Assembly (NCBI RefSeq): GCF_945859825.1 | Contig: NZ_CAMAPC010000004.1 | Span: 273,770 to 337,769 of the forward strand | Direction of reading: 5' to 3' | Length of the DNA stretch: 64,000 nucleotides | Origin: Pseudoalteromonas holothuriae | GTDB taxonomy: Bacteria; Pseudomonadota; Gammaproteobacteria; Enterobacterales; Alteromonadaceae | Shown: positions 1 through 64,000 of the stretch, in pieces | How the letters are laid out: every line of letters starts with the position of its first letter | Position numbering within the stretch: the stretch's first letter is position 1 | Translations under genes and position numbers: made by a program | The notes under the pieces: generated by a model | Told to the model about the DNA's origin: nothing | The model's database searches: none | The model's input: only the letters and a program-made list of their open reading frames with translations

Positions 1-1005
1 ACGCTCAAGAATGTTACGTGACGTTACGAATTTACCTTCTTGACCTGCAAATGGTGAAGTATTTACAGAGAACGTCATTGTTACTGTTGGTTCATCTACA
101 GATAATGCAGGTAGTGCTTCTACTGTATTCACATCACAGATAGTATCAGAGATTTTTAACTCGCCTAATCCCGTGATTGCGATGATATCACCAGCCGATG
201 CCTCTTGAGCTTCGTGACGGTCAAGGCCTAAATAAGTTAGCACCTGACCTACTTTACCGTTGCGTTTATTACCATCTGCACCAACGATTGTTACTTGTTG
301 GTTTAATTTAACTGTACCACGCTTGATACGGCCAACACCGATAACACCAATATATGAGTTGTAATCAAGCTGTGATATCTGCATTTGCAGTCCACCATCT
401 GCGTCTGCATCTGGTGCTGCTACTTGATCAACAATTGCTTCAAACATCGGTTGCATGTTGTCTGAAGGGCTGTCTAAATCTAGTGTAGCCCAGCCGTTGA
501 TTGCTGATGCATAAATAACTTGGAAATCCAACTGGTCATCAGATGCACCTAAGTTATCGAATAAATCAAATACTTGGTCCATAACCCAATCAGGACGCGC
601 ACCTGGCTTATCGATTTTGTTAATAACAACAATTGGCTTAAGACCTAGTGCAAATGCTTTTTGCGTTACGAAACGCGTTTGTGGCATAGGGCCTTCTTGT
701 GCATCAACGAGTAATAATACAGAATCAACCATTGAAAGAACACGTTCTACTTCACCACCGAAATCAGCGTGTCCAGGAGTGTCTACGATATTGATATGGT
801 AATCATTCCAGCCAATAGCCGTATTTTTAGCTAGGATTGTGATACCACGTTCTTTCTCGATATCATTTGAATCCATTACACGCTCTTCATTACCGCCGCG
901 TGTTTCTAGTGTGCCTGATTGCTCTAGCAACTTATCAACTAGGGTTGTTTTACCGTGGTCAACGTGTGCGATAATCGCGATATTTCTTAACTTTTCGATG
1001 TTCAT
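1..1005 (-). CDS. typA: Translational GTPase TypA/BipA, 5' part only
   Basis: Ribosome-associated GTPase of the EF-G/LepA superfamily, involved in 50S assembly and stress or cold growth. The first 335 codons are in the window; the gene runs off the left edge (family length is about 600 residues). Visible G-domain motifs are the P-loop AHVDHGKT (residues 13-20), the switch II DTPGH (about 75-79) and NKID (about 129-132), followed by the start of domain 2. The ATG at 1003-1005 gives the conserved N-terminus [19 protein letters not shown]. It is transcribed divergently from glnA, the same arrangement as in E. coli. Identity is certain; only the C-terminal part is unseen. Confidence 0.97.
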
Positions 1006-1293
1006 ATTCTTACTCAAAGAAGTTGAATCTCAGTGATCCTAGTCGATCTACGCGGTTTCGCTTCATTTTAAAATGAAGGGTCCGGCGCGCCAGAGATGTC
1101 CCATTATAGGATTTAAAGGGCGCACATTATCCCTTATTCCGACGATAGAAGAAAGTTTATCCAGCATAAATTTTGTTACTTTGTGATGACAGCAATGATT
1201 TACAACCTTTTTTTGCAGAAAAATCGCACTATTAAGAGTATTGAGCTGCAGGCTTTTGATTAAAAATACATGCACCTGGCGCCAACATTAAAC

Positions 1294-1309
1294 GCACCAA
1301 AGCAATGCA
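1294..1309 (+). promoter_or_regulatory. Distal, weaker NtrC binding site upstream of glnA
   Basis: GCACC-N5-AATGC matches the NtrC dyad GCACC-N5-GGTGC with two mismatches in the right half. Its centre is about 20 bp upstream of a perfect site, so the two form a paired enhancer of the glnAp2 type. Assigned by motif only. Confidence 0.55.
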
Positions 1310-1314
1310 CCCTA

Positions 1315-1330
1315 GCACCAAGTTGGTGCA
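1315..1330 (+). promoter_or_regulatory. NtrC binding site (perfect dyad) upstream of glnA
   Basis: GCACC-AAGTT-GGTGC is an exact inverted repeat matching the NtrC (NRI) consensus. Its centre lies about 100 bp upstream of the start predicted from the sigma54 promoter at 1394-1409, the usual enhancer distance. NtrC itself is encoded 3 kb downstream. Confidence 0.85.
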
Positions 1331-1393
1331 AAATGTATATTCACACCATGGAAAAATATAAAAAACCGCCTATAATCATCAACTTGATAAAAC

Positions 1394-1409
1394 TGGCACA
1401 TATTAAGCT
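1394..1409 (+). promoter_or_regulatory. Sigma54 (RpoN) promoter of glnA
   Basis: TGGCAC followed by AAGCT has the invariant GG and GC dinucleotides (1395-1396 and 1407-1408) separated by exactly 10 bases, as in -24/-12 promoters. Transcription should start near 1420, about 55 bases before the glnA ATG. Confidence 0.85.
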
Positions 1410-1474
1410 TAAAAAAGCGCAATCGCATTAAGTTAATGCAGCAAGCATAAAAAAACCAACGAGTTGGAGGACAC

Positions 1475-2881
1475 ATGTCACAATCGGTTTTAGATTTTAT
1501 TAAAGAACATGACGTTAAATTTGTCGATTTACGCTTTACAGATACCAAAGGTAAAGAGCAACACGTATCTATTCCTCATCATCAAGCCGATGAAGACTTT
1601 TTTGAAGACGGTAAAATGTTTGATGGTTCTTCAATTGCAGGTTGGAAAGGCATTAACGAATCTGACATGGTGTTAATGCCTGATGCAGCATCAGCTAAAT
1701 TAGACCCATTTGCTGAAGAGACAACGCTAATCGTACGTTGTGACGTTGTAGAGCCTTCTACATTACAAGGTTACGAACGTGACCCTCGCTCTGTGGCAAA
1801 ACGCGCTGAAGAATATATGCGTTCAACAGGTATCGCAGATACAGTTTTATTTGGCCCAGAACCTGAGTTTTTCTTATTTGATGACGTGAAGTACAAAACT
1901 GACATGTCTGGCTCTATGTACAAAATCGACGCGCAAGAGGCATCTTGGAACTCAGACAAAGATTACGAAGGCGGTAACACCGGTCACCGTCCTGGCGTTA
2001 AAGGCGGTTACTTCCCAGTTGCACCAGTAGACTCATCACAAGATTGGCGCTCAGCAACCTGCTTAGTACTTGAAGAGATGGGGCAAGTAGTAGAAGCACA
2101 CCACCATGAAGTTGCCACTGCAGGTCAAAACGAGATTGCGACTCGCTTTAATACCATGGTGTTAAAAGCTGACGAAATCCAAGAAATGAAATACGTTATC
2201 CACAATATGGCACACCTTTACGGCAAAACGGCGACTTTCATGCCTAAACCAGTAGTGGGTGACAACGGATCAGGTATGCACTGCCACCAATCACTTGGTA
2301 AAGATGGTAAAAACATCTTTGCCGGCGACAAGTACGGCGGTCTTTCTGAAGAGGCGCTTTACTATATTGGTGGTATCATCAAGCACGCTAAAGCTATTAA
2401 TGCATTTGCTAACGCATCAACTAACTCGTACAAGCGTTTGGTACCTGGTTTTGAAGCACCTGTTATGCTTGCTTATTCTGCACGTAACCGTTCTGCATCA
2501 ATCCGTATTCCAGTGGTTCCATCTGAAAAAGGGCGTCGCATTGAAGTTCGCTTCCCTGATCCAACTGCTAACCCTTACCTTGCATTCTCAGCAATGTTAA
2601 TGGCGGGCCTTGACGGTATTAAGAACAAAATCCACCCTGGCGATGCAATGGATAAAGATCTATACGATCTTCCAGCTGAAGAAGCGGCTGAGATCCCAAC
2701 TGTTGCAGCATCACTAGATGAAGCATTGGCATGTCTTGATGCTGACCGTGAATTTTTAATTCAAGGTGGCGTATTCACTGATGACTTAATCGATGCTTAT
2801 ATCTCACTTAAGTCACAAGAAGTGGAAAAACTGAACATGACAACTCATCCAATTGAGTTTGAAATGTACTACAGCGTTTAA
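1475..2881 (+). CDS. glnA: Glutamine synthetase type I
   Basis: Makes glutamine from glutamate, ammonia and ATP; the main ammonium assimilation enzyme in the cytoplasm, a dodecamer. The 468 residues match the enterobacterial GSI-beta length. An N-terminal beta-grasp domain (about 1-100) is followed by the catalytic domain with the HHHE metal/ATP segment and the NRSASIRIP glutamate-binding segment. Tyr397 in KDLYDLP is the site adenylylated by GlnE in this family, so covalent control is expected. The start is an ATG preceded by TTGGAGGA. A sigma54 promoter and NtrC sites lie upstream and a strong terminator follows, so glnA is probably largely a separate transcript from ntrBC. Confidence 0.99.
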
Positions 2882-2908
2882 TTACGCAGTTAAATCATAT
2901 GTGTTCTC

Positions 2909-2932
2909 AAGCCCGCTATGCGGGCTTTTTTG
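2909..2932 (+). terminator. Rho-independent terminator after glnA
   Basis: AAGCCCGC-TATG-CGGGC followed by six T, starting 28 bases after the glnA stop. Confidence 0.93.
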
Positions 2933-3489
2933 GTAAAGCGACTTTTACGTACTCAAACAAAGCAGTATAACACCAACAAAGGAAGCCATAGATTGTACGT
3001 ATTCTGTTGGTATATTGCTTATTACAAACGCTTTTCGTTGCAGCTTGTCAGCCAAAGGCATATCGTGAAAATGGTCATCGGATATATTCAGATATATCAC
3101 ATCATAATTTTGAAAAATAAACCTCAATAACCCCTTAAAACAATCAAAGCGCAGCCCTGCACTCTTGCTTTTAAAAAGCTAAAAAGCCATAGAGTTTCCT
3201 CGTCCAGCAATTTACAAACAATATAAAAAAGATACAGGTAGCATTTCCTTTATTTGACAAGTAAAAGCCAGCTTCTCTGGAAGTTTGATAGTGCCGTTAT
3301 CCTTAAATAGTAAGTTGGTCATTACAAAACACTACATTTGCTCTTAGAGACGTTGCCCAAGGTGAGCATCAGGTTAGTTATATTCCTATTCAATGAACAC
3401 GGCGCAAAAATTGCTTCAAGCCCTAAAAGCACATTTTACCTATACCGAGCCAGCCGCATTAATCCATAGCTCATAGAAAAACGGCATGA
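2933..3489. other. glnA-ntrB intergenic stretch, no gene seen
   Basis: About 560 AT-rich bases. The frames of 60-70 codons here lack ribosome sites and resemble nothing I know. The only regulatory sequence I trust is at its right edge (NtrC operator and -10-like TATAGT at 3490-3495). Some relatives carry a small DUF4124 gene between glnA and ntrB; I do not see one here. Confidence 0.5.
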
Positions 3490-3494
3490 TATAG

Positions 3495-3511
3495 TGCACC
3501 ATCTTGGTGCA
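3495..3511 (+). promoter_or_regulatory. NtrC operator overlapping the ntrB promoter
   Basis: TGCACCATCTTGGTGCA is a perfect 17-base NtrC dyad. It abuts a -10-like TATAGT (3490-3495) and ends 22 bases before the chosen ntrB ATG, so bound NtrC would cover the transcription start. In E. coli, NtrC represses the glnL promoter from such a site; the same autoregulation is inferred here. Confidence 0.82.
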
Positions 3512-3533
3512 AAGAAACGATAGGCGATCCATC

Positions 3534-4640
3534 ATGGCACAAAGTACTCACCCTTTTTTAAATGCCTTATGGCATAACTTAGCAACTTGCATATTGCTAT
3601 TAGACGATAAGTTTACCATTCAATATGCCAATAATAGTTGCAGTGAATTATTTGGCTTGGGTTTAAAGCGCTTAATAGGCCAACCCCTTAATGATATTTT
3701 TAGCCACCACCACATTGACTTTGAACGTCTAGCTCAATATGCCCTAGAGGATGGCGTAGATTGCCAGCAACACCGAGTAGACGTTGTATTTATCGATAGC
3801 CGAGCTGCTACTTTAAACTTACATGCCAGACGTATTCATCATCAAAGCAATGCTTTTATTTTATTAGAATGTCGCCGTATAGATGATGAAGTGCGCTTTG
3901 ACCAAGCTTCAAATCAAATGCATCAATACCATGCTGCGCGAACTCTCATTAGAGGTTTGGCACACGAAATAAAAAATCCGTTAGGGGGAATAAGAGGAGC
4001 GGCGCAATTATTGCAGTATGAGAGTTGTCAGCAAGAACGAGATCAATGCGCACAGTTGATTATTGAACAAGCAGACCGACTGACTGAATTGGTGGATAGG
4101 TTACTTGGACCCAGTCAATTACCTAACAAAGCACCGTGCAATATTCATCAAACACTCGAGTCAGTGGTCAAACTCAGTATGTTAGATAACGCCAGTCAAG
4201 TATCGCTACGAAAGGACTATGACCCTAGCATACCCGATATTGTGATTGACCAAGCAAAAATACAACAAGTGGTATTGAACATAGTAAGAAATGCCCTGCA
4301 AGCTTTAGAAGGCAATGATGAAGGCAACATTACCCTAACAACGCGTATCAAGCATCGAATGCGACAGGGTAAAAGACTCATGAAAAAAGCATTGCTAATA
4401 CAAATTATCGATAATGGTCCAGGCATTGCTGAAGAGTTAAAAGATACTTTGTTCTACCCAATGATCACTAATAAAGACGGTGGTTCTGGCCTGGGCCTTT
4501 CAATTGCTCAAACAATTGTTGAGCAACATGGTGGGTTGATCGATTGTGATAGTTGGCCAGGACACACCGAATTTAATATTTACTTGCCGTTTGACAACAA
4601 CGGCATGGGAGCAACGAATGAAAACAGTTTGGCTAGTTGA
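3534..4640 (+). CDS. glnL: Nitrogen regulation sensor kinase NtrB
   Basis: Cytoplasmic histidine kinase/phosphatase that sets NtrC phosphorylation in response to PII proteins. An N-terminal PAS domain (about 10-110) is followed by an H-box with the likely phosphorylated His144 in GLAHEIKNPLGG, then a HATPase domain with DNGPGI and GGSGLGL. There are no membrane segments, as expected for NtrB. I chose the ATG at 3534 (368 residues). An upstream in-frame TTG at 3504 lies inside the NtrC operator and has no ribosome site. The stop overlaps the start of ntrC by 23 bases, implying translational coupling. Confidence 0.96.
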   Translation: MAQSTHPFLNALWHNLATCILLLDDKFTIQYANNSCSELFGLGLKRLIGQPLNDIFSHHHIDFERLAQYALEDGVDCQQHRVDVVFIDSRAATLNLHARRIHHQSNAFILLECRRIDDEVRFDQASNQMHQYHAARTLIRGLAHEIKNPLGGIRGAAQLLQYESCQQERDQCAQLIIEQADRLTELVDRLLGPSQLPNKAPCNIHQTLESVVKLSMLDNASQVSLRKDYDPSIPDIVIDQAKIQQVVLNIVRNALQALEGNDEGNITLTTRIKHRMRQGKRLMKKALLIQIIDNGPGIAEELKDTLFYPMITNKDGGSGLGLSIAQTIVEQHGGLIDCDSWPGHTEFNIYLPFDNNGMGATNENSLAS

Positions 4641-6012
4641 TGATGACGCCTCTATACGATTTGTTTTAGACAAGGCACTATCGCGTGCAGGTTTTACTAC
4701 AGAGAGCTTTGCCAATGCCCAAGATGTGCTAACCGCTTTATCATATAGTCAACCCACGGTGTTGATCTCAGATGTCCGCATGCCCGGTATGGATGGCATG
4801 GCGCTGCTAGAAGAAATATCTGCAAAACACCCTAGCCTGCCGGTGATCATTATGACCGCACACTCTGATTTAGACTCTGCCGTGAATGCATTTCAAAAAG
4901 GGGCTTTTGAATATCTTGCCAAGCCATTTGATTTAAATGATGCTACCGCCCTCGTAGAACGAGCTTATCAAGCCAGTCAGCAAGCACGTAAAACAAAACG
5001 CCAAGTGAAAGAACAAAATCACCCAGATATCATCGGTGAAGCACCGGCTATGCAAGAAGTCTTTCGCGCGATAGGAAAACTATCTGCATCTAGCATGAGC
5101 GTGCTAATTAATGGTGAGTCAGGTACCGGTAAAGAGTTGGTAGCTGGTGCTTTACATAACCATAGCCCACGTAAAGCAAGCTCATTTATTGCGCTAAATA
5201 TGGCTGCAATTCCCAAAGATCTCGTTGAGTCAGAATTATTTGGCCATGAAAAAGGGGCCTTTACAGGTGCCGACAGCATGCGCCGAGGCCGGTTTGAACA
5301 AGCCGATGGTGGCACACTATTTTTAGATGAAATTGGAGATATGCCACTTGATGTACAAACTCGGCTTTTAAGAGTGCTTGCAGATGGCGAGTTTTATCGC
5401 GTTGGCGGCCATCAAAGTGTCAAAGTGGATGTACGTATTATTGCTGCCACACACCAAGATTTAGAAACTTTAGTAAAAAAAGGTCAGTTTAGAGAAGATT
5501 TATTTCATCGTTTAAATGTAGTTAGGCTAAAACTCCCAGCTCTAAGGGAGCGTACTGAAGATATCGCCAAGCTGGCGCAGCACTTTTTAAGCTGTAGTGC
5601 AAAAGAGCTACAAGTAGAATGTAAAATACTCAGCGATGAAGCTATCAATACTATGCGCTTATATCATTGGCCTGGTAATGTGCGCCAACTTGAAAATACC
5701 TGCCGATGGCTAACAGTGATGGCACCGGGTGAATTAATTGGCCCGCATGATTTACCCGACGAACTTAGCCAAAGTACACCAGTTAATGAAGCCACAGGGG
5801 ATTGGTTAGATGCTTTCCAACAATGGCTTAACCACGAGCTTAAACAAGGTAAAAACAATATCTGGCCAGCAGTTCAGGCACAACTTGAAGCGCGTCTCAT
5901 TAAAACGGCACTCAGTGCCTGTCATGGTCATAAGCAAGACGCCGCATTAAAAATTGGTTGGGGTCGCAATACGTTAACCCGAAAACTAAAAGAGAGGAAT
6001 ATTCAAGATTAG
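4618..6012 (+). CDS. glnG: Nitrogen regulator NtrC (sigma54 activator)
   Basis: Response regulator that activates sigma54 promoters at nitrogen limitation, including the glnA promoter in this window. The receiver domain (1-120) has D9/D10 and the phospho-acceptor D52 in SDVRMPG. The AAA+ domain has Walker A GESGTGKE (166-173), the sigma54-contact loop GAFTGA (213-218) and Walker B with D237-E238. The C-terminus carries a Fis-type helix-turn-helix (HKQDAALKIGWGRNTLTRKL). The ATG at 4618 with GGGAG upstream gives MKTVWLVDDD and 464 residues, close to E. coli NtrC; a longer in-frame start lies inside ntrB and is rejected. Confidence 0.98.
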   Translation: MKTVWLVDDDASIRFVLDKALSRAGFTTESFANAQDVLTALSYSQPTVLISDVRMPGMDGMALLEEISAKHPSLPVIIMTAHSDLDSAVNAFQKGAFEYLAKPFDLNDATALVERAYQASQQARKTKRQVKEQNHPDIIGEAPAMQEVFRAIGKLSASSMSVLINGESGTGKELVAGALHNHSPRKASSFIALNMAAIPKDLVESELFGHEKGAFTGADSMRRGRFEQADGGTLFLDEIGDMPLDVQTRLLRVLADGEFYRVGGHQSVKVDVRIIAATHQDLETLVKKGQFREDLFHRLNVVRLKLPALRERTEDIAKLAQHFLSCSAKELQVECKILSDEAINTMRLYHWPGNVRQLENTCRWLTVMAPGELIGPHDLPDELSQSTPVNEATGDWLDAFQQWLNHELKQGKNNIWPAVQAQLEARLIKTALSACHGHKQDAALKIGWGRNTLTRKLKERNIQD

Positions 6013-6018
6013 TCCATA

Positions 6019-6048
6019 AATAGGTAGAACAGCTTAACTCTGCCTATT
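6019..6048 (+). terminator. Possible terminator after ntrC
   Basis: AATAGGTAGA and TCTGCCTATT form a nine-of-ten-pair stem shortly after the ntrC stop, followed by a weak T-rich tail (ATTTGTGTT). Confidence 0.4.
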
Positions 6049-6081
6049 ATTTGTGTTCCACGTCCCCAAAGTGAATAAAAT

Positions 6082-6246
6082 TTGATTGAAAAACCACTTA
6101 AGCAACTAAATAACAATAAAGTATTAGCAGCTGAATTAACGCCACAAGCAGCAGGCGGTATGTACGCTTCGTCACCTTACAACAAAGGGTGTATGAGTTA
6201 TCAAGGTTTGACCTGCCCCACTTCTCCATACGATGCTGCATGCTAA
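6082..6246 (+). CDS. Putative double-glycine leader peptide (RiPP/bacteriocin-like precursor), possibly with a decayed start
   Basis: A 54-codon frame from TTG (6082) to TAA (6244-6246). The first half is a leader-like helix, IEKPLKQLNNNKVLAAEL, ending in TPQAAGG. The remaining 28 residues form a small core rich in Cys (three), Tyr, Ser, Thr, Pro and Gly. Similar leaders ending in TPQ-VAGG are familiar to me from orphan 'natural product precursor' peptides in Pseudoalteromonas; that is recall, not a search. No maturation enzyme or ABC transporter lies nearby. The start is weak. An upstream GTG-AAT-AAA-ATT (6071) would be in frame if one base were added, suggesting either a TTG start or a recent frameshift. 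It could be a dead gene. Confidence 0.5.
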   Translation: MIEKPLKQLNNNKVLAAELTPQAAGGMYASSPYNKGCMSYQGLTCPTSPYDAAC

Positions 6247-6352
6247 TCTAAAAAATCTGGCCGCACGTAGTATTAGCGCTCAGCAAAAGATCATTGACCC
6301 CACAGTTAAAACTAGCCACTATCTAGTATAAAGCCTTCATCAATCTAAGCTT

Positions 6353-6811
6353 ATGAAACTTCTTGAGAGTGTACCTTTATTTAAACAGCTTGAAATCATA
6401 AATCGACTTAACTTTTTTAAAGATTTTACAATATCAGAACGACAAGTTTTGCTCGAATCATTCAGCCACTTGTATTTGGTGCACAATGGACGCCACGCCT
6501 TTAAACGCTTTGAACTAGACAACCGTTTATTCATCGTCTTAAGTGGTGAGCTAATTATATTTAAAAGCAACGAGCTACTTGAGCTAGGCCGTATTCGTCC
6601 AGGCGAGTTTATTGGAGAAGGCGCTTTTATTTGTCATCGTGAGCATTCAACCAGCGCTAAAGCCATTAAAGACAGTATTTTGCTAGCGATTACGCCCGAT
6701 GCCATGACCCGCCTACCCAATGTTATTCGAGAGAAAGTAAAAGATAAAATTATTGAGGGTATGAGTATGCGTATTAACAAGCTGAGTAACTTTATCGAGG
6801 ATAATTTGTGA
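6353..6811 (+). CDS. Cyclic nucleotide-binding (cNMP/CAP_ED) domain protein
   Basis: 152 residues with a single CAP_ED-like beta-roll: LFIVLSGELIIFK, GRIRPGEFIGEGAF and STSAKAIKDSILLAI follow the pattern of cAMP-receptor-type domains, including the G-E-F-x-GE turn. No C-terminal helix-turn-helix is present, so it is not a Crp/Fnr transcription factor; it probably signals through a partner. The arginine that binds cyclic-nucleotide phosphate is not obvious after the GE turn, so ligand binding is uncertain. It stands alone between ntrC and a convergent membrane-protein gene. Confidence 0.7.
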   Translation: MKLLESVPLFKQLEIINRLNFFKDFTISERQVLLESFSHLYLVHNGRHAFKRFELDNRLFIVLSGELIIFKSNELLELGRIRPGEFIGEGAFICHREHSTSAKAIKDSILLAITPDAMTRLPNVIREKVKDKIIEGMSMRINKLSNFIEDNL

Positions 6812-6831
6812 ATAGCTGCATCCTGCCTTTT

Positions 6832-6856
6832 ACTCCTTTGCGCTTAATTAAGGAGT
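6832..6856. repeat. Hairpin between convergent genes
   Basis: ACTCCTT and AAGGAGT form a perfect 7-bp stem in the 66-base convergent gap. There is no T-run, so it is at most a weak terminator. Confidence 0.35.
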
Positions 6857-6877
6857 GACGGGCTTGATTTATACTAT

Positions 6878-7213
6878 TCAAAAATGCGGCTGACTAAGGT
6901 ATAAGGCCCACAATAGGCACAACATAACTGTGGTGACCCACTCAATACCATTGCGGTAGTTATGGTTTACAATTACCGGCCACTTTGAACACATATATTG
7001 TATCAACATCAGTAATGGAATATTAAAACATAAAAACCCGTAAAAAATATAACTTAATACCGCTGTCCACCAAAAGTGTGCAGTGAATAAATCCGGTTCG
7101 CTCACCATACCAGCCATGGGAACCGCAAAGTGATAGGTATTAATAAATATAAGTGTTAAAAACCAACACATAATAGGTATCATTAATAATTTCTGCATGT
7201 GCTTAAAATCCAT
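6878..7213 (-). CDS. Small inner-membrane protein, function unknown
   Basis: 111 residues with three clear hydrophobic segments (about 10-30, 48-74 and 90-107) separated by short loops, one ending CSKWPVIVNHNYRNG. I recognise no family. It is monocistronic and convergent with the cNMP-domain gene. The N-terminal MDFKHMQKLL allows a second start at Met6. The hydrophobic pattern and lack of a better frame support a real gene. Confidence 0.6.
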   Translation of the reverse strand: MDFKHMQKLLMIPIMCWFLTLIFINTYHFAVPMAGMVSEPDLFTAHFWWTAVLSYIFYGFLCFNIPLLMLIQYMCSKWPVIVNHNYRNGIEWVTTVMLCLLWALYLSQPHF

Positions 7214-7603
7214 TTTATTGCATCGCCTAAGTTTCAGGTTGCTCTATTTTATTACGTAATAACGACTGCTAAATATTTAGCCCTCCTTGCTCTAAACAAG
7301 CGTTACTCACCAGATGAGTAATGTTTTAATAAAATTAATATTATAAGTCTACATAAACTAATTACTGCTGCGAGCTTGTTCAGGCTAACTTATCAAATAT
7401 GACGATGTCAATTTACTTTAAAGGTATGTAAAAAGGTGATATTTCATACAAGTTGTACGCAGCATATTGGTCACGTATAACAAAAGTGGGAGTTAAGAAA
7501 AGGATTATCCAAATTAGACTCACCAGCGTAGTACTATATGCCGTAACTTCGCGATGCTTAGACCAAAATAACTATGGTTCATTGTAAAGGTGTACGTTAT
7601 GCC
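7214..7603. other. Intergenic stretch, no gene seen
   Basis: About 390 AT-rich bases between the small membrane protein and the terminator of the 9.5-7.6 kb operon. It presumably holds the promoter for the 6878-7213 gene; I see no convincing frame or repeat. Confidence 0.4.
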
Positions 7604-7637
7604 AAAGCAAAGGCTTTAAAAATAAAACCTTTGCTTT
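7604..7637 (-). terminator. Terminator-like hairpin after the dioxygenase operon
   Basis: AAAGCAAAGG and CCTTTGCTTT form a perfect 10-bp stem with a T/A-rich loop, 16 bases past the stop of the leftward gene at 7653. The T tail is short. Confidence 0.6.
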
Positions 7638-7652
7638 AAAACAGTTGAGTAA

Positions 7653-8891
7653 TTACGCGCTGAGCAGTTGCTCAAAAGCCATAAATAGGTTCTCTAATTC
7701 CTCAACAGTATTATAATGCATACAGCCGATTCGTACGACACCGCCTTTATCCATTACGCCAAGTTGCTCACATAACCCTTGCGCATAAAAGTTACCATCC
7801 CACACACAGATATGTTGCTTCCCCAAAAACTCAGACACTTGGCGAGGTTCAAAACCTTCAAAAGTAAGTGCAAAAGTCGGTGTTCGCTCGCTTAAACGTG
7901 ACTTATCAGCAATACCAAATAACGAAATTTGTGGCAATTGCTCAAGGCGCGTCAAAAAGTACTCGCTCAACTTCATTTCATGCTGTTTGGTTTTTGCAAA
8001 TGCAACGGCTAAACGCTCACGGCGCGGTGTATCTTGTGTCATACCACTGAGCGACGCAATATAATCAATCGCCGCGATAACACCCGCTAAACCTTCAAAG
8101 CTTTGCGTACCCGTCTCCCAACGGCCGGGGATCACATCTTTTGCCGGCTCCACTTTATAAGGTGTAAAGCCTTCTAAATGTTCACGCTTGCCATAGACTA
8201 TGCCTACATGTGGACCAAAGAATTTATAAGCCGAACACGCTAAGAAATCACAGTCTAATGCCTGCACATCGATTAGCTCATGAGGCGCATAATGCACAGC
8301 GTCAACATACACTAACGCACCAACTTGGTGCGCAAGCTCAACAACCTGTTTAATGTCATTAATTGAGCCCGTTGTATTAGAAGCATACGTGAGCGCAACC
8401 AGCTTAGTATTCTCATTCAGTAAGCTTTTAAAATGCGCTAAATCCAGTGTGCAATCTTGCTCGTTAATACGCGCAGCAAGAACACTCGCGCCTTTATCTT
8501 CAGCTGCCAAACGCCATGACGATACGTTAGAGTAGTGATCAGCATTTGTTACGATTACTTCATCACCCGCTTGCCAATCGCGCGAAATAGCTCGGCTAAA
8601 ACTAAAAGTTAAGCTCGTCATATTCGCACCGAACACTATCTGCTCTTTGCTTGGTGCATTTAAGAAATCAGCGACGGCTTGACGTGCATCATCCATCAGC
8701 GCAACGGTTTTGTCACTTGAGAAAAAAGCACCACCTAAGTTAGAGTTAAAATATCCTAAATAGGCAGACATCGCACTTAAAACCGACTGCGGCACTTGCG
8801 AGCCACCCGGTCCATCTAAGAAAAGTGGCGATTGACCATTAACCTGCTGCATTAGAGCAGGAAACTGACGTCGTAGTTGTGTAAGTTCCAT
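7653..8891 (-). CDS. Aminotransferase class V / cysteine-desulfurase-like protein (VC1184-type)
   Basis: PLP enzyme of fold type I. The 412 residues show a Schiff-base Lys223 in SAYKFFGPHVG, with D197 and H200 upstream (VYVDAVHYAP) contacting the cofactor, and a phosphate-binding region near residues 90-125. It resembles the SufS/CsdA family and the 'VC1184 family' subgroup, but the C-terminal part has CVWDGNFYAQGLCE instead of the usual desulfurase Cys loop, so sulfur mobilisation is doubtful. It could act on a free amino acid as a lyase or transaminase. It lies 9 bases after a 2OG-Fe dioxygenase gene in the same operon, which suggests they process one substrate in sequence. Confidence 0.8.
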   Translation of the reverse strand: MELTQLRRQFPALMQQVNGQSPLFLDGPGGSQVPQSVLSAMSAYLGYFNSNLGGAFFSSDKTVALMDDARQAVADFLNAPSKEQIVFGANMTSLTFSFSRAISRDWQAGDEVIVTNADHYSNVSSWRLAAEDKGASVLAARINEQDCTLDLAHFKSLLNENTKLVALTYASNTTGSINDIKQVVELAHQVGALVYVDAVHYAPHELIDVQALDCDFLACSAYKFFGPHVGIVYGKREHLEGFTPYKVEPAKDVIPGRWETGTQSFEGLAGVIAAIDYIASLSGMTQDTPRRERLAVAFAKTKQHEMKLSEYFLTRLEQLPQISLFGIADKSRLSERTPTFALTFEGFEPRQVSEFLGKQHICVWDGNFYAQGLCEQLGVMDKGGVVRIGCMHYNTVEELENLFMAFEQLLSA

Positions 8892-8900
8892 TTGTTACCC

Positions 8901-9533
8901 TTACGCAGTAAATACAAAGCAGTCTAAATAGCCCACTTTGTTGGCATCTAGCTTGTTCATTGGCGTTGCGTTATGCCACACTTGACGGTCATTGATCAAC
9001 GCAAATAAGCCATCTTTAATCTCCATTTTAAAGCACGGCTCTGATTCTTTATTTTCATACACTAACAGCTCACCGCCTGCAATATTTTCATGAGACACGC
9101 CACACACGCAGACATGGTCAAAACCGTCTTGATGAATACCTTCTGGTGCAGGTGGTGTATCAGACTCAATCGCTAACATGCGAAACTGATGTACTTCGAT
9201 ATCACGAGTATCGTCAATACCAGTCATCAACTTAAACTCTCTCAACAAATGTTTAAAACCTTCAGTGTTCAATAGAGCTGAATCTAAGTTTTCGTACACA
9301 CGCTCAATATTACCTTGAAATGTATTTATTGAATCATCCTGAACAAACGCCTTCGTAGGCTGCACACTCACTTTGTCATCTGCAAACTGAAGTACCGAGT
9401 AACGGCGCTTGCGAAATGCACCATCTGCATATGGATTGTCAGGAAGTTGATTAAATGAGGGCTTAACTGCTTCGATATGCGCTTGCTGGATAAAACGCAA
9501 TTGAAGCAGATTCTGGTTGTTTACTGCTGTCAT
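8901..9533 (-). CDS. 2-oxoglutarate/Fe(II) dioxygenase, amino-acid hydroxylase type (PF10014-like)
   Basis: 210 residues with the iron-binding facial triad readable as H134-x-D136 (GIHQDGFDH) and a distal H187 (RQVWHNATP). The FDHVCV and GGELLVYE strands fit the double-stranded beta helix of the 2OG-Fe_Oxy_2 family, whose known members include the Bacillus L-isoleucine 4-hydroxylase. A free amino acid is therefore a reasonable guess for the substrate; the sequence does not tell which one. First gene of a two-gene leftward operon with the class V PLP protein. Start chosen at the ATG giving MTAVNNQN. Confidence 0.8.
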   Translation of the reverse strand: MTAVNNQNLLQLRFIQQAHIEAVKPSFNQLPDNPYADGAFRKRRYSVLQFADDKVSVQPTKAFVQDDSINTFQGNIERVYENLDSALLNTEGFKHLLREFKLMTGIDDTRDIEVHQFRMLAIESDTPPAPEGIHQDGFDHVCVCGVSHENIAGGELLVYENKESEPCFKMEIKDGLFALINDRQVWHNATPMNKLDANKVGYLDCFVFTA

Positions 9534-9705
9534 TTCGCTGTCGCCTATTAATGTAAATTTTGCGACAATTCTAATCGAATTGAAAATAAAATCTGTTTAA
9601 TTTACCTATCAATTAGCTACATTATTGAATTAACAAACCAACCAAAAACACAATTACAGCTATTTTATTCAATTTGTGAAGAGTAAAATTTAACCACTCA
9701 ATCAG

Positions 9706-9736
9706 CACAAAAAAGCCGGTGTAAACACCGGCTTTT
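9706..9736 (-). terminator. Rho-independent terminator after acnB
   Basis: On the minus strand GAAAAGCCGGTG-TTTA-CACCGGCTTTTTT; strong stem and T-run 17 bases past the acnB stop. Confidence 0.92.
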
Positions 9737-9752
9737 CTCAGTAAGAGCGGTA

Positions 9753-12350
9753 CTAAACTGCTTGCTGGATGATCACACCATCAGCCTTTTTCGTGTACTG
9801 AGGCATTTTATGGAAGTTCAAGTAACGGTAGGTATCTGCTGCCGTTGCATTGATCTTCGCTGCATATTCATGATACTCAGCTGCTGTTGGTAGTTTACCT
9901 AAAATTGCCGCTACTGCAGCAAGCTCAGCAGATGCTAAGAATACATTTGCACCTGTACCTAAACGGTTAGGGAAGTTACGTGTTGAGGTAGACACAACGG
10001 TCGCTTTGTCAGCAACACGTGCTTGGTTACCCATACATAATGAACACCCTGGTGTTTCAATACGCGCACCAACGCGACCAAAGATACCGTAGTAACCTTC
10101 ATCAGTAAGCTGGTCTTTGTCCATCTTCGTTGGTGGTGCAACCCATAGCTGAGTTGGAATACGACCAGAAAAACCATCCAGTAGTTTACCAGCAGCACGG
10201 AAGTGACCAATGTTTGTCATACAAGAACCGATAAATACTTCATCAATTTTCTCGCCCGTAACATCAGAAAGAAGACGCGCATCGTCTGGGTCATTTGGAG
10301 CACAAAGAATTGGCTCTTTAATTTCTGCTAAGTCGATTTCAATGATGTGCTTATACTCAGCATCCGCATCCGCTTCCATCAGCTCAGGGTTTGCTAGCCA
10401 CTCTTGCATCGCAGTGATACGGCGTTCAATCGTACGCACATCACCGTAACCTTCAGAGATCATCCACTTAAGCATCACGATGTTTGATTCTAGATACTCA
10501 GAGATAGACTCTTTAGAAAGCTTCACAGTACAACCTGCAGCAGAGCGCTCTGCTGATGCATCAGATAACTCAAATGCTTGTTCAACAGTTAAGTGCTCAA
10601 CCCCTTCAATTTCTAGTACACGGCCAGAGAATTCATTGATTTTGCCTTTTTTCTCAACCGTTAATAGGCCTTCTTTGATGCCATAATAAGGAATAGCATG
10701 TACTAGGTCACGTAATGTGATACCCGGCTGCATTTCACCTTTAAAGCGAACCAAAATTGATTCAGGCATATCTAGTGGCATTACACCGGTTGCCGCTGCA
10801 AATGCAACCGCACCCGAGCCTGCAGGGAATGAAATACCTAATGGGAAACGCGTATGAGAATCACCACCCGTACCAACAGTATCAGGTAATAACATACGGT
10901 TTAGCCACGAGTGAATTACACCATCACCTGGACGAAGTGACACACCGCCACGGTTCATGATGAAATCCGGCAGCGTGTGGTGCGTGTTTACATCAATTGG
11001 CTTAGGATAAGCTGACGTGTGACAGAATGATTGCATCGTTAAATCAGCAGAGAAGCCTAAACATGCAAGGTCTTTGAGTTCATCACGTGTCATAGGACCT
11101 GTCGTATCTTGAGAGCCAACAGTTGTCATCTTCGGTTCACAGTATTGACCTGGGCGAATACCAGCAACATTACAAGCTTTACCAACCATTTTCTGTGCAA
11201 GGGTAAAGCCCTTATCAGATGCTTCAGTCACCGCTGGAACTTTAAATACATCAGTAGCACCTAAACCCAACGATGTGCGTGCTTTGTCAGTTAAACCACG
11301 ACCAATTATTAATGGAATACGGCCACCAGCACGCACTTCATCTAAAATAACATCTGATTTAAGTGCGAAAGTTGAGATAACCTCATCCGTTCCGTGACGC
11401 TTAACAACACCTTCATATGGATAAATGTCAATTTGGTCGCCCATGTTGAATTCATCAACATTAAGCTCTATTGGTAATGCCCCTGAATCTTCCATTGTGT
11501 TGAAAAAGATAGGTGCAATTTTGTTACCTAAACACACACCACCAACACGTTTATTTGGTACGAATGGAATATCATCACCCATAAACCAAAGTACAGAGTT
11601 AGTCGCTGATTTACGTGAAGAACCCGTACCAACAACATCACCTACATACGCAAGTGGCAAACCTTTGGTTTTTAGTTCTTCAAGTTGTGAAATTGGACCA
11701 ACTTCACCGTCTTTTTCTGGGTTAATGCCATCACGCGAATTTTTCAACATTGCTAATGCGTGTAGTGGAATATCTGGACGAGACCATGCATCAGGTGCAG
11801 GTGACAAGTCATCGGTGTTAGTTTCGCCCGTTACTTTAAACACAGTAACAGAGATTTTTTCAGCTACTGCTGGCTTGTTCAAGAACCACTGAGCATTAGC
11901 CCATGATTCAATAATTTGCTTTGCAAACTCATTGCCTGCTTTGGCTTTTTCTTCAACGTCATAAAATGCATCAAACATTAATAATGTGTTTGATAAACCT
12001 TTTACTACGATAGGTGCCAATGCCGCATCATCCAGTAAGTCAACCATAGGTGCGATATTATAACCACCTAGCATAGTGCCTAGCAGCTCAGCTGCATACT
12101 CTTTGCTTACTAATGGAGACTCAGTCTCGCCTTTTGCTACAGCCGCTAAAAAACCCGCTTTAATATAAGCCGCATCATCCACGCCTGGTGGTACACGGTT
12201 AACTAAAAGGTCTAGAATAAACTCTTCTTCACCTGCTACAGGCGACTTTACTAATTCGATCAGATCTGCAGTTTGTTGTGCGTCTAACGGCTTAGGTACA
12301 ATACCTTGCTCTGCGCGCTCTTCTACATGTTTACGATAATCTTGAAGCAC
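9753..12350 (-). CDS. acnB: Bifunctional aconitate hydratase 2 / 2-methylisocitrate dehydratase
   Basis: Interconverts citrate and isocitrate in the TCA cycle and acts in the methylcitrate cycle; binds a [4Fe-4S] cluster in the cytoplasm. It is nearly collinear with E. coli AcnB: the N-terminal HEAT-like domain, the swivelling domain 4 with [12 protein letters not shown], then domains 1-3 with [11 protein letters not shown] and [12 protein letters not shown] supplying the cluster cysteines. I chose the GTG at 12348-12350: it is preceded by AGAGGG, gives [16 protein letters not shown] and exactly 865 residues, the E. coli length. A longer in-frame ATG at 12404 adds 18 unconserved residues. Confidence 0.98.
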
Positions 12351-12680
12351 AATTTTGCCCTCTTGGTGACGTGAATTGGCCTGCCTATGTAATTGCCTAC
12401 ACAACAGATACCAATAAATTCCGGTGACTAATTATAAAGCCTTTGAGTATAGATGAAAATCTTACAACTGAAACAGCTTTAAATAATGACTATAAATACT
12501 ATGAATAGCACAATGCAAACAAGTATATTTTCATGAATATTTAGTAAGTAGGAATCATTCTCATGTTAAGAGTATATGGATCTCATGGAATTAAGACTTA
12601 TACCAATGCATTAAATAAATGATCAAATATAGCTATAGATAAATGGGACCCTGTAACTAGGCAAAAATTTCAGCCTATGG
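12351..12680. other. Intergenic stretch upstream of acnB, no gene seen
   Basis: About 330 AT-rich bases that must hold the acnB promoter (leftward) and the end of the yjf-like operon. The stretch near 12599-12630 (ATACCAATGCATTAAATAAA) resembles a word I associate with dispersed intergenic repeats in Pseudoalteromonas; this is a weak recollection. Confidence 0.35.
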
Positions 12681-12998
12681 TTATTTTTCTATTGCTTGAG
12701 CAATGAGTAAATCTGCCACTTGTTGTTTAACTGCACGCTTATCATTAGCGGGTACATCAAAACGCGCCGCGAGCAGTACAATTTCCTCATCGCTTAAATT
12801 GAACGACAGACGTTGCCGGGTTTTTTTTGATTTAACCTCCAAGCCCAGAATTTTTCGGATCATATCTGATGGCGTCAACTCTTGATCTATCGCCTGTTTC
12901 TTAATTGACTTTTGCACTTCACTACTGAGATCAAACGCCATTTGCGTCGCTCTGACTGCGTGCTCTTGGCGCTGCCATTTCGCTTTTGCATCGCTCAC
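12681..12998 (-). CDS. Small protein with two ribbon-helix-helix-like segments
   Basis: 105 residues. Two halves each show a short strand followed by two amphipathic helices: MAFDLSSEVQKSIKKQAIDQ then LTPSDMIRKILGL, and RLSFNLSDEEIVLLAARFDV then NDKRAVKQQVADLL. That is the pattern of MetJ/Arc-type DNA-binding domains, here as a possible single-chain duplication. It is the last gene of the DUF2170-PspA-DUF2491 operon and ends one base before the next coding region begins (12998/12999). The likeliest role is DNA binding and autoregulation through the palindromes at 14835-14884; this is inference. Confidence 0.6.
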   Translation of the reverse strand: MSDAKAKWQRQEHAVRATQMAFDLSSEVQKSIKKQAIDQELTPSDMIRKILGLEVKSKKTRQRLSFNLSDEEIVLLAARFDVPANDKRAVKQQVADLLIAQAIEK

Positions 12999-13634
12999 TT
13001 AGTCACTCCCAGGAAACAGTTCCACAATATCTGATAACGGTCTCGTCAGTGTCAATGAAACATCCGTTTCACCACCGTCCCATATTTCAATATTTAAACT
13101 ATGATTCCCATCATTCGATGCAAGACAAATCATTTCACATGCCTCAGTGCCCGGCTGTTCATACTGCGGCAGTGATTGTCCTCGATAATCTTTTTCATGA
13201 AAATAACAAATAAAAGGGGCTTGTGTTTGTGTATAGCTGGTCGCGAGAAATTGACTAAAACGCTCAGGTATATTCGCAACAGTAATTTGCGTTAACGACT
13301 CTTCATCAAAAATGAGTGAAAATTCATCTAATGTAAAAATGTCATCCACATCTTCTCGTTGTATTTTTATCGAAAAATTAGCCCATTGCTCACCATCTTC
13401 TTGCCCTATTTGCAAAAACACGACTTGTCCCGAGTTGCTTTCGAGCACCATTTCATACTCAGCACTATGCTGATACTGATACGTGTTAACTGCCACAACT
13501 CTCAGCGTTTCGCCTTTCAACCACTGTGGATATGCAAATGAGTCTATCAGCGTGAGCATATCACCCACGACGAGATCGGTAGGTTCGCTTAGTTGGCGTG
13601 TTGGCGCTTTATTTTTTTTAAAGAAATTAAACAT
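12999..13634 (-). CDS. YjfK-like protein (DUF2491 by position)
   Basis: 211 residues, starting MFNFFKKNK with a basic, slightly hydrophobic N-terminus, then a beta-rich acidic body (DMLTLIDSFAYPQWLKGETLRV, GQVVFLQIGQEDGEQWANF). It follows DUF2170 and PspA-family genes exactly where yjfK sits in E. coli yjfIJK, and the length fits (about 219), so I call it YjfK-like. No catalytic motif is visible. Probably a cytoplasmic partner of the PspA-like protein at the membrane. Confidence 0.65.
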   Translation of the reverse strand: MFNFFKKNKAPTRQLSEPTDLVVGDMLTLIDSFAYPQWLKGETLRVVAVNTYQYQHSAEYEMVLESNSGQVVFLQIGQEDGEQWANFSIKIQREDVDDIFTLDEFSLIFDEESLTQITVANIPERFSQFLATSYTQTQAPFICYFHEKDYRGQSLPQYEQPGTEACEMICLASNDGNHSLNIEIWDGGETDVSLTLTRPLSDIVELFPGSD

Positions 13635-13684
13635 ATTTCACCTAAAACAAAAAGGGTAAAAAATTACCCTTTGATAACTATCAA

Positions 13685-14377
13685 CTAATTACCTTTTTTA
13701 GCTTTGATACGTGCCAAAATGTCAGCACTATTTGTATCAGTACCTCCAATGCCCGCTTCAGCCATTTTTGCTTTAAGGCCATCACCATTTGTTTCAGATT
13801 CTAATGCTTTGGCTGCACCTAATTGATCTTGACGGTCCTGCTGGCGTTGTTTAATACGCTCTAGTGACGCACGTGCTGAGGTCATTGCTGAACTATTCGT
13901 ATTGAGCGTACTATTTACTGCCATCGTTGCCTGTTGCACACTCTCGGTCGTTTTAACCATACTTAGCTGACGCTGGTTTTCTTTAATCGACTTTTCAGCC
14001 TCTTTAATTTGTTGCTTTAGCGCAACAATGTGTTGACTAAAGCCACCCAACACTTCCTCGTGTTCCGCTTTTTCCCTCTCAAAATCACCAATTTTTTCTG
14101 CAATTTCCAATGCTAATGCTTCGTTACCTTTCTCCAATGCTTGACCCGCATACCCTTCATGTTCAGAAATAGAGTCGTTCAATGCACTGATCTTACGCGT
14201 GGTTTGCATCTCTTTAGCCATCACTTCAGTGAGATTACGCTTGGCTTTTTGCAAAGCATTCTTAGCGTCTGCTATTTCTTGCTCAAAAATACGAATACCA
14301 TTGGCATCAACAATTGCCTCGCCAGCTTCACGCGCACCACCACGCACGGCTGTGAATAATTTTTTTAAAATACTCAT
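13685..14377 (-). CDS. PspA/IM30 family protein (YjfJ-like)
   Basis: 230 residues, almost entirely helical. It starts MSILKKLFTAVRGGAREAGEAIVDANGIRIFEQEIADAK, the amphipathic N-terminal helix and second helix typical of PspA/IM30/YjfJ proteins, and continues as a long coiled coil (about 25-160). Such proteins are ESCRT-III-like membrane-remodelling or damage-protection factors that polymerise on the inner membrane. Unlike phage-shock PspA there is no pspF/pspBC beside it and no sigma54 site that I can see. It is the second gene of an operon headed by DUF2170. Confidence 0.9.
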   Translation of the reverse strand: MSILKKLFTAVRGGAREAGEAIVDANGIRIFEQEIADAKNALQKAKRNLTEVMAKEMQTTRKISALNDSISEHEGYAGQALEKGNEALALEIAEKIGDFEREKAEHEEVLGGFSQHIVALKQQIKEAEKSIKENQRQLSMVKTTESVQQATMAVNSTLNTNSSAMTSARASLERIKQRQQDRQDQLGAAKALESETNGDGLKAKMAEAGIGGTDTNSADILARIKAKKGN

Positions 14378-14401
14378 AATCTTAACTCCTAAAATACTTA
14401 T

Positions 14402-14815
14402 TTAATCATTTAAATAAGGTGTGATGGCTTCTAGTGCTTCAATTGCATTATCAGCAAGCGTCACTAATTCATGGGTAATATCATCAAACGAAGAGCTGAC
14501 CGATAGTGCACCAAATATTGCATAGCGATTATCTACTTTTGCAAACGCGCTCAATGGGATTGGTACATTCAAACGTAATAAAGTGTCATTTAACTCATCT
14601 TTAAGATCAGCTTTAACTTCCTCTTCTGAAAACAAGTAACTAATACATAACAGTTGTTCTTGAGTTTGTGTAACAAAAATAGGTAATTCATCATTTCCAT
14701 CAACTATTACTTGTAATACATCTTGCTCACCCGGGTTCGCTATCATGAAAGACTCGAAGCCTACCCCTTCTGTTTCAAAAGTTGCTAGTTTTATTGAAAG
14801 TTCATTTAATTCCAT
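14402..14815 (-). CDS. yjfI: DUF2170 family protein (YjfI-like)
   Basis: 137 residues, close to E. coli YjfI (133). An acidic alpha/beta protein with no catalytic motif recognised. I chose the ATG at 14813-14815, which has AAAAGG seven bases upstream. The alternative ATG at 14837-14839 lacks a ribosome site and lies inside a palindromic operator. First gene of the DUF2170-PspA-DUF2491-RHH operon; the PspA gene follows after 24 bases. DUF2170 proteins nearly always travel with a YjfJ-type PspA, so a shared membrane role is likely. Confidence 0.85.
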   Translation of the reverse strand: MELNELSIKLATFETEGVGFESFMIANPGEQDVLQVIVDGNDELPIFVTQTQEQLLCISYLFSEEEVKADLKDELNDTLLRLNVPIPLSAFAKVDNRYAIFGALSVSSSFDDITHELVTLADNAIEALEAITPYLND

Positions 14816-14834
14816 TTTATTGCCTTTTAAGTTT

Positions 14835-14847
14835 GACATATTATGTC
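14835..14847 (-). promoter_or_regulatory. Palindromic operator copy 1 before yjfI
   Basis: GACATA-T-TATGTC, a perfect 13-base palindrome 20 bases upstream of the yjfI ATG. Identical (on the opposite strand) to the core of copy 2, 35 bp away centre to centre. Confidence 0.65.
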
Positions 14848-14865
14848 TTAGTTAAGATTTGCATA

Positions 14866-14884
14866 GTTGACATAATATGTCAAC
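14866..14884 (-). promoter_or_regulatory. Palindromic operator copy 2 before yjfI
   Basis: GTTGACATAATATGTCAAC is a perfect 9+1+9 palindrome. Its right arm read on the minus strand supplies TTGACA, a consensus -35 hexamer for the yjfI promoter, so a bound protein would block polymerase. It sits between the stop of the upstream spermidine-synthase-like gene (14892) and yjfI. Confidence 0.7.
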
Positions 14885-14891
14885 CTTAAAA

Positions 14892-16613
14892 CTAATTTTT
14901 ATACAATTCATTTTCTGTTTGCCAAGCTTGGCGATAATAATCATATAAAGTGCCTGTACCTAACTGATTGACCTCGATAGTTTCATGAAATTCAAAAAAT
15001 CGATTTGGAAATATAAAAGCGGCTAATAAATAGTCTCTACTAGCCCAGCGAGAGGGCACTGGCAATTGCGAAACTCTCGCTATTCTATTGCTAGCAGAGG
15101 CACCTTTTTTAGTTGCAATTGTCCATCCCCACTGTCCAAATGAAGGTACATTCTGTTGATATTGTTCAACAAAATCAAAGCCTGCCGCTTTGATGGTTTT
15201 AGCAATACTAACAAATGCTTTTTTAGCATGATAAGGCGATGTTGATTGCACTACCATTGCGCCATCGGCAGATAAAAGTTGACGCAAGTGATTATAGAAA
15301 TAATCACTATACATTTTATTCAAATCAGGGTGATTGGGGTCTGGTAAGTCCACAATGATAGTATCAAAATAATCTTCATCAGCAAGTAGTTGCTCTACTT
15401 CTAAAAATGCATCTGCTACCTTAACGGTTACTCTCGCATCTACCAATGCTTGATTATTAAGGCTACTTAGCCGCTCAGTGATGGAATCTGGTGCGCTATA
15501 ACGCTCGTTCTGATACCCAAATAAGCTCAATAGCTGACCGTCTAAGTCAACTAACGTTACATGCTCAACGGGCCATTTCAGTACATCTCGTAATGCTAAA
15601 CCATCGCCACCACCTATGATCAACACCCTTTCATGGCGGTTAGATGCTAACATCGCGGGGTATACCAGCATGGTATGATATATTTGCTCATCAACACTGG
15701 AAAACTGTAATCGGCCGTTTAGATAAAGGTCAGTAATAGGCTCTGGTTGGTTACGTCTCAAACGTTCGGTTAGCACAATATGCTGATATTTAGTCGCTTG
15801 TGAGTAAATGACCTTATCTTTATACAATACATTGCTTAAGTCTTTCATCCAATGGCTACCGAAAAGTAGCAAAACAGCAAATAACACCAACAGTAATACA
15901 TGACAAAAAACGAGCAAGCGAGCAAAGCGAACATGTTGGTGATAACGCCATAAAAATACCAGCCCAGCGACGATGTTAAAAAGTGCAGTCCATGCTGCGG
16001 CTTGCATAATTGGCATCGATAGCATCACACTCACCCAAATAGCAGCGCCAATGCCCGCACCAATATAGTCAGCCCCATAAATTGTACCTGCATTATTTTC
16101 TAAAAACCGTCCGTACACATGCTGGCGAATACGTGCAATTAATGGAATTTCCATTCCTATCAGCATGCCTAATAATAAACCAAATACATAGGGTAAAAAG
16201 CGCGCTGCGCTTTGTAGTTTCTCGAACACATAACCATTTAAGACAATATCAGGAGGAAGATTAAAAATAGCGGAAAACATATGAGGCAGTGAGTAACTAA
16301 TTGCAATCATGCTAGCGATTGCGAGAATACAACCCATTCCCACTAGTGCAATAATGCTTTCCAACCATGCAAACGCAGTAAAAGCATCTTTAAACCAACG
16401 CGCCAAAAATGCACCAATACCCATAGCAACAATCATGGTGCCTATCATGGCGTAAATAGCACTTTCTACAGAGCCCAGCACGCGTCCTGCATAATGAGAC
16501 AGTAAATATTCATAAATCAGGCCGCACCCTGCAAGCACTGCCATGACTGATATCAATAAAATATCATGCCCAAGTAAACTTCGTTGACTCGGGCGGATTA
16601 TAGATTCAGACAA
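14892..16613 (-). CDS. Membrane-anchored spermidine/spermine synthase-like protein
   Basis: 573 residues. The N-terminal about 225 residues form roughly seven transmembrane helices. They are followed by a beta-strand dimerisation segment (YSQATKYQHIVLTE, DLYLNGRLQFSS) and a Rossmann domain with the cofactor motif IGGGDGLALRD (about 333-343) and the active-site loop DLPDPNHPDLNKMYS. These match polyamine aminopropyltransferases: the GGGDG loop binds decarboxylated SAM and D-x-x-DP carries the catalytic Asp. Membrane-fused versions occur next to DUF350 and PspA genes in many proteobacteria. Substrate unknown; the natural acceptor may be a polyamine or a membrane-linked amine. Starts 2 bases after the DUF350 gene. 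Confidence 0.85.
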   Translation of the reverse strand: MSESIIRPSQRSLLGHDILLISVMAVLAGCGLIYEYLLSHYAGRVLGSVESAIYAMIGTMIVAMGIGAFLARWFKDAFTAFAWLESIIALVGMGCILAIASMIAISYSLPHMFSAIFNLPPDIVLNGYVFEKLQSAARFLPYVFGLLLGMLIGMEIPLIARIRQHVYGRFLENNAGTIYGADYIGAGIGAAIWVSVMLSMPIMQAAAWTALFNIVAGLVFLWRYHQHVRFARLLVFCHVLLLVLFAVLLLFGSHWMKDLSNVLYKDKVIYSQATKYQHIVLTERLRRNQPEPITDLYLNGRLQFSSVDEQIYHTMLVYPAMLASNRHERVLIIGGGDGLALRDVLKWPVEHVTLVDLDGQLLSLFGYQNERYSAPDSITERLSSLNNQALVDARVTVKVADAFLEVEQLLADEDYFDTIIVDLPDPNHPDLNKMYSDYFYNHLRQLLSADGAMVVQSTSPYHAKKAFVSIAKTIKAAGFDFVEQYQQNVPSFGQWGWTIATKKGASASNRIARVSQLPVPSRWASRDYLLAAFIFPNRFFEFHETIEVNQLGTGTLYDYYRQAWQTENELYKN

Positions 16614-16615
16614 GA

Positions 16616-17515
16616 TTATGCACCTAAAAGCGTCGCCATACTGATACCAATCGCAAATGAAGTAGCTGCAGATATTGTTGCAACGCCCACATTTTTCTGT
16701 CGATTAACTTCATCCGAAATATCGCAACCAGATAAAATGATCTTGATTGTAATTAAATGCAATAGAGTAAATGCCACTAAGCTCAGTAATGCGCTCAACG
16801 CCCAATACGCTAGGCTAGCGCCTAAATTGTCTGCTGCATAGGGTGCTAATCCAGACGCAGCAGTTATTGCTAATGCACTACCGACTAAAAATCCAGCATA
16901 GCGGATACCCACGGCTAAATTGTCGTCTAAAATAGCCTGTTGCAAACAATCGCCACTGCGGTTAGTGCGCTTAAATAATTGCACGCGATACTGACTGACC
17001 AGTAATAGCGCTAAATTAGCAATAATAAAAGAGGCTATTACAATTGGCAGGCCATGCCAGCCTTCAGTTGCAACCCAAAACAATGCAGAGCGAATCACAA
17101 TAGCGACGCTTACCACATGACCAAAGTCTATCAATGACGCCGTTGTATTCCCTTTTACTATCTCGTTGTGTAAGCTCACTTTTCGAAGTGCAACTTTATC
17201 TTGGAAAAAATGGCCAAATTTGATTAGCGCAATTGCTAATAAGCCATATCCCCCCATTTGTAATGCTTCTTGCAGCAGTGTAGGCGCAAATGCACCACTA
17301 CTAATTCCGGTTAATACAATAGCTAACGCCACTAGGCCGCCAGCAAAGCTAATACCAAAAGCAAAGTTATCTCGTTTTGTGATCTCATCATTAGCGTGCA
17401 GGTTCGACACCCAGCCCTTTATAAACTTCATACTGACAAACAAGGCTATAATAATCACAAAATCTATGGCCAAAGCTTGCAAAGTCCACATTGTTATTCC
17501 ATTAAATTCATACAT
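16616..17515 (-). CDS. DUF350 membrane protein (YjfL-like, duplicated)
   Basis: 299 residues containing about eight hydrophobic segments arranged as two DUF350 repeats (DNFAFGISFAGGLVALAIV near 45-65 and DNLAVGIRYAGFLVGSALAI near 195-215 are the paired signature stretches). E. coli YjfL has one such unit; the double form is common in marine gammaproteobacteria. Role unknown; an inner-membrane channel or scaffold partner is plausible. The ATG at 17515 has GGAG eight bases upstream. Stop and next start are separated by two bases, so it is coupled to the spermidine-synthase-like gene. Confidence 0.85.
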   Translation of the reverse strand: MYEFNGITMWTLQALAIDFVIIIALFVSMKFIKGWVSNLHANDEITKRDNFAFGISFAGGLVALAIVLTGISSGAFAPTLLQEALQMGGYGLLAIALIKFGHFFQDKVALRKVSLHNEIVKGNTTASLIDFGHVVSVAIVIRSALFWVATEGWHGLPIVIASFIIANLALLLVSQYRVQLFKRTNRSGDCLQQAILDDNLAVGIRYAGFLVGSALAITAASGLAPYAADNLGASLAYWALSALLSLVAFTLLHLITIKIILSGCDISDEVNRQKNVGVATISAATSFAIGISMATLLGA

Positions 17516-17551
17516 TTTTTAAACTCCAACAGTTATTCTTTACACAAGGTA

Positions 17552-18487
17552 CTATTTGCCACGACTCACACCACGGGATGTGCGGCTGCTGCTATTTCGC
17601 ACACTGCCTGCACTGCGCTTACTATACGAGCTACTTTTTGCATAACTGCTTCGGGTGCTAGTGGGGGTATAACTACTTCGACTTAAACCTGATGCACCAC
17701 TGCGCTTTTTAGCATATGGACTAGTAAATTGTTTACCCTGACGTTGATAGGACTGCCGAGTACGCGTTTCCAACGCGGTTTGTGTTTTAATTTGTTTTGG
17801 GCTTGAATAGCGGTAGCGACCATAATCATTATAATAACTATATTTACGACGCTTACTCCAGCGACCATATTCAACCGCATCAAATACATCACCTAATATT
17901 CGGTACATGCCGTACCATTGCCAAAAGCTAATACCACTGCTATTAGTTTGCCATTGACCATAGTTAGGGTTTCCAACTAATTGATTACCCTCTCCCTCTC
18001 CTTCAGCATTTTTGCTAATTGCACCAACTCTTGCTAACGTGCCATTTGACATATCAGCAAGCATATTGATTGGATCTGTTAAAGCATCACCAAACAAACT
18101 TGGCTTCATCGCATCACGTAACACATCTAAAAGTTGCAAAGTTTGTACGTTAGGAGGTGTAGACGGTAAACTTTTTATTTCCTCAAGGCGTTGAGCTAAT
18201 CCTTGAAAAAGCGGACCTTTACTGGTTGCATCTTGCCCGATGAGCGCACTTATTTGAGCTAAATCCGGGCGCTGACTTTGTAATACCCTACTGTACTCTT
18301 TTAATAAGTTGGCATTACGAATTTGCCCTAGAGCAAGTGCATTTTTTAGTTCGTTGAGTTCTTGTTCTGCATTTTGAGTTGCTTGTGTAATAGATTGCTG
18401 CAGCTGCTCTTCTTTTGATGAGCAACCACTTAAAAAGCAAAACACACTGAACAAACAGATAAGTTCCCATGCTTTTATTTTCGACAT
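17552..18487 (-). CDS. Lipoprotein with Ser/Arg/Tyr-rich tail
   Basis: 311 residues. A signal peptide ends in the lipobox LSGC (Cys22), then comes a coiled-coil helix region (about 25-130), a GISFWQWYGMYRILGDVFD segment, and a low-complexity C-terminal 100 residues of Ser, Arg, Tyr, Thr and Lys. E. coli yjfM (DUF1190), in the equivalent operon, is also a lipoprotein-like protein with a GSFW stretch and Ser-rich tail, so this may be its functional counterpart; I cannot show homology. First gene of the lipoprotein-DUF350-spermidine-synthase-like operon. The Ser after Cys22 predicts outer-membrane sorting by the +2 rule. Confidence 0.75.
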   Translation of the reverse strand: MSKIKAWELICLFSVFCFLSGCSSKEEQLQQSITQATQNAEQELNELKNALALGQIRNANLLKEYSRVLQSQRPDLAQISALIGQDATSKGPLFQGLAQRLEEIKSLPSTPPNVQTLQLLDVLRDAMKPSLFGDALTDPINMLADMSNGTLARVGAISKNAEGEGEGNQLVGNPNYGQWQTNSSGISFWQWYGMYRILGDVFDAVEYGRWSKRRKYSYYNDYGRYRYSSPKQIKTQTALETRTRQSYQRQGKQFTSPYAKKRSGASGLSRSSYTPTSTRSSYAKSSSYSKRSAGSVRNSSSRTSRGVSRGK

Positions 18488-18834
18488 TCATGTCACCGTT
18501 TGATTAACTAACTTGGTTAATAGAATTCCAACTATCAGTGTCACATAGGTTACCGTCGATGCCAAGCGGGAAATTGCAACACAATGAGTACAAAAAGCAC
18601 CATTGAATGCTATTGATTGTGCTCAAGTTCAGTTATATCTACTATTAACGCATGGATCGTTCTAGCGAGCTAAATAGCTTATTAACTGCATTAAAAGTTA
18701 CCTATGCAGAATAACGGCATACCAAGTTTTGGTCTGGTTACTAACACATTTATCTGTCGTAATATCTGACCATTTGTTTAATGCAATTGGCATTAAACAC
18801 CAAGTACGTGAATTGATTAATTAGGTGAGATATA
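18488..18834. other. Intergenic stretch with a 21-bp palindrome
   Basis: About 350 bases without a gene. TTTAATGC-AATTG-GCATTAAA (18777-18797) is a perfect 8+5+8 palindrome. The promoter of the leftward lipoprotein operon must lie near 18490-18560. Confidence 0.45.
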
Positions 18835-18868
18835 AACAATAAAACGACCGGAATGTCGCTTTATTGTT
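18835..18868 (-). terminator. Terminator after the DUF2489 gene
   Basis: AACAATAAA-CGAC and GTCG-TTTATTGTT pair into a long stem just past the leftward stop at 18883; the outer A/T pairs supply a T-rich 3' end. Confidence 0.7.
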
Positions 18869-18882
18869 TATTTTGCTATTAC

Positions 18883-19398
18883 TTATTGAAAAACCACATT
18901 TGCACTGTCAGGTAATGGCTGAAATACTTTTACTAACTTTTCGCAATCGCTAAGTATATCTTCCTCTAAGCGTTGCTCTGCACGCCAGCGCTCACTGTCC
19001 ATTTTAAACACTTCTTTTTTTGAATATTTTTTACGGGCATCGTGAGTTGGCATATCTTTGACTACTTCATACATTTGATGTACGCCGGGATATGCCGCTT
19101 GCAACTCAACCTCTTCAGCAAAGCTATATTGCGAGATTAATACCCACACACGTAAGCACCCTTCTGAGTATTCACATTGCTTTTCTTTCATCGCTCTTGC
19201 TAACAAGTTAATACTATCTGCAAGCTTTGCATTTCTTTTCTGACGGGCTTGTACGAGCTTTTCACTTCGTTCACTTTGGTGCTTTTCAAGTCTCGCCTTC
19301 TGTTCCTTTAATTGCCATAAAAGCTTACCTGCATAAAACGATAACCCAGCAATAATCAAAGCACCGACAACCATCGCAACCACCAACCAAACTGACAT
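18883..19398 (-). CDS. DUF2489 membrane-anchored protein
   Basis: 171 residues. One N-terminal transmembrane helix (about 4-26) is followed by a charged coiled coil (30-75) and a compact domain with CEYSEGCLRVWVLISQY. This matches the DUF2489 family, always found beside yihI in Alteromonadales and Vibrionales. Function unknown. Its start overlaps the yihI stop by one base, so it is the last gene of the methyltransferase-yihI-DUF2489 operon. Confidence 0.82.
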   Translation of the reverse strand: MSVWLVVAMVVGALIIAGLSFYAGKLLWQLKEQKARLEKHQSERSEKLVQARQKRNAKLADSINLLARAMKEKQCEYSEGCLRVWVLISQYSFAEEVELQAAYPGVHQMYEVVKDMPTHDARKKYSKKEVFKMDSERWRAEQRLEEDILSDCEKLVKVFQPLPDSANVVFQ

Positions 19399-19985
19399 TA
19401 TTTGACCTCGTCGTCTTCTTCAGATAACCATTCATTTGCCAAGTCATTACTCATAAAATTGGCAAGTGGATCATCTTCTATTATATCTTGCTCTTCAAAT
19501 TCATCATCTAGACCTAATAACTCACACAACGCTTGATGACGAGCAACAGAACGATTGAAATATTTAGCATCTTTTCCAGTTAACAATTCGCCTCTTTCAT
19601 GACGCTCAAGTAAAGCCATTAAGCGCTCATCATTTTCAAGCTGCTCGAGCTCTTGCTCAGGCGTAAGTTGCGGCTGCACCTTTTTAAGTTCAACTTGTGG
19701 TTTCAAATGACGCTGCATGACCGGCTCTTGGTGCTGCTTTTGCGCTTGCGATTGCACCTGTAATGGTACAGGCTTTTTGCTACCAACTCGCTGGTCTTTA
19801 GACTGCTCATTACCGTTCACCTCTTGAGCCACTTTTGCTTCTTGCGCATTACGCGAGCCAGGTTTTGCTCCTTTTGAATTCTTGCTGCGCTGCTCTTTTA
19901 CTGCTCTTAATTCACGTAACTTATCTTTGCTTAATCTTGGAGTACCATTACTGGCAACTTTACGGGTTTTCTTCTTTCTAGTCAT
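19398..19985 (-). CDS. yihI: Der GTPase-activating protein YihI
   Basis: 195 residues, starting with a very basic tail (MTRKKKTRKVASNGTPRLSK), a low-complexity Gln/Lys middle and a conserved acidic C-terminal part (LTPEQELEQLENDERLMALLERHERGE, NRSVARHQALCELLGL, then acidic to the end). In E. coli YihI stimulates GTP hydrolysis by Der (EngA) and so modulates 50S ribosome assembly. The distance to the CsrC-type RNA and engB matches the E. coli yihA-csrC-yihI region. Overlaps the upstream methyltransferase gene by 4 bases. Confidence 0.92.
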   Translation of the reverse strand: MTRKKKTRKVASNGTPRLSKDKLRELRAVKEQRSKNSKGAKPGSRNAQEAKVAQEVNGNEQSKDQRVGSKKPVPLQVQSQAQKQHQEPVMQRHLKPQVELKKVQPQLTPEQELEQLENDERLMALLERHERGELLTGKDAKYFNRSVARHQALCELLGLDDEFEEQDIIEDDPLANFMSNDLANEWLSEEDDEVK

Positions 19986-20659
19986 AATGCTTCTTCACTC
20001 GGTGCAGTTGGCACCTTAGGTTTTGTTAAGATAATGACATCGTTACCAATAAACTCAGCTTCGCTGCCATAAATTTGTGCCACGTAGGCAAATGTTTTGC
20101 GGCTAAAAAACGCAATGTGTGTTAAATCATTTTTATAATGCCAAGTACTAAATCGCGCTTTGTCGATAATAAGCTTGGTCATGAACACTAAAGGCGCATC
20201 AGGTTTTAACAAACTAAATAGTTGCGTTAACACCATGGCTGGCCGAGCAATATGTTCTATTACTTCTGTACAGGTAATAAAATCATACTGCCCTGCTAAC
20301 ACCTTTTGGTCATTAGCATAGTATAGGTCATATAGTGCCACCTGATGCCCAGCTTCTGTGAGCATCAGAGCCAATAAAGGACCCGGGCCACAACCAAAAT
20401 CTAAACCAGCACTACGTTTTTCAAGACGAGCCAATAATGGTTCACTAACCCGAGATAAAAAACGACGATACCCCAAATCTGTTAGATCATTTTCATGACT
20501 GTCATATATTGCTTTTTCTTGTTGTGCAGTTAATCGGTCACAGATGTCTACGAACACAAGCTCACATCGCTTGCATTGCCAGTAACGTCTAAATTTATCT
20601 TGATGGTAGGGAGTGATGTCCTCACTCGCACACAAACCACACGATGAGTTCGATTGCAC
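19982..20659 (-). CDS. Class I SAM-dependent methyltransferase
   Basis: 225 residues. The N-terminal Cys pairs (CGLCASEDITPYHQ, WQCKRCELVF) look like a small zinc knuckle, followed by a Rossmann methyltransferase domain with SAM motif I GLDFGCGPGPLLALM (about 86-100) and ITCTEVIEHI as motif IV. This is the 'zinc ribbon plus Methyltransf' type often acting on small molecules or sugars; substrate unknown. The start is a GTG at 20657-20659 with only a weak ribosome site. First gene of the yihI operon. Confidence 0.85.
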   Translation of the reverse strand: MQSNSSCGLCASEDITPYHQDKFRRYWQCKRCELVFVDICDRLTAQQEKAIYDSHENDLTDLGYRRFLSRVSEPLLARLEKRSAGLDFGCGPGPLLALMLTEAGHQVALYDLYYANDQKVLAGQYDFITCTEVIEHIARPAMVLTQLFSLLKPDAPLVFMTKLIIDKARFSTWHYKNDLTHIAFFSRKTFAYVAQIYGSEAEFIGNDVIILTKPKVPTAPSEEAL

Positions 20660-20721
20660 AATAAACTTAAAGAAAAATGAGTTAAGGGGGTATTGTAGCA
20701 GGTCTACTAGTAGGCATAAAT

Positions 20722-21045
20722 AAAAAGACGGTAGAGATTGCTCCCTACCGTCTACTAATCTGAGCGTCTCAAACTGGACACTTCTCCCTTCGACTTTTAA
20801 GTCATTATTATTTTTATTATGCTGTCATCCATTTTGTTTTTATTATAACTTCCATGAGCCTTTCCATATTGTTTTTATTATAAAACTTCCATGAGGCTTT
20901 TATTATTTTCGGTCAATCCTGACACTTTATTGTTATTTCCATAATAGTAAGTACCAAAATTAGTACTAAGCTTATCACCTACGCTTCCATCGCGAAATGT
21001 CCATTTTGTTATGTTGTCTTGGCGACACCAGTTAATCTACGCCTT
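20722..21045 (-). ncRNA. csrC: CsrB/CsrC-family regulatory RNA (CsrA sponge)
   Basis: On the minus strand this stretch carries about ten GGA motifs in roughly 290 bases, many in the loop of a small stem: AAATGGACATTT, CGCGATGGAAGCG, TTATGGAAATAA, GTCAGGATTGAC, three ATGGAA copies, ATGGATGA, AGGGAGAA and TAGGGAGC. The last lies in the loop of a terminator (GACGGTAG...CTACCGTC then five T, 20722-20752). Repeated GGA-in-loop motifs plus a terminator define the CsrB/RsmB family, which sequesters the translational regulator CsrA. The place between engB (yihA) and yihI is that of E. coli csrC. The 3' end is firm; the 5' end near 21045 is a guess from a weak promoter (GTGAAA, 18 bp, TAACTA). Confidence 0.87.
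20829..20900 (-). repeat. Tandem imperfect repeat inside the CsrC-type RNA
   Basis: Two adjacent units (20829-20863 and 20864-20900) share CCATNTTGTTTTTATTATA and ACTTCCATGAG on the plus strand, differing by a 2-base insertion and few substitutions. Each unit adds CsrA-type ATGGA motifs to the RNA, so the repeat has expanded binding sites. Confidence 0.75.
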
Positions 21046-21150
21046 AATGAAATAGTTACAACTGGTTAATAGTAATTTTCACTTAAATTCTTTAATGAAA
21101 ACAATGTAAATACACTTATTACAATTACTTACAATTCCAAAAAAAACAAA

Positions 21151-21168
21151 AATAAGAAAAGTCTTACA
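21151..21168 (-). promoter_or_regulatory. GacA/UvrY-type upstream box for the CsrC-type RNA
   Basis: On the minus strand TGTAAG-N6-CTTATT matches the GacA box TGTAAG-N6-CTTACA in 10 of 12 positions. It lies about 110 bp upstream of the estimated RNA start, and extra TGTAAG half-sites occur at 21128-21134 and 21187-21192. BarA/UvrY (GacS/GacA) control is expected for this RNA family. Confidence 0.65.
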
Positions 21169-21229
21169 AATTACTATGGCAAATGTCTTACAAAAATAAA
21201 GGGGGATCTCGTAACAAACCGCTAGGATC

Positions 21230-21256
21230 AAAAAAGGCAGCTTGCGCTGCCTTTTT
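21230..21256 (-). terminator. Terminator after cytochrome c4
   Basis: AAAAAGGCAGC-TTGC-GCTGCCTTTTT; strong stem with T-runs on either strand, about 50 bases past the leftward stop. Confidence 0.92.
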
Positions 21257-21305
21257 GCTCAATGTGATGAGTTTATAGTCTACTGAACAAACTGCCTATC
21301 CGACT

Positions 21306-21938
21306 TTAGTGTAAGCCACCGATATATTTTGACAGTACTTCAATATCTTTATCTGTGAGCTTTTTCGCAATATCCTGCATCATACCGTTTAAGTCATTTG
21401 CACGTGTACCATCGCGAAACTTTTCAAGCTGAGACTTGATATATTCAGGGTGCTGAAACGAAATCTTTGGAAATTGAGCTAATGATGTACCATTGCCACG
21501 AGGTCCGTGACATGCTGCACAAGATGGAATACCACGCTCAGCGTCTCCAGCTCTAAATAATTTCTGCCCCACTTCAACAACATCTTCAGGAGTTGTACCT
21601 GCACTCATGTTCAATGTAGAGAAGTAAGCCGCTACGTCTTTCATATCCTGATCAGATAATGGCATTGCCATCGCACTCATCACTGGATCCATACGACCTT
21701 CACTACCACCTGAAGTCATACCAAGTTTAAACTCTTTTAATTGCTTATAAATGTAATCAGCATGCTGACCTGCAATTTTAGGATATATCGTTACAGGTGC
21801 GTTGCCATCCGGGCCGTGACATGCTGCACAAGTTGCAGACTTTACTTTACCCGCTTCTGCGTCGCCATCAAATGCTGTTGCGTTGCTTGCTGACAACGTA
21901 CCAAGCAACACTGTTAAAGTTAATGCTATTTTTTTCAT
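21306..21938 (-). CDS. Cytochrome c4 (periplasmic di-haem)
   Basis: 210 residues. A signal peptide (1-22, ending SNATA) precedes two c-type domains, each with a haem motif CAACHGP: C37-x-x-C40-H41 and a second near residue 140, with axial Met candidates (DPVMSAMAMPLSD, GMMQDIAKKL). Periplasmic electron carrier to terminal oxidases, typically cbb3. Cytochrome c4 next to engB is a conserved pairing in gammaproteobacteria. Divergent from engB; well supported. Confidence 0.95.
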   Translation of the reverse strand: MKKIALTLTVLLGTLSASNATAFDGDAEAGKVKSATCAACHGPDGNAPVTIYPKIAGQHADYIYKQLKEFKLGMTSGGSEGRMDPVMSAMAMPLSDQDMKDVAAYFSTLNMSAGTTPEDVVEVGQKLFRAGDAERGIPSCAACHGPRGNGTSLAQFPKISFQHPEYIKSQLEKFRDGTRANDLNGMMQDIAKKLTDKDIEVLSKYIGGLH

Positions 21939-22249
21939 GGTAAATTCTCTGTTTCGACCCTGTAATATTTATCTCAAGACACTGCATCATAAATTTTTAG
22001 CGTAACTTGAGTTGACGATCTGTATCTTTACGTTGCAATTTTTACATTCTACACGATATTAAATTTTCTGGCACGTTTTCTGCCCATATTAGGCTTATAA
22101 ATTATGGGGTTTTGACATAGATTAAGTGCTAGTACCCATAAAAATCAATTTTTCAAGCGCTAAGATAAAGCAATGCTTGCTTTTGCAATGCCATGAAGTG
22201 TTATAAACTACGCTTGTTTTAACCATTTGTCTTATTGTTAGGAGAGCCA
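21939..22249. other. cytochrome c4 - engB divergent intergenic region
   Basis: About 310 AT-rich bases containing the promoters of both divergent genes. No frame or repeat stands out. Confidence 0.4.
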
Positions 22250-22897
22250 GTGCTCAAATCTCGTATTAAATACCATACTGCAAGCTTTATCACCAGTGCC
22301 CCAGATATTTCTAAATTACCTACTGATGAAGGTATAGAGGTTGCTTTTGCTGGTCGTTCTAATGCTGGTAAATCGAGTGCCTTAAACACCCTAACAGATC
22401 AAAAACTAGCTCGTACCAGTAAAACACCTGGCCGCACACAATTAATCAATACCTTTGAACTCGACGAAGAAAAAAGATTAATCGACCTTCCCGGCTATGG
22501 TTTTGCCAAAGTTCCTATCGAAATGAAAAAGAAATGGCAACGCTCACTGGGCGAATATCTACAAAAAAGAAAAAGCCTTAAAGGTCTAGTCGTATTAATG
22601 GATATCCGCCACCCTCTTAAAGACCTTGATATGGATTTAATTAATTGGGCTGTGGATAGTGAAATTCCAATATTGGCACTGTTGACTAAGGCAGATAAGC
22701 TAAAACAAGGTAAGCGCAAAGCAGAAGTACTTCAAGTACGCAAAGCACTGGCGGAGCTAAATGCAGATATTACAGTACATGCATTTTCATCATTGAAAGG
22801 CATTGGTTTAAATGAGTTGGCTTGGAAACTCGATGATTGGTATTTAGGTCCATTTATTAAACCAGACACACTTGAAAATGACAATGTTGACCAGTAA
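22250..22897 (+). CDS. engB: Ribosome biogenesis GTPase EngB (YihA/YsxC)
   Basis: Essential-type small GTPase for 50S assembly. The P-loop GRSNAGKS is at 35-42, followed by the switch [11 protein letters not shown]3 DLPGYG, G4 TKAD and G5 SSLK, all as in E. coli YihA with near-identical spacing. I chose the GTG at 22250 because TAGGAG lies 5 bases upstream and the N-terminus then matches the family (215 residues). A TTG at 22235 would put this ribosome site inside the gene. Confidence 0.97.
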
Positions 22898-22912
22898 CAA
22901 GACGCGTTATAG

Positions 22913-23446
22913 CTAAGTTAAATAAAACTTCATACCTGCTGAGCAAATATAGACCCCTTGTTCGTCTTGCTCAGCAAGCTCTTCTACCCATTGATAATAA
23001 ACATTCCTTGATATACGTGCTTGTAAGCCATTTCCTAAACTCAGATAAGGTAACTCCACATCGTGAAAGCGCCTTAACTTCAATGGAAACTGTTTGTATA
23101 TGGGCCAATTCCTGCCTAAATTATCGACCGCAACTAAAACCTTTTCACCTGCTACAAATTGGCTGTACCAACTGTCAATTAAGAATGCAACGTCTATCAC
23201 ACGCATTTCACAACGCTCAATCGGTGTAGTCAACCAATGCCGATTTTGCTCACAACTAAGCACACTAGCAAATAACTTCAATAACCCAAGCCGCTTTATT
23301 TGCCCGCCTTGGTGAAACCAACGCCCTTGCTCATCAATATACATATCAATCATACCGCAAGCTTGCCCCGTCCATTTTTCAGTCGGGGCATGTGGTGTGA
23401 CAAGCTCAGTGGCTAACTGAGCTATCGAGTCAGTTAACTTGCTCAT
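22913..23446 (-). CDS. DUF1285 family protein
   Basis: 177 residues, mostly beta: GMIDMYIDEQGRWFHQGGQIKR near 30-52 and RNWPIYKQFPLKLRRF near 113-128 are typical of DUF1285 proteins, which are small cytoplasmic proteins of unknown function (structures show tandem PH-like folds). Overlaps the upstream yceI-family gene by 17 bases, so the two are co-transcribed leftward and converge on engB. Confidence 0.85.
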   Translation of the reverse strand: MSKLTDSIAQLATELVTPHAPTEKWTGQACGMIDMYIDEQGRWFHQGGQIKRLGLLKLFASVLSCEQNRHWLTTPIERCEMRVIDVAFLIDSWYSQFVAGEKVLVAVDNLGRNWPIYKQFPLKLRRFHDVELPYLSLGNGLQARISRNVYYQWVEELAEQDEQGVYICSAGMKFYLT

Positions 23447-24002
23447 TAAATACCAAACTAAATGTCACAGGTACTGTCGTAGCTATACTATCTAACCCAG
23501 CAACTTTTCTCAGTGACTCAATCCCAGCAACAAGATTAAAATCACTCGCGCGAACCAATACAACACGTAACGGCGTTACTTGTAATTGCTGGCTTTTTTT
23601 ATTAACAACCAAGTCAACTTTAAGTATTTGCTCATGGCCATGCAGCGACAATTTAACCGGTACAGATTTAATGACTTGAGTACCATTAGTTAGTTTATTT
23701 AAGTACGATGAAAGGTCTGCTTTAACTATTGCCTTCGGAAAATTTGCAACATTAAACAAGAGCGCTTGCATACGTTGATTTCGGATAGGGATCAACGTTT
23801 CGATACTTTTTAAATCAATCGAAAAACTAAGCTGACCATCATCAGAAAGTGTGCCATTTAATTGAGTAAAGTGATGATTTTCAGCAATGCTATTTTGTTT
23901 GATAGAGGTGATACTTAGGTCACTTTGGCTGTTATCCAATTGCCAATCAGCAAAAGCCGAAGAAGAGAGTAAACTAGCGCAAAGTAAAAAGGGTTTAAGC
24001 AT
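23430..24002 (-). CDS. YceI-family periplasmic protein
   Basis: 190 residues with a cleaved signal peptide (MLKPFLLCASLLSSSAFA) and a lipocalin-like barrel: WQLDNSQSDLSITSIKQNS, FSIDLKSIETLIPIRNQRM and PVKLSLHGHEQILKVDL match the YceI isoprenoid-binding pattern. Start set at Met 24000-24002 with AAAGGA upstream; a longer frame adds ten residues before the signal peptide. Ligand unknown. First gene of a two-gene operon with DUF1285. Confidence 0.88.
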   Translation of the reverse strand: MLKPFLLCASLLSSSAFADWQLDNSQSDLSITSIKQNSIAENHHFTQLNGTLSDDGQLSFSIDLKSIETLIPIRNQRMQALLFNVANFPKAIVKADLSSYLNKLTNGTQVIKSVPVKLSLHGHEQILKVDLVVNKKSQQLQVTPLRVVLVRASDFNLVAGIESLRKVAGLDSIATTVPVTFSLVFNEQVN

Positions 24003-24072
24003 GACAGAATCCTTTGAAATAGTGAGACTCACATATTAACACGCATTTTTTACACAAACATAGGAATGAGAG

Positions 24073-24195
24073 AAAAACACGGCCCACTAAAAATGCGGGC
24101 CGTTATAGCAATCTGGGGAGAAGCTATCAATACGTTGTATCCTCTTACGAGAGATACATCATCAACAGGATGTCCTACAGGATGAGGACGCGCGC
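24073..24195 (-). ncRNA. Putative structured small RNA downstream of polA
   Basis: Read leftward: a GC-rich start after TTAAAGTGCGCGCG; a hairpin GTCCT-CATCCTGT-AGGAC (24172-24189); the word CATCCTGT repeated 12 bases later; a hairpin GTATCTCT-CGTA-AGAGGATAC (24137-24157); and a strong terminator CGGCCCGC-ATTTTTA-GTGGGCCG with five T (24073-24102). The slot next to polA recalls spf (Spot 42) in enterobacteria, but the Spot 42 5' sequence is absent, so I leave it unnamed. A 72-codon frame (24050-24268) with AGGGG before its ATG runs through it, so a small protein is the alternative. Confidence 0.45.
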
Positions 24196-24306
24196 ACTTT
24201 AACAAAACCCTAGATAGAAATAAACACCACAAAGCAAAAATTAGGCCAATTTGATGTTTTTTAAACATCTCATTGCCCCTATTTACATTTCATTTCCTCA
24301 TAGCCC

Positions 24307-24332
24307 ATAAAAAAGGGCTCTGCACGCCCTTT
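24307..24332 (-). terminator. Terminator after polA
   Basis: AAAGGGC-TCTGCAC-GCCCTTT with TTTTTT on the minus strand, about 22 bases after the polA stop. Confidence 0.88.
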
Positions 24333-24353
24333 AATAAATATATTAATTTCTTA

Positions 24354-27119
24354 TTAGTGAGCTTGGTCCCAGTTTTCACCATGATCGGCTTCTACCAATA
24401 ACGGTACATCAAGCGAAGCTGCTGCACTCATTAGGTCACAGATTTTTTCACTAAACTGCGCCACTTTATCTTTGGCAACTTCAAATACTAGTTCATCATG
24501 CACCTGCATCAATAATTTAATATCATCTTGTGATTGGGTATGCAGCCAATCATTAACCGTTAACATCGCTTTTTTAATAATATCAGCGGCCGTTCCTTGC
24601 ATTGGCGCATTAATAGCGGCTCGCTCTGCGGCTTTACGACGTGCACCATTACGCGCATTGATATCTGGTAAGTGTAACCTGCGTCCAAATAGCGTCTCTA
24701 CATACCCTTTATCAGCCGCATTTTCTCGGGTACGCTCCATATACTCAAGTACACCAGGAAAACGTTCAAAATATTTATCCATATAATGCTGCGCTTCATG
24801 ACGTGGAATATCTAACTGACGAGATAAGCCAAATGCACTCATGCCATAAATCAAACCAAAGTTAACTGCTTTAGCTTTACGGCGCATGTCTGATGTGACC
24901 TGTTCAAGTGCCACAGAAAAAACTTCAGACGCAGTTGCACTATGTACATCCTTTCCTTGAGCAAAGGCACTTAGTAACCCTTCGTCTTGTGAGAGGTGTG
25001 CCATAATGCGCAGCTCAATCTGGCTATAGTCTGCTGCCAAAATTAACTTACCTTCATCAGCAACAAATGCTTGGCGAATGCGACGCCCAGCTTCATTTCT
25101 AATTGGAATATTTTGCAGGTTTGGATCACTTGAGCTAAGTCGCCCGGTTGCAGTCACAGCCTGGTGATAGGAAGTGTGTACACGGCCTGTGTTTGGGTTA
25201 ACAAGCTTTGGCAACTTATCAGTATACGTTGACTTCAGCTTTGCCAAACCCCGATGTTCAATTATCAACTGAGGTAAAGGGTAATCATGTGCTAACTCTT
25301 GCAGAACTTCTTCTGCAGTTGATGGCGCACCTTTTGGCGTTTTTTTAATAACAGGTAAACCCTGCTTATCAAACAAAATTGCCTGAAGCTGCTTAGGTGA
25401 GCTTAAATTAAATTCTTCTCCAGCCAGTTCAAACGCTTCTTTCTCGATTTGCTCTAAACGTTCGCTTAGCTCAATACTTTGTTGCGCTAACATAGCAGAG
25501 TCAATTTTAACCCCTGTGCGCTCTATTTCCGATAATACAGATAACAAAGGTAATTCAATATCGTTAAATACGTTCAGCAACTCATTGTGCTGTTGTAGTA
25601 ACGGCCAAAGGTGCTGATGTAAACGTAGCGTGATATCAGCATCTTCTGCGGCATAAGGCGCTGCCTTTTCAAGTTCTATTTGGTTGAACGTTAACTGTGA
25701 TTTGCCTTTACCAGCTATTTCTTCAAAACTAATATTTTTATGACCTAAGAACTTAAGCGCTAAAGAGTCCATATCATGGCGTGTACCCACACTATTAAAC
25801 ACATAAGACTCAAGCATGGTATCAAAAGCAATGCCTTTGAGTTCTAACCCTGCACGTGCAAGAATACTCTTATCGTACTTTAAATTTTGCCCTACTTTTT
25901 TAACGTTATCATCTGCTAACAAAGGGCTTAATTTTTCAAATACAAACTCTTTCGGTAACTGCTCAGGAGCCCCAACATAATCATGGGCAATTGGTAAATA
26001 TGCAGCTTCTCCAGAGGCGACAGCAAAACTCACTCCAACTAAATCAGCCTGCATATAATCCAAACTAGTGGTTTCAGTATCAAATGCAATCAACGGTGCA
26101 GATTGCAATTTATCTAACCATTGCTCTAACTGCTCAACCGTTAAAATAGTTTCATAATGAGTTTTAGGCTGTTCAACTATTGGCGCACTACCAGTACTTT
26201 CAACATCTGTAATGTCTGGCTTTTTACTAGATGCAGTGCCATCTAACAGCTCACTTAGCCAACGTTTAAATTCGCACTCAGCATATAATTCGATTAATTT
26301 ATCTTTGTCTATAGTCGATATGGCAAACCGCTCTAGGTCTTGCTCAACTTCAACATCCAGCTTTATGGTGGCAAGCTCATAAGATAGCTCTAACTGCTCT
26401 TTGTGCTCTTGTAACTTTTTGGCCATAGTTTTAGAGCCGCGAAAGCCTAGAGGAGCAACCTTGTCAAGGTTCTCGTACAATGATTTAATAGACCCTAGAC
26501 CTTGTAACATCGCTAATGCTGTTTTCTCACCAACACCAGGTACGCCGGGTATGTTATCAACTTTATCACCCATCAATGCCAGATAATCAATAATAAGTTC
26601 AGGGCCAACACCAAACTTATCTACCACACCTTGTGGGTTTAAAACGGTATTTGTCATCGTATTAATTAAAGTCACATGCTCATTCACCAGCTGCGCCATA
26701 TCTTTATCGCCCGTACTGATCAGAACATGTCGTTTTTGCTCAGACGCAATTCGTGCAAAGGTACCAATAACATCGTCAGCCTCAACACCACTAATACTGA
26801 CTAAAGGCAAACCCATTGCTTCAATAATATCGTGGATCGGTTTGATTTGAGTTCGTAAGTCATCAGGCATCGGCGGACGGTGAGCTTTGTACTCACTGTA
26901 CATTTCATTTCTAAAAGTTGGCCCTTTTGCATCAAAGACAACGACCATATGACTTGGCTGATACTGCTTTAATAAACTCTTAAGCATGTTGATCACACCA
27001 TAAATTGCACCTGTAGCTTCTCCTTTTGAATTAGTCAGGTGCGGTGGCGAATGATAGGCGCGAAACAAATAAGAAGAACCATCGACCAAAATCAAAGGGT
27101 TTTCGGGGATCAAAGACAT
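24354..27119 (-). CDS. polA: DNA polymerase I
   Basis: 921 residues with all three activities. The 5'-nuclease domain (1-300) has [15 protein letters not shown] and GEKTA. The proofreading 3'-5' exonuclease has [11 protein letters not shown] and thus keeps its acidic residues. The polymerase domain has [14 protein letters not shown] (motif A), [12 protein letters not shown] (O-helix) and [11 protein letters not shown] (motif C). Acts in Okazaki fragment maturation and gap repair. Start ATG followed by [13 protein letters not shown], as in the family. Transcribed alone; a DnaA box lies upstream. Confidence 0.99.
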
Positions 27120-27549
27120 AATAAAGGGGATCCTAAGTGAGCTTTAAAAAAACGACATAAGCATGCCATAAGGGCGCAGATAAAACGAGAGATAATAATA
27201 ACGCAGCTAATACTTCTTACACCGAACAACTTGTGGATAACTTTGTAGATAAACACACTCTATCGCAGCGAACATTATTTAAAATGATCACCGTAAAAAA
27301 TAAACTACTGATAGTAAAAAGAAAAAATCTATCTTATTTATTATTATTTAAAGTGCAAAATGTGGAAAAAATTTTTCTTGCACTCAAAGACTAGAACACT
27401 CTGTACAAAAATCAAGCGCTCTTTTTTGAGTGGACGGGTATACTAACATATTTGATCAAAGATCAAATAAGATCCTTTATAATATTTTTATCGCAGGCTA
27501 ATGACAATAAAGTATAAGCCACCAAAAACTAATACTAGAGGGAGTTCAC
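27120..27549. other. polA-elbB divergent intergenic region with a DnaA box
   Basis: 430 very AT-rich bases. TGTGGATAA at 27232-27240 is the exact complement of the DnaA box TTATCCACA. The rest holds the divergent polA and elbB promoters. No gene seen. Confidence 0.5.
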
Positions 27550-28200
27550 ATGAAAAAAATCGCAATCATCTTAAGTGGCTGTGGCGTGTTTGATGGCGCA
27601 GAGATCCATGAGTCTGTGCTTACTATGTTGCACTTAGAACAACTAGGGGCAAGTTACCAATGCTTTGCCCCTAATATTCAACAGCACCATGTTATCAACC
27701 ACTTAACTGGTGAAGAGCTGCAACAACAGAGAAATGTTTTAGAGGAGTCAGCTCGGATTGCACGTGGCAATATTAAAGAATTATCACAACTAAACAGTAA
27801 TGATTTTGACGCGCTAGTATTGCCAGGAGGGTTTGGTGTTGCTAAAAACCTGAGTAACTTTGCTTTTGAAGGCGCAAAATCACAGATTCTTGATCAATTA
27901 AAACATGTTTGCCAAGCATTTGCACAGCAGCAAAAGCCTATTGCCTATCTGTGTATTGCACCTGCACTAATTGGACATATTCATCCACATGGCACACTTG
28001 CAAGTATTGGTAATGATGAGCAAACAGCAGCTGTAATCAACCAACTGGGTGCCCAACATGTTGAATGTGATGTTGAAAATATTGTTCTCGACAGCATACA
28101 CAAAGTAATAAGTACACCTGCTTATATGCTTGCCGAGTCGATTAGTGAAGCATCTGTGGGTATTCACAAGGCGCTAAAAGCGCTTGTTGAAATGGCATAG
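27550..28200 (+). CDS. elbB: Isoprenoid biosynthesis glyoxalase ElbB
   Basis: 216 residues of the DJ-1/PfpI (class I glutamine amidotransferase-like) fold. The nucleophile elbow is YLCIAPALIG, with Cys around residue 137, and the N-terminal IILSGCGVFDGAEIHE loop is the ElbB signature. E. coli ElbB has glyoxalase activity in vitro and was linked genetically to lycopene yield; its physiological role is unclear. ATG with GGGAG upstream. Monocistronic, divergent from polA. Confidence 0.95.
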   Translation: MKKIAIILSGCGVFDGAEIHESVLTMLHLEQLGASYQCFAPNIQQHHVINHLTGEELQQQRNVLEESARIARGNIKELSQLNSNDFDALVLPGGFGVAKNLSNFAFEGAKSQILDQLKHVCQAFAQQQKPIAYLCIAPALIGHIHPHGTLASIGNDEQTAAVINQLGAQHVECDVENIVLDSIHKVISTPAYMLAESISEASVGIHKALKALVEMA

Positions 28201-28326
28201 GCTAAAAAACACAAGCCAAGAGTTTGCGTTAACGCAATAAATTGGCATTTTTATCTTTATATGGGCAAGATTAGTTTTATAAATTACTAGGTGGCGTTAT
28301 AATCGCTAGAAATTCCGTCATCTTAT

Positions 28327-28340
28327 CGTGATTGATCACG
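28327..28340 (+). promoter_or_regulatory. Palindrome upstream of cytochrome c5
   Basis: CGTGAT-TG-ATCACG is a perfect 6+2+6 inverted repeat, 23 bases before the ATG. It resembles CRP/FNR half-sites, but the spacing (2 between GAT/ATC) fits neither consensus exactly. Confidence 0.4.
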
Positions 28341-28363
28341 TCCAAATGAAGTGAGCTAGACAA

Positions 28364-28756
28364 ATGAAAAAACTTTCGGCAGCACTTTTATTGCTATCAA
28401 CGGCCGCAGCGGCGCAGCCTTATGACAATGCTTTAACTGAAGAAGCAATCCAAAAACGCATCGCACCCGTTGGCGACGTTTATTTAGCTGGCGCAGATAG
28501 CGTAGCCGAAGCGGTGCCTACTGGGCCTCGTTCAGGTGAACAAGTATATCAAGCGTCATGTTTTGCATGTCATGGTACTGGCGCACTCGGTGCACCAAAA
28601 AGTGCTGATGATTGGGCTATCAGAGTGGCCAAAGGCAGTGATGTACTACTTGATCATGCCATCAATGGTTTCAATGCGATGCCACCTCGTGGTACCTGTA
28701 TGGATTGTTCAGATGACGAAATTTCTGCGGCAATCGATTTTATGACATCTAAGTAA
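28364..28756 (+). CDS. Cytochrome c5 family protein
   Basis: 130 residues. A signal peptide (1-17) is followed by one class I c-type domain with CFACH (C66, C69, H70), an axial Met in NAMPPRG, and the extra Cys pair CMDC that forms the disulfide diagnostic of cytochrome c5. Periplasmic electron carrier. Stands alone, preceded by a short palindrome and followed by a terminator-like hairpin. Confidence 0.92.
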   Translation: MKKLSAALLLLSTAAAAQPYDNALTEEAIQKRIAPVGDVYLAGADSVAEAVPTGPRSGEQVYQASCFACHGTGALGAPKSADDWAIRVAKGSDVLLDHAINGFNAMPPRGTCMDCSDDEISAAIDFMTSK

Positions 28757-28763
28757 TCATTAT

Positions 28764-28797
28764 AAATTGGAGGAGGTATTTTATTCTCCTTCAATTT
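28764..28797 (+). terminator. Terminator-like hairpin after cytochrome c5
   Basis: AAATTGGAGGAG pairs with CTCCTTCAATTT (11 of 12, one G-T) just after the stop; only a short T-rich tail. Confidence 0.6.
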
Positions 28798-28916
28798 AAT
28801 TCATAACTTTAAAAAACCTCAGCTAAAGCCTTTGATATTGCACTTGACCCCTGACAAGAAAAGTGAAAATATACGAATAATAATTAAGCAAATAATAATA
28901 ACGACGGGTTTAATCA

Positions 28917-31490
28917 TTGGAAGATCCCTCTTCTTTGCTTCGAAAACTAGAACGCAACAACAAGCGCCTTAAGTTTTTACTAAAAAAGCACAAACAGAAC
29001 AATCACTTACAACATGCTCTAATTTTACTATCAGAGCGTGCAAGTACGGTTGCTGAACTGACTTTGCTTTATCCTGCAATTCATGACATTTTGGTACAAT
29101 ACCTGCCTAGCCGTAGTTTTTATGTGGTTTTACAAAATCAATTTACTCAAGCATTAGAACTCTCTTATTTTGTTGATGAGAAAGACGGCATCGCTGTCCC
29201 TCTTAATGAAAAAAGCCATTTTTCTGAAGGAGTCACAGGTCATGTATTTCGCACTGGAAATACAATTTATCTCACCAAAGAGAGTATGCTGAAACAAACC
29301 CAAAAAGGGAGTTTCAAAGCATTGGGGAGCCAGGCTGAACATTGGGTAGGCGTGCCTATATATCGAGATAACATCATTATCGGCGTAATGGTGTCTCAAA
29401 GTTATCAGGTAGAACAAGGATATAGCGAGCAGCAAATCGAATTGCTAGAGGTGATGTCTCTATACCTTGCCACGGCAATAGAGCGCGTAAAAAAGCGTGA
29501 ACTTCTCGAATCTGAAGTAAAAATTCGTACTCGTGCATTAATGCAAAGTAACGAAGCATTAAACAAAGAAATTGAACAACGTAAAAAGGCGCTAGAGCGG
29601 CAACAAATTTTATTTAAAATTTCTGAATTAGCAACGCAATTTAACGACATTGACGATGTTTACCAACAAGTCCACCACATCATTCGCTCAATTACCTTTG
29701 CCGATAACCTATATATTGCATTATATGACAAACATGCAGGCTGGTTGAGTTTTCCTTATAGTGTTGATGAAGTCACACAATATAAGCCTCGGCCATTTGC
29801 AAAAGGCTACAGTGAATTAGTGATTAGTACAGAGCAAAGCCAGCTCATTGATATCTGTCGTGCTAACACATTGATTTCAGAAGGTACAGTTGAGCGCTCC
29901 AAAGACTACAATAAAATACAACTGGCAACGAGTTGGATGGGGGCACCACTTAAAACGGCGAATGGAGTTATTGGACTAATCGCCTGTCAGGCATATGATC
30001 ATAAATATGAGTTTGATTATGACGATGTTGAATTGATTTCATTTGTATCTAATCAAATCGCATCGGTATTACAAACACATCTAGCTAATCAAGCTTTAAA
30101 AAGCAGTCACCAACAGCTTGAGCATCGTGTTGCAGAAAAAACCAAGGCGCTCCAACAGACCAATTTACATCTACAAATGCAAATTGAAGAGCGAAAAAAA
30201 ATAGAGCAACAACTTTATCATGATGCACATCACGACCCACTCACAAGCTTGCCAAATCGTAGTTTATTCTTAACCCAACTTGAAAAAACGCTGCATAAAT
30301 ATCAACGTCACCCTGAGCATCACTTTGCAGTGTTGTTTATTGATTTAGATAAGTTTAAAGCCATTAATGACCAACTTGGTCATCAAGCTGGTGATCAGTT
30401 CTTAATTTGGGTGAGTAAAGCATTTTCGGACTGTATTAGGGAGCATGATCTTTTAGCACGGCTAGCCGGTGACGAGTTTGTTGTCCTGCTCGATCATTTG
30501 AGTGATAAACAACAAGCTGAAGATGTAGCCAAACGTATTATCAAAGTGATGCAACAGCCATTTTGCATGAAAGGCACTTGTGTACAAAGCGGCGCAAGTA
30601 TTGGTATTACCTATAGTAATAAACGGTACCATAATATTGATGAAATCATCCGTGATGCTGATGCAGCTATGTATTATGCAAAAAATGCAGGGCGTGGTCG
30701 TTATGAGTTTTACCACCCTTTACTTACTGCCGGTACTACACATAACAAGCAAATAGAACATCATCATTTAAGTGCGCTACCCACACACTTTAGACGCACA
30801 GAAGTCATATCTATGACTGACGAGCCTAATACAATCAGCCTGTTAGATGCATTTGGGGAACATCCCGTACTTGGAAGTACCAACTTCGATACTTTGAAGA
30901 AGTTTACAGCTGAAAAAGCTGAACAATTAGAAATTGAATTACAATTAATTCAGCAAGTAATTAACATTGGTAATGCTCAATCACAAAACCTATTATTTTC
31001 ATGCTCTTTAACAATATTAGACAACCATGCATTTAGCCCGTTATGTCGATTACTTAAAAGTGCAAAACAACCGCTATGTTTATTATTTGGCGAAGTAGAA
31101 TTGCGCCATGCATCAAGTCAGCAACTAGAAAATTTGCAAACGCTTGCTGATAAGGGCGTATTTATCGGGCTAAATGATTTTGCTAAAGATCGCTGTGATT
31201 TAGCCATGTTAACCCAATTTGATTTTAAGTATTTACTACTTAGCTCTACCTTTAGCAAACGCGTGTTACAACAACAAAGCTACGACCTGCAACTGCAAGG
31301 AATACTCGCAGTCACTAAGTTGAAAAACACACAAGTCATTGCTAAAGGCCCTGCTATATTGAACTTTAGAGGCTTGCTAGAAAATCATGGTATTGAGCTA
31401 TTTTTTGGCAAACAACATACCATAGGTCATGAACCTGCACTTTCATCACGTCAACTTAGCAGTGCAAGCCAAGAAACATTATCTTTTTAG
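28917..31490 (+). CDS. Diguanylate cyclase with two GAF domains and a degenerate EAL-like end
   Basis: 857 residues, no transmembrane segment. GAF domain 1 (about 40-195), a coiled coil (195-235), GAF domain 2 (235-395), another coiled coil and a GGDEF domain with the signature LAGDEF at about 515-520 and an I-site RxxD (REHD) exactly five residues before it. The AGDEF variant is usually active, so cyclic-di-GMP synthesis is likely. The last 240 residues resemble an EAL domain in order of strands but lack the E-x-L metal motif, so they are probably inactive. The start is a TTG right after an in-frame stop; no better start exists. Overlaps the convergent rep gene by 12 bases. Confidence 0.88.
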
Positions 31491-33494
31491 CATGGCTCTT
31501 AAGTTTGCCACTCTTGCTTGTCCTTTTTCCATACGCTCAGATTGCGAGGCTACAGTTTTTTTCTGTCCTTCGTAACTTAAGTCATCTTGGGGTAACTCTT
31601 GTACAAAGCGACTTATTTCAGGCGTGGCAACCTCTCCAAATTGACGTCGATTTTTGGCATGTGTCAAAATCAAGGTCTGCTGTGCGCGTGTCACCCCTAC
31701 ATAAGCTAGTCGACGTTCTTCTTCTACATTATCTTCATCAATACTAGTTTGGTGTGGTAAAAAACCTTCTTCCATCCCAACCATAAATACATGCGGATAT
31801 TCTAGACCTTTAGAGGCATGTAACGTTAATAACTGCACTGCGTCCGAGTCGTCTTCTTCTTCATTGCGCTCTAACATATCTCTTAAAGCTAATTTGCTCA
31901 CCACCTCAGGTAATGTCATTGCTGGGTTATCTACATCTCCCGTTAGCATGTCGGTGATCCAACGATACAGCTCTGAGACATTTTTCATCCGCATTTCAGC
32001 CGCTTTCGCACTGGGAGAAGATTCATATAAATACGCTTCATAGTTTGTCTCACGTACCATATCTTTAACCGCTTCAAGGGTGTCTCCACGCAACGCTCTG
32101 TCAGAAAGTTCAACAACCCAACGCGCAAACCCCATTAATGCATTAAACCCTCTACCAGTAAGGCGTTGAGCTAGTTGCGAGTCAAAACATGCTTCAAATA
32201 AGCTAATATGCTTCTCATTGGCTAAGCTGCCCAATTTTTCTAAAGTAACCGGCCCAATCTCTCGTCTGGGGGTGTTGACGATGCGCAAGAATGCATTGTC
32301 ATCATCTTGATTTACCAAGATACGCAAATAAGCCATCATATCTTTAATTTCACTACGGGAAAAAAACGACATACCTCCACTTATTTTATAAGGAATTCGG
32401 TTACTCATAAGTGACTTTTCAAACACTCGAGCTTGATGGTTTCCACGATACAAAATGGCATAATCTCGATAGCTAGTACGCTTCATAAACTTATGCGAAA
32501 TTATTTCTGCAACGACTCGCTCCGCTTCATGCTCTTCATCTCGTGTTGCAATCACACGGATTGGGTCACCATTTTCCAACTCGCTAAAAAGTTGCTTTTC
32601 AAATTCATGTGGATTATTGGCAATCAAAATATTGGCTGCTTTTAAAATACGCTTAGCACTTCGATAGTTTTGTTCAAGCTTAATCAAGCGTAAGCCGGGA
32701 AAGTCCTTAGAAAGTAGTACTAGGTTTTGTGGCTTAGCGCCACGCCATGAGTAAATTGATTGATCATCATCACCTACAACTGTAAAGCGCGCACGTTCGC
32801 CAACCAATAATTTAACTAACTGATACTGACTTGTATTGGTATCTTGATACTCATCCACCAGCAAATAACGAAACCGCGCCTGCCAACGTTCTCTCACCGC
32901 TGCATGTTGTGATAATAGAAGAGTTGGCACCATGATTAGGTCATCAAAATCAAAGGCATTATAGGCACGCAACTGAGTTTGATAGCGCGCATAAAGTTGA
33001 GCAAACAACGCTTTTTGTGGCTCTCGGGCTTGAGCGACAGCCTGCTGTGGCAATATAAGTTCATTTTTCCAATTACCAATTTGCATTTTCAACAAATTCA
33101 GTAAATCTTTGTCTTTTTCAAGTTCTGCTTCTGTTAACTCACTGAGTAATTGATTGGTATCTTGGTCATCTAATAATGAAAAATTGGTTTTATAGCCTAA
33201 GGTTTTTAGCTCTTTTTTAATTATCTCCAAACCTAGAGTATGAAATGTCGATACCCATAACCCTTTTGACTCTTGTTTACCCAATGTTTGTGCCACACGC
33301 TCACGCATTTCTTTGGCTGCTTTATTGGTAAATGTAACAGCCGCAATATTTTTAGCTTGGTATTCACATTGCTGCACTAGGTAGGCTATTTTATTGGTAA
33401 TTACACGTGTTTTGCCTGAACCTGCACCGGCTAACACTAAGCAAGGGCCACTAATATACTTTACTGCTTCATCTTGTTTGGGATTAAGTTTCAT
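31479..33494 (-). CDS. rep: ATP-dependent DNA helicase Rep
   Basis: Superfamily 1A 3'-5' helicase that clears proteins ahead of replication forks. 671 residues, collinear with E. coli Rep: motif [11 protein letters not shown], Ia [66 protein letters not shown] and [14 protein letters not shown] start at the ATG giving [18 protein letters not shown], the conserved N-terminus; an upstream in-frame TTG adds eight residues. The gene lacks the basic C-terminal tail that contacts DnaB in E. coli only in detail, not length. Confidence 0.97.
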
Positions 33495-33612
33495 TATTGG
33501 GATCTGCTGTACTACCAAAATGATATTTTAACGCAAAGCGTACTGCACGCCTAGGCGCTAGACAAAGCATTTGCTAATATGAATGCAAGCACATTTGATA
33601 AAGGGATCTGAA

Positions 33613-33876
33613 ATGATTAATCCAGCAAAGATAGAAGAAATCGCTAAACAGATATCAAGTAACATGCCGCAAGGTGTCAAAAACTTAGCAGACACGTTTG
33701 AGGCAAAAACCAAGCAGGTGATCCAAAACAAATTAACTGAAATGGATTTTGTCAGCCGTGAAGAGTTTGATATTCAGAGTAAAGTACTTATTCGTACTCG
33801 CGAAAAACTTGCCGAGTTAGAAGCCAAAGTAGCAGCTCTTGAGGCAAAATTAGAACAAGCCGAAGACACAGAGTAA
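33613..33876 (+). CDS. ubiK: Ubiquinone biosynthesis accessory factor UbiK (YqiC/BMFP)
   Basis: 87 residues. An N-terminal amphipathic region (INPAKIEEIAKQISSNMPQGVKNL) is followed by a C-terminal coiled coil (REKLAELEAKVAALEAKLEQ), the BMFP/YqiC signature. UbiK forms a trimer with UbiJ and binds lipids to support aerobic ubiquinone synthesis. The ATG at 33613 has AAGGGA upstream; ten further in-frame codons upstream have no ribosome site. Divergent from rep. Confidence 0.93.
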   Translation: MINPAKIEEIAKQISSNMPQGVKNLADTFEAKTKQVIQNKLTEMDFVSREEFDIQSKVLIRTREKLAELEAKVAALEAKLEQAEDTE

Positions 33877-33882
33877 TATACG

Positions 33883-34536
33883 CTACAAATAGCGTTTTGC
33901 GACCTGCTCAACTGCCTGAGTGTATCCCGCATTGATATGCTCTGGTAGTGAGGTTTGTGCTTGTACTTCGTGCAATAAGCCATCTTCTAAACCATATACC
34001 CAACCATGAATCGTCAATACTTGATTACGTGCCCATGCATCCTGCACCACATTGGTTAAGCATACATTACGAACTTGATCGATAACATTCAGCTCACACA
34101 GCGCAGCACACCGTGTTTGTTTCTCAATTGATGACAACATTGCTTGATGTTTTTCTTTAACATCAGCAACATGACGTAACCAATTGTCGATTAGGCCCAA
34201 CCTAGCTTCATCTAATACCGCTTGCACACCACCACACCCGTAATGCCCAACAACCATAATGTGTTCAACTTTAAGTACTTCCACAGCATATTGCATAACA
34301 GATAAACAGTTATGATCAGTATGTACAACTACATTGGCCACATTTCGGTGAACAAATAGCTCTCCCGGCATCAAATCAACGATTTCATTGGCTGGCACGC
34401 GAGAGTCTGAACACCCGATCCACAAGTAGTCTGGGTTTTGCTGACCCGATAGTTTTTTAAAAAACTCGGGGTCGCGTTGTTGGGTACGTTTAGCCCATTG
34501 CTGATTATTATCTAACAGGTGATCTAGCGAGCACAT
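33883..34536 (-). CDS. can: Beta-class carbonic anhydrase
   Basis: Hydrates CO2 to bicarbonate in the cytoplasm. 217 residues with the zinc site IGCSDSRVP (C42, D44, R46) and VGHYGCGG (His and Cys near 98-101), as in E. coli Can. Overlaps the upstream methyltransferase gene by 29 bases on the same strand, so it is translated from the same message. Confidence 0.96.
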   Translation of the reverse strand: MCSLDHLLDNNQQWAKRTQQRDPEFFKKLSGQQNPDYLWIGCSDSRVPANEIVDLMPGELFVHRNVANVVVHTDHNCLSVMQYAVEVLKVEHIMVVGHYGCGGVQAVLDEARLGLIDNWLRHVADVKEKHQAMLSSIEKQTRCAALCELNVIDQVRNVCLTNVVQDAWARNQVLTIHGWVYGLEDGLLHEVQAQTSLPEHINAGYTQAVEQVAKRYL

Positions 34537-35725
34537 GTGTCTTCCTTTGGTTGGCCGTCGCTTGGATCAAAATATTCCTCGGCGTTAGCTGTTTATCACA
34601 AAATTCACGAAGAACAACATCATACCCATATGCCTGTAAATATAAAGCCCTATCAAGAACCAGCCAAATTTCAATAGCACGCCGAAAGGCATGCCGAACT
34701 AGCTCTATTCTATCTGTGATTCTTTTTCGCTGCTGCCCTTGATGTAAATAGCGGTCATAATCACAATTAACGGGGAGTGTGATCCCTTTTTGCGCAGCTG
34801 CCCAGCCACAAAATTGTTCAAACGATTGTGAAAAAATAGCTTTATTAACCGAAGGCACACTGATGTATTCATCAATCCCCGTGACATCTCTGTGTAATGC
34901 ATCAAACCCTAAACGCCAAGTCACCTCTTTGCGTCTAACTTTGGCAATTCGCTCAGGGGCTGTAACAGTTTCTTGCAAGGCAAGTTTCATATCGCTGTGC
35001 TGTAATGCTAATGTACTGTTTTTACCGACATCACTCATTGCTTGGTATTGAACATCAGTAAACAAATGATAACAGCAAGGTGATAAGCTGATTTTTTCAC
35101 AGCCTGCTTTGACCGCCTCAGTCATAAACACTTGATGTAAACGACCACATGCATGCAAAGCCACAGCATGTTGTTGCTGTTCAAAGTAAGCTTGCGTGTC
35201 ATCTTTTAGTACATCAGCACAACTAAACGACATCGACAAATTTTGCTGTTTAGCACTGTATTGGCCTTGTTCACACAAGGCTGGTTGTAATTCAATGCTG
35301 TGCACATGCGGTGCGCCATTAAAAGCGAGAATACGGCCTAAATGTCCTTTGCCAGCACACCACTCTAAGATGGGAAAATGCAGTTCATCAATGTGACCAA
35401 CAAAGTCTTGTAGCTGTAATAATTTTCTGCCTTTAATGCCATTGCTCAACCAAAATGGCAGTGTCTCAGAATTTGGCTTGTCAAAAGGGAGCTTTAATAG
35501 CAACTCAAGTTCTTGTAATTGTGGAATATAGTGCTGTAGTGCTTGGAGCAATTTTTCTGGAGTATTATCAAGCTCCGTAACTTGCTCATCACTGAGTGAC
35601 ATTAACCACTCATTCAACGTATCACTCCATGGCAAACATCGGGTTTCAAAAGCAACTAACTGCCAATAAGCTTTGGTTTGCGTCAATAAGGCATCAAGGT
35701 GATTAAATCGGTTCAATAACGGCAT
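34508..35725 (-). CDS. Methyltransferase-like protein (Methyltransf_32 type)
   Basis: About 405 residues. A helical N-terminal part (1-125) precedes a Rossmann methyltransferase domain with LEWCAGKGHLGRIL (motif I, about 130-143), VHSIELQP and ALHACGRLH, then a segment with SLSPCCYHLF that recalls the SPCCYH/CCH motif of the METTL25/GSTCD group. Substrate unknown; RNA or protein are both possible. I prefer the ATG at 35723-35725 (MPLLNRFNHLDALL) to a GTG at 35746; neither has a clear ribosome site. Shares a transcript with can. Confidence 0.75.
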   Translation of the reverse strand: MPLLNRFNHLDALLTQTKAYWQLVAFETRCLPWSDTLNEWLMSLSDEQVTELDNTPEKLLQALQHYIPQLQELELLLKLPFDKPNSETLPFWLSNGIKGRKLLQLQDFVGHIDELHFPILEWCAGKGHLGRILAFNGAPHVHSIELQPALCEQGQYSAKQQNLSMSFSCADVLKDDTQAYFEQQQHAVALHACGRLHQVFMTEAVKAGCEKISLSPCCYHLFTDVQYQAMSDVGKNSTLALQHSDMKLALQETVTAPERIAKVRRKEVTWRLGFDALHRDVTGIDEYISVPSVNKAIFSQSFEQFCGWAAAQKGITLPVNCDYDRYLHQGQQRKRITDRIELVRHAFRRAIEIWLVLDRALYLQAYGYDVVLREFCDKQLTPRNILIQATANQRKTHVLARSPVR

Positions 35726-35758
35726 GTTCAACAGAGTAAGGCACACTAGGTAAAAATG

Positions 35759-36844
35759 CTATTCTACCTTTTTTTCATGCTGTTGTGTTGATTGCATAAT
35801 ACGGTACTTTAAATGACGAGAGAAAATTAAATGTAAGTAAAGGGGTACACATAGCAAAGTCAAAATAGATGCAGTAATTAACATCCACGACCATTGATAA
35901 GAATCTTCAATATTTTTAGGGTGATAAACAAAATCACCTAATGGAATTTGCTGTTTATCGAATGTATAACCATAAAGCTGTGCAATCCAATGCCAGCGAT
36001 TCTCAGACATACTGCCAATGGGGATCCCAGCCTGAGTAATAAATGGGCGTAGCGTATCAGCTTCATAAGCAAGCTGTGCTTTACTTTTATCTGGGTTATA
36101 TTTACTACGAATAACGTCAATGCTCTCATTCATATTTAGCATTGCATATCGCCATCCCATTAAACTCGCTGAGCGAAAATGTTCAACCATATTTGGTTTT
36201 TGCGAAAGCGTATTTTCACTGGTAAACAAAATATCACCATACACGTTAACGCCATACTGCTTTGGGCAAATCTGTCGAGTCGCAACACCCGCTTGTCGCA
36301 TTTCAAAGGGCTCATTTGTTACATACACCTGTAGTGCATCATATAAACCTTTACGAAAGTCTCGCAATGGCGATAAGCCTGAATACAGTGGTAGTTTCGT
36401 TATATCAACTCCCGCTTGTTGTAGCATCACCATTAGCTCCGCATTCTCAGCTTTACCTAAATAGCTAATACGCTTTCCTTTGAAATCCTTAGGCGTATAA
36501 ATGTCAGAATCTTCTTTGACCATCCAACAATAAGGGGATGACTGTAAAATAGCTGCGAGTGCTACGACAGGCTTACCCTGCATTCTAGATTGTAAAATAG
36601 CGGAGTGCGTCACACCAAAATGAGCTTGGCCAGCAAGCACTTTAAATTGCGTGTCAGGATTACTAGAGTCTGCGGGTAAAATAGTTACGTCTAACCCTGC
36701 TTGCTCATAAAACCCTTTTTCTTTTGCCATGTAATAGCCCGCAAATTGAAACTGATGGGTCCACTTAAGCTGCAACACGACGCTTTCTGTTGCACAAGCT
36801 AAACTATTTGTAATCAGTATCATTAGAGTCGCAATAATGCGCAT
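35759..36844 (-). CDS. NMT1/THI5-like binding protein with C-terminal membrane anchor
   Basis: 361 residues. A signal peptide (1-17) is followed by an NMT1/THI5-type periplasmic binding domain (VVLQLKWTHQFQFAGYYMAKEKGFYEQ, about 22-250), one transmembrane helix near residues 315-340 and only about 20 basic cytoplasmic residues. This domain order (NMT1, membrane helix) is normally followed by GGDEF, EAL or histidine kinase domains; here output is missing. No ABC permease or ATPase gene is near, so it is not an ordinary transporter subunit. It may be a truncated sensor or work with a partner. Confidence 0.75.
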   Translation of the reverse strand: MRIIATLMILITNSLACATESVVLQLKWTHQFQFAGYYMAKEKGFYEQAGLDVTILPADSSNPDTQFKVLAGQAHFGVTHSAILQSRMQGKPVVALAAILQSSPYCWMVKEDSDIYTPKDFKGKRISYLGKAENAELMVMLQQAGVDITKLPLYSGLSPLRDFRKGLYDALQVYVTNEPFEMRQAGVATRQICPKQYGVNVYGDILFTSENTLSQKPNMVEHFRSASLMGWRYAMLNMNESIDVIRSKYNPDKSKAQLAYEADTLRPFITQAGIPIGSMSENRWHWIAQLYGYTFDKQQIPLGDFVYHPKNIEDSYQWSWMLITASILTLLCVPLYLHLIFSRHLKYRIMQSTQQHEKKVE

Positions 36845-36908
36845 GCTCTTCCTTGCATAGTTATGAGTGATTAATCATAACTATAGAAAAGCAAACAGCA
36901 ATTGCAAA

Positions 36909-38450
36909 TTAACTCGCGTGGCGCTGCTCGGTTATAGGTGCTTGCAAATATTGCGCAAAACATGGGTTATGTGTTTCTTCACAATAGTGATAACCCAATT
37001 GCGCTAAGTGACTATCAAAGCGCACAGCATCATGACTAGGTATATCAAATGCAGCAAGCACATTACCCTCAGCGGCACCATGGTTACGATAATGAAATAG
37101 AGTAATATTCCATTCACTACCCAAAGTGTCTAAAAATCTCGCAAGCGCCCCAGGATACTCTGGAAAATCAAAGCGAAGCAAACGCTCTTGCACTGCTACA
37201 GGTGGTTTGCCGCCAACCATATAGCGCAGATGCAACTTGGCCAATTCGTTATCTGAAAAATCTTCAAACGTATAACTATTTTTGTATAGCTGCTCTTTCA
37301 ACTCATCTAACTCAATTTGCCCACCACGTAAGCCTACGCCAACAAAAATTTGCGCATCACCTTGACCTGCATAACGATAATTAAATTCAGTTATGGCACG
37401 CCCGCCCAAAGACTGACAAAAACGTTTAAAGCTGCCTTTTTCTTCTGGGATGGTCACACCAAAAAGCGCTTCATTTTTGGCACCCAGCGCTGTGCGCTCA
37501 GCAATATAGCGTAGCCTATCGAAATTCAGGTTAGCGCCCGATAAAATAGCAGCAACATTAAGACCTGTTCGCTTTGCTTGTTGGCTCCATTTCTTTAAGC
37601 CCGCCAATGATAAAGCCCCAGAGGGCTCAGCAATAGCACGAGTCTCTACAAAGATATCCTGTACTGCAGCGCATATTTCATCGCTGCTAACCGTAACGAC
37701 CTGATCACAAAACTTTTGTGCTAAGCGAAAAGTTTCTGAGCCAATGATTTTTACGGCAACGCCATCAGCAAACCCACCAACCTGCTCTAATTCTACTGGT
37801 TCGCCTGCATCTAGTGCTGCTTGCAAGCAGGCACTTTCCTGTGCTTCAACACCAATAACTTGAATATCGGGTCGAAGTGATTTGATATACACAGCCATAC
37901 CCGCTAGCAAACCTCCTCCTCCTACCGGAATAAACACCGCATCAAGTTCGTTAAGTTGTTGCATTAGTTCTCTGGCAACCGTCCCTTGACCAACAATGAC
38001 GTCTTTATCATCAAATGGAGGAATAAATACTGCGTTATGCTGCTGTGTTAATTCAAATGCATGTGCTTTAGCTGCATCAAAATTGTGACCATGTAACACC
38101 ACTTCTCCACCAAAATTTCGTACTGAGCTCACTTTTATCTCTGGTGTTGTGACAGGCATTACAATAATAGCCCGGTGCCCAAGGTGTGCGGCACTTAATG
38201 CCACCCCCTGCGCATGATTACCTGCCGATGCAGTGATCACCAGACTGCCTTTAGGTAATTGGCGTAACTTATTATAAGCACCACGTAACTTAAACGAATA
38301 TACAGGCTGTTGATCCTCGCGCTTAAGCCATATATTTTGCCCTAAGCGTTCCGATAGCCCTTTCATTTCGCTCACTTCAGTTATTTTGGCAAGTGGTGAT
38401 ATATCAGCCTGTATTATGGCGCGAAAATAATCTAACTCTTGCGACACCAT
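36909..38450 (-). CDS. ilvA: Threonine dehydratase, biosynthetic
   Basis: PLP enzyme converting threonine to 2-oxobutyrate, the first step to isoleucine. 513 residues. The catalytic part (1-330) has the Schiff-base Lys in YSFKLRGAYNK and the phosphate loop GGGGLLAG; two C-terminal ACT-like regulatory repeats (about 330-500) mark the isoleucine-inhibited biosynthetic form. Last gene of ilvGMEDA; starts two bases after the ilvD stop. Confidence 0.98.
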   Translation of the reverse strand: MVSQELDYFRAIIQADISPLAKITEVSEMKGLSERLGQNIWLKREDQQPVYSFKLRGAYNKLRQLPKGSLVITASAGNHAQGVALSAAHLGHRAIIVMPVTTPEIKVSSVRNFGGEVVLHGHNFDAAKAHAFELTQQHNAVFIPPFDDKDVIVGQGTVARELMQQLNELDAVFIPVGGGGLLAGMAVYIKSLRPDIQVIGVEAQESACLQAALDAGEPVELEQVGGFADGVAVKIIGSETFRLAQKFCDQVVTVSSDEICAAVQDIFVETRAIAEPSGALSLAGLKKWSQQAKRTGLNVAAILSGANLNFDRLRYIAERTALGAKNEALFGVTIPEEKGSFKRFCQSLGGRAITEFNYRYAGQGDAQIFVGVGLRGGQIELDELKEQLYKNSYTFEDFSDNELAKLHLRYMVGGKPPVAVQERLLRFDFPEYPGALARFLDTLGSEWNITLFHYRNHGAAEGNVLAAFDIPSHDAVRFDSHLAQLGYHYCEETHNPCFAQYLQAPITEQRHAS

Positions 38451-38452
38451 AA

Positions 38453-40309
38453 CTAACTAAGCTCCTCTAGCTTAGCAAGATCACGTACAGCGCCTTTATC
38501 TGCACTGGTTGCCAACAAGGCATAAGCTTTAAGCGCAGGTGTAACAACTCGCTGCCTATCTAGTGGCTTATATGCATCTTTTCCTCTAGCTTCTTGCTTA
38601 GCATGACGGTCTCTCATTTGTGCATCATCAATGAGTAAATGGATACCACGATTTGGAATATCAATGTGTATTAAGTCTCCATCTTCTACTAATGCTAATG
38701 CACCACCACTGCCAGCTTCCGGTGAAGCATGGCCAATAGATAACCCCGACGTACCACCAGAAAAACGACCATCAGTAAGCAGGGCACAATCTTTATCTAA
38801 CCCCATCGACTTTAAATAACTTGTTGGATATAGCATCTCTTGCATACCAGGACCACCTTTAGGCCCTTCATAGCGTATAACAACCACGTCACCCTTTTTA
38901 ACACGGCCATTCAAAATACCTTCAACCGCGTCATCTTGTGACTCAAATACAACTGCTGGACCAGTAAAATCAAGCATTTCATCAACAACACCAGCACTTT
39001 TTACAATACATCCATCAGGTGTTAGATTTCCCGACAAGACAGCTAAACCACCATCTTGGCGAAAAGCATGTTCAATGCTTCGAATGCACCCATTTTCACG
39101 GTCTAAATCTAATTCATCCCATCGGCATTCTTGACTCATTGCCTTAGTTGTGCGGATTCCAGCAGGTCCAGCACGATAAAATTTCTGCGCTTTTTCATTG
39201 CTGCGGTCTGCTGCATCCCAACGCGTTAATACCTCACCTAATGTGCCCCCCGCAACATGGCCTGCATTTAAATCGAGTCGGCCACCCTTAGCAAGTTCAT
39301 TGAGCAGCGCCATGATACCACCCGCACGGTGAACATCTTCGATATGATATTGTTGCGTTGCAGGTGCCACTTTACATAAAAATGGCGTATTACGAGACAG
39401 GCGATCAATATCGTCCATATCAAAGTCAACACCACCTTCTTGAGCTGCTGCTAACAAATGAAGTACTGTATTTGATGAACCACCCATAGCAATATCTAAT
39501 GTCATAGCATTAGTAAATGCAGCCTGGTTGGCTATATTTCTAGGTAAAGCAGCCTCATTATCTTTACGATAATACTCATCACACAATGCTAAAATACGTT
39601 TGCCCGCTGCAACATACAGCTGGTGTCTGTCTTTATGCGTTGCAAGCGTAGTACCATTACCTGGCAATGCCAGTCCCAACGCTTCTAACAAACAGTTCAT
39701 TGAATTTGCGGTAAACATGCCTGAACAAGACCCGCAAGTAGGACACGCAGAACGCTCAACTTGCTCAGACTCTTCATCGCTTACTGAAGGGTCAGCGCCT
39801 TTAACCATTGCATCAACTAGGTCTAATTTTATATCAATATCAGCTAAACGGGTTTTACCCGCTTCCATTGGGCCACCAGATACAAATACCACAGGAATAT
39901 TTAAACGCAGCGCGGCGAGTAGCATCCCAGGGGTAATTTTATCGCAGTTAGAGATACACACCATCGCATCGGCACAATGTGCATTAACCATATATTCAAC
40001 CGAATCAGCAATGAGATCCCTTGACGGTAATGAATACAACATGCCTCCATGCCCCATCGCAATACCATCATCAATAGCAATGGTATTAAACTCTCGAGGC
40101 ACGCCGCCGGCATCGCGAATCGTTTCAGCCATAAGTTCGCTAAGCTGATTTAAGTGCACATGACCTGGTACAAATTGAGTGTAAGAGTTAACAACTGCGA
40201 TAATCGGTTTTTCGAAGTCACTATCAGTCATACCTGTTGCACGCCACAGGGCTCTTGCACCTGCTTGTTGTCTACCTTCTGTGGTTGTCTTACTTCTTAA
40301 CTTAGCCAT
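38453..40309 (-). CDS. ilvD: Dihydroxy-acid dehydratase
   Basis: [Fe-S] enzyme making 2-oxo acids for valine, leucine and isoleucine. 618 residues, close to E. coli IlvD (616). Cluster cysteines appear in [12 protein letters not shown] and [16 protein letters not shown], with the C-terminal [20 protein letters not shown] segment (here [16 protein letters not shown]). Start at the ATG 40307-40309 behind AAGGTGAACATT; a longer frame adds 18 unconserved residues. Fourth enzyme gene of the ilv operon. Confidence 0.98.
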
Positions 40310-40403
40310 AATGTTCACCTTATAATTTGCGATGCAGCTTTTGGTTGCAGCGGCTTTCCTCATTCCCGAAATAGACCACCTTCAGGTAGCCTGCAGTTGT
40401 TTA

Positions 40404-41327
40404 TTAATCGTTTATGTAATCTAACCAGCCATTGCTGTCTTCGCTTTGGCCCTTAACCAAATCAAAATAGGCTTGCTGTAACTCTTGCGTGATAGGTCCA
40501 CGCTTACCATCGCCAATTTGAATTTGATCAACACTTCGAACAGGTGTCACTTCAGCAGCCGTCCCTGTCATAAAGAACTCATCAGCTAAGTATAATGCTT
40601 CACGTGCAATAGACTCTTCGCGCACCTCATAGCCGCGTTCACGGGCTAGCTTCATAATAGTGTCACGCGTTAAGCCTGGTAAAATGCAAGCTGTTGTTGG
40701 TGGCGTAAACAGCACGCCATTTTTAATTACAAATAGATTTTCACCCGCTCCTTCGCTTAAGTAGCCGTTTACATCCAAAGCAATGCCTTCAACATAACCG
40801 TGGCGTTTTGCTTCAGCTGTTATGAGCTGTGATGATAAATAGTTACCACCTGCTTTTGCCCCTGTAGGCATCGTGTTTGGCGCTAAACGTGTCCACGATG
40901 AAATACACGCATCAACACCTTGCTCCAAACTTCCATCTCCTAGATAAGTGCCCCATTCCATCGCCGCAACGCTAACATCAGCTTTATGTGACTTTGGATG
41001 AACACCCAACCCAACATTGCCTAAAAAAGCAAAAGGACGTAAATACGCATTAGTAAAACCATTAGCTTTTACTGCGTCTTTGCAAGCCTGCATAAGCTGG
41101 GCTTCAGTAAACGGGATTTCCATACGATAGATTTTTGCCGAGTCAAATAAACGCTTTATATGATCTTTTAAACGGAAGATAGCTGGACCCTTTGCTGTTT
41201 CATAAGCACGCACGCCTTCAAATACAGAGCTACCATAGTGTAATGCATGGCTTAGAATATGCGTTGTCGCTTGCTCATACGGGATCATGTCGCCATTGTG
41301 CCAAATCAGTTCCGATGTTTTTGTCAT
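40404..41327 (-). CDS. ilvE: Branched-chain amino acid aminotransferase
   Basis: PLP class IV transaminase completing valine, isoleucine and leucine synthesis. 307 residues (E. coli 309). Hallmarks: HYGSSVFEGVRAYET near the N-terminus, the Schiff-base Lys in TGAKAGGNYLSS, and EGAGENLFVIKNG with TGTAAEVTPVRSVD. Lies between ilvM (38-base gap) and ilvD (94-base gap). Confidence 0.98.
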   Translation of the reverse strand: MTKTSELIWHNGDMIPYEQATTHILSHALHYGSSVFEGVRAYETAKGPAIFRLKDHIKRLFDSAKIYRMEIPFTEAQLMQACKDAVKANGFTNAYLRPFAFLGNVGLGVHPKSHKADVSVAAMEWGTYLGDGSLEQGVDACISSWTRLAPNTMPTGAKAGGNYLSSQLITAEAKRHGYVEGIALDVNGYLSEGAGENLFVIKNGVLFTPPTTACILPGLTRDTIMKLARERGYEVREESIAREALYLADEFFMTGTAAEVTPVRSVDQIQIGDGKRGPITQELQQAYFDLVKGQSEDSNGWLDYIND

Positions 41328-41365
41328 TATGTAATACCTTGATTATTCTTTATTAAATTAATTTC

Positions 41366-41608
41366 TTAAATCGCCTGTTGCTGTAGCGTGTGCAAATTCA
41401 CATGTTGCACTTCCACAAGCTTACTCAGTTGTGACGTTAATAGATAGATAGGCTTGTCACTGTCGACTGTCATTTTGACATGAAACAACTCATCTTTACC
41501 TTCAAGTTCCATATGCGTTAAACGAAAACCTCGATGACGGGCAACTCTTAAAAAACGTTCTACCGCGATGGCTTGGTTTTTAACAGCAACTGTTAATTGA
41601 TGTTTCAT
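41366..41608 (-). CDS. ilvM: Acetolactate synthase II small subunit
   Basis: 80 residues forming one ACT-like domain (MKHQLTVAVKNQAIAVERFLRVARHRGFRLTHMELEG), typical of IlvM. Regulatory partner of IlvG. Its start overlaps the ilvG stop by four bases, assuring coupled translation. Confidence 0.95.
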   Translation of the reverse strand: MKHQLTVAVKNQAIAVERFLRVARHRGFRLTHMELEGKDELFHVKMTVDSDKPIYLLTSQLSKLVEVQHVNLHTLQQQAI

Positions 41609-43254
41609 TGTGCTTTCTCCGTCATCATTTCATCATTTGCAGCACCTGGTGGAACCAGAGGCCATACGTTTTCTTTATCATCAATACAGGCATGTAATAT
41701 ATAAGGCCCTTGTGAACTCACTAAAGCATCAATTGCCTCATCAACTTCATCGGCACGGGTAATGGTTTGTCCTGCAATACCAAATACCGCAGCTAATGCC
41801 ACAAAATCAGGGTTATCAGATAGGTTTGTTTCACTATAACGCCCTTCAAAAAACAATTGCTGCCACTGACGAACCATACCCAAACGCTGATTATCTATAA
41901 TCACGATTTTGACTGGTAAATTGTTACGGCGAATGGTTGCCAACTCTTGAATATTCATCATGATCGACCCATCTCCAGATACAGTCACAACCATATCATT
42001 GGGCCTTGCGATTTGCGCACCGATAGCTGCAGGCAAACCAAACCCCATGGTACCTGCGCCACCACTACTTAAGTGGTTTGTTGGATGGCTAAATTTCATA
42101 TGTTGTGCAACCCACATCTGATGCTGGCCAACATCACAACATACCACGCTAGTATTAGGCATTTTTAAACTAAGTTGATTCAATAAGTAAGGGGCAAATA
42201 CATGCTCACCTGGGTAGTCATAACGCCACGCGTGCTTTACTTTCAACTCTTTAATTGTATTAAGCCATTCACTATCGGTGACAAAGCAGCTCAGCTGTGG
42301 AATAGATTGCTTTAAGTCTGCTATCAAAGACGCTTGTGCAGGTTTGCGTTTACCTACTTCAGCTGGGTCTATGTCTAAATGAATTACATCCGCTTTAGAG
42401 GCAAATTTAGCTAAGTTACCAGTAACACGGTCATCAAATCGAGCACCGATACACACCAGTAAATCACATTCTTGTACTGCGATGTTTGCGGCCTGACCAC
42501 CATGCATGCCCAGCATCCCCAGTTCATATTCATAATCTGGTAACACGCTGCCTAATGCTTTTAAAGTAGAAACAGCTGGCATTTGGGTTTTATTTAAAAA
42601 TTGCATCAATTCATTTTGAGCATCCGCATTTTGCACGCCGCCACCAACGTACGCCACTGGGCGCTTAGCTTGCGATAACAGTACTTCAGCCTTTTGCACT
42701 TCACTCGACAAGACTGTAAGCGCAGCCTCATCTTGCGCTAACCAAGGATGAAATGGCACCTGAGCCAACTGAATATCTTTAGGAATATCAACTAATACAG
42801 GCCCCGGCCGCCCTGATTGTGCAAGGTGCATAGCTTCTTGCAATACCTCTGCTAAATCTTCAGCTCGTTCAACCATATAACTATGTTTGGTGCATGATAA
42901 CGACATACCAAGTACATCGATTTCTTGAAAAGCATCTGAGCCGATAGCCGCTGTAGGCACCTGACCGGTAATAGCTAGTAATGGTACTGAATCCATCATC
43001 GCATCAGCCAGTGCAGTAACAAGGTTTGTCGCTCCTGGCCCTGAAGTCGCAAAACAAACCCCTAGATTGCCTGTACTACGAGCATACCCTACAGCCGCAA
43101 AGCCAGCTCCCTGTTCATGCCGTGTTAGATAATGCTTAACTGGCGCACCGTACAACGCATCATAAATTGGCATTATTGCGCCACCTGGGTAGCCAAATAC
43201 CTCTTTGATGCCCTGCTTGGCTAATAAATCGATTAATAGTTGTGCGCCTGTCAT
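41605..43254 (-). CDS. ilvG: Acetolactate synthase II large subunit
   Basis: ThDP-dependent enzyme joining pyruvate with pyruvate or 2-oxobutyrate. Conserved segments: FGYPGGAIMPIYDAL, the ThDP-activating Glu in RHEQGAGFAA, ATSGPGATNLVTALADA, and the ThDP/Mg motif GDGSIMMNIQELATIRRNNLPV. The reading frame is intact, unlike ilvG of E. coli K-12. Several clustered starts exist (TTG 43272, ATGs at 43266, 43260 and 43254). I prefer 43254, which gives MTGAQLLIDLLAKQG and 549 residues, matching E. coli (548), with GGGG six bases upstream. First enzyme gene of the attenuated ilv operon. Confidence 0.97.
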   Translation of the reverse strand: MTGAQLLIDLLAKQGIKEVFGYPGGAIMPIYDALYGAPVKHYLTRHEQGAGFAAVGYARSTGNLGVCFATSGPGATNLVTALADAMMDSVPLLAITGQVPTAAIGSDAFQEIDVLGMSLSCTKHSYMVERAEDLAEVLQEAMHLAQSGRPGPVLVDIPKDIQLAQVPFHPWLAQDEAALTVLSSEVQKAEVLLSQAKRPVAYVGGGVQNADAQNELMQFLNKTQMPAVSTLKALGSVLPDYEYELGMLGMHGGQAANIAVQECDLLVCIGARFDDRVTGNLAKFASKADVIHLDIDPAEVGKRKPAQASLIADLKQSIPQLSCFVTDSEWLNTIKELKVKHAWRYDYPGEHVFAPYLLNQLSLKMPNTSVVCCDVGQHQMWVAQHMKFSHPTNHLSSGGAGTMGFGLPAAIGAQIARPNDMVVTVSGDGSIMMNIQELATIRRNNLPVKIVIIDNQRLGMVRQWQQLFFEGRYSETNLSDNPDFVALAAVFGIAGQTITRADEVDEAIDALVSSQGPYILHACIDDKENVWPLVPPGAANDEMMTEKAQ

Positions 43255-43311
43255 TGTCATCCCCATTGCCAATTGCTTGCTGGTTGTTAGTTAAATTTTG
43301 ACCTTAAAACG

Positions 43312-43347
43312 AAAAAGCCCCCCGAACTTTTCAGTGCGGGGGGCTTT
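43312..43347 (-). terminator. Attenuator terminator of the ilv operon
   Basis: On the minus strand AAAGCCCCCCG-N12-CGGGGGGCTTTTT, a very strong stem with T-run between ilvL and ilvG. Its left arm AGCCCCCCGC can instead pair with GCGGGGGCT in the ilvL codons, giving an antiterminator. Confidence 0.95.
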
Positions 43348-43369
43348 CACTAATACTTTTCTTACAGCA

Positions 43370-43441
43370 CTAGCGAGCCCCCGCGGTAATAATAATCACC
43401 ACGTTGATAATCACGACTAGAGTAAGTGCTGTTTTTAGCAT
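43370..43441 (-). CDS. ilvL: ilv operon leader peptide
   Basis: A 23-codon frame on the minus strand, too short for most gene finders. It starts MLKTALTLVVIINVVIII and ends TAGAR: of codons 8-18, ten are Leu, Val or Ile, including Val-Val-Ile-Ile and Val-Val-Ile-Ile-Ile runs. E. coli IlvL has the same type of run. Ribosome stalling in this run when charged branched-chain tRNAs are scarce would leave codons 20-22 (GCG GGG GCT) free to pair with the terminator arm, allowing ilvGMEDA expression. ACAGCAC early in the leader and GTGCTGT just after its stop form the competing 1:2 hairpin. Confidence 0.93.
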   Translation of the reverse strand: MLKTALTLVVIINVVIIITAGAR

Positions 43442-43766
43442 TGCTTATATCACCAAATAAATTTTTTACTAAGGGAGTGTCATTGTGCACTCGCCCTATT
43501 CCTTTTTCTATTAGTAACCCGCGAGTAACTTTAAGTCAACCTTAAAATCTATGCTTAATTTAAATGTAATAAACCAAAAATAAGATTAAAAATCTAGTAA
43601 AGACTACTTTATTGAAAATAAAATTCATACTTATCACAAATCATTTAATAATTAATTGTATACGCTCATTTTTCAACAGAGCTAATTTCACAAAAAGTGA
43701 CATGAGTTTTTATGAAATACTCACTTATGTGCTTAAAATAGGGCTCTTCACCTATTAAGGATTGTT
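43442..43766. other. Divergent promoter region between ilvL and the TraB/GumN gene
   Basis: About 325 very AT-rich bases carrying promoters for the leftward ilv operon and the rightward gene at 43767. I see no further gene. Confidence 0.45.
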
Positions 43767-44657
43767 ATGTACTTGCTTTTATTACGCGTAAGTGTTGCTA
43801 GCATATTTTTTATTGCTTGTTTGTTTAGCCAATTTTCTAATGCCAACCCAGCGTTATTTAAACTCGAAAAAAATGGTATCACTTCTTATTTATTTGGCAC
43901 TGTTCATGTCGGTACACCAGATATGAAGGCACTACCAAAAAACGTCATGCAAGCGATTGAAGCCAGCGAAAAAGTGGTTGTTGAAGTCGATTTAGAGACG
44001 CTTTCCCCTATGCAGGTCCAAAAAGTATCAAAGTCCTATATGCAGCTACCAAAGGGTAAAACACTCGCTGATATGATAAGTCTTGAGAACTACCAAAAAC
44101 TAAAAAACTATTTTGCCCAAGTGGGAATTAATATTACTCACTTTAGCTCTCACCGACCATGGGCTGTCATGATCACTTTACTACAACTTGAATATCAAAA
44201 ATTAGGGTTCAGTGAGCAATACGGCATAGATAAACAAGTACTCGCTTACGCCTCAAAAAAGCATAAAAAAGTACTTGGGCTTGAAACGCTCGAGCAACAA
44301 CTCACCATGCTCAGCTCTTTAGAAGCGTTAAATAACGAGATGTTTAATGAAACCTTTAAGCACTTAAATGACATTGAGTTCTATTTTGTTGACTTAGTAA
44401 CAGCTTGGAAAACAGGAGATATGGACAAGCTATCTCATTACTATCAATTAAGTTTTGATGACTCTAAATATGGTCAATTTTCAGAGCAAGTAATGTTAAC
44501 TAGCCGCAACAATCAATGGGTACAAACACTCACTCCGCTGCTAACACAACAATCCCTATTCATTGCCGTTGGTGCACTACACTTACCAGAGCAATATGGT
44601 TTAATAAACCAGTTTAAAAAAGTAGGTTTTAAGGTAACTAACCTCAGCTCTGGATAA
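43767..44657 (+). CDS. TraB/GumN family protein
   Basis: 296 residues with a signal peptide (about 1-26, ending SNA) and the TraB/GumN fold: YLFGTVHVGTPDM near 43-55 and IAVGALHLPEQYGL near the C-terminus are the paired GTxHxG and GxxHLP motifs of the EreA/ChaN-like superfamily, thought to be metal-dependent hydrolases. Exported to the periplasm; substrate unknown. Monocistronic. Confidence 0.9.
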   Translation: MYLLLLRVSVASIFFIACLFSQFSNANPALFKLEKNGITSYLFGTVHVGTPDMKALPKNVMQAIEASEKVVVEVDLETLSPMQVQKVSKSYMQLPKGKTLADMISLENYQKLKNYFAQVGINITHFSSHRPWAVMITLLQLEYQKLGFSEQYGIDKQVLAYASKKHKKVLGLETLEQQLTMLSSLEALNNEMFNETFKHLNDIEFYFVDLVTAWKTGDMDKLSHYYQLSFDDSKYGQFSEQVMLTSRNNQWVQTLTPLLTQQSLFIAVGALHLPEQYGLINQFKKVGFKVTNLSSG

Positions 44658-44844
44658 GCGAATTTGCCCAAAAAAGCTTTTTTTCTCACTCTCGGCGTTG
44701 CTTTCATTTGTAATAGCCCGCTATTACTACATAAAAGCGCCTTGATATTGAAAAAAATATCTTCATTGGATTGTACGTAATGTTTGTTTGCAAAATATTC
44801 TCTATTCCAAAATCCTTATCCAAACCTGAGGTTAACTAAATTAT

Positions 44845-44872
44845 AATAAATGGGGCGCTTTGCCCCATTATA
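44845..44872 (-). terminator. Terminator after the hybrid kinase
   Basis: AATGGGGC-GCTT-T-GCCCCATT just past the leftward stop at 44877; symmetrical, so it may also act on the rightward TraB/GumN transcript. Confidence 0.75.
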
Positions 44873-44876
44873 ACAA

Positions 44877-46622
44877 TTATGTACATTCACTCGCGCTTAT
44901 CACCCCTAAACGCAGCAACATGTCAGTGAGTTTATCCTGTTGCAGCGGCTTAACAATATATTCATTTGCACCCAATCGGATTGCTTTGGCTATATCTTGT
45001 GGCTCATCATTTGCTGTTACAACAATGATAGTGATATCAAGGGTTAGCATTGTACGTATATGATCTATCGCTTCATAGCCATCCATATAGGGCATATTCA
45101 AGTCCATAAAAATAACATCGAACGATCGCGACGCTAATATCTCTACTGCTGCTTTACCATGACTAACGTGCTGTACGTCAAAGCCTAAATTACTCAGTTG
45201 CTTTTGAAGTATCACCGCATTAATAGCATTATCTTCCACTAATAGTGCCTTTGCCCCATGCGCATTTATTTGCCGCTCACTAGTGCCATTATCAGCTAAA
45301 ATTACAGGAATACTAAAGCTAACACACGCCCCACCATTTGGACGGTTAAAAAACTTAAACTCCCCTGACATAGCGTTTACCAACCACTGACATCGTACCA
45401 AGCCCAATTGCATCCCTTGAAAATGGTTGTCGATTTTTTCATGATCATTCAAAGTACTTAGTAGTTCCTCATCAAACCCAAAACCTTGATCAATCACTTG
45501 TATCTTTAAATATGCCTGCATCTGCAAAGTATGAACTTTAACGACTAACAGGATCTCTCCTGAATCATTAAATTTAATCGCATTGTCAATTAACTGTGAG
45601 CAGACCCACGCAAGGTGTTGGTGATCGCACTGAAGCTGCGTATTACCTATACCATCCATTTGCACAGTTAACGTTAAGCCTTTTTTTTGTGCCGAGAGTT
45701 TGTAGGGAGCCGCGACCATTTCAATCGTTGTCTTTAACTTCGCATAACTATTTTGAATTTTAATTTTTTCATTAGACCAACGGCTAAAGTCATGCATCTC
45801 ATTAATTAATACATTTAATTGGTTAGCAGATGTAACAGCTTGTTCCAATTGATGAACTTGCCTTTCTTGTCGATACAAGTCCAGATAACCTAAAATGGAT
45901 TGCAAAGGGGTACGCAATTCATGACTCGCCCTCGCCAAAAAACGCGACTTGATACTTAATGCCTGTTCAGTTTCATTTTTTTGAAACTTAAGTTCATTAA
46001 TACCAGCCAAAATTTGTGCTTCCATTGGACGAAATATCAACTTAGCTTCTAGTATCAATAACAGCATTGCCAGTAACCAAATGCCACTTTCAACATACCT
46101 TAAACGCTGTACCCCTTGATTAGATTGTTGTTCAAATAACTGTACGGCTCTATCAAGATCCACCAGTAAAGCTTGAGATATCATGTAAAGCTCATTTAAT
46201 TCTCTTTGTTCGGTGGGCTGAAAGTTACGAATACGCTGAACAAACTCTCGACTTCGTTGGTCCAGCATAACTGGTTTTGAAAAGTACCATCTATTTAACT
46301 GTTCGGAGAAAAAGTTACCTTCGGCATTTAAATCAACCAGAAATTCATGATTTTGTGCGAACAAATTAATACTGGTTTGTAACTCACCATTCACGCTTTG
46401 CATAGCAACAGTGGACTCACTAATACTTGCTAAGCGATGTGCTTTTAGCAGCACTTTTTGCGACAACATCCGCTGCATGCCTGCAATGTTGATAATCTTT
46501 GCATCTTGCTGTTTTTCAAACAATAAAAACTGCATCAAGCCAGCAGCCATAGAGACCAAAAGTGCCATAGCTAATAACGCAAAAATGTAACGTACGCGCA
46601 CCGCTTTAATTATTTTTAACAT
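44877..46622 (-). CDS. Hybrid sensor histidine kinase with PilJ-type sensor
   Basis: 581 residues. The first transmembrane helix (about 12-32) is followed by a periplasmic helical sensor beginning IINIAGMQRMLSQK, the PilJ/NarX-like N-terminal motif; the second helix is near 180-200. Then a HisKA domain with H234 (ASHELRTPLQS), a HATPase domain (DNAIKFNDSGE, DQGFGFDEE, a poorly conserved G2) and a C-terminal receiver domain with D507 (FMDLNMPYMDG). The PilJ-type helix motif occurs in sensors of nitrate or type IV pilus systems; the ligand is not readable. There is no HPt domain or linked regulator gene, so it probably signals through a remote phosphorelay. Confidence 0.92.
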   Translation of the reverse strand: MLKIIKAVRVRYIFALLAMALLVSMAAGLMQFLLFEKQQDAKIINIAGMQRMLSQKVLLKAHRLASISESTVAMQSVNGELQTSINLFAQNHEFLVDLNAEGNFFSEQLNRWYFSKPVMLDQRSREFVQRIRNFQPTEQRELNELYMISQALLVDLDRAVQLFEQQSNQGVQRLRYVESGIWLLAMLLLILEAKLIFRPMEAQILAGINELKFQKNETEQALSIKSRFLARASHELRTPLQSILGYLDLYRQERQVHQLEQAVTSANQLNVLINEMHDFSRWSNEKIKIQNSYAKLKTTIEMVAAPYKLSAQKKGLTLTVQMDGIGNTQLQCDHQHLAWVCSQLIDNAIKFNDSGEILLVVKVHTLQMQAYLKIQVIDQGFGFDEELLSTLNDHEKIDNHFQGMQLGLVRCQWLVNAMSGEFKFFNRPNGGACVSFSIPVILADNGTSERQINAHGAKALLVEDNAINAVILQKQLSNLGFDVQHVSHGKAAVEILASRSFDVIFMDLNMPYMDGYEAIDHIRTMLTLDITIIVVTANDEPQDIAKAIRLGANEYIVKPLQQDKLTDMLLRLGVISASECT

Positions 46623-46776
46623 AAGATTATTTGATACAACCCCACTTTGCTTTGCCGCAGTTTAGTGCCTTAAAAAAGTGTAGCCTAATTTATAGAGAAT
46701 AGGGTTTCATCACTTGACACCTAGAAGGCTAAAGTGTTTCAATGCGCGCTCACCCTATTTTGTGGTCAAGGTTTTA

Positions 46777-46988
46777 CCTTGGCCAAGGGCTGGAAGAGGT
46801 GCGTTATTCAGGTAACTTTGTTGAGGAGAGCAAACTCCGATGAAACTGAGTGAGGGGAATTAACGCCGAGAAGTCAACAGTGCTTTGCTAAGCTGTTACT
46901 TCGGGCGACTGGGTTGAATCCCAGCGACTGTCACCAAGTGCTGTTCACATTAACAAGCACATAATTTTGGTGGAGAGCTTCTGGTCTT
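46777..46988 (+). ncRNA. Lysine riboswitch (L-box)
   Basis: The aptamer core elements are all present in order: AGAGGTGCG (46795-46803), AGTGAGGGGAA near 46848-46859, CGCCGAGAAG (46864-46873), GGGTTGAATCCC and GACTGTCACC (46926-46935), then a long last hairpin (CACCAA...TTTTGGTG) and GGAGAGC as in other L-boxes. P1 pairs TTGGCCAAGGGCT with AGCTTCTGGTC. It directly precedes dapA, so lysine should switch off the operon. The last hairpin carries an unusual extension, GTGCT...AGCAC. Confidence 0.95.
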
Positions 46989-46996
46989 AAAATAAT

Positions 46997-47020
46997 AAGG
47001 CCATTTGCCTTGTCATTTTT
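46997..47020 (+). terminator. Likely expression platform of the lysine riboswitch
   Basis: AAGGC-CATTT-GCCTT followed by GTCATTTTT right after the aptamer. An alternative stem GGTCTTA...TAAGGCC, using the 3' side of P1, could act as antiterminator. The stem is short, so translational control cannot be excluded. Confidence 0.6.
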
Positions 47021-47100
47021 AAGTCCATTGCTCTTCGAATTTTAACTGTTCGAGGTGTGGACTCACTCCTTACTACGAACACGCTATAAGTTCGCTAGAG

Positions 47101-47985
47101 ATGAAATCACAATTAGATTTATCTGACTATCCGTTATGGACCGCTTTGGTTACGCCCTTTGATGCGCTTAACCAAGTTGACTATGACACATTAAAAACGC
47201 TCGTTAATGAGCAACAACAAGCAAATAATGGCATTTTGCTTTTAGGCAGTACGGGCGAAGGCTTGGCACTTGAAATAAGTGAACAACGCGCTATTGTCGA
47301 ATATGTTTGCTCGCTGTCCCTTTGCGTACCTATCATGGTTGCGGTTGGTGGCTTTAATCTAACGCAGCAATTAGCTTGGCTAGAATTTTGCAATACGCAA
47401 CCCATTGATGCCTACTTACTGGGTTCCCCTTTGTATGCCAAGCCCGGCGAGGTAGGTCAAACCCAGTGGTTTGAAGCACTACTCAGCGCAACTCAACGCC
47501 CTTGTATGCTTTATAATGTCCCTGGTAGAAGTGCCGTCTCCATCACCGCAAAAGTTATAAAAAACTTAACACATTACAATAACTTCTGGGCTATTAAAGA
47601 AGCCAGTGGCGACATTGCAACTTTTGAATCTTTCCGTGATGCCGCACCCAATATTGCTATTTACAGTGGCGATGATGGCTTAATGCCTTATTTTGCTCAA
47701 GCGGGTGCCGCTGGCTTAGTGTCTGTCGCTGCTAATGCATGGCCAGAGCAAACAGCCGAATTCGTTAGGCGCTCTCTTGCTGGTACCTTTCCAAACTTAT
47801 TTACCACTTGGACTGGTGCGGTGAATAGTTTATTTACTGTTGCAAACCCAATTCCCGTTAAAGTGCTAATGCATACCCAAGGCAGGCTTTCAACCCCTAA
47901 TCTACGCCCCCCCTTAACGCACCAAGAGCTGTCATGTAACCAAGCTCTTAACATCGCAAACAAATCAATTTTATCTTGGAATTAA
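47101..47985 (+). CDS. dapA: 4-hydroxy-tetrahydrodipicolinate synthase (riboswitch-controlled DapA)
   Basis: Condenses pyruvate and aspartate semialdehyde, the committed step to lysine. 294 residues with Schiff-base Lys166 (WAIKEASGD), Tyr138 and Arg143 (LYNVPGRS), and the pyruvate loop LLGSTGEG (49-53, Ser in place of the usual Thr). These residues support true DapA activity rather than another member of the family. ATG at 47101 has a weak ribosome site (TAGAG). First gene of a four-gene operon; probably a second dapA copy, the housekeeping one being expected elsewhere. Confidence 0.9.
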   Translation: MKSQLDLSDYPLWTALVTPFDALNQVDYDTLKTLVNEQQQANNGILLLGSTGEGLALEISEQRAIVEYVCSLSLCVPIMVAVGGFNLTQQLAWLEFCNTQPIDAYLLGSPLYAKPGEVGQTQWFEALLSATQRPCMLYNVPGRSAVSITAKVIKNLTHYNNFWAIKEASGDIATFESFRDAAPNIAIYSGDDGLMPYFAQAGAAGLVSVAANAWPEQTAEFVRRSLAGTFPNLFTTWTGAVNSLFTVANPIPVKVLMHTQGRLSTPNLRPPLTHQELSCNQALNIANKSILSWN

Positions 47986-47995
47986 GGCAATTATC

Positions 47996-48736
47996 ATGAG
48001 CTGGTTAGAATTATTAAATAATTTAGAAAATGGCACTGTGCGTGCAGCAACACAAGACGAACAAGGCCATTGGCATGCCAATGTAGAAGTTAAGCAAGGC
48101 ATATTAGAGGCATTTAAAAACGGGACCAATACTGAGTTCCCCGGTGGCTTTGTCGATAAAGATAATCTGGCGCCTCAAGGTTTTTCTGCTAATGCAGGTG
48201 TGCGTATGGTGCCAGGAGGTACGAGTGTGCGTCGAGGTTCTTATGTCGCATCAGGCACTATTATTATGCCACCAGCCTACGTTAATATCGGCGCTTATAT
48301 TGATGAAGGAACTATGGTTGATAGTCATGCGTTAGTAGGCTCTTGTGCTCAGGTAGGCAAAAATGTTCACCTTAGTGCAGCCGTACAATTAGGCGGTGTA
48401 CTTGAGCCAATTGGCGCAAGTCCAGTGGTGATTGAAGATGACGCATTTATTGGCGCAGGGTGCGTGATTGTTGAAGGCGTTGTAGTTAAAAAAGGCGCAG
48501 TACTTGCCCCTGGCGTGCGCTTATCAGCCACGATCCCCGTTTATGATTGCATCAACGAACGAGTACTAGATAAAGGTGAAGCGATCCCTGAAAACGCCAT
48601 CGTGATCCCGGGCTCTCGTCCATCTTCAAGCACTTGGGGCCGCGAGCAAGGTTTAAGCATGTCTTGCGCACTTATCGTAAAATACCGTGATAAGCAAAGC
48701 GATGCCTCATTAGAATTGGAAGAGGTATTACGATAA
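47996..48736 (+). CDS. dapD: DapD-type tetrahydrodipicolinate N-acyltransferase (short form)
   Basis: 246 residues, shorter than E. coli DapD (274) at the N-terminus. The left-handed beta-helix core is clear: GSYVASGTIIMPPAYVNIGA, DEGTMVDSHALVGSCAQVGKNVHLSAAVQLGGVLEP and VIVEGVVVKKGAVLAPGV. In DapD the acyl donor is succinyl-CoA; a related plant/Gram-positive enzyme uses acetyl-CoA, and the truncated N-terminus leaves the donor open. Starts 10 bases after dapA. Confidence 0.85.
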   Translation: MSWLELLNNLENGTVRAATQDEQGHWHANVEVKQGILEAFKNGTNTEFPGGFVDKDNLAPQGFSANAGVRMVPGGTSVRRGSYVASGTIIMPPAYVNIGAYIDEGTMVDSHALVGSCAQVGKNVHLSAAVQLGGVLEPIGASPVVIEDDAFIGAGCVIVEGVVVKKGAVLAPGVRLSATIPVYDCINERVLDKGEAIPENAIVIPGSRPSSSTWGREQGLSMSCALIVKYRDKQSDASLELEEVLR

Positions 48737-49941
48737 TGTCGTTTTTGAGCACCGCACACCGCCAAGTGATTGAACAAATCACACAGACTGAGCAAGCGCC
48801 GTTTTTTGTCTACGACTTAGACGGCTTGCTATCACATTTAAAACCATTGACTGAACAGTCTGTAGTTAAATTGTGGTATGCCGTTAAAGCTAACCCCTTA
48901 TCAAAAGTGATCCAAACTTTAGACAAGGCAGGGTTTGACTTTGATGTTGCAAGCGCTGGCGAACTTGAACAAGTCTTAGCACAAGGCGTTAGTTCATCTC
49001 GGGTGCTCAACACCGGACCTGCTAAATCAAAAAGGCAGATCCAATACTTTTTGTCACAAGGGGTGCGAACCTTTGTGGCAGAAAGTCTCAACCAAGTTAA
49101 TTTACTCAACCTAACTGCCTGCGAACAAGAACTTGAATTACAAGTTTTATTGCGCGTACAGTTACGTTGGCCTGAGGGTGAAAAAAACCCACTAGGTGGT
49201 GATAGTCTGACCCCATTTGGTTTAGGCATTGAACAATGGCAAGCACTCGATATTACTGCTTTTCCAGCTTTGCATTTTACCGGCCTTCATATCTTTCAGT
49301 GGGGTAATATGCTGAGTACCCCAAAGCTGGCAGCACTTTGGTCGCAAATGGTAGAACCACTTGTTACACTAGCAAACACCCTTGGTTTTAAATTAAAGGT
49401 ACTCGACTTAGGCGGTGGGCTAGGTATTCCATATCATGAATACGATGCTTGTTTAAACTGGCCACATTTGCTGGACGCACTCGCCTCTATTAAAGCGGCT
49501 GCTGGGGTTGATGAACTTTGGATGGAACTTGGTCGCTATGCCGTGGGTGAATATGGTCACTATGTTGACCCTATAATAGAGCAAAAACAAAACTATGGAG
49601 AACACCAACTAATTATAGCGGGCGGCATTAATCATATATTACGCCCAGCAGTAACCAGTCAAGATTTTCCATGTGAGTTACTTAGGCAGTCAGCCGCCCC
49701 AACAAGCAGTTACTTGCTGCATGGGCCTTTATGCACCGCACTTGACCATTTAGGTCGCCATAATTTACCCAATGATATGCATGATAACGATTGGATAGTA
49801 TTTAGCCAGTGTGGTGCGTACGGCTTTACTGAGAGTATGCCGTTTTTCTTATGTCACGAGTTACCTGCCGAATATGTGATTGAAAACAATACTGTCAACT
49901 GCATTCGAACGTCGCAGTCCGCAAGTACTTATTTAAGGTAG
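48736..49941 (+). CDS. Fold-III PLP decarboxylase (LysA/BtrK-like)
   Basis: 401 residues of alanine-racemase-fold decarboxylases, with the cofactor Lys51 in LWYAVKANPLSKV, glycine-rich LDLGGGLGIPY near 228 and a C-terminal catalytic Cys in VFSQCGAYGF. The stretch EKNPLGGDSLTPFGLG and HIFQWGNM resembles the BtrK-like branch, which decarboxylates acylated amino acids, more than classical diaminopimelate decarboxylase. In this operon an acyl-diaminopimelate is a plausible substrate. It overlaps the dapD stop by one base. Confidence 0.85.
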   Translation: MSFLSTAHRQVIEQITQTEQAPFFVYDLDGLLSHLKPLTEQSVVKLWYAVKANPLSKVIQTLDKAGFDFDVASAGELEQVLAQGVSSSRVLNTGPAKSKRQIQYFLSQGVRTFVAESLNQVNLLNLTACEQELELQVLLRVQLRWPEGEKNPLGGDSLTPFGLGIEQWQALDITAFPALHFTGLHIFQWGNMLSTPKLAALWSQMVEPLVTLANTLGFKLKVLDLGGGLGIPYHEYDACLNWPHLLDALASIKAAAGVDELWMELGRYAVGEYGHYVDPIIEQKQNYGEHQLIIAGGINHILRPAVTSQDFPCELLRQSAAPTSSYLLHGPLCTALDHLGRHNLPNDMHDNDWIVFSQCGAYGFTESMPFFLCHELPAEYVIENNTVNCIRTSQSASTYLR

Positions 49942-49947
49942 CGTACT

Positions 49948-51060
49948 ATGAACCAAGTGTATCAAGAGAATATTCAAGTTGGAGAAGTCGCCAACGGCCT
50001 GCCTCTGACCATTCCCGTCTATCGAATAAAAGGCAATGGTACTGGTCCTAAAGTGTATATTCAAGCCAATATGCACGGTGCGGAAGTACAAGGCAATGCC
50101 GTAATTTATCAATTGCTGGAGCAATTAAAACAGCAACCACTTACTGCTGATATCACCCTAGTACCTTATGCCAACCCTATTGGATGCAACCAAAAATCAG
50201 GAGAATTTACCTTAGGACGCTTTGACCCAATTACAGGTGTTAATTGGAATCGCATGTACCACAACCATGACGCACTCATTGAGCACTTTGTAGAGCAGCA
50301 CCTTGAAAGCCCTATTAGCGATATTAAGCAACAGTTTCATGCACTACTGGTTGAGAAAACTCAAAACTTGCTTAATGGACCTGCACATAGTATTAATACT
50401 GGAAAGCGTATTGCGTTGAACTTACAACGCTTAGCCCATAATGCAGACATTGTATTAGATTTACATACTGGCCCCATTTCTGCTCAACATTTATATTGCC
50501 CTGAGTATGCACAAAGCAGTGCAAGTTACTTCGATATACCTCACACCCTTCTCATTCCCAATGAATTTGATGGGGCATTGGATGAAGCCAGTTTTTGCCC
50601 TTGGTGGGGTTTGAGTGACGCATTCAAAGCACGAGGCAGAGAAATACCGATATTAGTAGAAGCTTTTACTGTAGAACTTGGCTCACAAGAGAAAATTGAT
50701 TTAGCTCAAGCAGCTGAAGATGCACAAGGAATATTGAGCTACCTGACTCACAAAGAAGTACTATTAAACTCTCCTTATAAACCAAAACCGATGAAACGCT
50801 TTGCCTGTATGCTTAAAGATTATAAAGCATACTATGCCCCTATGGGCGGCATGGTTGAATATAGTGCTGAACTGGGTGCTCACCTAAAAGCAGGTGAACC
50901 CATTGCATATATTCTGAGAATGGAGCGCTACCTGGCCGAGGAGCCACTACATACATTAACTATTGAGCAAGATGCGATTGCTATTTTGCACTTTGCATCC
51001 GCCTCGGTCAATCAAGGCACTGAGCTGTATAAATTCTTTACTCATTACTTTGAATTGTAA
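49948..51060 (+). CDS. M14-family N-acyl amino acid deacylase (AstE/AspA-like)
   Basis: 370 residues of the succinylglutamate desuccinylase/aspartoacylase branch of zinc carboxypeptidases. Zinc ligands H43 and E46 (NMHGAEVQGN) and a third His in IVLDLHTG, with a catalytic Glu in LVEAFTVELG. It likely removes the acyl group added by the DapD homologue, a job done by DapE in the standard pathway. Six bases after the decarboxylase gene; last in the operon. Confidence 0.85.
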   Translation: MNQVYQENIQVGEVANGLPLTIPVYRIKGNGTGPKVYIQANMHGAEVQGNAVIYQLLEQLKQQPLTADITLVPYANPIGCNQKSGEFTLGRFDPITGVNWNRMYHNHDALIEHFVEQHLESPISDIKQQFHALLVEKTQNLLNGPAHSINTGKRIALNLQRLAHNADIVLDLHTGPISAQHLYCPEYAQSSASYFDIPHTLLIPNEFDGALDEASFCPWWGLSDAFKARGREIPILVEAFTVELGSQEKIDLAQAAEDAQGILSYLTHKEVLLNSPYKPKPMKRFACMLKDYKAYYAPMGGMVEYSAELGAHLKAGEPIAYILRMERYLAEEPLHTLTIEQDAIAILHFASASVNQGTELYKFFTHYFEL

Positions 51061-51110
51061 TAGTTACAAAAAATTGCGTGAGAGTAAGCAGGCTTTGGCA
51101 AGCTTACTAA

Positions 51111-51141
51111 GGTGTGGCGGCATGTGCCGCCAGCCTTTTTT
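51111..51141 (+). terminator. Terminator of the lysine operon
   Basis: GG-TG-TGGCGGC-ATGT-GCCGCCA-G-CC followed by six T, about 50 bases after the deacylase stop. Confidence 0.93.
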
Positions 51142-51167
51142 ATCTTTATGTAACAAAGTGCCCACAC

Positions 51168-51959
51168 TTACTGCTTCGTAAAGTATTTAACTGTATTGTA
51201 AAATTCGGCACCATTTAACGTATCAATAGCTGTAAACACCGCTCGATACTCACCAGCAGGAAACCAAGGTTTAACATCTAATGCCCAGTTTTGCATCGTA
51301 AGACTTTGCCCTGCTAATAATTTATGTGTTTTAGGAATATCAATATTGCGCACCTCACCATTTGGAAAGGTAACGTAAACAAAAGATTCAACCAATGCAG
51401 GCTCTGTAGCGAGGTTTTTAATAAATTTAGTAAAAAAGAGCTGCCCTCCCTGTGCTGAAACAGAAGGATTTAAAATGCTATCTTCTGGTGTGAACCTGAT
51501 TGTTAGCGCACCTTGTGGTTGAACAACCTCAGCAGTAAAGCCAATAACTACTTTGAAATTAGCTGCAAAGCTCCCGCCCAGATCAACATAAATTGAGTCT
51601 GCATCAAACATCACTTGGCTTCGTGCAAGATCACTACTAATTAAATTTGCATCAGATAATTTGCCATTAAATCCTCTAAATACATAGCCATCAAATGTGC
51701 TGCCACTGACCCCTTCAAAAGCACTGCCAGCAAAGAATTCAATGGTTATTTTATTCTGCTCAATATCTATATTTGCATATTGAGATACCACCTTATCCGA
51801 TACCCCTTGTGCTACAACGGTTGTCACTGGTGCCACATCATAATCAACATCGACACTGGGATAAGCACGATGAATATCAATCGCAGAACCTACAATATTT
51901 GCGTAACTTGGGAACGTTATTAGCATCAAAAATATGATTGCGCTGAACTTTTTTATCAT
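51168..51959 (-). CDS. Exported protein of unknown function
   Basis: 263 residues with a clear signal peptide (MIKKFSAIIFLMLITFPSYA). The body is beta-rich: an N-terminal region (about 22-140) and a C-terminal immunoglobulin-like part (NGEVRNIDIPKTHKLLAGQSLTMQ, YRAVFTAIDTLNGAEFYNTV). I do not recognise a family. Periplasmic or secreted location is likely. Alone between the lysine operon and pldA. Confidence 0.6.
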   Translation of the reverse strand: MIKKFSAIIFLMLITFPSYANIVGSAIDIHRAYPSVDVDYDVAPVTTVVAQGVSDKVVSQYANIDIEQNKITIEFFAGSAFEGVSGSTFDGYVFRGFNGKLSDANLISSDLARSQVMFDADSIYVDLGGSFAANFKVVIGFTAEVVQPQGALTIRFTPEDSILNPSVSAQGGQLFFTKFIKNLATEPALVESFVYVTFPNGEVRNIDIPKTHKLLAGQSLTMQNWALDVKPWFPAGEYRAVFTAIDTLNGAEFYNTVKYFTKQ

Positions 51960-52129
51960 TTTTCTTTTCCTGTTATAAATATATTTTTAAATACAAAGCA
52001 TATGAAACCAAACATTACCATGGTCTATAATGCATTGCCTGTTAAACCTTACCGCAACGTATAATTATTCCGCAACACCTGTAAAGCTATGTATAATTAG
52101 CGTTAAAATATTTGATGGAACAATAATTG

Positions 52130-53155
52130 ATGAAGCTACACCTTTATATTCTTAGTACCTTACTCTTGATTTCTTCTTCGCATACAATGGCAAACAAGTC
52201 ACAAGACGATGATGAAATTGACTTAGTCAAACAGTGTATTTTAAATGGGGTGCTCTCTGGCGATCAGAATAAAACGATTGCCCAACTTAAAACACAGTGC
52301 GCCGAGTTAGAGGCTGCACAGAAGCTGAGTGCACTTGATAAAAGAGTGGCTAGAGAACAAATTACGCAAAAAAACCGCAATGTGATTACGCCACACCATC
52401 GTAATTATATTTTACCTGTATCTTATATCAGCAACCCGAACAATCGACCCTTTAGTGGCTTGCGTGCAATTGATAATGAACAAGGTGAGCCTTTAGACAA
52501 TGTTGAAGTAAAATATCAAATCTCACTAAAGGTTCCTGTTTACACCGGATTTTCTGACCCAGATCAAGCCGTATATATGGGTTTTACCTTGCAATCATTT
52601 TGGCAGTTTTATAACAAAGATATCTCGTCACCATTTCGTGAAACGAACTACGAACCAGAATTATTTTGGATAAACTTCTTAGATGATGAAAATGTGCTCT
52701 GGGGTGATGAAATGGCCGTTGTATTAGGTATATCACATCAATCTAACGGCCGCAGCCAACCAAACTCTCGCTCTTGGAATCGTTTATATGCTAATTTCAT
52801 ATGGGAAAACAATGGCTTTGTGTTTAGTTTCAAGCCCTGGTATAGGCTCCCAGAAGATGAGAAAGAAGATAAGCTAATCGCAAAAGGCGATGACAACCCT
52901 GATATTTATAAATACATGGGCTATTTTGAGTTTAGTGGTGTGTATCGCCATGAACAACATGAATTTGGCTTCATGACGCGTAACAACCTGAACAGTGATA
53001 ATAAAGGCGCAATTCAACTTGATTGGTCATTCCCTATTTGGGGAAGGTTACGCGGCTATGCGCAATATTTTAATGGCTATGGTGAGAGCATGATTGATTA
53101 TAACGCGCATGTTCAGCGCTTTGGCGTGGGGATTTTACTTACTGATATTTTATAG
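52130..53155 (+). CDS. pldA: Outer membrane phospholipase A (OMPLA)
   Basis: 341 residues with a signal peptide (about 1-21) and a twelve-strand barrel. The catalytic motif GISHQSNGRSQPNSRSWNR contains the His and Ser of the OMPLA Ser-His-Asn triad. Strands alternate through to the final VQRFGVGILLTDIL, typical of beta-barrel C-termini. It hydrolyses mislocalised phospholipids and is activated by calcium-dependent dimerisation. I start at the ATG 52130; a TTG just before it gives one more residue. Convergent with the malic enzyme gene. Confidence 0.96.
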   Translation: MKLHLYILSTLLLISSSHTMANKSQDDDEIDLVKQCILNGVLSGDQNKTIAQLKTQCAELEAAQKLSALDKRVAREQITQKNRNVITPHHRNYILPVSYISNPNNRPFSGLRAIDNEQGEPLDNVEVKYQISLKVPVYTGFSDPDQAVYMGFTLQSFWQFYNKDISSPFRETNYEPELFWINFLDDENVLWGDEMAVVLGISHQSNGRSQPNSRSWNRLYANFIWENNGFVFSFKPWYRLPEDEKEDKLIAKGDDNPDIYKYMGYFEFSGVYRHEQHEFGFMTRNNLNSDNKGAIQLDWSFPIWGRLRGYAQYFNGYGESMIDYNAHVQRFGVGILLTDIL

Positions 53156-53174
53156 CAAAGTGTGTATTTATAAT

Positions 53175-53206
53175 AAAAAGGCAGCCAAATAGGGCTGCCT
53201 TTTTTG
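53175..53206. terminator. Bidirectional terminator between pldA and the malic enzyme
   Basis: AAAAGGCAGCC-AAATA-GGGCTGCCTTTTTT serves both convergent genes. Confidence 0.9.
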
Positions 53207-53225
53207 TAACATACTTGAATCAAAA

Positions 53226-54482
53226 TTACTGTGCTTTATGATGGGCCATATAGTTATCAGGTAAGTCAACTTGTGCCACACCCGACTCAATTGCTGCGTT
53301 TGCCACTGCCTTAGCAATCCGAGGCAATAAACGCGGGTCCATTGGCTTGGGAATAATGTAGTGCGGGCCAAACTCCAAACTCTCTACATCGGCTGCTTTT
53401 AGTACCTCAGCAGGAACAGGCTCTTTGGCAATGCTACGAATCGCTTCTACCGCTGCAATCTTCATCTCATCATTAATTGCCGTTGCACGCACATCGAGCG
53501 CCCCTCGGAAAATAAACGGGAAACACAGTACATTGTTTACTTGGTTTGGATAATCCGAACGTCCTGTTGCCATGATCAAGTCTTGACGCGCACCATGTGC
53601 AACTTCTGGGTTAATTTCCGGGTCTGGATTTGAGCATGCAAATACAACTGGCTTATTCGCCATTAATTTTAGCTCCTCTGGCTTAAGTAAGTCTGGGCCA
53701 GACACACCAACAAATACATCGGCTTCTGCTATCACATCTTGTAAGGTACGTTTATCTGTGTTGTTGGCAAATAACTTTTTATATTCGTTCAAGTCATCAC
53801 GACGTGTATGGATCACACCTTTTCGGTCTAGCATATAAATATGCTCTCGCTGAGCGCCACATTTAATGAGTAGTTCCATACAAGCGATTGCTGCTGCACC
53901 AGCGCCTAAGCAGACGATAATAGCGTCATGAATATCTTTACCTTGGATCTCTAGTGCATTGAGCATACCTGCAGCAGTGACAATTGCAGTACCATGTTGA
54001 TCATCATGAAAAACGGGAATATCACAGCGCTCAATCAACGCTTTTTCAATTTCAAAACACTCTGGAGCTTTAATGTCTTCAAGGTTAATACCACCAAACG
54101 TATCAGCAATATTGGCCACCGTATTGATAAAATCTTCAGTAGTACGATGCTTCACTTCAATATCAATTGAATCAAGGCCTGCAAAGCGTTTAAATAACAG
54201 CGCCTTACCTTCCATAACAGGCTTTGACGCCAAAGGACCTAAATTGCCGAGCCCTAAAATAGCAGTACCATTACTGATCACTGCCACCATATTGCCCTTA
54301 CCTGTATATTGATATGCAGCGGTTGGGTCAGCTGCAATTTCTCGTACTGGCTCTGCCACACCAGGACTGTAAGCCAACGCTAAGTCTTTTACAGTTTCCG
54401 CTGGCTTGGTCAGCTCGACGCTGATTTTACCTGGAACGGGGTGTGCATGATAATGTAGTGCTTGTTCACGAAAGTTTGACAT
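53226..54482 (-). CDS. NADP-type malic enzyme, short form
   Basis: Oxidatively decarboxylates malate to pyruvate. 418 residues comprising only the malic enzyme domains (ALAYSPGVAEPVREI, DDQHGTAIVTAAGMLNAL, GAGAAAIACMELL), without the phosphotransacetylase-like C-terminal domain that makes E. coli MaeB 759 residues long. Such short enzymes are common in marine bacteria and Bacillus (MaeA/MalS types). Cofactor not readable with confidence. Monocistronic. Confidence 0.93.
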   Translation of the reverse strand: MSNFREQALHYHAHPVPGKISVELTKPAETVKDLALAYSPGVAEPVREIAADPTAAYQYTGKGNMVAVISNGTAILGLGNLGPLASKPVMEGKALLFKRFAGLDSIDIEVKHRTTEDFINTVANIADTFGGINLEDIKAPECFEIEKALIERCDIPVFHDDQHGTAIVTAAGMLNALEIQGKDIHDAIIVCLGAGAAAIACMELLIKCGAQREHIYMLDRKGVIHTRRDDLNEYKKLFANNTDKRTLQDVIAEADVFVGVSGPDLLKPEELKLMANKPVVFACSNPDPEINPEVAHGARQDLIMATGRSDYPNQVNNVLCFPFIFRGALDVRATAINDEMKIAAVEAIRSIAKEPVPAEVLKAADVESLEFGPHYIIPKPMDPRLLPRIAKAVANAAIESGVAQVDLPDNYMAHHKAQ

Positions 54483-55071
54483 GACGCGATTTTTTCCTGC
54501 TAAGAAGTTAAAAGTGAGAGTGAGATAAAATTCGCAAAATTAGTTAAACCATACCTTGTTTATAAATATATTCAAGCTATTTGAGGTCGATCCACTTAAG
54601 CCTAATTTAACCGAAAATAGCTGCATTTTTACCGACATTTAACCTATATTAACCAATTTCACGCAGCCAAAATGTACTACTAAAGGTGTTTATTTTAGGG
54701 GAATATATGCAACCAAGCTAAACACCAAAGTCAATCGTAAAAAACTACAAAATAACGGTATATAACCGAAGTTAACCCTTAAATTATCAACAATAGAGAC
54801 ACATTTGCAATTTACAACAAGAAAAGAATGTTTTTTCAGTTAGCATTTTTATGCATCAAACCAACCTTCATAAGCAAATATAGCCTCATCACAGACTTAA
54901 ATATAGCGCTATAAAATTGATTAACAAATGCAAAACAATGAATAGTGGAGATAAAAATAAAGAATTAGAGTTAAAACTCTACAGCAAGTTATTTTGTAAG
55001 GTTTACTGATCTAGCTAAAGTGGCGGTGTACTTTTTATGAAAAATCCCCATACACGCCAATTTTCAGGCAC
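54483..55071. other. Long AT-rich intergenic stretch, no gene seen
   Basis: About 590 bases between the malic enzyme and rpmE. It contains the leftward malic enzyme promoter. A frame of 63 codons at 55037-55228 overlaps the rpmE terminator and lacks support. No repeat or operator stands out. Confidence 0.45.
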
Positions 55072-55098
55072 AAAAAAAGCACCCTTAGGTGCCTTTTT
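55072..55098 (-). terminator. Terminator after rpmE
   Basis: AAAAAAAGCACC-CTTA-GGTGCCTTTTT just past the leftward stop. Confidence 0.93.
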
Positions 55099-55111
55099 AG
55101 TCAAACGTTTC

Positions 55112-55327
55112 TTATTTTTTGCTGCTAAGCGCACCGAAACGTTTGTTGAAGCGATCAACACGACCACCTGTATCAAGAATTTTTTGCTTACCAGTATAGA
55201 ACGGGTGACACGCAGAACATACGTCTAAGTGAATGTCTTTACATAGTGTAGAACGAGTTTGAAACTTGTTACCACATGAACAAGTAGCATTAATCGTTTC
55301 GTATTTAGGGTGAATACCTTCTTTCAT
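55112..55327 (-). CDS. rpmE: Ribosomal protein L31, zinc-binding type
   Basis: 71 residues with the four zinc cysteines C16, C18, C37 and C40 (CSCG and [13 protein letters not shown]), so this is the C+ form, not the zinc-free RpmE2. Located in the 50S bridge to the small subunit. Divergent from priA, the same neighbour as in E. coli. Confidence 0.98.
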
Positions 55328-55552
55328 AGCAACCTCTAGGTTAGGCCGTATCGCTCTCCAAACCCGAAGTCTGGCACCATACGTAGTTTATATAAATTAA
55401 TGGACGCGTATTTTATGTAACTCCAAGGCTTTACACAAGTAATAAATCATCAAAATTAGTGTTTTTTGTACAACTAAGCATCAAGCCATCTCGTTATTAG
55501 GCCGTGCTTATAGTACATTAGCCATCTTATAAGTAAGCCCAAAAGGCCCAAG

Positions 55553-57721
55553 ATGTTTGCTGAAGTTGCCATTAAGGTGCCTTTGTTTCGCACCTTTGAT
55601 TATCGTATTGCTGATAACTGCACTGTACAAGTGGGATGTCGGGTCACAGTGCCGTTTGGTAATCGAAAACTCGTCGCAATCGTCATGGCGATTAAATCAA
55701 CTTCAGAAGTGCCTGCAAATAAACTAAAATCATTGACAGAAGTATTAGACGACAGCCCTATTTTATCTACTATCCACCTTAAGTTTTTACGCTTTTGTGC
55801 TCAATATTATGCCCACCCAATTGGCGAAACCCTTTTTACCGCGTTACCAGCTGCACTACGTGATGGCGCACACCCAGACAAAACTACCATTGCCAACTAT
55901 GTATTAAGTGAAGCTGGTAAGCTACAGCCTAAGCTCAGAGCAAAAAAACAAATGGCACTACTGGCACAACTAGGCAAATCTGGTGAGTCAAGCTTAACTG
56001 AGCTAAAAGCACTCGGTTTTAGTAAGCAACAAATTAACGCCCTACTTGATAAGCAATTGATCACTGAGCAAATAAAGCATGATACACAGTGGCAAAACCA
56101 AGCTATCACCATTGCTAATAAGCCCAGATTAAATGAAGAACAAGCCACTGCCTGCAGTGCAATTAATCAACAACATAACTATCGCTGCTTTTTGCTTGAA
56201 GGCATCACTGGCAGTGGTAAAACCGAAGTTTACTTGCAAAGCTTGGAACGCATTGTTCAAAGTGGCAAGCAAGCCCTAATCCTAGTGCCAGAGATAGGGT
56301 TAACCCCACAAACAGTCAACCGCTTTAGGCGTCGCTTTGCTAACCTTGCTATTGACTTATGGCATTCAAACTTAACAGATAACGAACGCTTACATACCTG
56401 GCGCAGAGCAGAGCAAGGTAGCTGTGCGTTGGTAATTGGTACACGTTCAAGTGTGTTCTTACCGTTTAAAAGTTTAGGTATGATCATTGTAGATGAAGAA
56501 CACGATGGTTCTTTTAAGCAGCAAGAAGGACTTCGTTACCATGCCCGCGACTTAGCTGCATATCGCTGTGCTAGTATTAATATTCCTCTTATTCTAGGCA
56601 CAGCCACACCTGCACTTGAAACTCTAAATAAGGCAATAACCGGTAAGTACCAACTGCTGACCCTATCACAGCGCGCTCAAACCACCACGGATAACCAGTT
56701 CTTGTTAGTCGATATGAAGGGTCAAAAAGAACAAGCCGGGTTGGCACCTACTACATTGCAACATATAGCCGCAACACTCAAACGAACCAAACAAGTGATG
56801 GTATTTTTAAATCGTCGAGGCTATGCACCGACTTTGTTATGCCATGAATGTGGATGGCTCAGTCAATGTAAACACTGTAGTGCTAGTACAACATATCACA
56901 AAGCGATGGGGAGATTAGTATGCCACCACTGCTCTGAACAAAGCTTTGTACCACCTCAGTGCCCTGATTGTGGCAGTACGCAGATCATGCCCACAGGTAT
57001 AGGAACAGAGCAACTAGAAGGCTTTCTTACAGAATGCTTTGCTGAAACGCCAATAAGCCGTATTGACCGAGATACAACTAGACGCAAGGGTGCTTTAGAA
57101 GATGCATTAGACGAAATCAATCAAGGGGGAGCACGCATTTTGATAGGTACTCAAATGCTTGCTAAAGGTCACCACTTTGCTGATGTTAGCTTAGTGGTCA
57201 TTCTAGATGTAGACAGCGGCCTATACTCGAGTGATTTTCGTGCCACTGAGCATATGGCTCAGTTGATCACGCAAGTCGCAGGGCGAGCCGGGCGCAGCGG
57301 AGAAGCTGGAAAAGTACTATTACAAACTCACTTTCCAGAGCACCCGCTATTACAGGATTTAGTCAACAATGGATATCAAGATTTTGCCCGCTTTGCTCTA
57401 AAAGAACGTGAGGAAGCCCTTCTACCACCTTATAGCCACTTGGCTATTTTGAGGGCACAAGCTACAAATGCGAAACAGGTATTCGACTTTTTATCGGATC
57501 TGGTTCCAGCAACCCCCTACTGTGGTATACAATTGCTCGGGCCAATACCCGCTCCAATGGAGCGACTGGCGGGGAAATATCGCTATCAATTACATATTCA
57601 AGCTTCAGAGCGTATGATTTTACACAACTATATTAGACAGTTAATGCAATATGTTAGCGAGCATAAACTTGCTAATAGGGTGCGCTGGAGTATAGACATC
57701 GATCCCATGGACACCTACTAA
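55553..57721 (+). CDS. priA: Primosomal replication restart helicase PriA
   Basis: 722 residues. The N-terminal DNA-binding domain (1-180) is followed by helicase motifs GITGSGKTEVY (I), VDEEHDGSFKQQEG (II) and GTATPALETL (III). A zinc module has CHECGWLSQCKHC and CHHCSEQ...CPDCGST, eight cysteines. Then motif V/VI QVAGRAGRSGEAG. Reloads DnaB at stalled forks. Full length compared with E. coli (732). Confidence 0.98.
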   Translation: MFAEVAIKVPLFRTFDYRIADNCTVQVGCRVTVPFGNRKLVAIVMAIKSTSEVPANKLKSLTEVLDDSPILSTIHLKFLRFCAQYYAHPIGETLFTALPAALRDGAHPDKTTIANYVLSEAGKLQPKLRAKKQMALLAQLGKSGESSLTELKALGFSKQQINALLDKQLITEQIKHDTQWQNQAITIANKPRLNEEQATACSAINQQHNYRCFLLEGITGSGKTEVYLQSLERIVQSGKQALILVPEIGLTPQTVNRFRRRFANLAIDLWHSNLTDNERLHTWRRAEQGSCALVIGTRSSVFLPFKSLGMIIVDEEHDGSFKQQEGLRYHARDLAAYRCASINIPLILGTATPALETLNKAITGKYQLLTLSQRAQTTTDNQFLLVDMKGQKEQAGLAPTTLQHIAATLKRTKQVMVFLNRRGYAPTLLCHECGWLSQCKHCSASTTYHKAMGRLVCHHCSEQSFVPPQCPDCGSTQIMPTGIGTEQLEGFLTECFAETPISRIDRDTTRRKGALEDALDEINQGGARILIGTQMLAKGHHFADVSLVVILDVDSGLYSSDFRATEHMAQLITQVAGRAGRSGEAGKVLLQTHFPEHPLLQDLVNNGYQDFARFALKEREEALLPPYSHLAILRAQATNAKQVFDFLSDLVPATPYCGIQLLGPIPAPMERLAGKYRYQLHIQASERMILHNYIRQLMQYVSEHKLANRVRWSIDIDPMDTY

Positions 57722-57728
57722 GTAAGTT

Positions 57729-58256
57729 ATGGCACAACACGATTACATAAATAGAAAGCCCAAAAATAGCAAAGGCGGTAAAAATACGCCTCCTAAAAAG
57801 CCATTTCCAACTTTTTTAGCGTTGGCAGCATTGCTGCTGATCGGCGGATTTTCTTATGGCCTATGGTACATTAAGCATAACGCCACCACGGTAAAAGTTG
57901 ACACTACAACACAACCAGTAAAGAAAGAGCCCGAAAAACTTCAAAAGCCTGTGATAAAACCCTTTCTTGAGGAAATAAAAGAACATGAGGTCAAAGTAGA
58001 AGTTAAAGAGATCAAAAGCAAAGGTCCTTATCAAATGCAGTGCGGCTCTTTTAGAACTCATCCTCAAGCTGAAGCAATGAAGGCTAAAATGGCATTTGCG
58101 GGCCTGATCGCTGAAATACGTCGCACTGAAGGCAGCAATGGTGTCTGGTACCGTGTTCGTCTTGGCCCTTATGACACTTTACGACAAGCTGAAAGTGATA
58201 AGAATAGGCTCAAACGTATCAAAATTGTAGGGTGCGGTATTTGGGGTTGGACTTGA
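57729..58256 (+). CDS. ftsN: Cell division protein FtsN
   Basis: 175 residues: a basic cytoplasmic tail (1-27), one transmembrane helix (28-47), a Lys/Glu-rich periplasmic linker and a C-terminal SPOR domain (about 100-175, YQMQCGSFRTHPQAEAMKAKM, GVWYRVRLGPYD) with the Cys pair typical of FtsN. Binds denuded glycan at the septum and activates FtsWI. Shorter than E. coli FtsN (319), mainly in the linker; the essential periplasmic helices are not clearly visible. Seven bases after priA. Confidence 0.92.
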   Translation: MAQHDYINRKPKNSKGGKNTPPKKPFPTFLALAALLLIGGFSYGLWYIKHNATTVKVDTTTQPVKKEPEKLQKPVIKPFLEEIKEHEVKVEVKEIKSKGPYQMQCGSFRTHPQAEAMKAKMAFAGLIAEIRRTEGSNGVWYRVRLGPYDTLRQAESDKNRLKRIKIVGCGIWGWT

Positions 58257-58277
58257 TTTTAGCTCATTAACCCATAT
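58252..58277 (+). promoter_or_regulatory. Sigma32-like heat-shock promoter of hslVU
   Basis: CTTGATT, 11 bases, then ACCCATAT. This agrees with the sigma32 elements CTTGAAA and CCCCATNT with three mismatches and a permitted spacer. It overlaps the ftsN stop and precedes hslV. E. coli hslVU is a classical sigma32 operon. Confidence 0.6.
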
Positions 58278-58298
58278 CTTCTAACAATCATATAATGA

Positions 58299-58324
58299 AA
58301 GGCGCCAAGAGCGCCTTAGTTTTT
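58299..58324 (+). promoter_or_regulatory. Stem-loop in the hslVU 5' leader
   Basis: AAGGCGC-CAAGA-GCGCCTT followed by AGTTTTT and, at once, the hslV ribosome site AAGGA. It could terminate ftsN transcripts, or be the mRNA-stabilising 5' stem-loop known for E. coli hslVU. It lies 15-20 bases from the start predicted by the sigma32-like promoter, favouring the second. Confidence 0.65.
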
Positions 58325-58334
58325 AAGGAATACT

Positions 58335-58853
58335 ATGACTACCATCGTAAGCGTACGTCGTGACAATAAAGTTGTCATTGGTGGAGATGGCCAAGTATCG
58401 CTTGGTAACACAGTAATGAAGGGGAATGCCCGTAAAGTGCGTCGTTTATATAATGGCAAAGTACTCGCTGGCTTTGCTGGTGGTACCGCAGATGCATTCA
58501 CTTTATTTGAGCGATTTGAAAGCAAGCTAGAAATGCATCAAGGGCATTTAACCAAAGCTGCAGTTGAAATGGCAAAAGATTGGCGCAGCGATAGAGCGCT
58601 GCGTAAACTTGAAGCACTGTTGGCCGTTGCCGATGAAACGGCGTCTTTGATCATTACTGGTAATGGTGACGTAGTGCAGCCAGAAAATGACTTAATTGCT
58701 ATTGGTAGTGGCGGAAATTTCGCACAATCTTCAGCAATCGCATTACTTGAAAATACTGACCTCAGTGCCCGTGAAATTGTTGAAAAGAGTTTAAAAATAG
58801 CAGGCGATATCTGCGTATTTACCAACAACTTCCAAACTATAGAAGAATTGTAA
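58335..58853 (+). CDS. hslV: ATP-dependent protease subunit HslV (ClpQ)
   Basis: 172 residues, the proteasome-like peptidase of HslVU. N-terminal processing exposes the catalytic Thr in [20 protein letters not shown], and Lys/Gly in [10 protein letters not shown]. Twelve subunits form two hexameric rings. Followed by hslU after 11 bases. Confidence 0.98.
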
Positions 58854-58864
58854 GAGGAGTTGCC

Positions 58865-60193
58865 ATGACTGCAATGACCCCAAGAGAAATCGTTCACGAA
58901 TTAGACCAGCACATTATTGGTCAAAACCAAGCTAAAAAAGCGGTCGCGATTGCGCTTCGTAATCGCTGGCGCCGTATGCAATTGAATGACGATTTGCGCT
59001 CAGAAGTAACGCCAAAAAATATCCTCATGATCGGCCCAACCGGTGTGGGTAAAACAGAGATTGCCAGACGCTTAGCTAAATTAGCGAATGCACCATTTAT
59101 CAAAGTTGAAGCCACTAAGTTCACTGAAGTAGGCTATGTGGGTAAAGAAGTTGAATCAATCATAAAAGATTTGGTTGATATCTCTGTAAAAATGACTCGT
59201 GAGCAACAAGCTAAAAAACACCAGCATCGCGCAGAAGAAGCAGCTGAAGAACGTATACTCGACGCGCTACTGCCGCCAGCCATAGATGCATCTGGTGAAG
59301 CACAACCAAATGAAAACAGCTCTACACGACAAGTTTTTCGCAAAAAGCTACGTGAAGGTCAACTTGACGACAAAGAAATAGATATCAATGTAGCGGAATC
59401 TTCACCACAAGTTGAGATCATGGCCCCGCCGGGCATGGAAGAGATGACGAATCAATTGCAAGGCATGTTCCAAAACATGACCGGCGAGAAAAAGAAAAAC
59501 CGCAAACTTAAAATCAAAGATGCGTTCAAGCTTTTAGTAGAAGAAGAAGCCGCTAAAATGGTGAATCCAGAAGAGCTTAAAGAGCAGGCTATTTTTGCCG
59601 TTGAACAAAATGGTATTGTCTTTATTGATGAGTTTGACAAAATCTGTAAGCGTGGTGAAGCACAAGGCCCTGATGTGAGCCGTGAAGGCGTGCAACGTGA
59701 CCTACTACCGCTTATTGAAGGCTCAACCGTCAATACCAAGCACGGCATGGTTAAAACTGATCACATGCTATTTATTGCCTCTGGAGCTTTCCAAATGTCG
59801 AAGCCATCTGATTTAATCCCAGAGTTACAAGGTCGCTTACCGATTCGAGTTGAGTTAGAACCACTGACAGCCAAAGACTTCAAGCGTATTCTTATTGAGC
59901 CGCATGCGTCACTTACTGAGCAACAAGAAGCGCTGATGAAAACCGAGCAAGTTAACATTAGCTTTACCGATGATGCATTAACCCGCATCGCCGAGGCCGC
60001 ATGGCAGGTTAACGAAAAAACCGAAAACATCGGTGCTCGCCGCCTGCACACTATTATGGAAAAGTTAATGGAAGAGCTGTCATACGATGCCTCTGAAAAA
60101 ACAGGTGAAAGCTTTGTTATTGATGCAGCCTACGTTGAACAGCATTTAGATGCACTAGTTCAAGACGAAGACTTATCTCGCTTTATCTTGTAA
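58865..60193 (+). CDS. hslU: Protease ATPase subunit HslU (ClpY)
   Basis: 442 residues. AAA+ unfoldase with Walker [10 protein letters not shown] (about residues 60-68), intermediate I-domain, Walker [12 protein letters not shown] and sensor residues in [11 protein letters not shown] and [16 protein letters not shown]; the C-terminal DEDLSRFIL inserts into HslV. Matches E. coli length (443). Confidence 0.99.
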
Positions 60194-60201
60194 TTTATAC
60201 T

Positions 60202-60228
60202 ATAAACGGGGCACTGCGCCCCGTTTTT
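60202..60228 (+). terminator. Terminator after hslU
   Basis: AAACGGGGC-ACTG-C-GCCCCGTTTTT, 10 bases after the stop. The next gene starts 13 bases on. Confidence 0.9.
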
Positions 60229-60240
60229 ACCGAGCTTATT

Positions 60241-60612
60241 ATGTACATAGTCACTAAACTGCATTATCACCAAAAAAGTAATATATTAGATATCTACTTT
60301 GATGATGATAAACACTTTGCGCTCAGCTGCGAGTTTTTGCGTACACACTCTCCGTCAGCAGAAGTACAAAATCATGGCGCAGGCGTGAAACTGGTACTGA
60401 ATAAACATAACGTATCAATTAGCAAACTTGAACCAGTGGGTCATTACGCCATACGTTTATGCTTTGATGATGCCCATAATAGCGGATTGTACAGTTGGCA
60501 GTACCTCAGAACACTGTGTGTGGAACAAGCGCAATTATGGGATAAATATCTGCAACGTGTTCAAGCACATAAAGAAAGCGAGCACAGCGTTCCCATCAAG
60601 TTCATGCCATAA
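60241..60612 (+). CDS. DUF971 domain protein
   Basis: 123 residues of the gamma-butyrobetaine hydroxylase N-terminal-like (DUF971) domain: ILDIYFDDDKHFALSCEFLRTHSPSAEV and VGHYAIRLCFDDAHNSGLYSWQYLR are diagnostic. It is a small domain that may bind Fe-S or a metal, in many gammaproteobacteria directly behind hslVU. Function unknown. Confidence 0.92.
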   Translation: MYIVTKLHYHQKSNILDIYFDDDKHFALSCEFLRTHSPSAEVQNHGAGVKLVLNKHNVSISKLEPVGHYAIRLCFDDAHNSGLYSWQYLRTLCVEQAQLWDKYLQRVQAHKESEHSVPIKFMP

Positions 60613-60764
60613 TTTTTGTCCTCTTTCTTGTCCATTCTACTCTAGACTATTTACACTAAATAGGTAAAGTACAGAGCTTTTAAAGCTTATCCCCTGTGTA
60701 AGAATACATCATCGTTTCATGCATATTCATTGAAAATTGCTTTGAGTAATAAAAAGAAAACCCC

Positions 60765-61049
60765 ATGTTTTACGAATTACTGAACAGCTTTATGCTAGGC
60801 GTTTTTTTGTTTTATAACTTAAAACTAAGACCTGAAGTTAAAACATTGTCAAAAATCACACACAGTCAATTGCAAGCTTTGATGAACAGCTCCGGCATAG
60901 ACTTTCCTAATGAGCAGCTTTTTGATGAAAACTTTAAAGAAAGGGTGTTGAACGGATTAATCAATGATCCAAAGGAATATGTTATTGAAAGAACAGGTTG
61001 CAGTGAAGCCCAAGCCGAACGCTTTGTTACACAGTTGGTAAATAAGTAA
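60765..61049 (+). CDS. Small protein of unknown function
   Basis: 94 residues. A hydrophobic N-terminus (FYELLNSFMLGVFLFYNLKL) is followed by a soluble helical part ending CSEAQAERFVTQLVNK. I recognise no family. No strong ribosome site is visible before the ATG. It is rightward and convergent with the VOC gene. Confidence 0.5.
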   Translation: MFYELLNSFMLGVFLFYNLKLRPEVKTLSKITHSQLQALMNSSGIDFPNEQLFDENFKERVLNGLINDPKEYVIERTGCSEAQAERFVTQLVNK

Positions 61050-61079
61050 TAATCTCTCGGAGTAATAGGCTATTTTAAG

Positions 61080-61139
61080 TGAGTACCCCTCGGCTAAGCG
61101 TACTCACACAACTCATACCAGTACAACATCAGTATGAGT
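61080..61139. repeat. Two adjacent perfect hairpins between convergent genes
   Basis: TGAGTAC...GTACTCA (61080-61106) and ACTCATAC...GTATGAGT (61111-61139) lie side by side in the gap between the 94-residue gene and the VOC gene. Neither has a T-run, so they may be a factor-assisted or tandem terminator. Confidence 0.55.
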
Positions 61140-61163
61140 GAGATTGACACGACGACCTAACAA

Positions 61164-61964
61164 CTAAGGTGTTATTTCATCCATGTAAGATTCAATGATA
61201 GAAAAAAACGCCCCTTGTGGGTCACATATTACCGCATAACGACCTACATCAGGCACATCCGTCGGTGGCACACACACCTTAGCCCCCAGCCCAGCAGCCT
61301 TTGTTGTGATCGCATCACAATCTAATACGGCAAAATACATCATCCAATGTGAGGGTGTTTTAGAGCCCCATGCCTCAGTCATCTCAAGCATGCCAGCTAA
61401 TGCATGGTCATCATTACTAAAAATAACATAATCGATATTCTCTACCGTTTGGTGAATTGAGTGCCAACCAAATAACTCACTATAAAAAGCTTCTTTAATA
61501 TCGCGATTTCTACACGCTAGCTCATGCCAGTAGGGAGTATTGGCTTCAAACGCCCTATGACTGCCAATATGCTCTTTAGCTTGCCAAATGGTCAGTTGCG
61601 CACCACCAGGGTCGGCAATTATCGCCATCCTACCCGCTTCACCAATATCATATGGCCCGCGTACTAACGAACCTCCTAAGCTCTCTGCTTTGGTGATTGA
61701 CGCATCTACATCCGTAACAGCCACATAGGCCTGCCATACGCTTTGTGCACGCGCTTGCTTTTTATCTTCATCCATTTCATACATGCCGGCCACAATATCG
61801 CCTTGCTTGTTGAAATTAGTATAAAAACTACCATTTTCGCCACGTTCATCGTCAAACTCCCACCCAAATAACGCGCAATAGAAAGGTTTAGCTACTCGCC
61901 AATCTGCTGCGCGTAATTCAGCCCAACAAAACTCGTGAGTATGGGCATACGTCAGTTTACTCAT
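61164..61964 (-). CDS. VOC (glyoxalase/bleomycin resistance-like) protein, two domains
   Basis: 266 residues made of two vicinal-oxygen-chelate modules (about 8-130 and 145-266), each with a FCWAEL/YWHELA start, a PFYCALFGWEF/AFYSELFGWHS helix and a PFDVGxxGRMAxIxDPxGAxF-type end. Such proteins occur as a broad family, often close to hydroxylases or lactate-forming enzymes; substrate unknown. The ATG at 61962-61964 has AGGCGAAC upstream; a longer frame adds 23 residues without a ribosome site. Confidence 0.85.
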   Translation of the reverse strand: MSKLTYAHTHEFCWAELRAADWRVAKPFYCALFGWEFDDERGENGSFYTNFNKQGDIVAGMYEMDEDKKQARAQSVWQAYVAVTDVDASITKAESLGGSLVRGPYDIGEAGRMAIIADPGGAQLTIWQAKEHIGSHRAFEANTPYWHELACRNRDIKEAFYSELFGWHSIHQTVENIDYVIFSNDDHALAGMLEMTEAWGSKTPSHWMMYFAVLDCDAITTKAAGLGAKVCVPPTDVPDVGRYAVICDPQGAFFSIIESYMDEITP

Positions 61965-62138
61965 ATTAGTTCGCCTGTTTAAAACACTATTAAGGTTGAT
62001 AGTCGCAATTATGGGGATATGCAATTTGCACATTAAGTATTTTTGCTATAACAGCTTTGATGTTAAGTATATACCATCACAACCAAGGGCGTTAAACCAT
62101 TGATTTTGAATCATAGAGATATTAGAAGGCACAGCAGA

Positions 62139-62170
62139 GGAGGGCTAAACACGACCAATGGCAGCCCTCC
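62139..62170 (-). terminator. Possible terminator of the lipoprotein operon
   Basis: GGAGGGCT and AGCCCTCC form a perfect 8-bp stem 17 bases after the DUF799 stop, with no clear T-run. Confidence 0.45.
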
Positions 62171-62186
62171 TTAACCACTTATTCAC

Positions 62187-62843
62187 TCAAGGTATGTTGT
62201 ATTTGGGAGAACGAGGGCCATATAGAAGACCGTTTTGATGATTGGCTGACAGCAACCTCTGCGTCGCAGTTTGAGAAACTTTAAAGCTTTTATCTGTAGC
62301 AGTTTCTATTACTTGATTCAAAATGGCAGAAACAAGCATACCTTCCCAATTATCAATATCTCTATCACGTTGTTCACCACTAGATGCTGATGCTTTTCCC
62401 TGCCATAAAAGCGTACTTGTTTCTAAATCAACAAGCCTCGCTGACACTTCAACGATCGTATCACTGCTAATAACGGCATACGACGTGCCATACTCTTTAA
62501 TATCTATATACAAGGCGGCATCGGCACCAAATATATCATGTAACTTTTGTGGTGCTACGGCATGAATATCTTGAGCAATAGTGAGACCATTGTTTTTAAA
62601 TGTTTCAGCAACTAGCGCAACAGGCATAACATAGTACCCTGATTCGGCAAGTGGTTTAGTTGCATTAGCCAATACGGCATAAGGCGCTATCACTTCACTA
62701 GAGTTATTAATCGGCGGCAGCACCAGTATCGAATGTGGATCGCTGTTCTTATAAGCCGTGTAATCGTATGATGCATGCTGAGATGCACAGCCACTTGCCA
62801 GTGCAATCACTAAAAACAACACAATAATTTTTACAAAACTCAT
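62187..62843 (-). CDS. DUF799 lipoprotein (GNA1162-like)
   Basis: 218 residues with a lipobox ASGC (Cys19). The body has the DUF799/GNA1162 pattern: SILVLPPINNSSEVIAPYAVLANATKPLAESGYYVMPV and DAALYIDIKEYGTSY. The meningococcal GNA1162 is a surface-related lipoprotein with a TolB-like alpha/beta fold. Third gene of a CsgG-DUF4810-DUF799 operon; it starts where the DUF4810 gene ends (one-base overlap). Confidence 0.9.
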   Translation of the reverse strand: MSFVKIIVLFLVIALASGCASQHASYDYTAYKNSDPHSILVLPPINNSSEVIAPYAVLANATKPLAESGYYVMPVALVAETFKNNGLTIAQDIHAVAPQKLHDIFGADAALYIDIKEYGTSYAVISSDTIVEVSARLVDLETSTLLWQGKASASSGEQRDRDIDNWEGMLVSAILNQVIETATDKSFKVSQTATQRLLSANHQNGLLYGPRSPKYNIP

Positions 62844-63196
62844 TACATCGTATCCTTTGCATTATCTATCAAAAAATCAATATAGTGTGCTGACTCTGGA
62901 TAGCGCTGCTTTTCAAGTTGTAGATAATCAAAGCCCAGTTCTGAATTACCTTCAAGCAAATACAAATACCCTAAATGTGCCAAAATACCCGGAGCAATGG
63001 CTGCACTATGATTATTCGCAGCCTGTACCGTTTGTTCAAGCTCACTTATTTGTTCGCTGACAGTCGTATCGTCCACTTTAAAATACTGGTATATATTCTC
63101 TGAATATGACCCATGGTAATACAGCGCTTTAGTTGTTCCACACCCTGATAGAAAAAACATCATCATCACTGATGCGATTAGCAATATCTTATTCAT
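62843..63196 (-). CDS. DUF4810 lipoprotein
   Basis: 117 residues with lipobox LSGC (Cys19) and the DUF4810 signature ALYYHGSYSENIYQYFK followed by TPR-like helices (HLGYLYLLEGNSELGFDYLQLEKQRYPES). Always found between a CsgG-like and a DUF799 lipoprotein gene. Start at the ATG 63194-63196; the longer frame starts inside the preceding gene. Confidence 0.9.
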   Translation of the reverse strand: MNKILLIASVMMMFFLSGCGTTKALYYHGSYSENIYQYFKVDDTTVSEQISELEQTVQAANNHSAAIAPGILAHLGYLYLLEGNSELGFDYLQLEKQRYPESAHYIDFLIDNAKDTM

Positions 63197-63206
63197 AACG
63201 AAGCCT

Positions 63207-63878
63207 CTAATTTGGCTGCCAGTCACCTTTTTCTATCCCTGAAACTAGATTATTTACCGCTTCACGTATAGCTAAATCAAGTACTTTGCCGTTTAAAGTA
63301 GAATCATAGCTGGCAGCACTTCCAAAACCTATAACTTCACGACTAGATAAACTATACTCCCCAGCTCCTTGCACGGAGTAAACAACCTCTGATGACAACA
63401 CATCAACAATATTGAGATTAACTTTCGCATAGGCAACTTGCGACTTCCCCTTGCCAAGAATACCAAACAGCTGCTTATCACCTTGCTCTTTTCGACCAAA
63501 CTCAGACACATCCCCTGTAACCACAAATTGAGCGCCTTTGATATTTTGCTCTGCAGCAGAAAAGCCAACTTCTTGTTTAAGCGCAGCTAAATTCGCTCTA
63601 TCTAACACAGTGAAGCGATTACTTTGTTGTAAGTGGGTAAGCAAAATAGTTTTAGCCTGAGAGCCCAATCTATCAGCCCCGCTACTGAAAATGCCGTTGT
63701 GAAAGCTTGACTGGTTTTGAAATTGGCCAACTGATAGCTTACTTTTGACTCCTGTATAGGCAGAGTTAAACGACTGAACTTTCGACGCTTCAATTGTTTT
63801 TGATGATTCAGTCGCCGAGCAACCACTGAGTAATATAGTTGCCGCTGTACCAGCGATGAGCAGTGTGTTTTTGAACAT
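63207..63878 (-). CDS. CsgG/HfaB family lipoprotein
   Basis: 223 residues with lipobox LSGC (Cys20). The CsgG-like alpha/beta core shows TILLTHLQQSNRFTVLDRANLAALKQE, GAQFVVTGDVSEFGRKEQG and VNLNIVDVLSSEVVYSVQGAGEY. No other curli genes are present and the long transmembrane hairpins of CsgG are not evident, so it is probably not a curli pore; the three lipoproteins may form an envelope complex, with periplasmic TolB-N-like folds. First gene of the operon. Confidence 0.9.
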   Translation of the reverse strand: MFKNTLLIAGTAATILLSGCSATESSKTIEASKVQSFNSAYTGVKSKLSVGQFQNQSSFHNGIFSSGADRLGSQAKTILLTHLQQSNRFTVLDRANLAALKQEVGFSAAEQNIKGAQFVVTGDVSEFGRKEQGDKQLFGILGKGKSQVAYAKVNLNIVDVLSSEVVYSVQGAGEYSLSSREVIGFGSAASYDSTLNGKVLDLAIREAVNNLVSGIEKGDWQPN

Positions 63879-64000
63879 AATTTTATCCTTTTAGCTTATT
63901 AATACCTACATTGCTGAGGTTGAGTGATAATCAAATTTGCTAAAAATAAGTATACGCATACAGCTAAATTACTCTGTAATACTATGTAATTATATGTGGT

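What the first reader, a model, noticed from the sequence alone, without database searches (positions are those of the whole stretch)
46777..51060. Riboswitch-controlled lysine operon with possible acylated-intermediate route
A lysine riboswitch drives dapA, dapD, a fold-III decarboxylase and an M14 deacylase as one unit. The operon lacks dapC, dapE and dapF. The decarboxylase looks closer to BtrK-type enzymes acting on acylated amino acids than to LysA. Inferred order: DapA, (DapB), DapD acylation, an aminotransferase, decarboxylation of the acyl-diaminopimelate to N-acyl-lysine, then deacylation to lysine. That would make lysine without draining the meso-diaminopimelate used for peptidoglycan, and would explain why lysine alone controls it. 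Alternatively the genes are simple extra copies feeding the standard route.
Basis: partly seen in the sequence, partly recalled or inferred. Interest (0 to 1): 0.7.

Follow-up and report, generated by a model that had tools for sequence, protein, structure and literature searches.

The report
Possible new acyl-protected lysine route
Some marine bacteria, and one chlamydia-like genome, carry a lysine-sensing gene cassette that looks built to make lysine from an acyl-protected precursor, bypassing the compound their cell walls need; if right, it is an unrecognised variant of a textbook pathway.

Summary
A lysine riboswitch (46786-46988) precedes dapA, dapD, a fold-III decarboxylase (DecX) and an AstE/aspartoacylase-type deacylase (AstX). 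Another dapD, dapE, dapF and a true lysA lie elsewhere in the genome, so this is a second branch. DecX is not LysA: 177.9 bits against a cut-off of 297.9, and a tree puts it with BtrK/SbnH-type enzymes, apart from LysA (99/96). Where 12 of 12 profile-confirmed LysA have the Glu that holds diaminopimelate's far amine, DecX has Thr; that change in Thermotoga LysA lost most diaminopimelate activity. DecX keeps a LysA-like arginine for the far carboxylate. This fits a diaminopimelate with an acylated far amine. dapD adjoins DecX in 21 of 21 sampled loci, AstX in 19. A Chlamydiales bin carries riboswitch-lysC-dapD-DecX and DecX-AstX on two contigs beside DapL, which makes acylation unnecessary unless DecX needs it; no LysA was detected there. 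I favour DapD, an aminotransferase, DecX on N-acyl-LL-diaminopimelate, then AstX releasing lysine (0.66). No biochemistry exists, and genomes G029 and G380 remain unexplained. The operon was tabulated in 2017 with its third gene called lysA.

The parts
46786..46988 (+). Lysine riboswitch aptamer (RF00168)
   Evidence: 94.2 bits, E 1.3e-23, full model 1-182
46982..47100 (+). Leader between aptamer and dapA: expression platform, mechanism unresolved (alternative hairpins 46982-47003 and 46995-47013)
   Evidence: near-identical in the six close relatives looked at, too close for covariation
47101..47985 (+). dapA copy: 4-hydroxy-tetrahydrodipicolinate synthase
   Evidence: TIGR00674 254 bits over cut-off
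47996..48736 (+). dapD copy (dapD2): tetrahydrodipicolinate N-acyltransferase, 40% identical to the genome's other DapD
   Evidence: NF008808 296.7 bits over cut-off 204; TIGR00965 184 under cut-off 375; identity
48736..49941 (+). DecX: fold-III PLP decarboxylase, proposed N-acyl-LL-diaminopimelate decarboxylase; R267, R303, C333-T334
49948..51060 (+). AstX: AstE/aspartoacylase-type zinc deacylase, proposed N2-acyl-L-lysine deacylase; H43, E46, H173, E243, NWNR 99-102
   Evidence: PF24827 98 bits; 3fmc 459 bits; motif positions (their roles are recalled)
51115..51142 (+). Terminator-like hairpin (51115-51132) with T run, likely end of the unit

Best explanation
A lysine-dedicated, acyl-protected branch of the diaminopimelate pathway. 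DapA (with a housekeeping DapB) makes tetrahydrodipicolinate; DapD2 acylates it (succinyl more likely than acetyl, inferred); a housekeeping aminotransferase of ArgD/DapC type makes N-acyl-LL-diaminopimelate; DecX decarboxylates the free L-amino-acid end to N2-acyl-L-lysine; AstX removes the acyl group to give L-lysine. DapE, DapF and LysA are bypassed and meso-diaminopimelate is left for the cell wall. The riboswitch shuts the branch when lysine is plentiful. Shown here: gene order, riboswitch, conservation, phylogenetic side, active-site residues, and the presence of another dapD, dapE, dapF and lysA. Inferred: all substrates, the acyl group, DapB and the aminotransferase, the regulation.
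For: (1) DecX is below the LysA cut-off. Its best solved relatives are 6knh/6knk (PMC7857480 names 6knk as SbnH) and BtrK; LysA structures score lower. A 42-row tree puts DecX with BtrK, SbnH-type and TIGR03099-type enzymes, opposite LysA and ODC types (99/96; DecX clade 100/100). (2) PMC8277567 (passages): in Thermotoga LysA Arg249 and Arg285 bind the far carboxylate and Glu315 the far amino group; E315T lost most diaminopimelate activity and preferred 2-aminopimelate, which lacks that amine. The matching DecX residues R267, R303 and T334 are invariant in 18 of 18 aligned sequences. Of 68 DecX proteins 67 have G[IV]NHxxRP and GPLCT, the other being cut by a contig end (at least three of the 68 are the same contig under two names). 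Twelve of 12 LysA over the profile cut-off have CE at this place. (3) dapD is the next ORF upstream of DecX in 21 of 21 loci and AstX the next downstream in 19 of 21; one of the other two ends at a contig edge. Of 55 named loci found through AstX, 46 have all four genes. Riboswitch in 17 of 21 loci. (4) Chlamydiales genome G394: riboswitch 82.5 bits, lysC and dapD2-type dapD, the start of DecX at the contig edge (38% identity over 47 aa to the window protein, E 6e-9); rest of DecX plus AstX on another contig; DapL 501.8 bits; a single dapD; one decarboxylase match, DecX, at E 1e-10. DapL bypasses DapD, DapC and DapE (PMC3102117, start of abstract in listing). (5) Some enzymes annotated as M14 or succinylglutamate desuccinylase/aspartoacylase cleave beta-Asp-Lys (PMC10206079 passage), which resembles N2-succinyl-lysine if linked through the alpha amine (recalled).
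Against: No enzyme has been assayed. The residue argument is partly shared: the EXGR arginine (R267) is present in all 25 comparators, CT is common to the whole BtrK/SbnH side, and SbnH and BtrK each have an arginine near R303, so only the combination CT plus GxNHxxRP is special to DecX. G380 and G029 have only the dapD2-type dapD, no dapE over cut-off and no DapL match at E 1e-30, so dapD2 could serve diaminopimelate synthesis there; G380 has no AstX beside DecX (elsewhere not searched). AstX relatives occur without DecX upstream in 5 named Alteromonas/Glaciecola-type loci; in 3 more the contig begins at AstX. Four of 21 loci show no riboswitch even at E up to 1. The Chlamydiales evidence is one metagenome bin with the two parts of DecX on different contigs; nine other Chlamydiales genomes have an ordinary LysA. 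DecX must act on an L centre where LysA acts on a D centre, which is inferred from BtrK, SbnH and FigC substrates.
Confidence: 0.66

Rival explanations
1. Extra copies for the standard route: DapA and DapD raise flux, AstX replaces DapE on N-succinyl-LL-diaminopimelate, DapF works as usual, and DecX is a divergent meso-diaminopimelate decarboxylase.
For: AstX and DapE would both remove a succinyl group; G029 has dapD2, DecX, AstX and lysA but no dapE over cut-off. Most Thermotoga LysA E315 mutants kept some diaminopimelate activity (PMC8277567 passages).
Against: DecX lacks the glutamate that holds the far amine and groups away from LysA. dapE is over cut-off in 19 of 21 and lysA in 20 of 21 genomes with DecX, so no gap is being filled there. 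In the Chlamydiales genome DapL already makes LL-diaminopimelate, so DapD plus a DapE substitute would be idle.
Confidence: 0.18
2. DapF bypass: AstX deacylates N-succinyl-LL-diaminopimelate and DecX decarboxylates free LL-diaminopimelate at an L centre straight to lysine.
For: FigC, SbnH and BtrK are described as acting on L-amino acids (PMC7857480 passages); DecX keeps a LysA-like arginine for the far carboxylate.
Against: Free LL-diaminopimelate still carries the far amine, so the missing glutamate is unexplained; with DapL present acylation would be unnecessary.
Confidence: 0.09
3. The unit makes another lysine-related product (an acylated lysine or amine) and the riboswitch only ties it to lysine supply.
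For: Several enzymes on DecX's side serve siderophores or antibiotics (PMC7857480 passages); a TonB-receptor-like gene lies downstream on the same strand in 4 of 21 loci.
Against: The partners that recur in the unit itself are lysC, dapA and dapD; the other recurring neighbours that I scanned (ModF-type ATPase, RsmC, kinase-regulator pair, YbcJ- and DUF454-like, phospholipase A1, M16 peptidases) suggest no common product. Not all neighbours were scanned.
Confidence: 0.05

Closest known systems
Succinylase variant of the diaminopimelate pathway (DapD, DapC/ArgD, DapE, DapF, LysA)
   Same: Same first steps and the same type of acyltransferase
   Different: Proposed order reversed: decarboxylation before deacylation, no epimerase and no LysA
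LysA, meso-diaminopimelate decarboxylase (TIGR01048)
   Same: Fold, PLP site, catalytic Cys, arginines for the far carboxylate
   Different: 177.9 bits against cut-off 297.9; CT in place of CE; separate clade
SbnH (6knh/6knk) and BtrK (2j66)
   Same: CT motif, same side of the tree; described as acting on substrates whose far end is acylated or thioesterified (PMC7857480 passages)
   Different: Neither has the GxNHxxRP motif: SbnH has an arginine one place earlier, BtrK one after a four-residue insertion; they serve a siderophore and an antibiotic
Exosortase-A-associated decarboxylases (TIGR03099)
   Same: CT motif, ELGR, same side of the tree; best NCBIfam score of DecX (187 bits)
   Different: DecX is far below the cut-off of 478; true members score 575-586
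AstE/aspartoacylase family, including cyanophycin dipeptide hydrolases (PMC10206079)
   Same: Zinc-site motifs; some members are reported to cleave beta-Asp-Lys
   Different: AstX is nearest to 3fmc and 3lwu, which are named only as putative; its substrate is unknown
LysW-protected lysine and acetyl-ornithine arginine pathways (recalled)
   Same: Logic: protect the amine early, free the amino acid in the last step
   Different: Different precursors, enzymes and carriers
Pseudoalteromonas riboswitch operon dapA-dapD-lysA-hypothetical1-hypothetical2, Table 1 of PMC5584792
   Same: Evidently the same operon
   Different: That paper takes the third gene as lysA and the next as hypothetical; words beginning with acyl or desuccinylase do not occur in its main text

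Membership tests
Lysine riboswitch RF00168 | Covariance-model score over gathering threshold | tested here: met
   94.2 against 30 bits
LysA (TIGR01048) | Score over curated cut-off 297.9 | tested here: not met
   177.9 bits
LysA (TIGR01048) | Glu after the catalytic Cys, holding the far amino group | tested here: not met
   Thr334, invariant in 18 of 18; CE in 12 of 12 LysA over cut-off
LysA (TIGR01048) | Two Arg for the far carboxylate | tested here: met
   R267 and R303 invariant; R267 is family-wide and so not diagnostic
LysA (TIGR01048) | Placement in the LysA clade | tested here: not met
BtrK/SbnH-type decarboxylases of end-acylated amino acids | CT motif and placement on that side of the tree | tested here: met
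   the tree program warns of long branches, so the nearest sister is unsure
BtrK/SbnH-type decarboxylases of end-acylated amino acids | Activity on an acylated substrate | not testable with these tools
   needs enzyme assay
Exosortase-A-associated decarboxylase (TIGR03099) | Score over curated cut-off 478.45 | tested here: not met
   187.3 bits
DapD (NF008808) | Score over cut-off 204 | tested here: met
   296.7 bits
DapD strict model (TIGR00965) | Score over cut-off 375.4 | tested here: not met
   184.4 bits
DapA (TIGR00674) | Score over cut-off 206.15 | tested here: met
   254 bits
AstE/aspartoacylase superfamily (PF24827) | Domain score over cut-off 25; HxxE, NWNR, LDLH, ExGS motifs | tested here: met
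   98 bits; 73 of 74 AstX-type proteins have all four motifs, the other has MDLH
Curated AstE/DoeB-type deacylases (NCBIfam) | Match to a curated equivalog model over cut-off | tested here: not met
   only DoeB TIGR02994 at 37.5 bits, cut-off 402.7
N-acyl-lysine deacylase | Hydrolysis of N2-acyl-L-lysine | not testable with these tools
   needs enzyme assay

The most novel reading that the evidence does not exclude
A further variant of the diaminopimelate route: lysine is made by decarboxylating N-acyl-LL-diaminopimelate and then removing the acyl group, so lysine synthesis is chemically separated from the meso-diaminopimelate pool. The riboswitch-controlled unit has moved between distant bacteria, including a Chlamydiales lineage that otherwise makes diaminopimelate with DapL.
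Probability: 0.6. Interest if true: 0.85.

Novelty: new variant of a known kind. Interest (0 to 1): 0.72.

Why it matters
Four lysine routes from aspartate are described as sharing LysA on meso-diaminopimelate as the last step (PMC8277567 passages), so lysine and cell wall draw on one pool. A route that keeps the acyl group until after decarboxylation would separate the two, would explain why lysine alone controls the unit, and would mean that genes named lysA and succinylglutamate desuccinylase in Pseudoalteromonas, Thalassotalea and relatives are misnamed. It would suggest a function for two solved structures named only as putative (3fmc, 3lwu) and offer a lysine-production route that does not drain the cell-wall precursor.

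Tried and rejected
Looked for a lost canonical pathway: not so. lysA is over cut-off in 20 of 21 genomes with DecX (G096, 93% complete, lacks it) and dapE in 19 of 21, so no simple replacement argument is possible in the gammaproteobacteria.

Tested DapL (TIGR03542) as the explanation for G029 and G380: no match at E 1e-30.

Checked my own labels for circularity: nine Chlamydiales comparators that I had called LysA by their CE motif score 363-522 bits over the LysA cut-off of 297.9; five of the seven CTPLD proteins are TIGR03099 members at 575-586 bits (two not scanned); ODC and siderophore labels rest on motif and place only.

The four loci without a riboswitch match (L060, L062, L064, L068) were searched again at E up to 1: no lysine riboswitch. 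Expression platform: overlapping hairpins and a longer stem, mechanism undecided.

Origin of the Chlamydiales contigs: G+C of the three contigs agrees (0.369, 0.375, 0.361), but six of eight proteins scanned had no Pfam match, so contamination of the bin is unlikely but not excluded.

Mended on re-reading: I had first counted both arginines as diagnostic and written that SbnH and BtrK lack the second; one search shows R267 in all comparators and an arginine near R303 in both. For this the odds went from 0.68 to 0.66 (novel case 0.62 to 0.60, standard-route rival 0.16 to 0.18).

Papers. Passages only: PMC5584792, PMC8277567, PMC7857480, PMC3766115, PMC5885031, PMC3223726, PMC10206079, PMC10687191. 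Listing only: PMC3102117. PMC290268 and PMC9974463 are not held. Listings looked through for an acylated route: 20 of 107 shown; 19 of 19; 20 of 58; no papers; the phrases were narrow. That 8ein and 8eip, the next solved relatives of AstX, are cyanophycin dipeptide hydrolases is recalled and unchecked.
Full report
WHAT IS THERE. The window belongs to a 5.18 Mb genome in 97 contigs; the closest named loci in a scan with AstX are from Pseudoalteromonas. At 46786-46988 lies a full-length lysine riboswitch (94.2 bits), then four same-strand genes with gaps of ten bases or fewer: dapA, dapD (here dapD2), a fold-III PLP decarboxylase (DecX) and an AstE/aspartoacylase-type hydrolase (AstX). A terminator-like hairpin at 51115-51132 probably closes the unit.

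A SECOND BRANCH, NOT THE ONLY ONE. The same genome has another dapD (384 bits), dapE (556 bits, plus two DapE-like paralogues), dapF (321 bits) and lysA beside dapF (531.5 bits), two further dapA-like genes of which one is over cut-off, and a second lysine riboswitch (90.5 bits) upstream of an aspartokinase-like gene (AA_kinase and ACT domains). An aminotransferase and dapB were not searched for.

DecX IS NOT LysA. It scores 177.9 bits against a LysA cut-off of 297.9. Its best solved relatives are 6knh/6knk (6knk is called SbnH in PMC7857480, passages) and BtrK; LysA structures follow with lower scores. In a maximum-likelihood tree of 42 proteins, 17 of them DecX, DecX is one clade (100/100) on the side of BtrK, SbnH-type and TIGR03099-type enzymes; LysA and ODC types lie on the other side (99/96). 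The program warns of long branches, so the exact sister of DecX is unsure. PMC7857480 itself puts FigC, SbnH and BtrK in one broad clade with LysA.

WHAT THE ACTIVE SITE SAYS. In Thermotoga LysA, Arg249 and Arg285 bind the far carboxylate of diaminopimelate and Glu315 its far amino group; most Glu315 mutants kept reduced activity, and E315T lost most of it and worked on 2-aminopimelate, which has no far amine (PMC8277567, passages). DecX has R267 in ELGR, R303 in LRP, and Thr334 after the catalytic Cys333; all are invariant in 18 of 18 aligned sequences. Twelve of 12 LysA over the profile cut-off have CE. Two limits: the EXGR arginine is present in all 25 comparators and so says little, and CT is shared by all enzymes on the BtrK/SbnH side. 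The combination of CT with the LysA-like GxNHxxRP is what sets DecX apart. A far-carboxylate arginine with no far-amine acid is what a diaminopimelate with an acylated far amine would need. Equivalence rests on alignment with 2p3e and motif spacing; the Thermotoga sequence itself was not aligned.

CONSERVATION. In 394 genomes drawn from the order, 21 (the window's own included) have a DecX orthologue at 48% identity or more, and the next match is at 34%. dapD2 is the next ORF upstream in 21 of 21, though with gaps of about 250 and 430 bases in two, and AstX the next downstream in 19 of 21; the exceptions are G380 and a locus that ends in DecX. dapA is present in 15. In 8 loci of one genus a gene that clusters with lysC leads the unit; one of the 8 was scanned (664 bits, aspartokinase III). 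A lysine riboswitch is found in 17 of 21 loci; four have none even at E up to 1. Of 55 named loci found through AstX, some of them the same contigs as above, 46 have all four genes, 8 have AstX without DecX (in 3 of these the contig begins at AstX) and one is the Chlamydiales locus. dapD falls into two classes by score: dapD2 (286-303 bits) in 22 of 22 genomes with DecX, dapD1 (over 370 bits) in 18 of 22.

THE CHLAMYDIALES CASE. A Chlamydiales bin (G394, L121) carries on one contig a lysine riboswitch (82.5 bits), lysC of aspartokinase III type (539 bits) and a dapD2-type dapD, the genome's only dapD, 52-55% identical to dapD2 and 46% to the window genome's other DapD. The contig edge encodes the start of DecX (47 aa at 38% identity, E 6e-9). 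Another contig holds the rest of DecX followed by AstX. The genome has DapL (501.8 bits), which makes LL-diaminopimelate without acylation (PMC3102117, start of abstract in a listing; PMC5885031, passages, say that Chlamydia lacks dapD, dapC, dapE and LysA). DecX is its only match to a DecX query at E 1e-10. The same search found 13 of 232 genomes with a match: this one, nine with LysA (each over the profile cut-off) and three with ODC-type motifs; since those LysA were seen at E 2e-13 or better, a LysA present in this assembly would probably have been seen. If AstX were only a DapE substitute, the cassette would repeat what DapL does; if DecX needs an acylated substrate, it makes sense as an acquired lysine branch. 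The weak points are a single bin and two contigs.

AstX. It has the zinc-site motifs of its superfamily (H43, E46, H173, with E243 and NWNR at 99-102; positions, roles recalled) and is 56% identical to 3fmc, which is named only as putative. [quoted passage not shown] if the lysine is linked by its alpha amine (recalled), that is N2-succinyl-lysine with one extra amino group. AstX relatives in Alteromonas and Glaciecola types may do something else.

AGAINST. There is no biochemistry. G029 and G380 carry dapD2 and DecX but neither dapD1 nor a dapE over cut-off, and no DapL match at E 1e-30, while both keep lysA; how they make diaminopimelate is open, and use of dapD2 for it is possible. G380 has no adjacent AstX. 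The stereochemical demand, an L centre instead of the D centre of LysA, is inferred.

KNOWN OR NEW. The Pseudoalteromonas operon is listed in PMC5584792 (Table 1, passages) as dapA-dapD-lysA-hypothetical1-hypothetical2. The listings (partly shown) and the empty searches gave no acylated route in the held library; most subscription papers are absent from it, and PMC290268 and PMC9974463 could not be read. I class it as a new variant of a known pathway, supported by comparative evidence and cheaply testable by rescue of an E. coli lysA mutant.

Noticed in passing
L140:2353-2529 (-), L121: A lysine riboswitch upstream of lysC-dapD-DecX in a Chlamydiales bin; I did not check whether lysine riboswitches are known in that phylum.
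   Followed up: partly
L068 (G029), L060 (G380): Two gammaproteobacterial genomes have lysA but neither the usual dapD nor a dapE over cut-off, and no DapL match at E 1e-30; how they make diaminopimelate is open.
   Followed up: partly
L013, L014 (own genome C2:277840-278958 and C8:164936-166045): Two extra DapE-like proteins (391 and 360 bits) besides the canonical one; the first lies downstream of what by eye looks like an adenylation-type enzyme and a methyltransferase.
   Followed up: no
L113, L114, L116-L119, L123, L124: AstX relatives (44-49% identity) in Alteromonas and Glaciecola types without DecX in view; in L113 directly after a ThiF-family gene (244 bits), and in L116 after one that looks alike.
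   Followed up: partly
L004 (own genome C1:214673-215791): Another fold-III decarboxylase with an NTCIEKD motif, 107.7 bits to the LysA model, of unknown role.
   Followed up: no
L128-L135, L139: Nine Chlamydiales genomes carry a LysA over the profile cut-off (363-522 bits), although Chlamydia itself is reported to lack it (PMC5885031).
   Followed up: no
L041, L042, L044, L046, L048: Exosortase-A-associated decarboxylases (TIGR03099, 575-586 bits), about 30% identical to DecX, sharing its ELGR and CT motifs; substrate unknown.
   Followed up: no
window 55332-55383 (-): L31 ribosomal-protein leader of gammaproteobacteria (61.8 bits).
   Followed up: no
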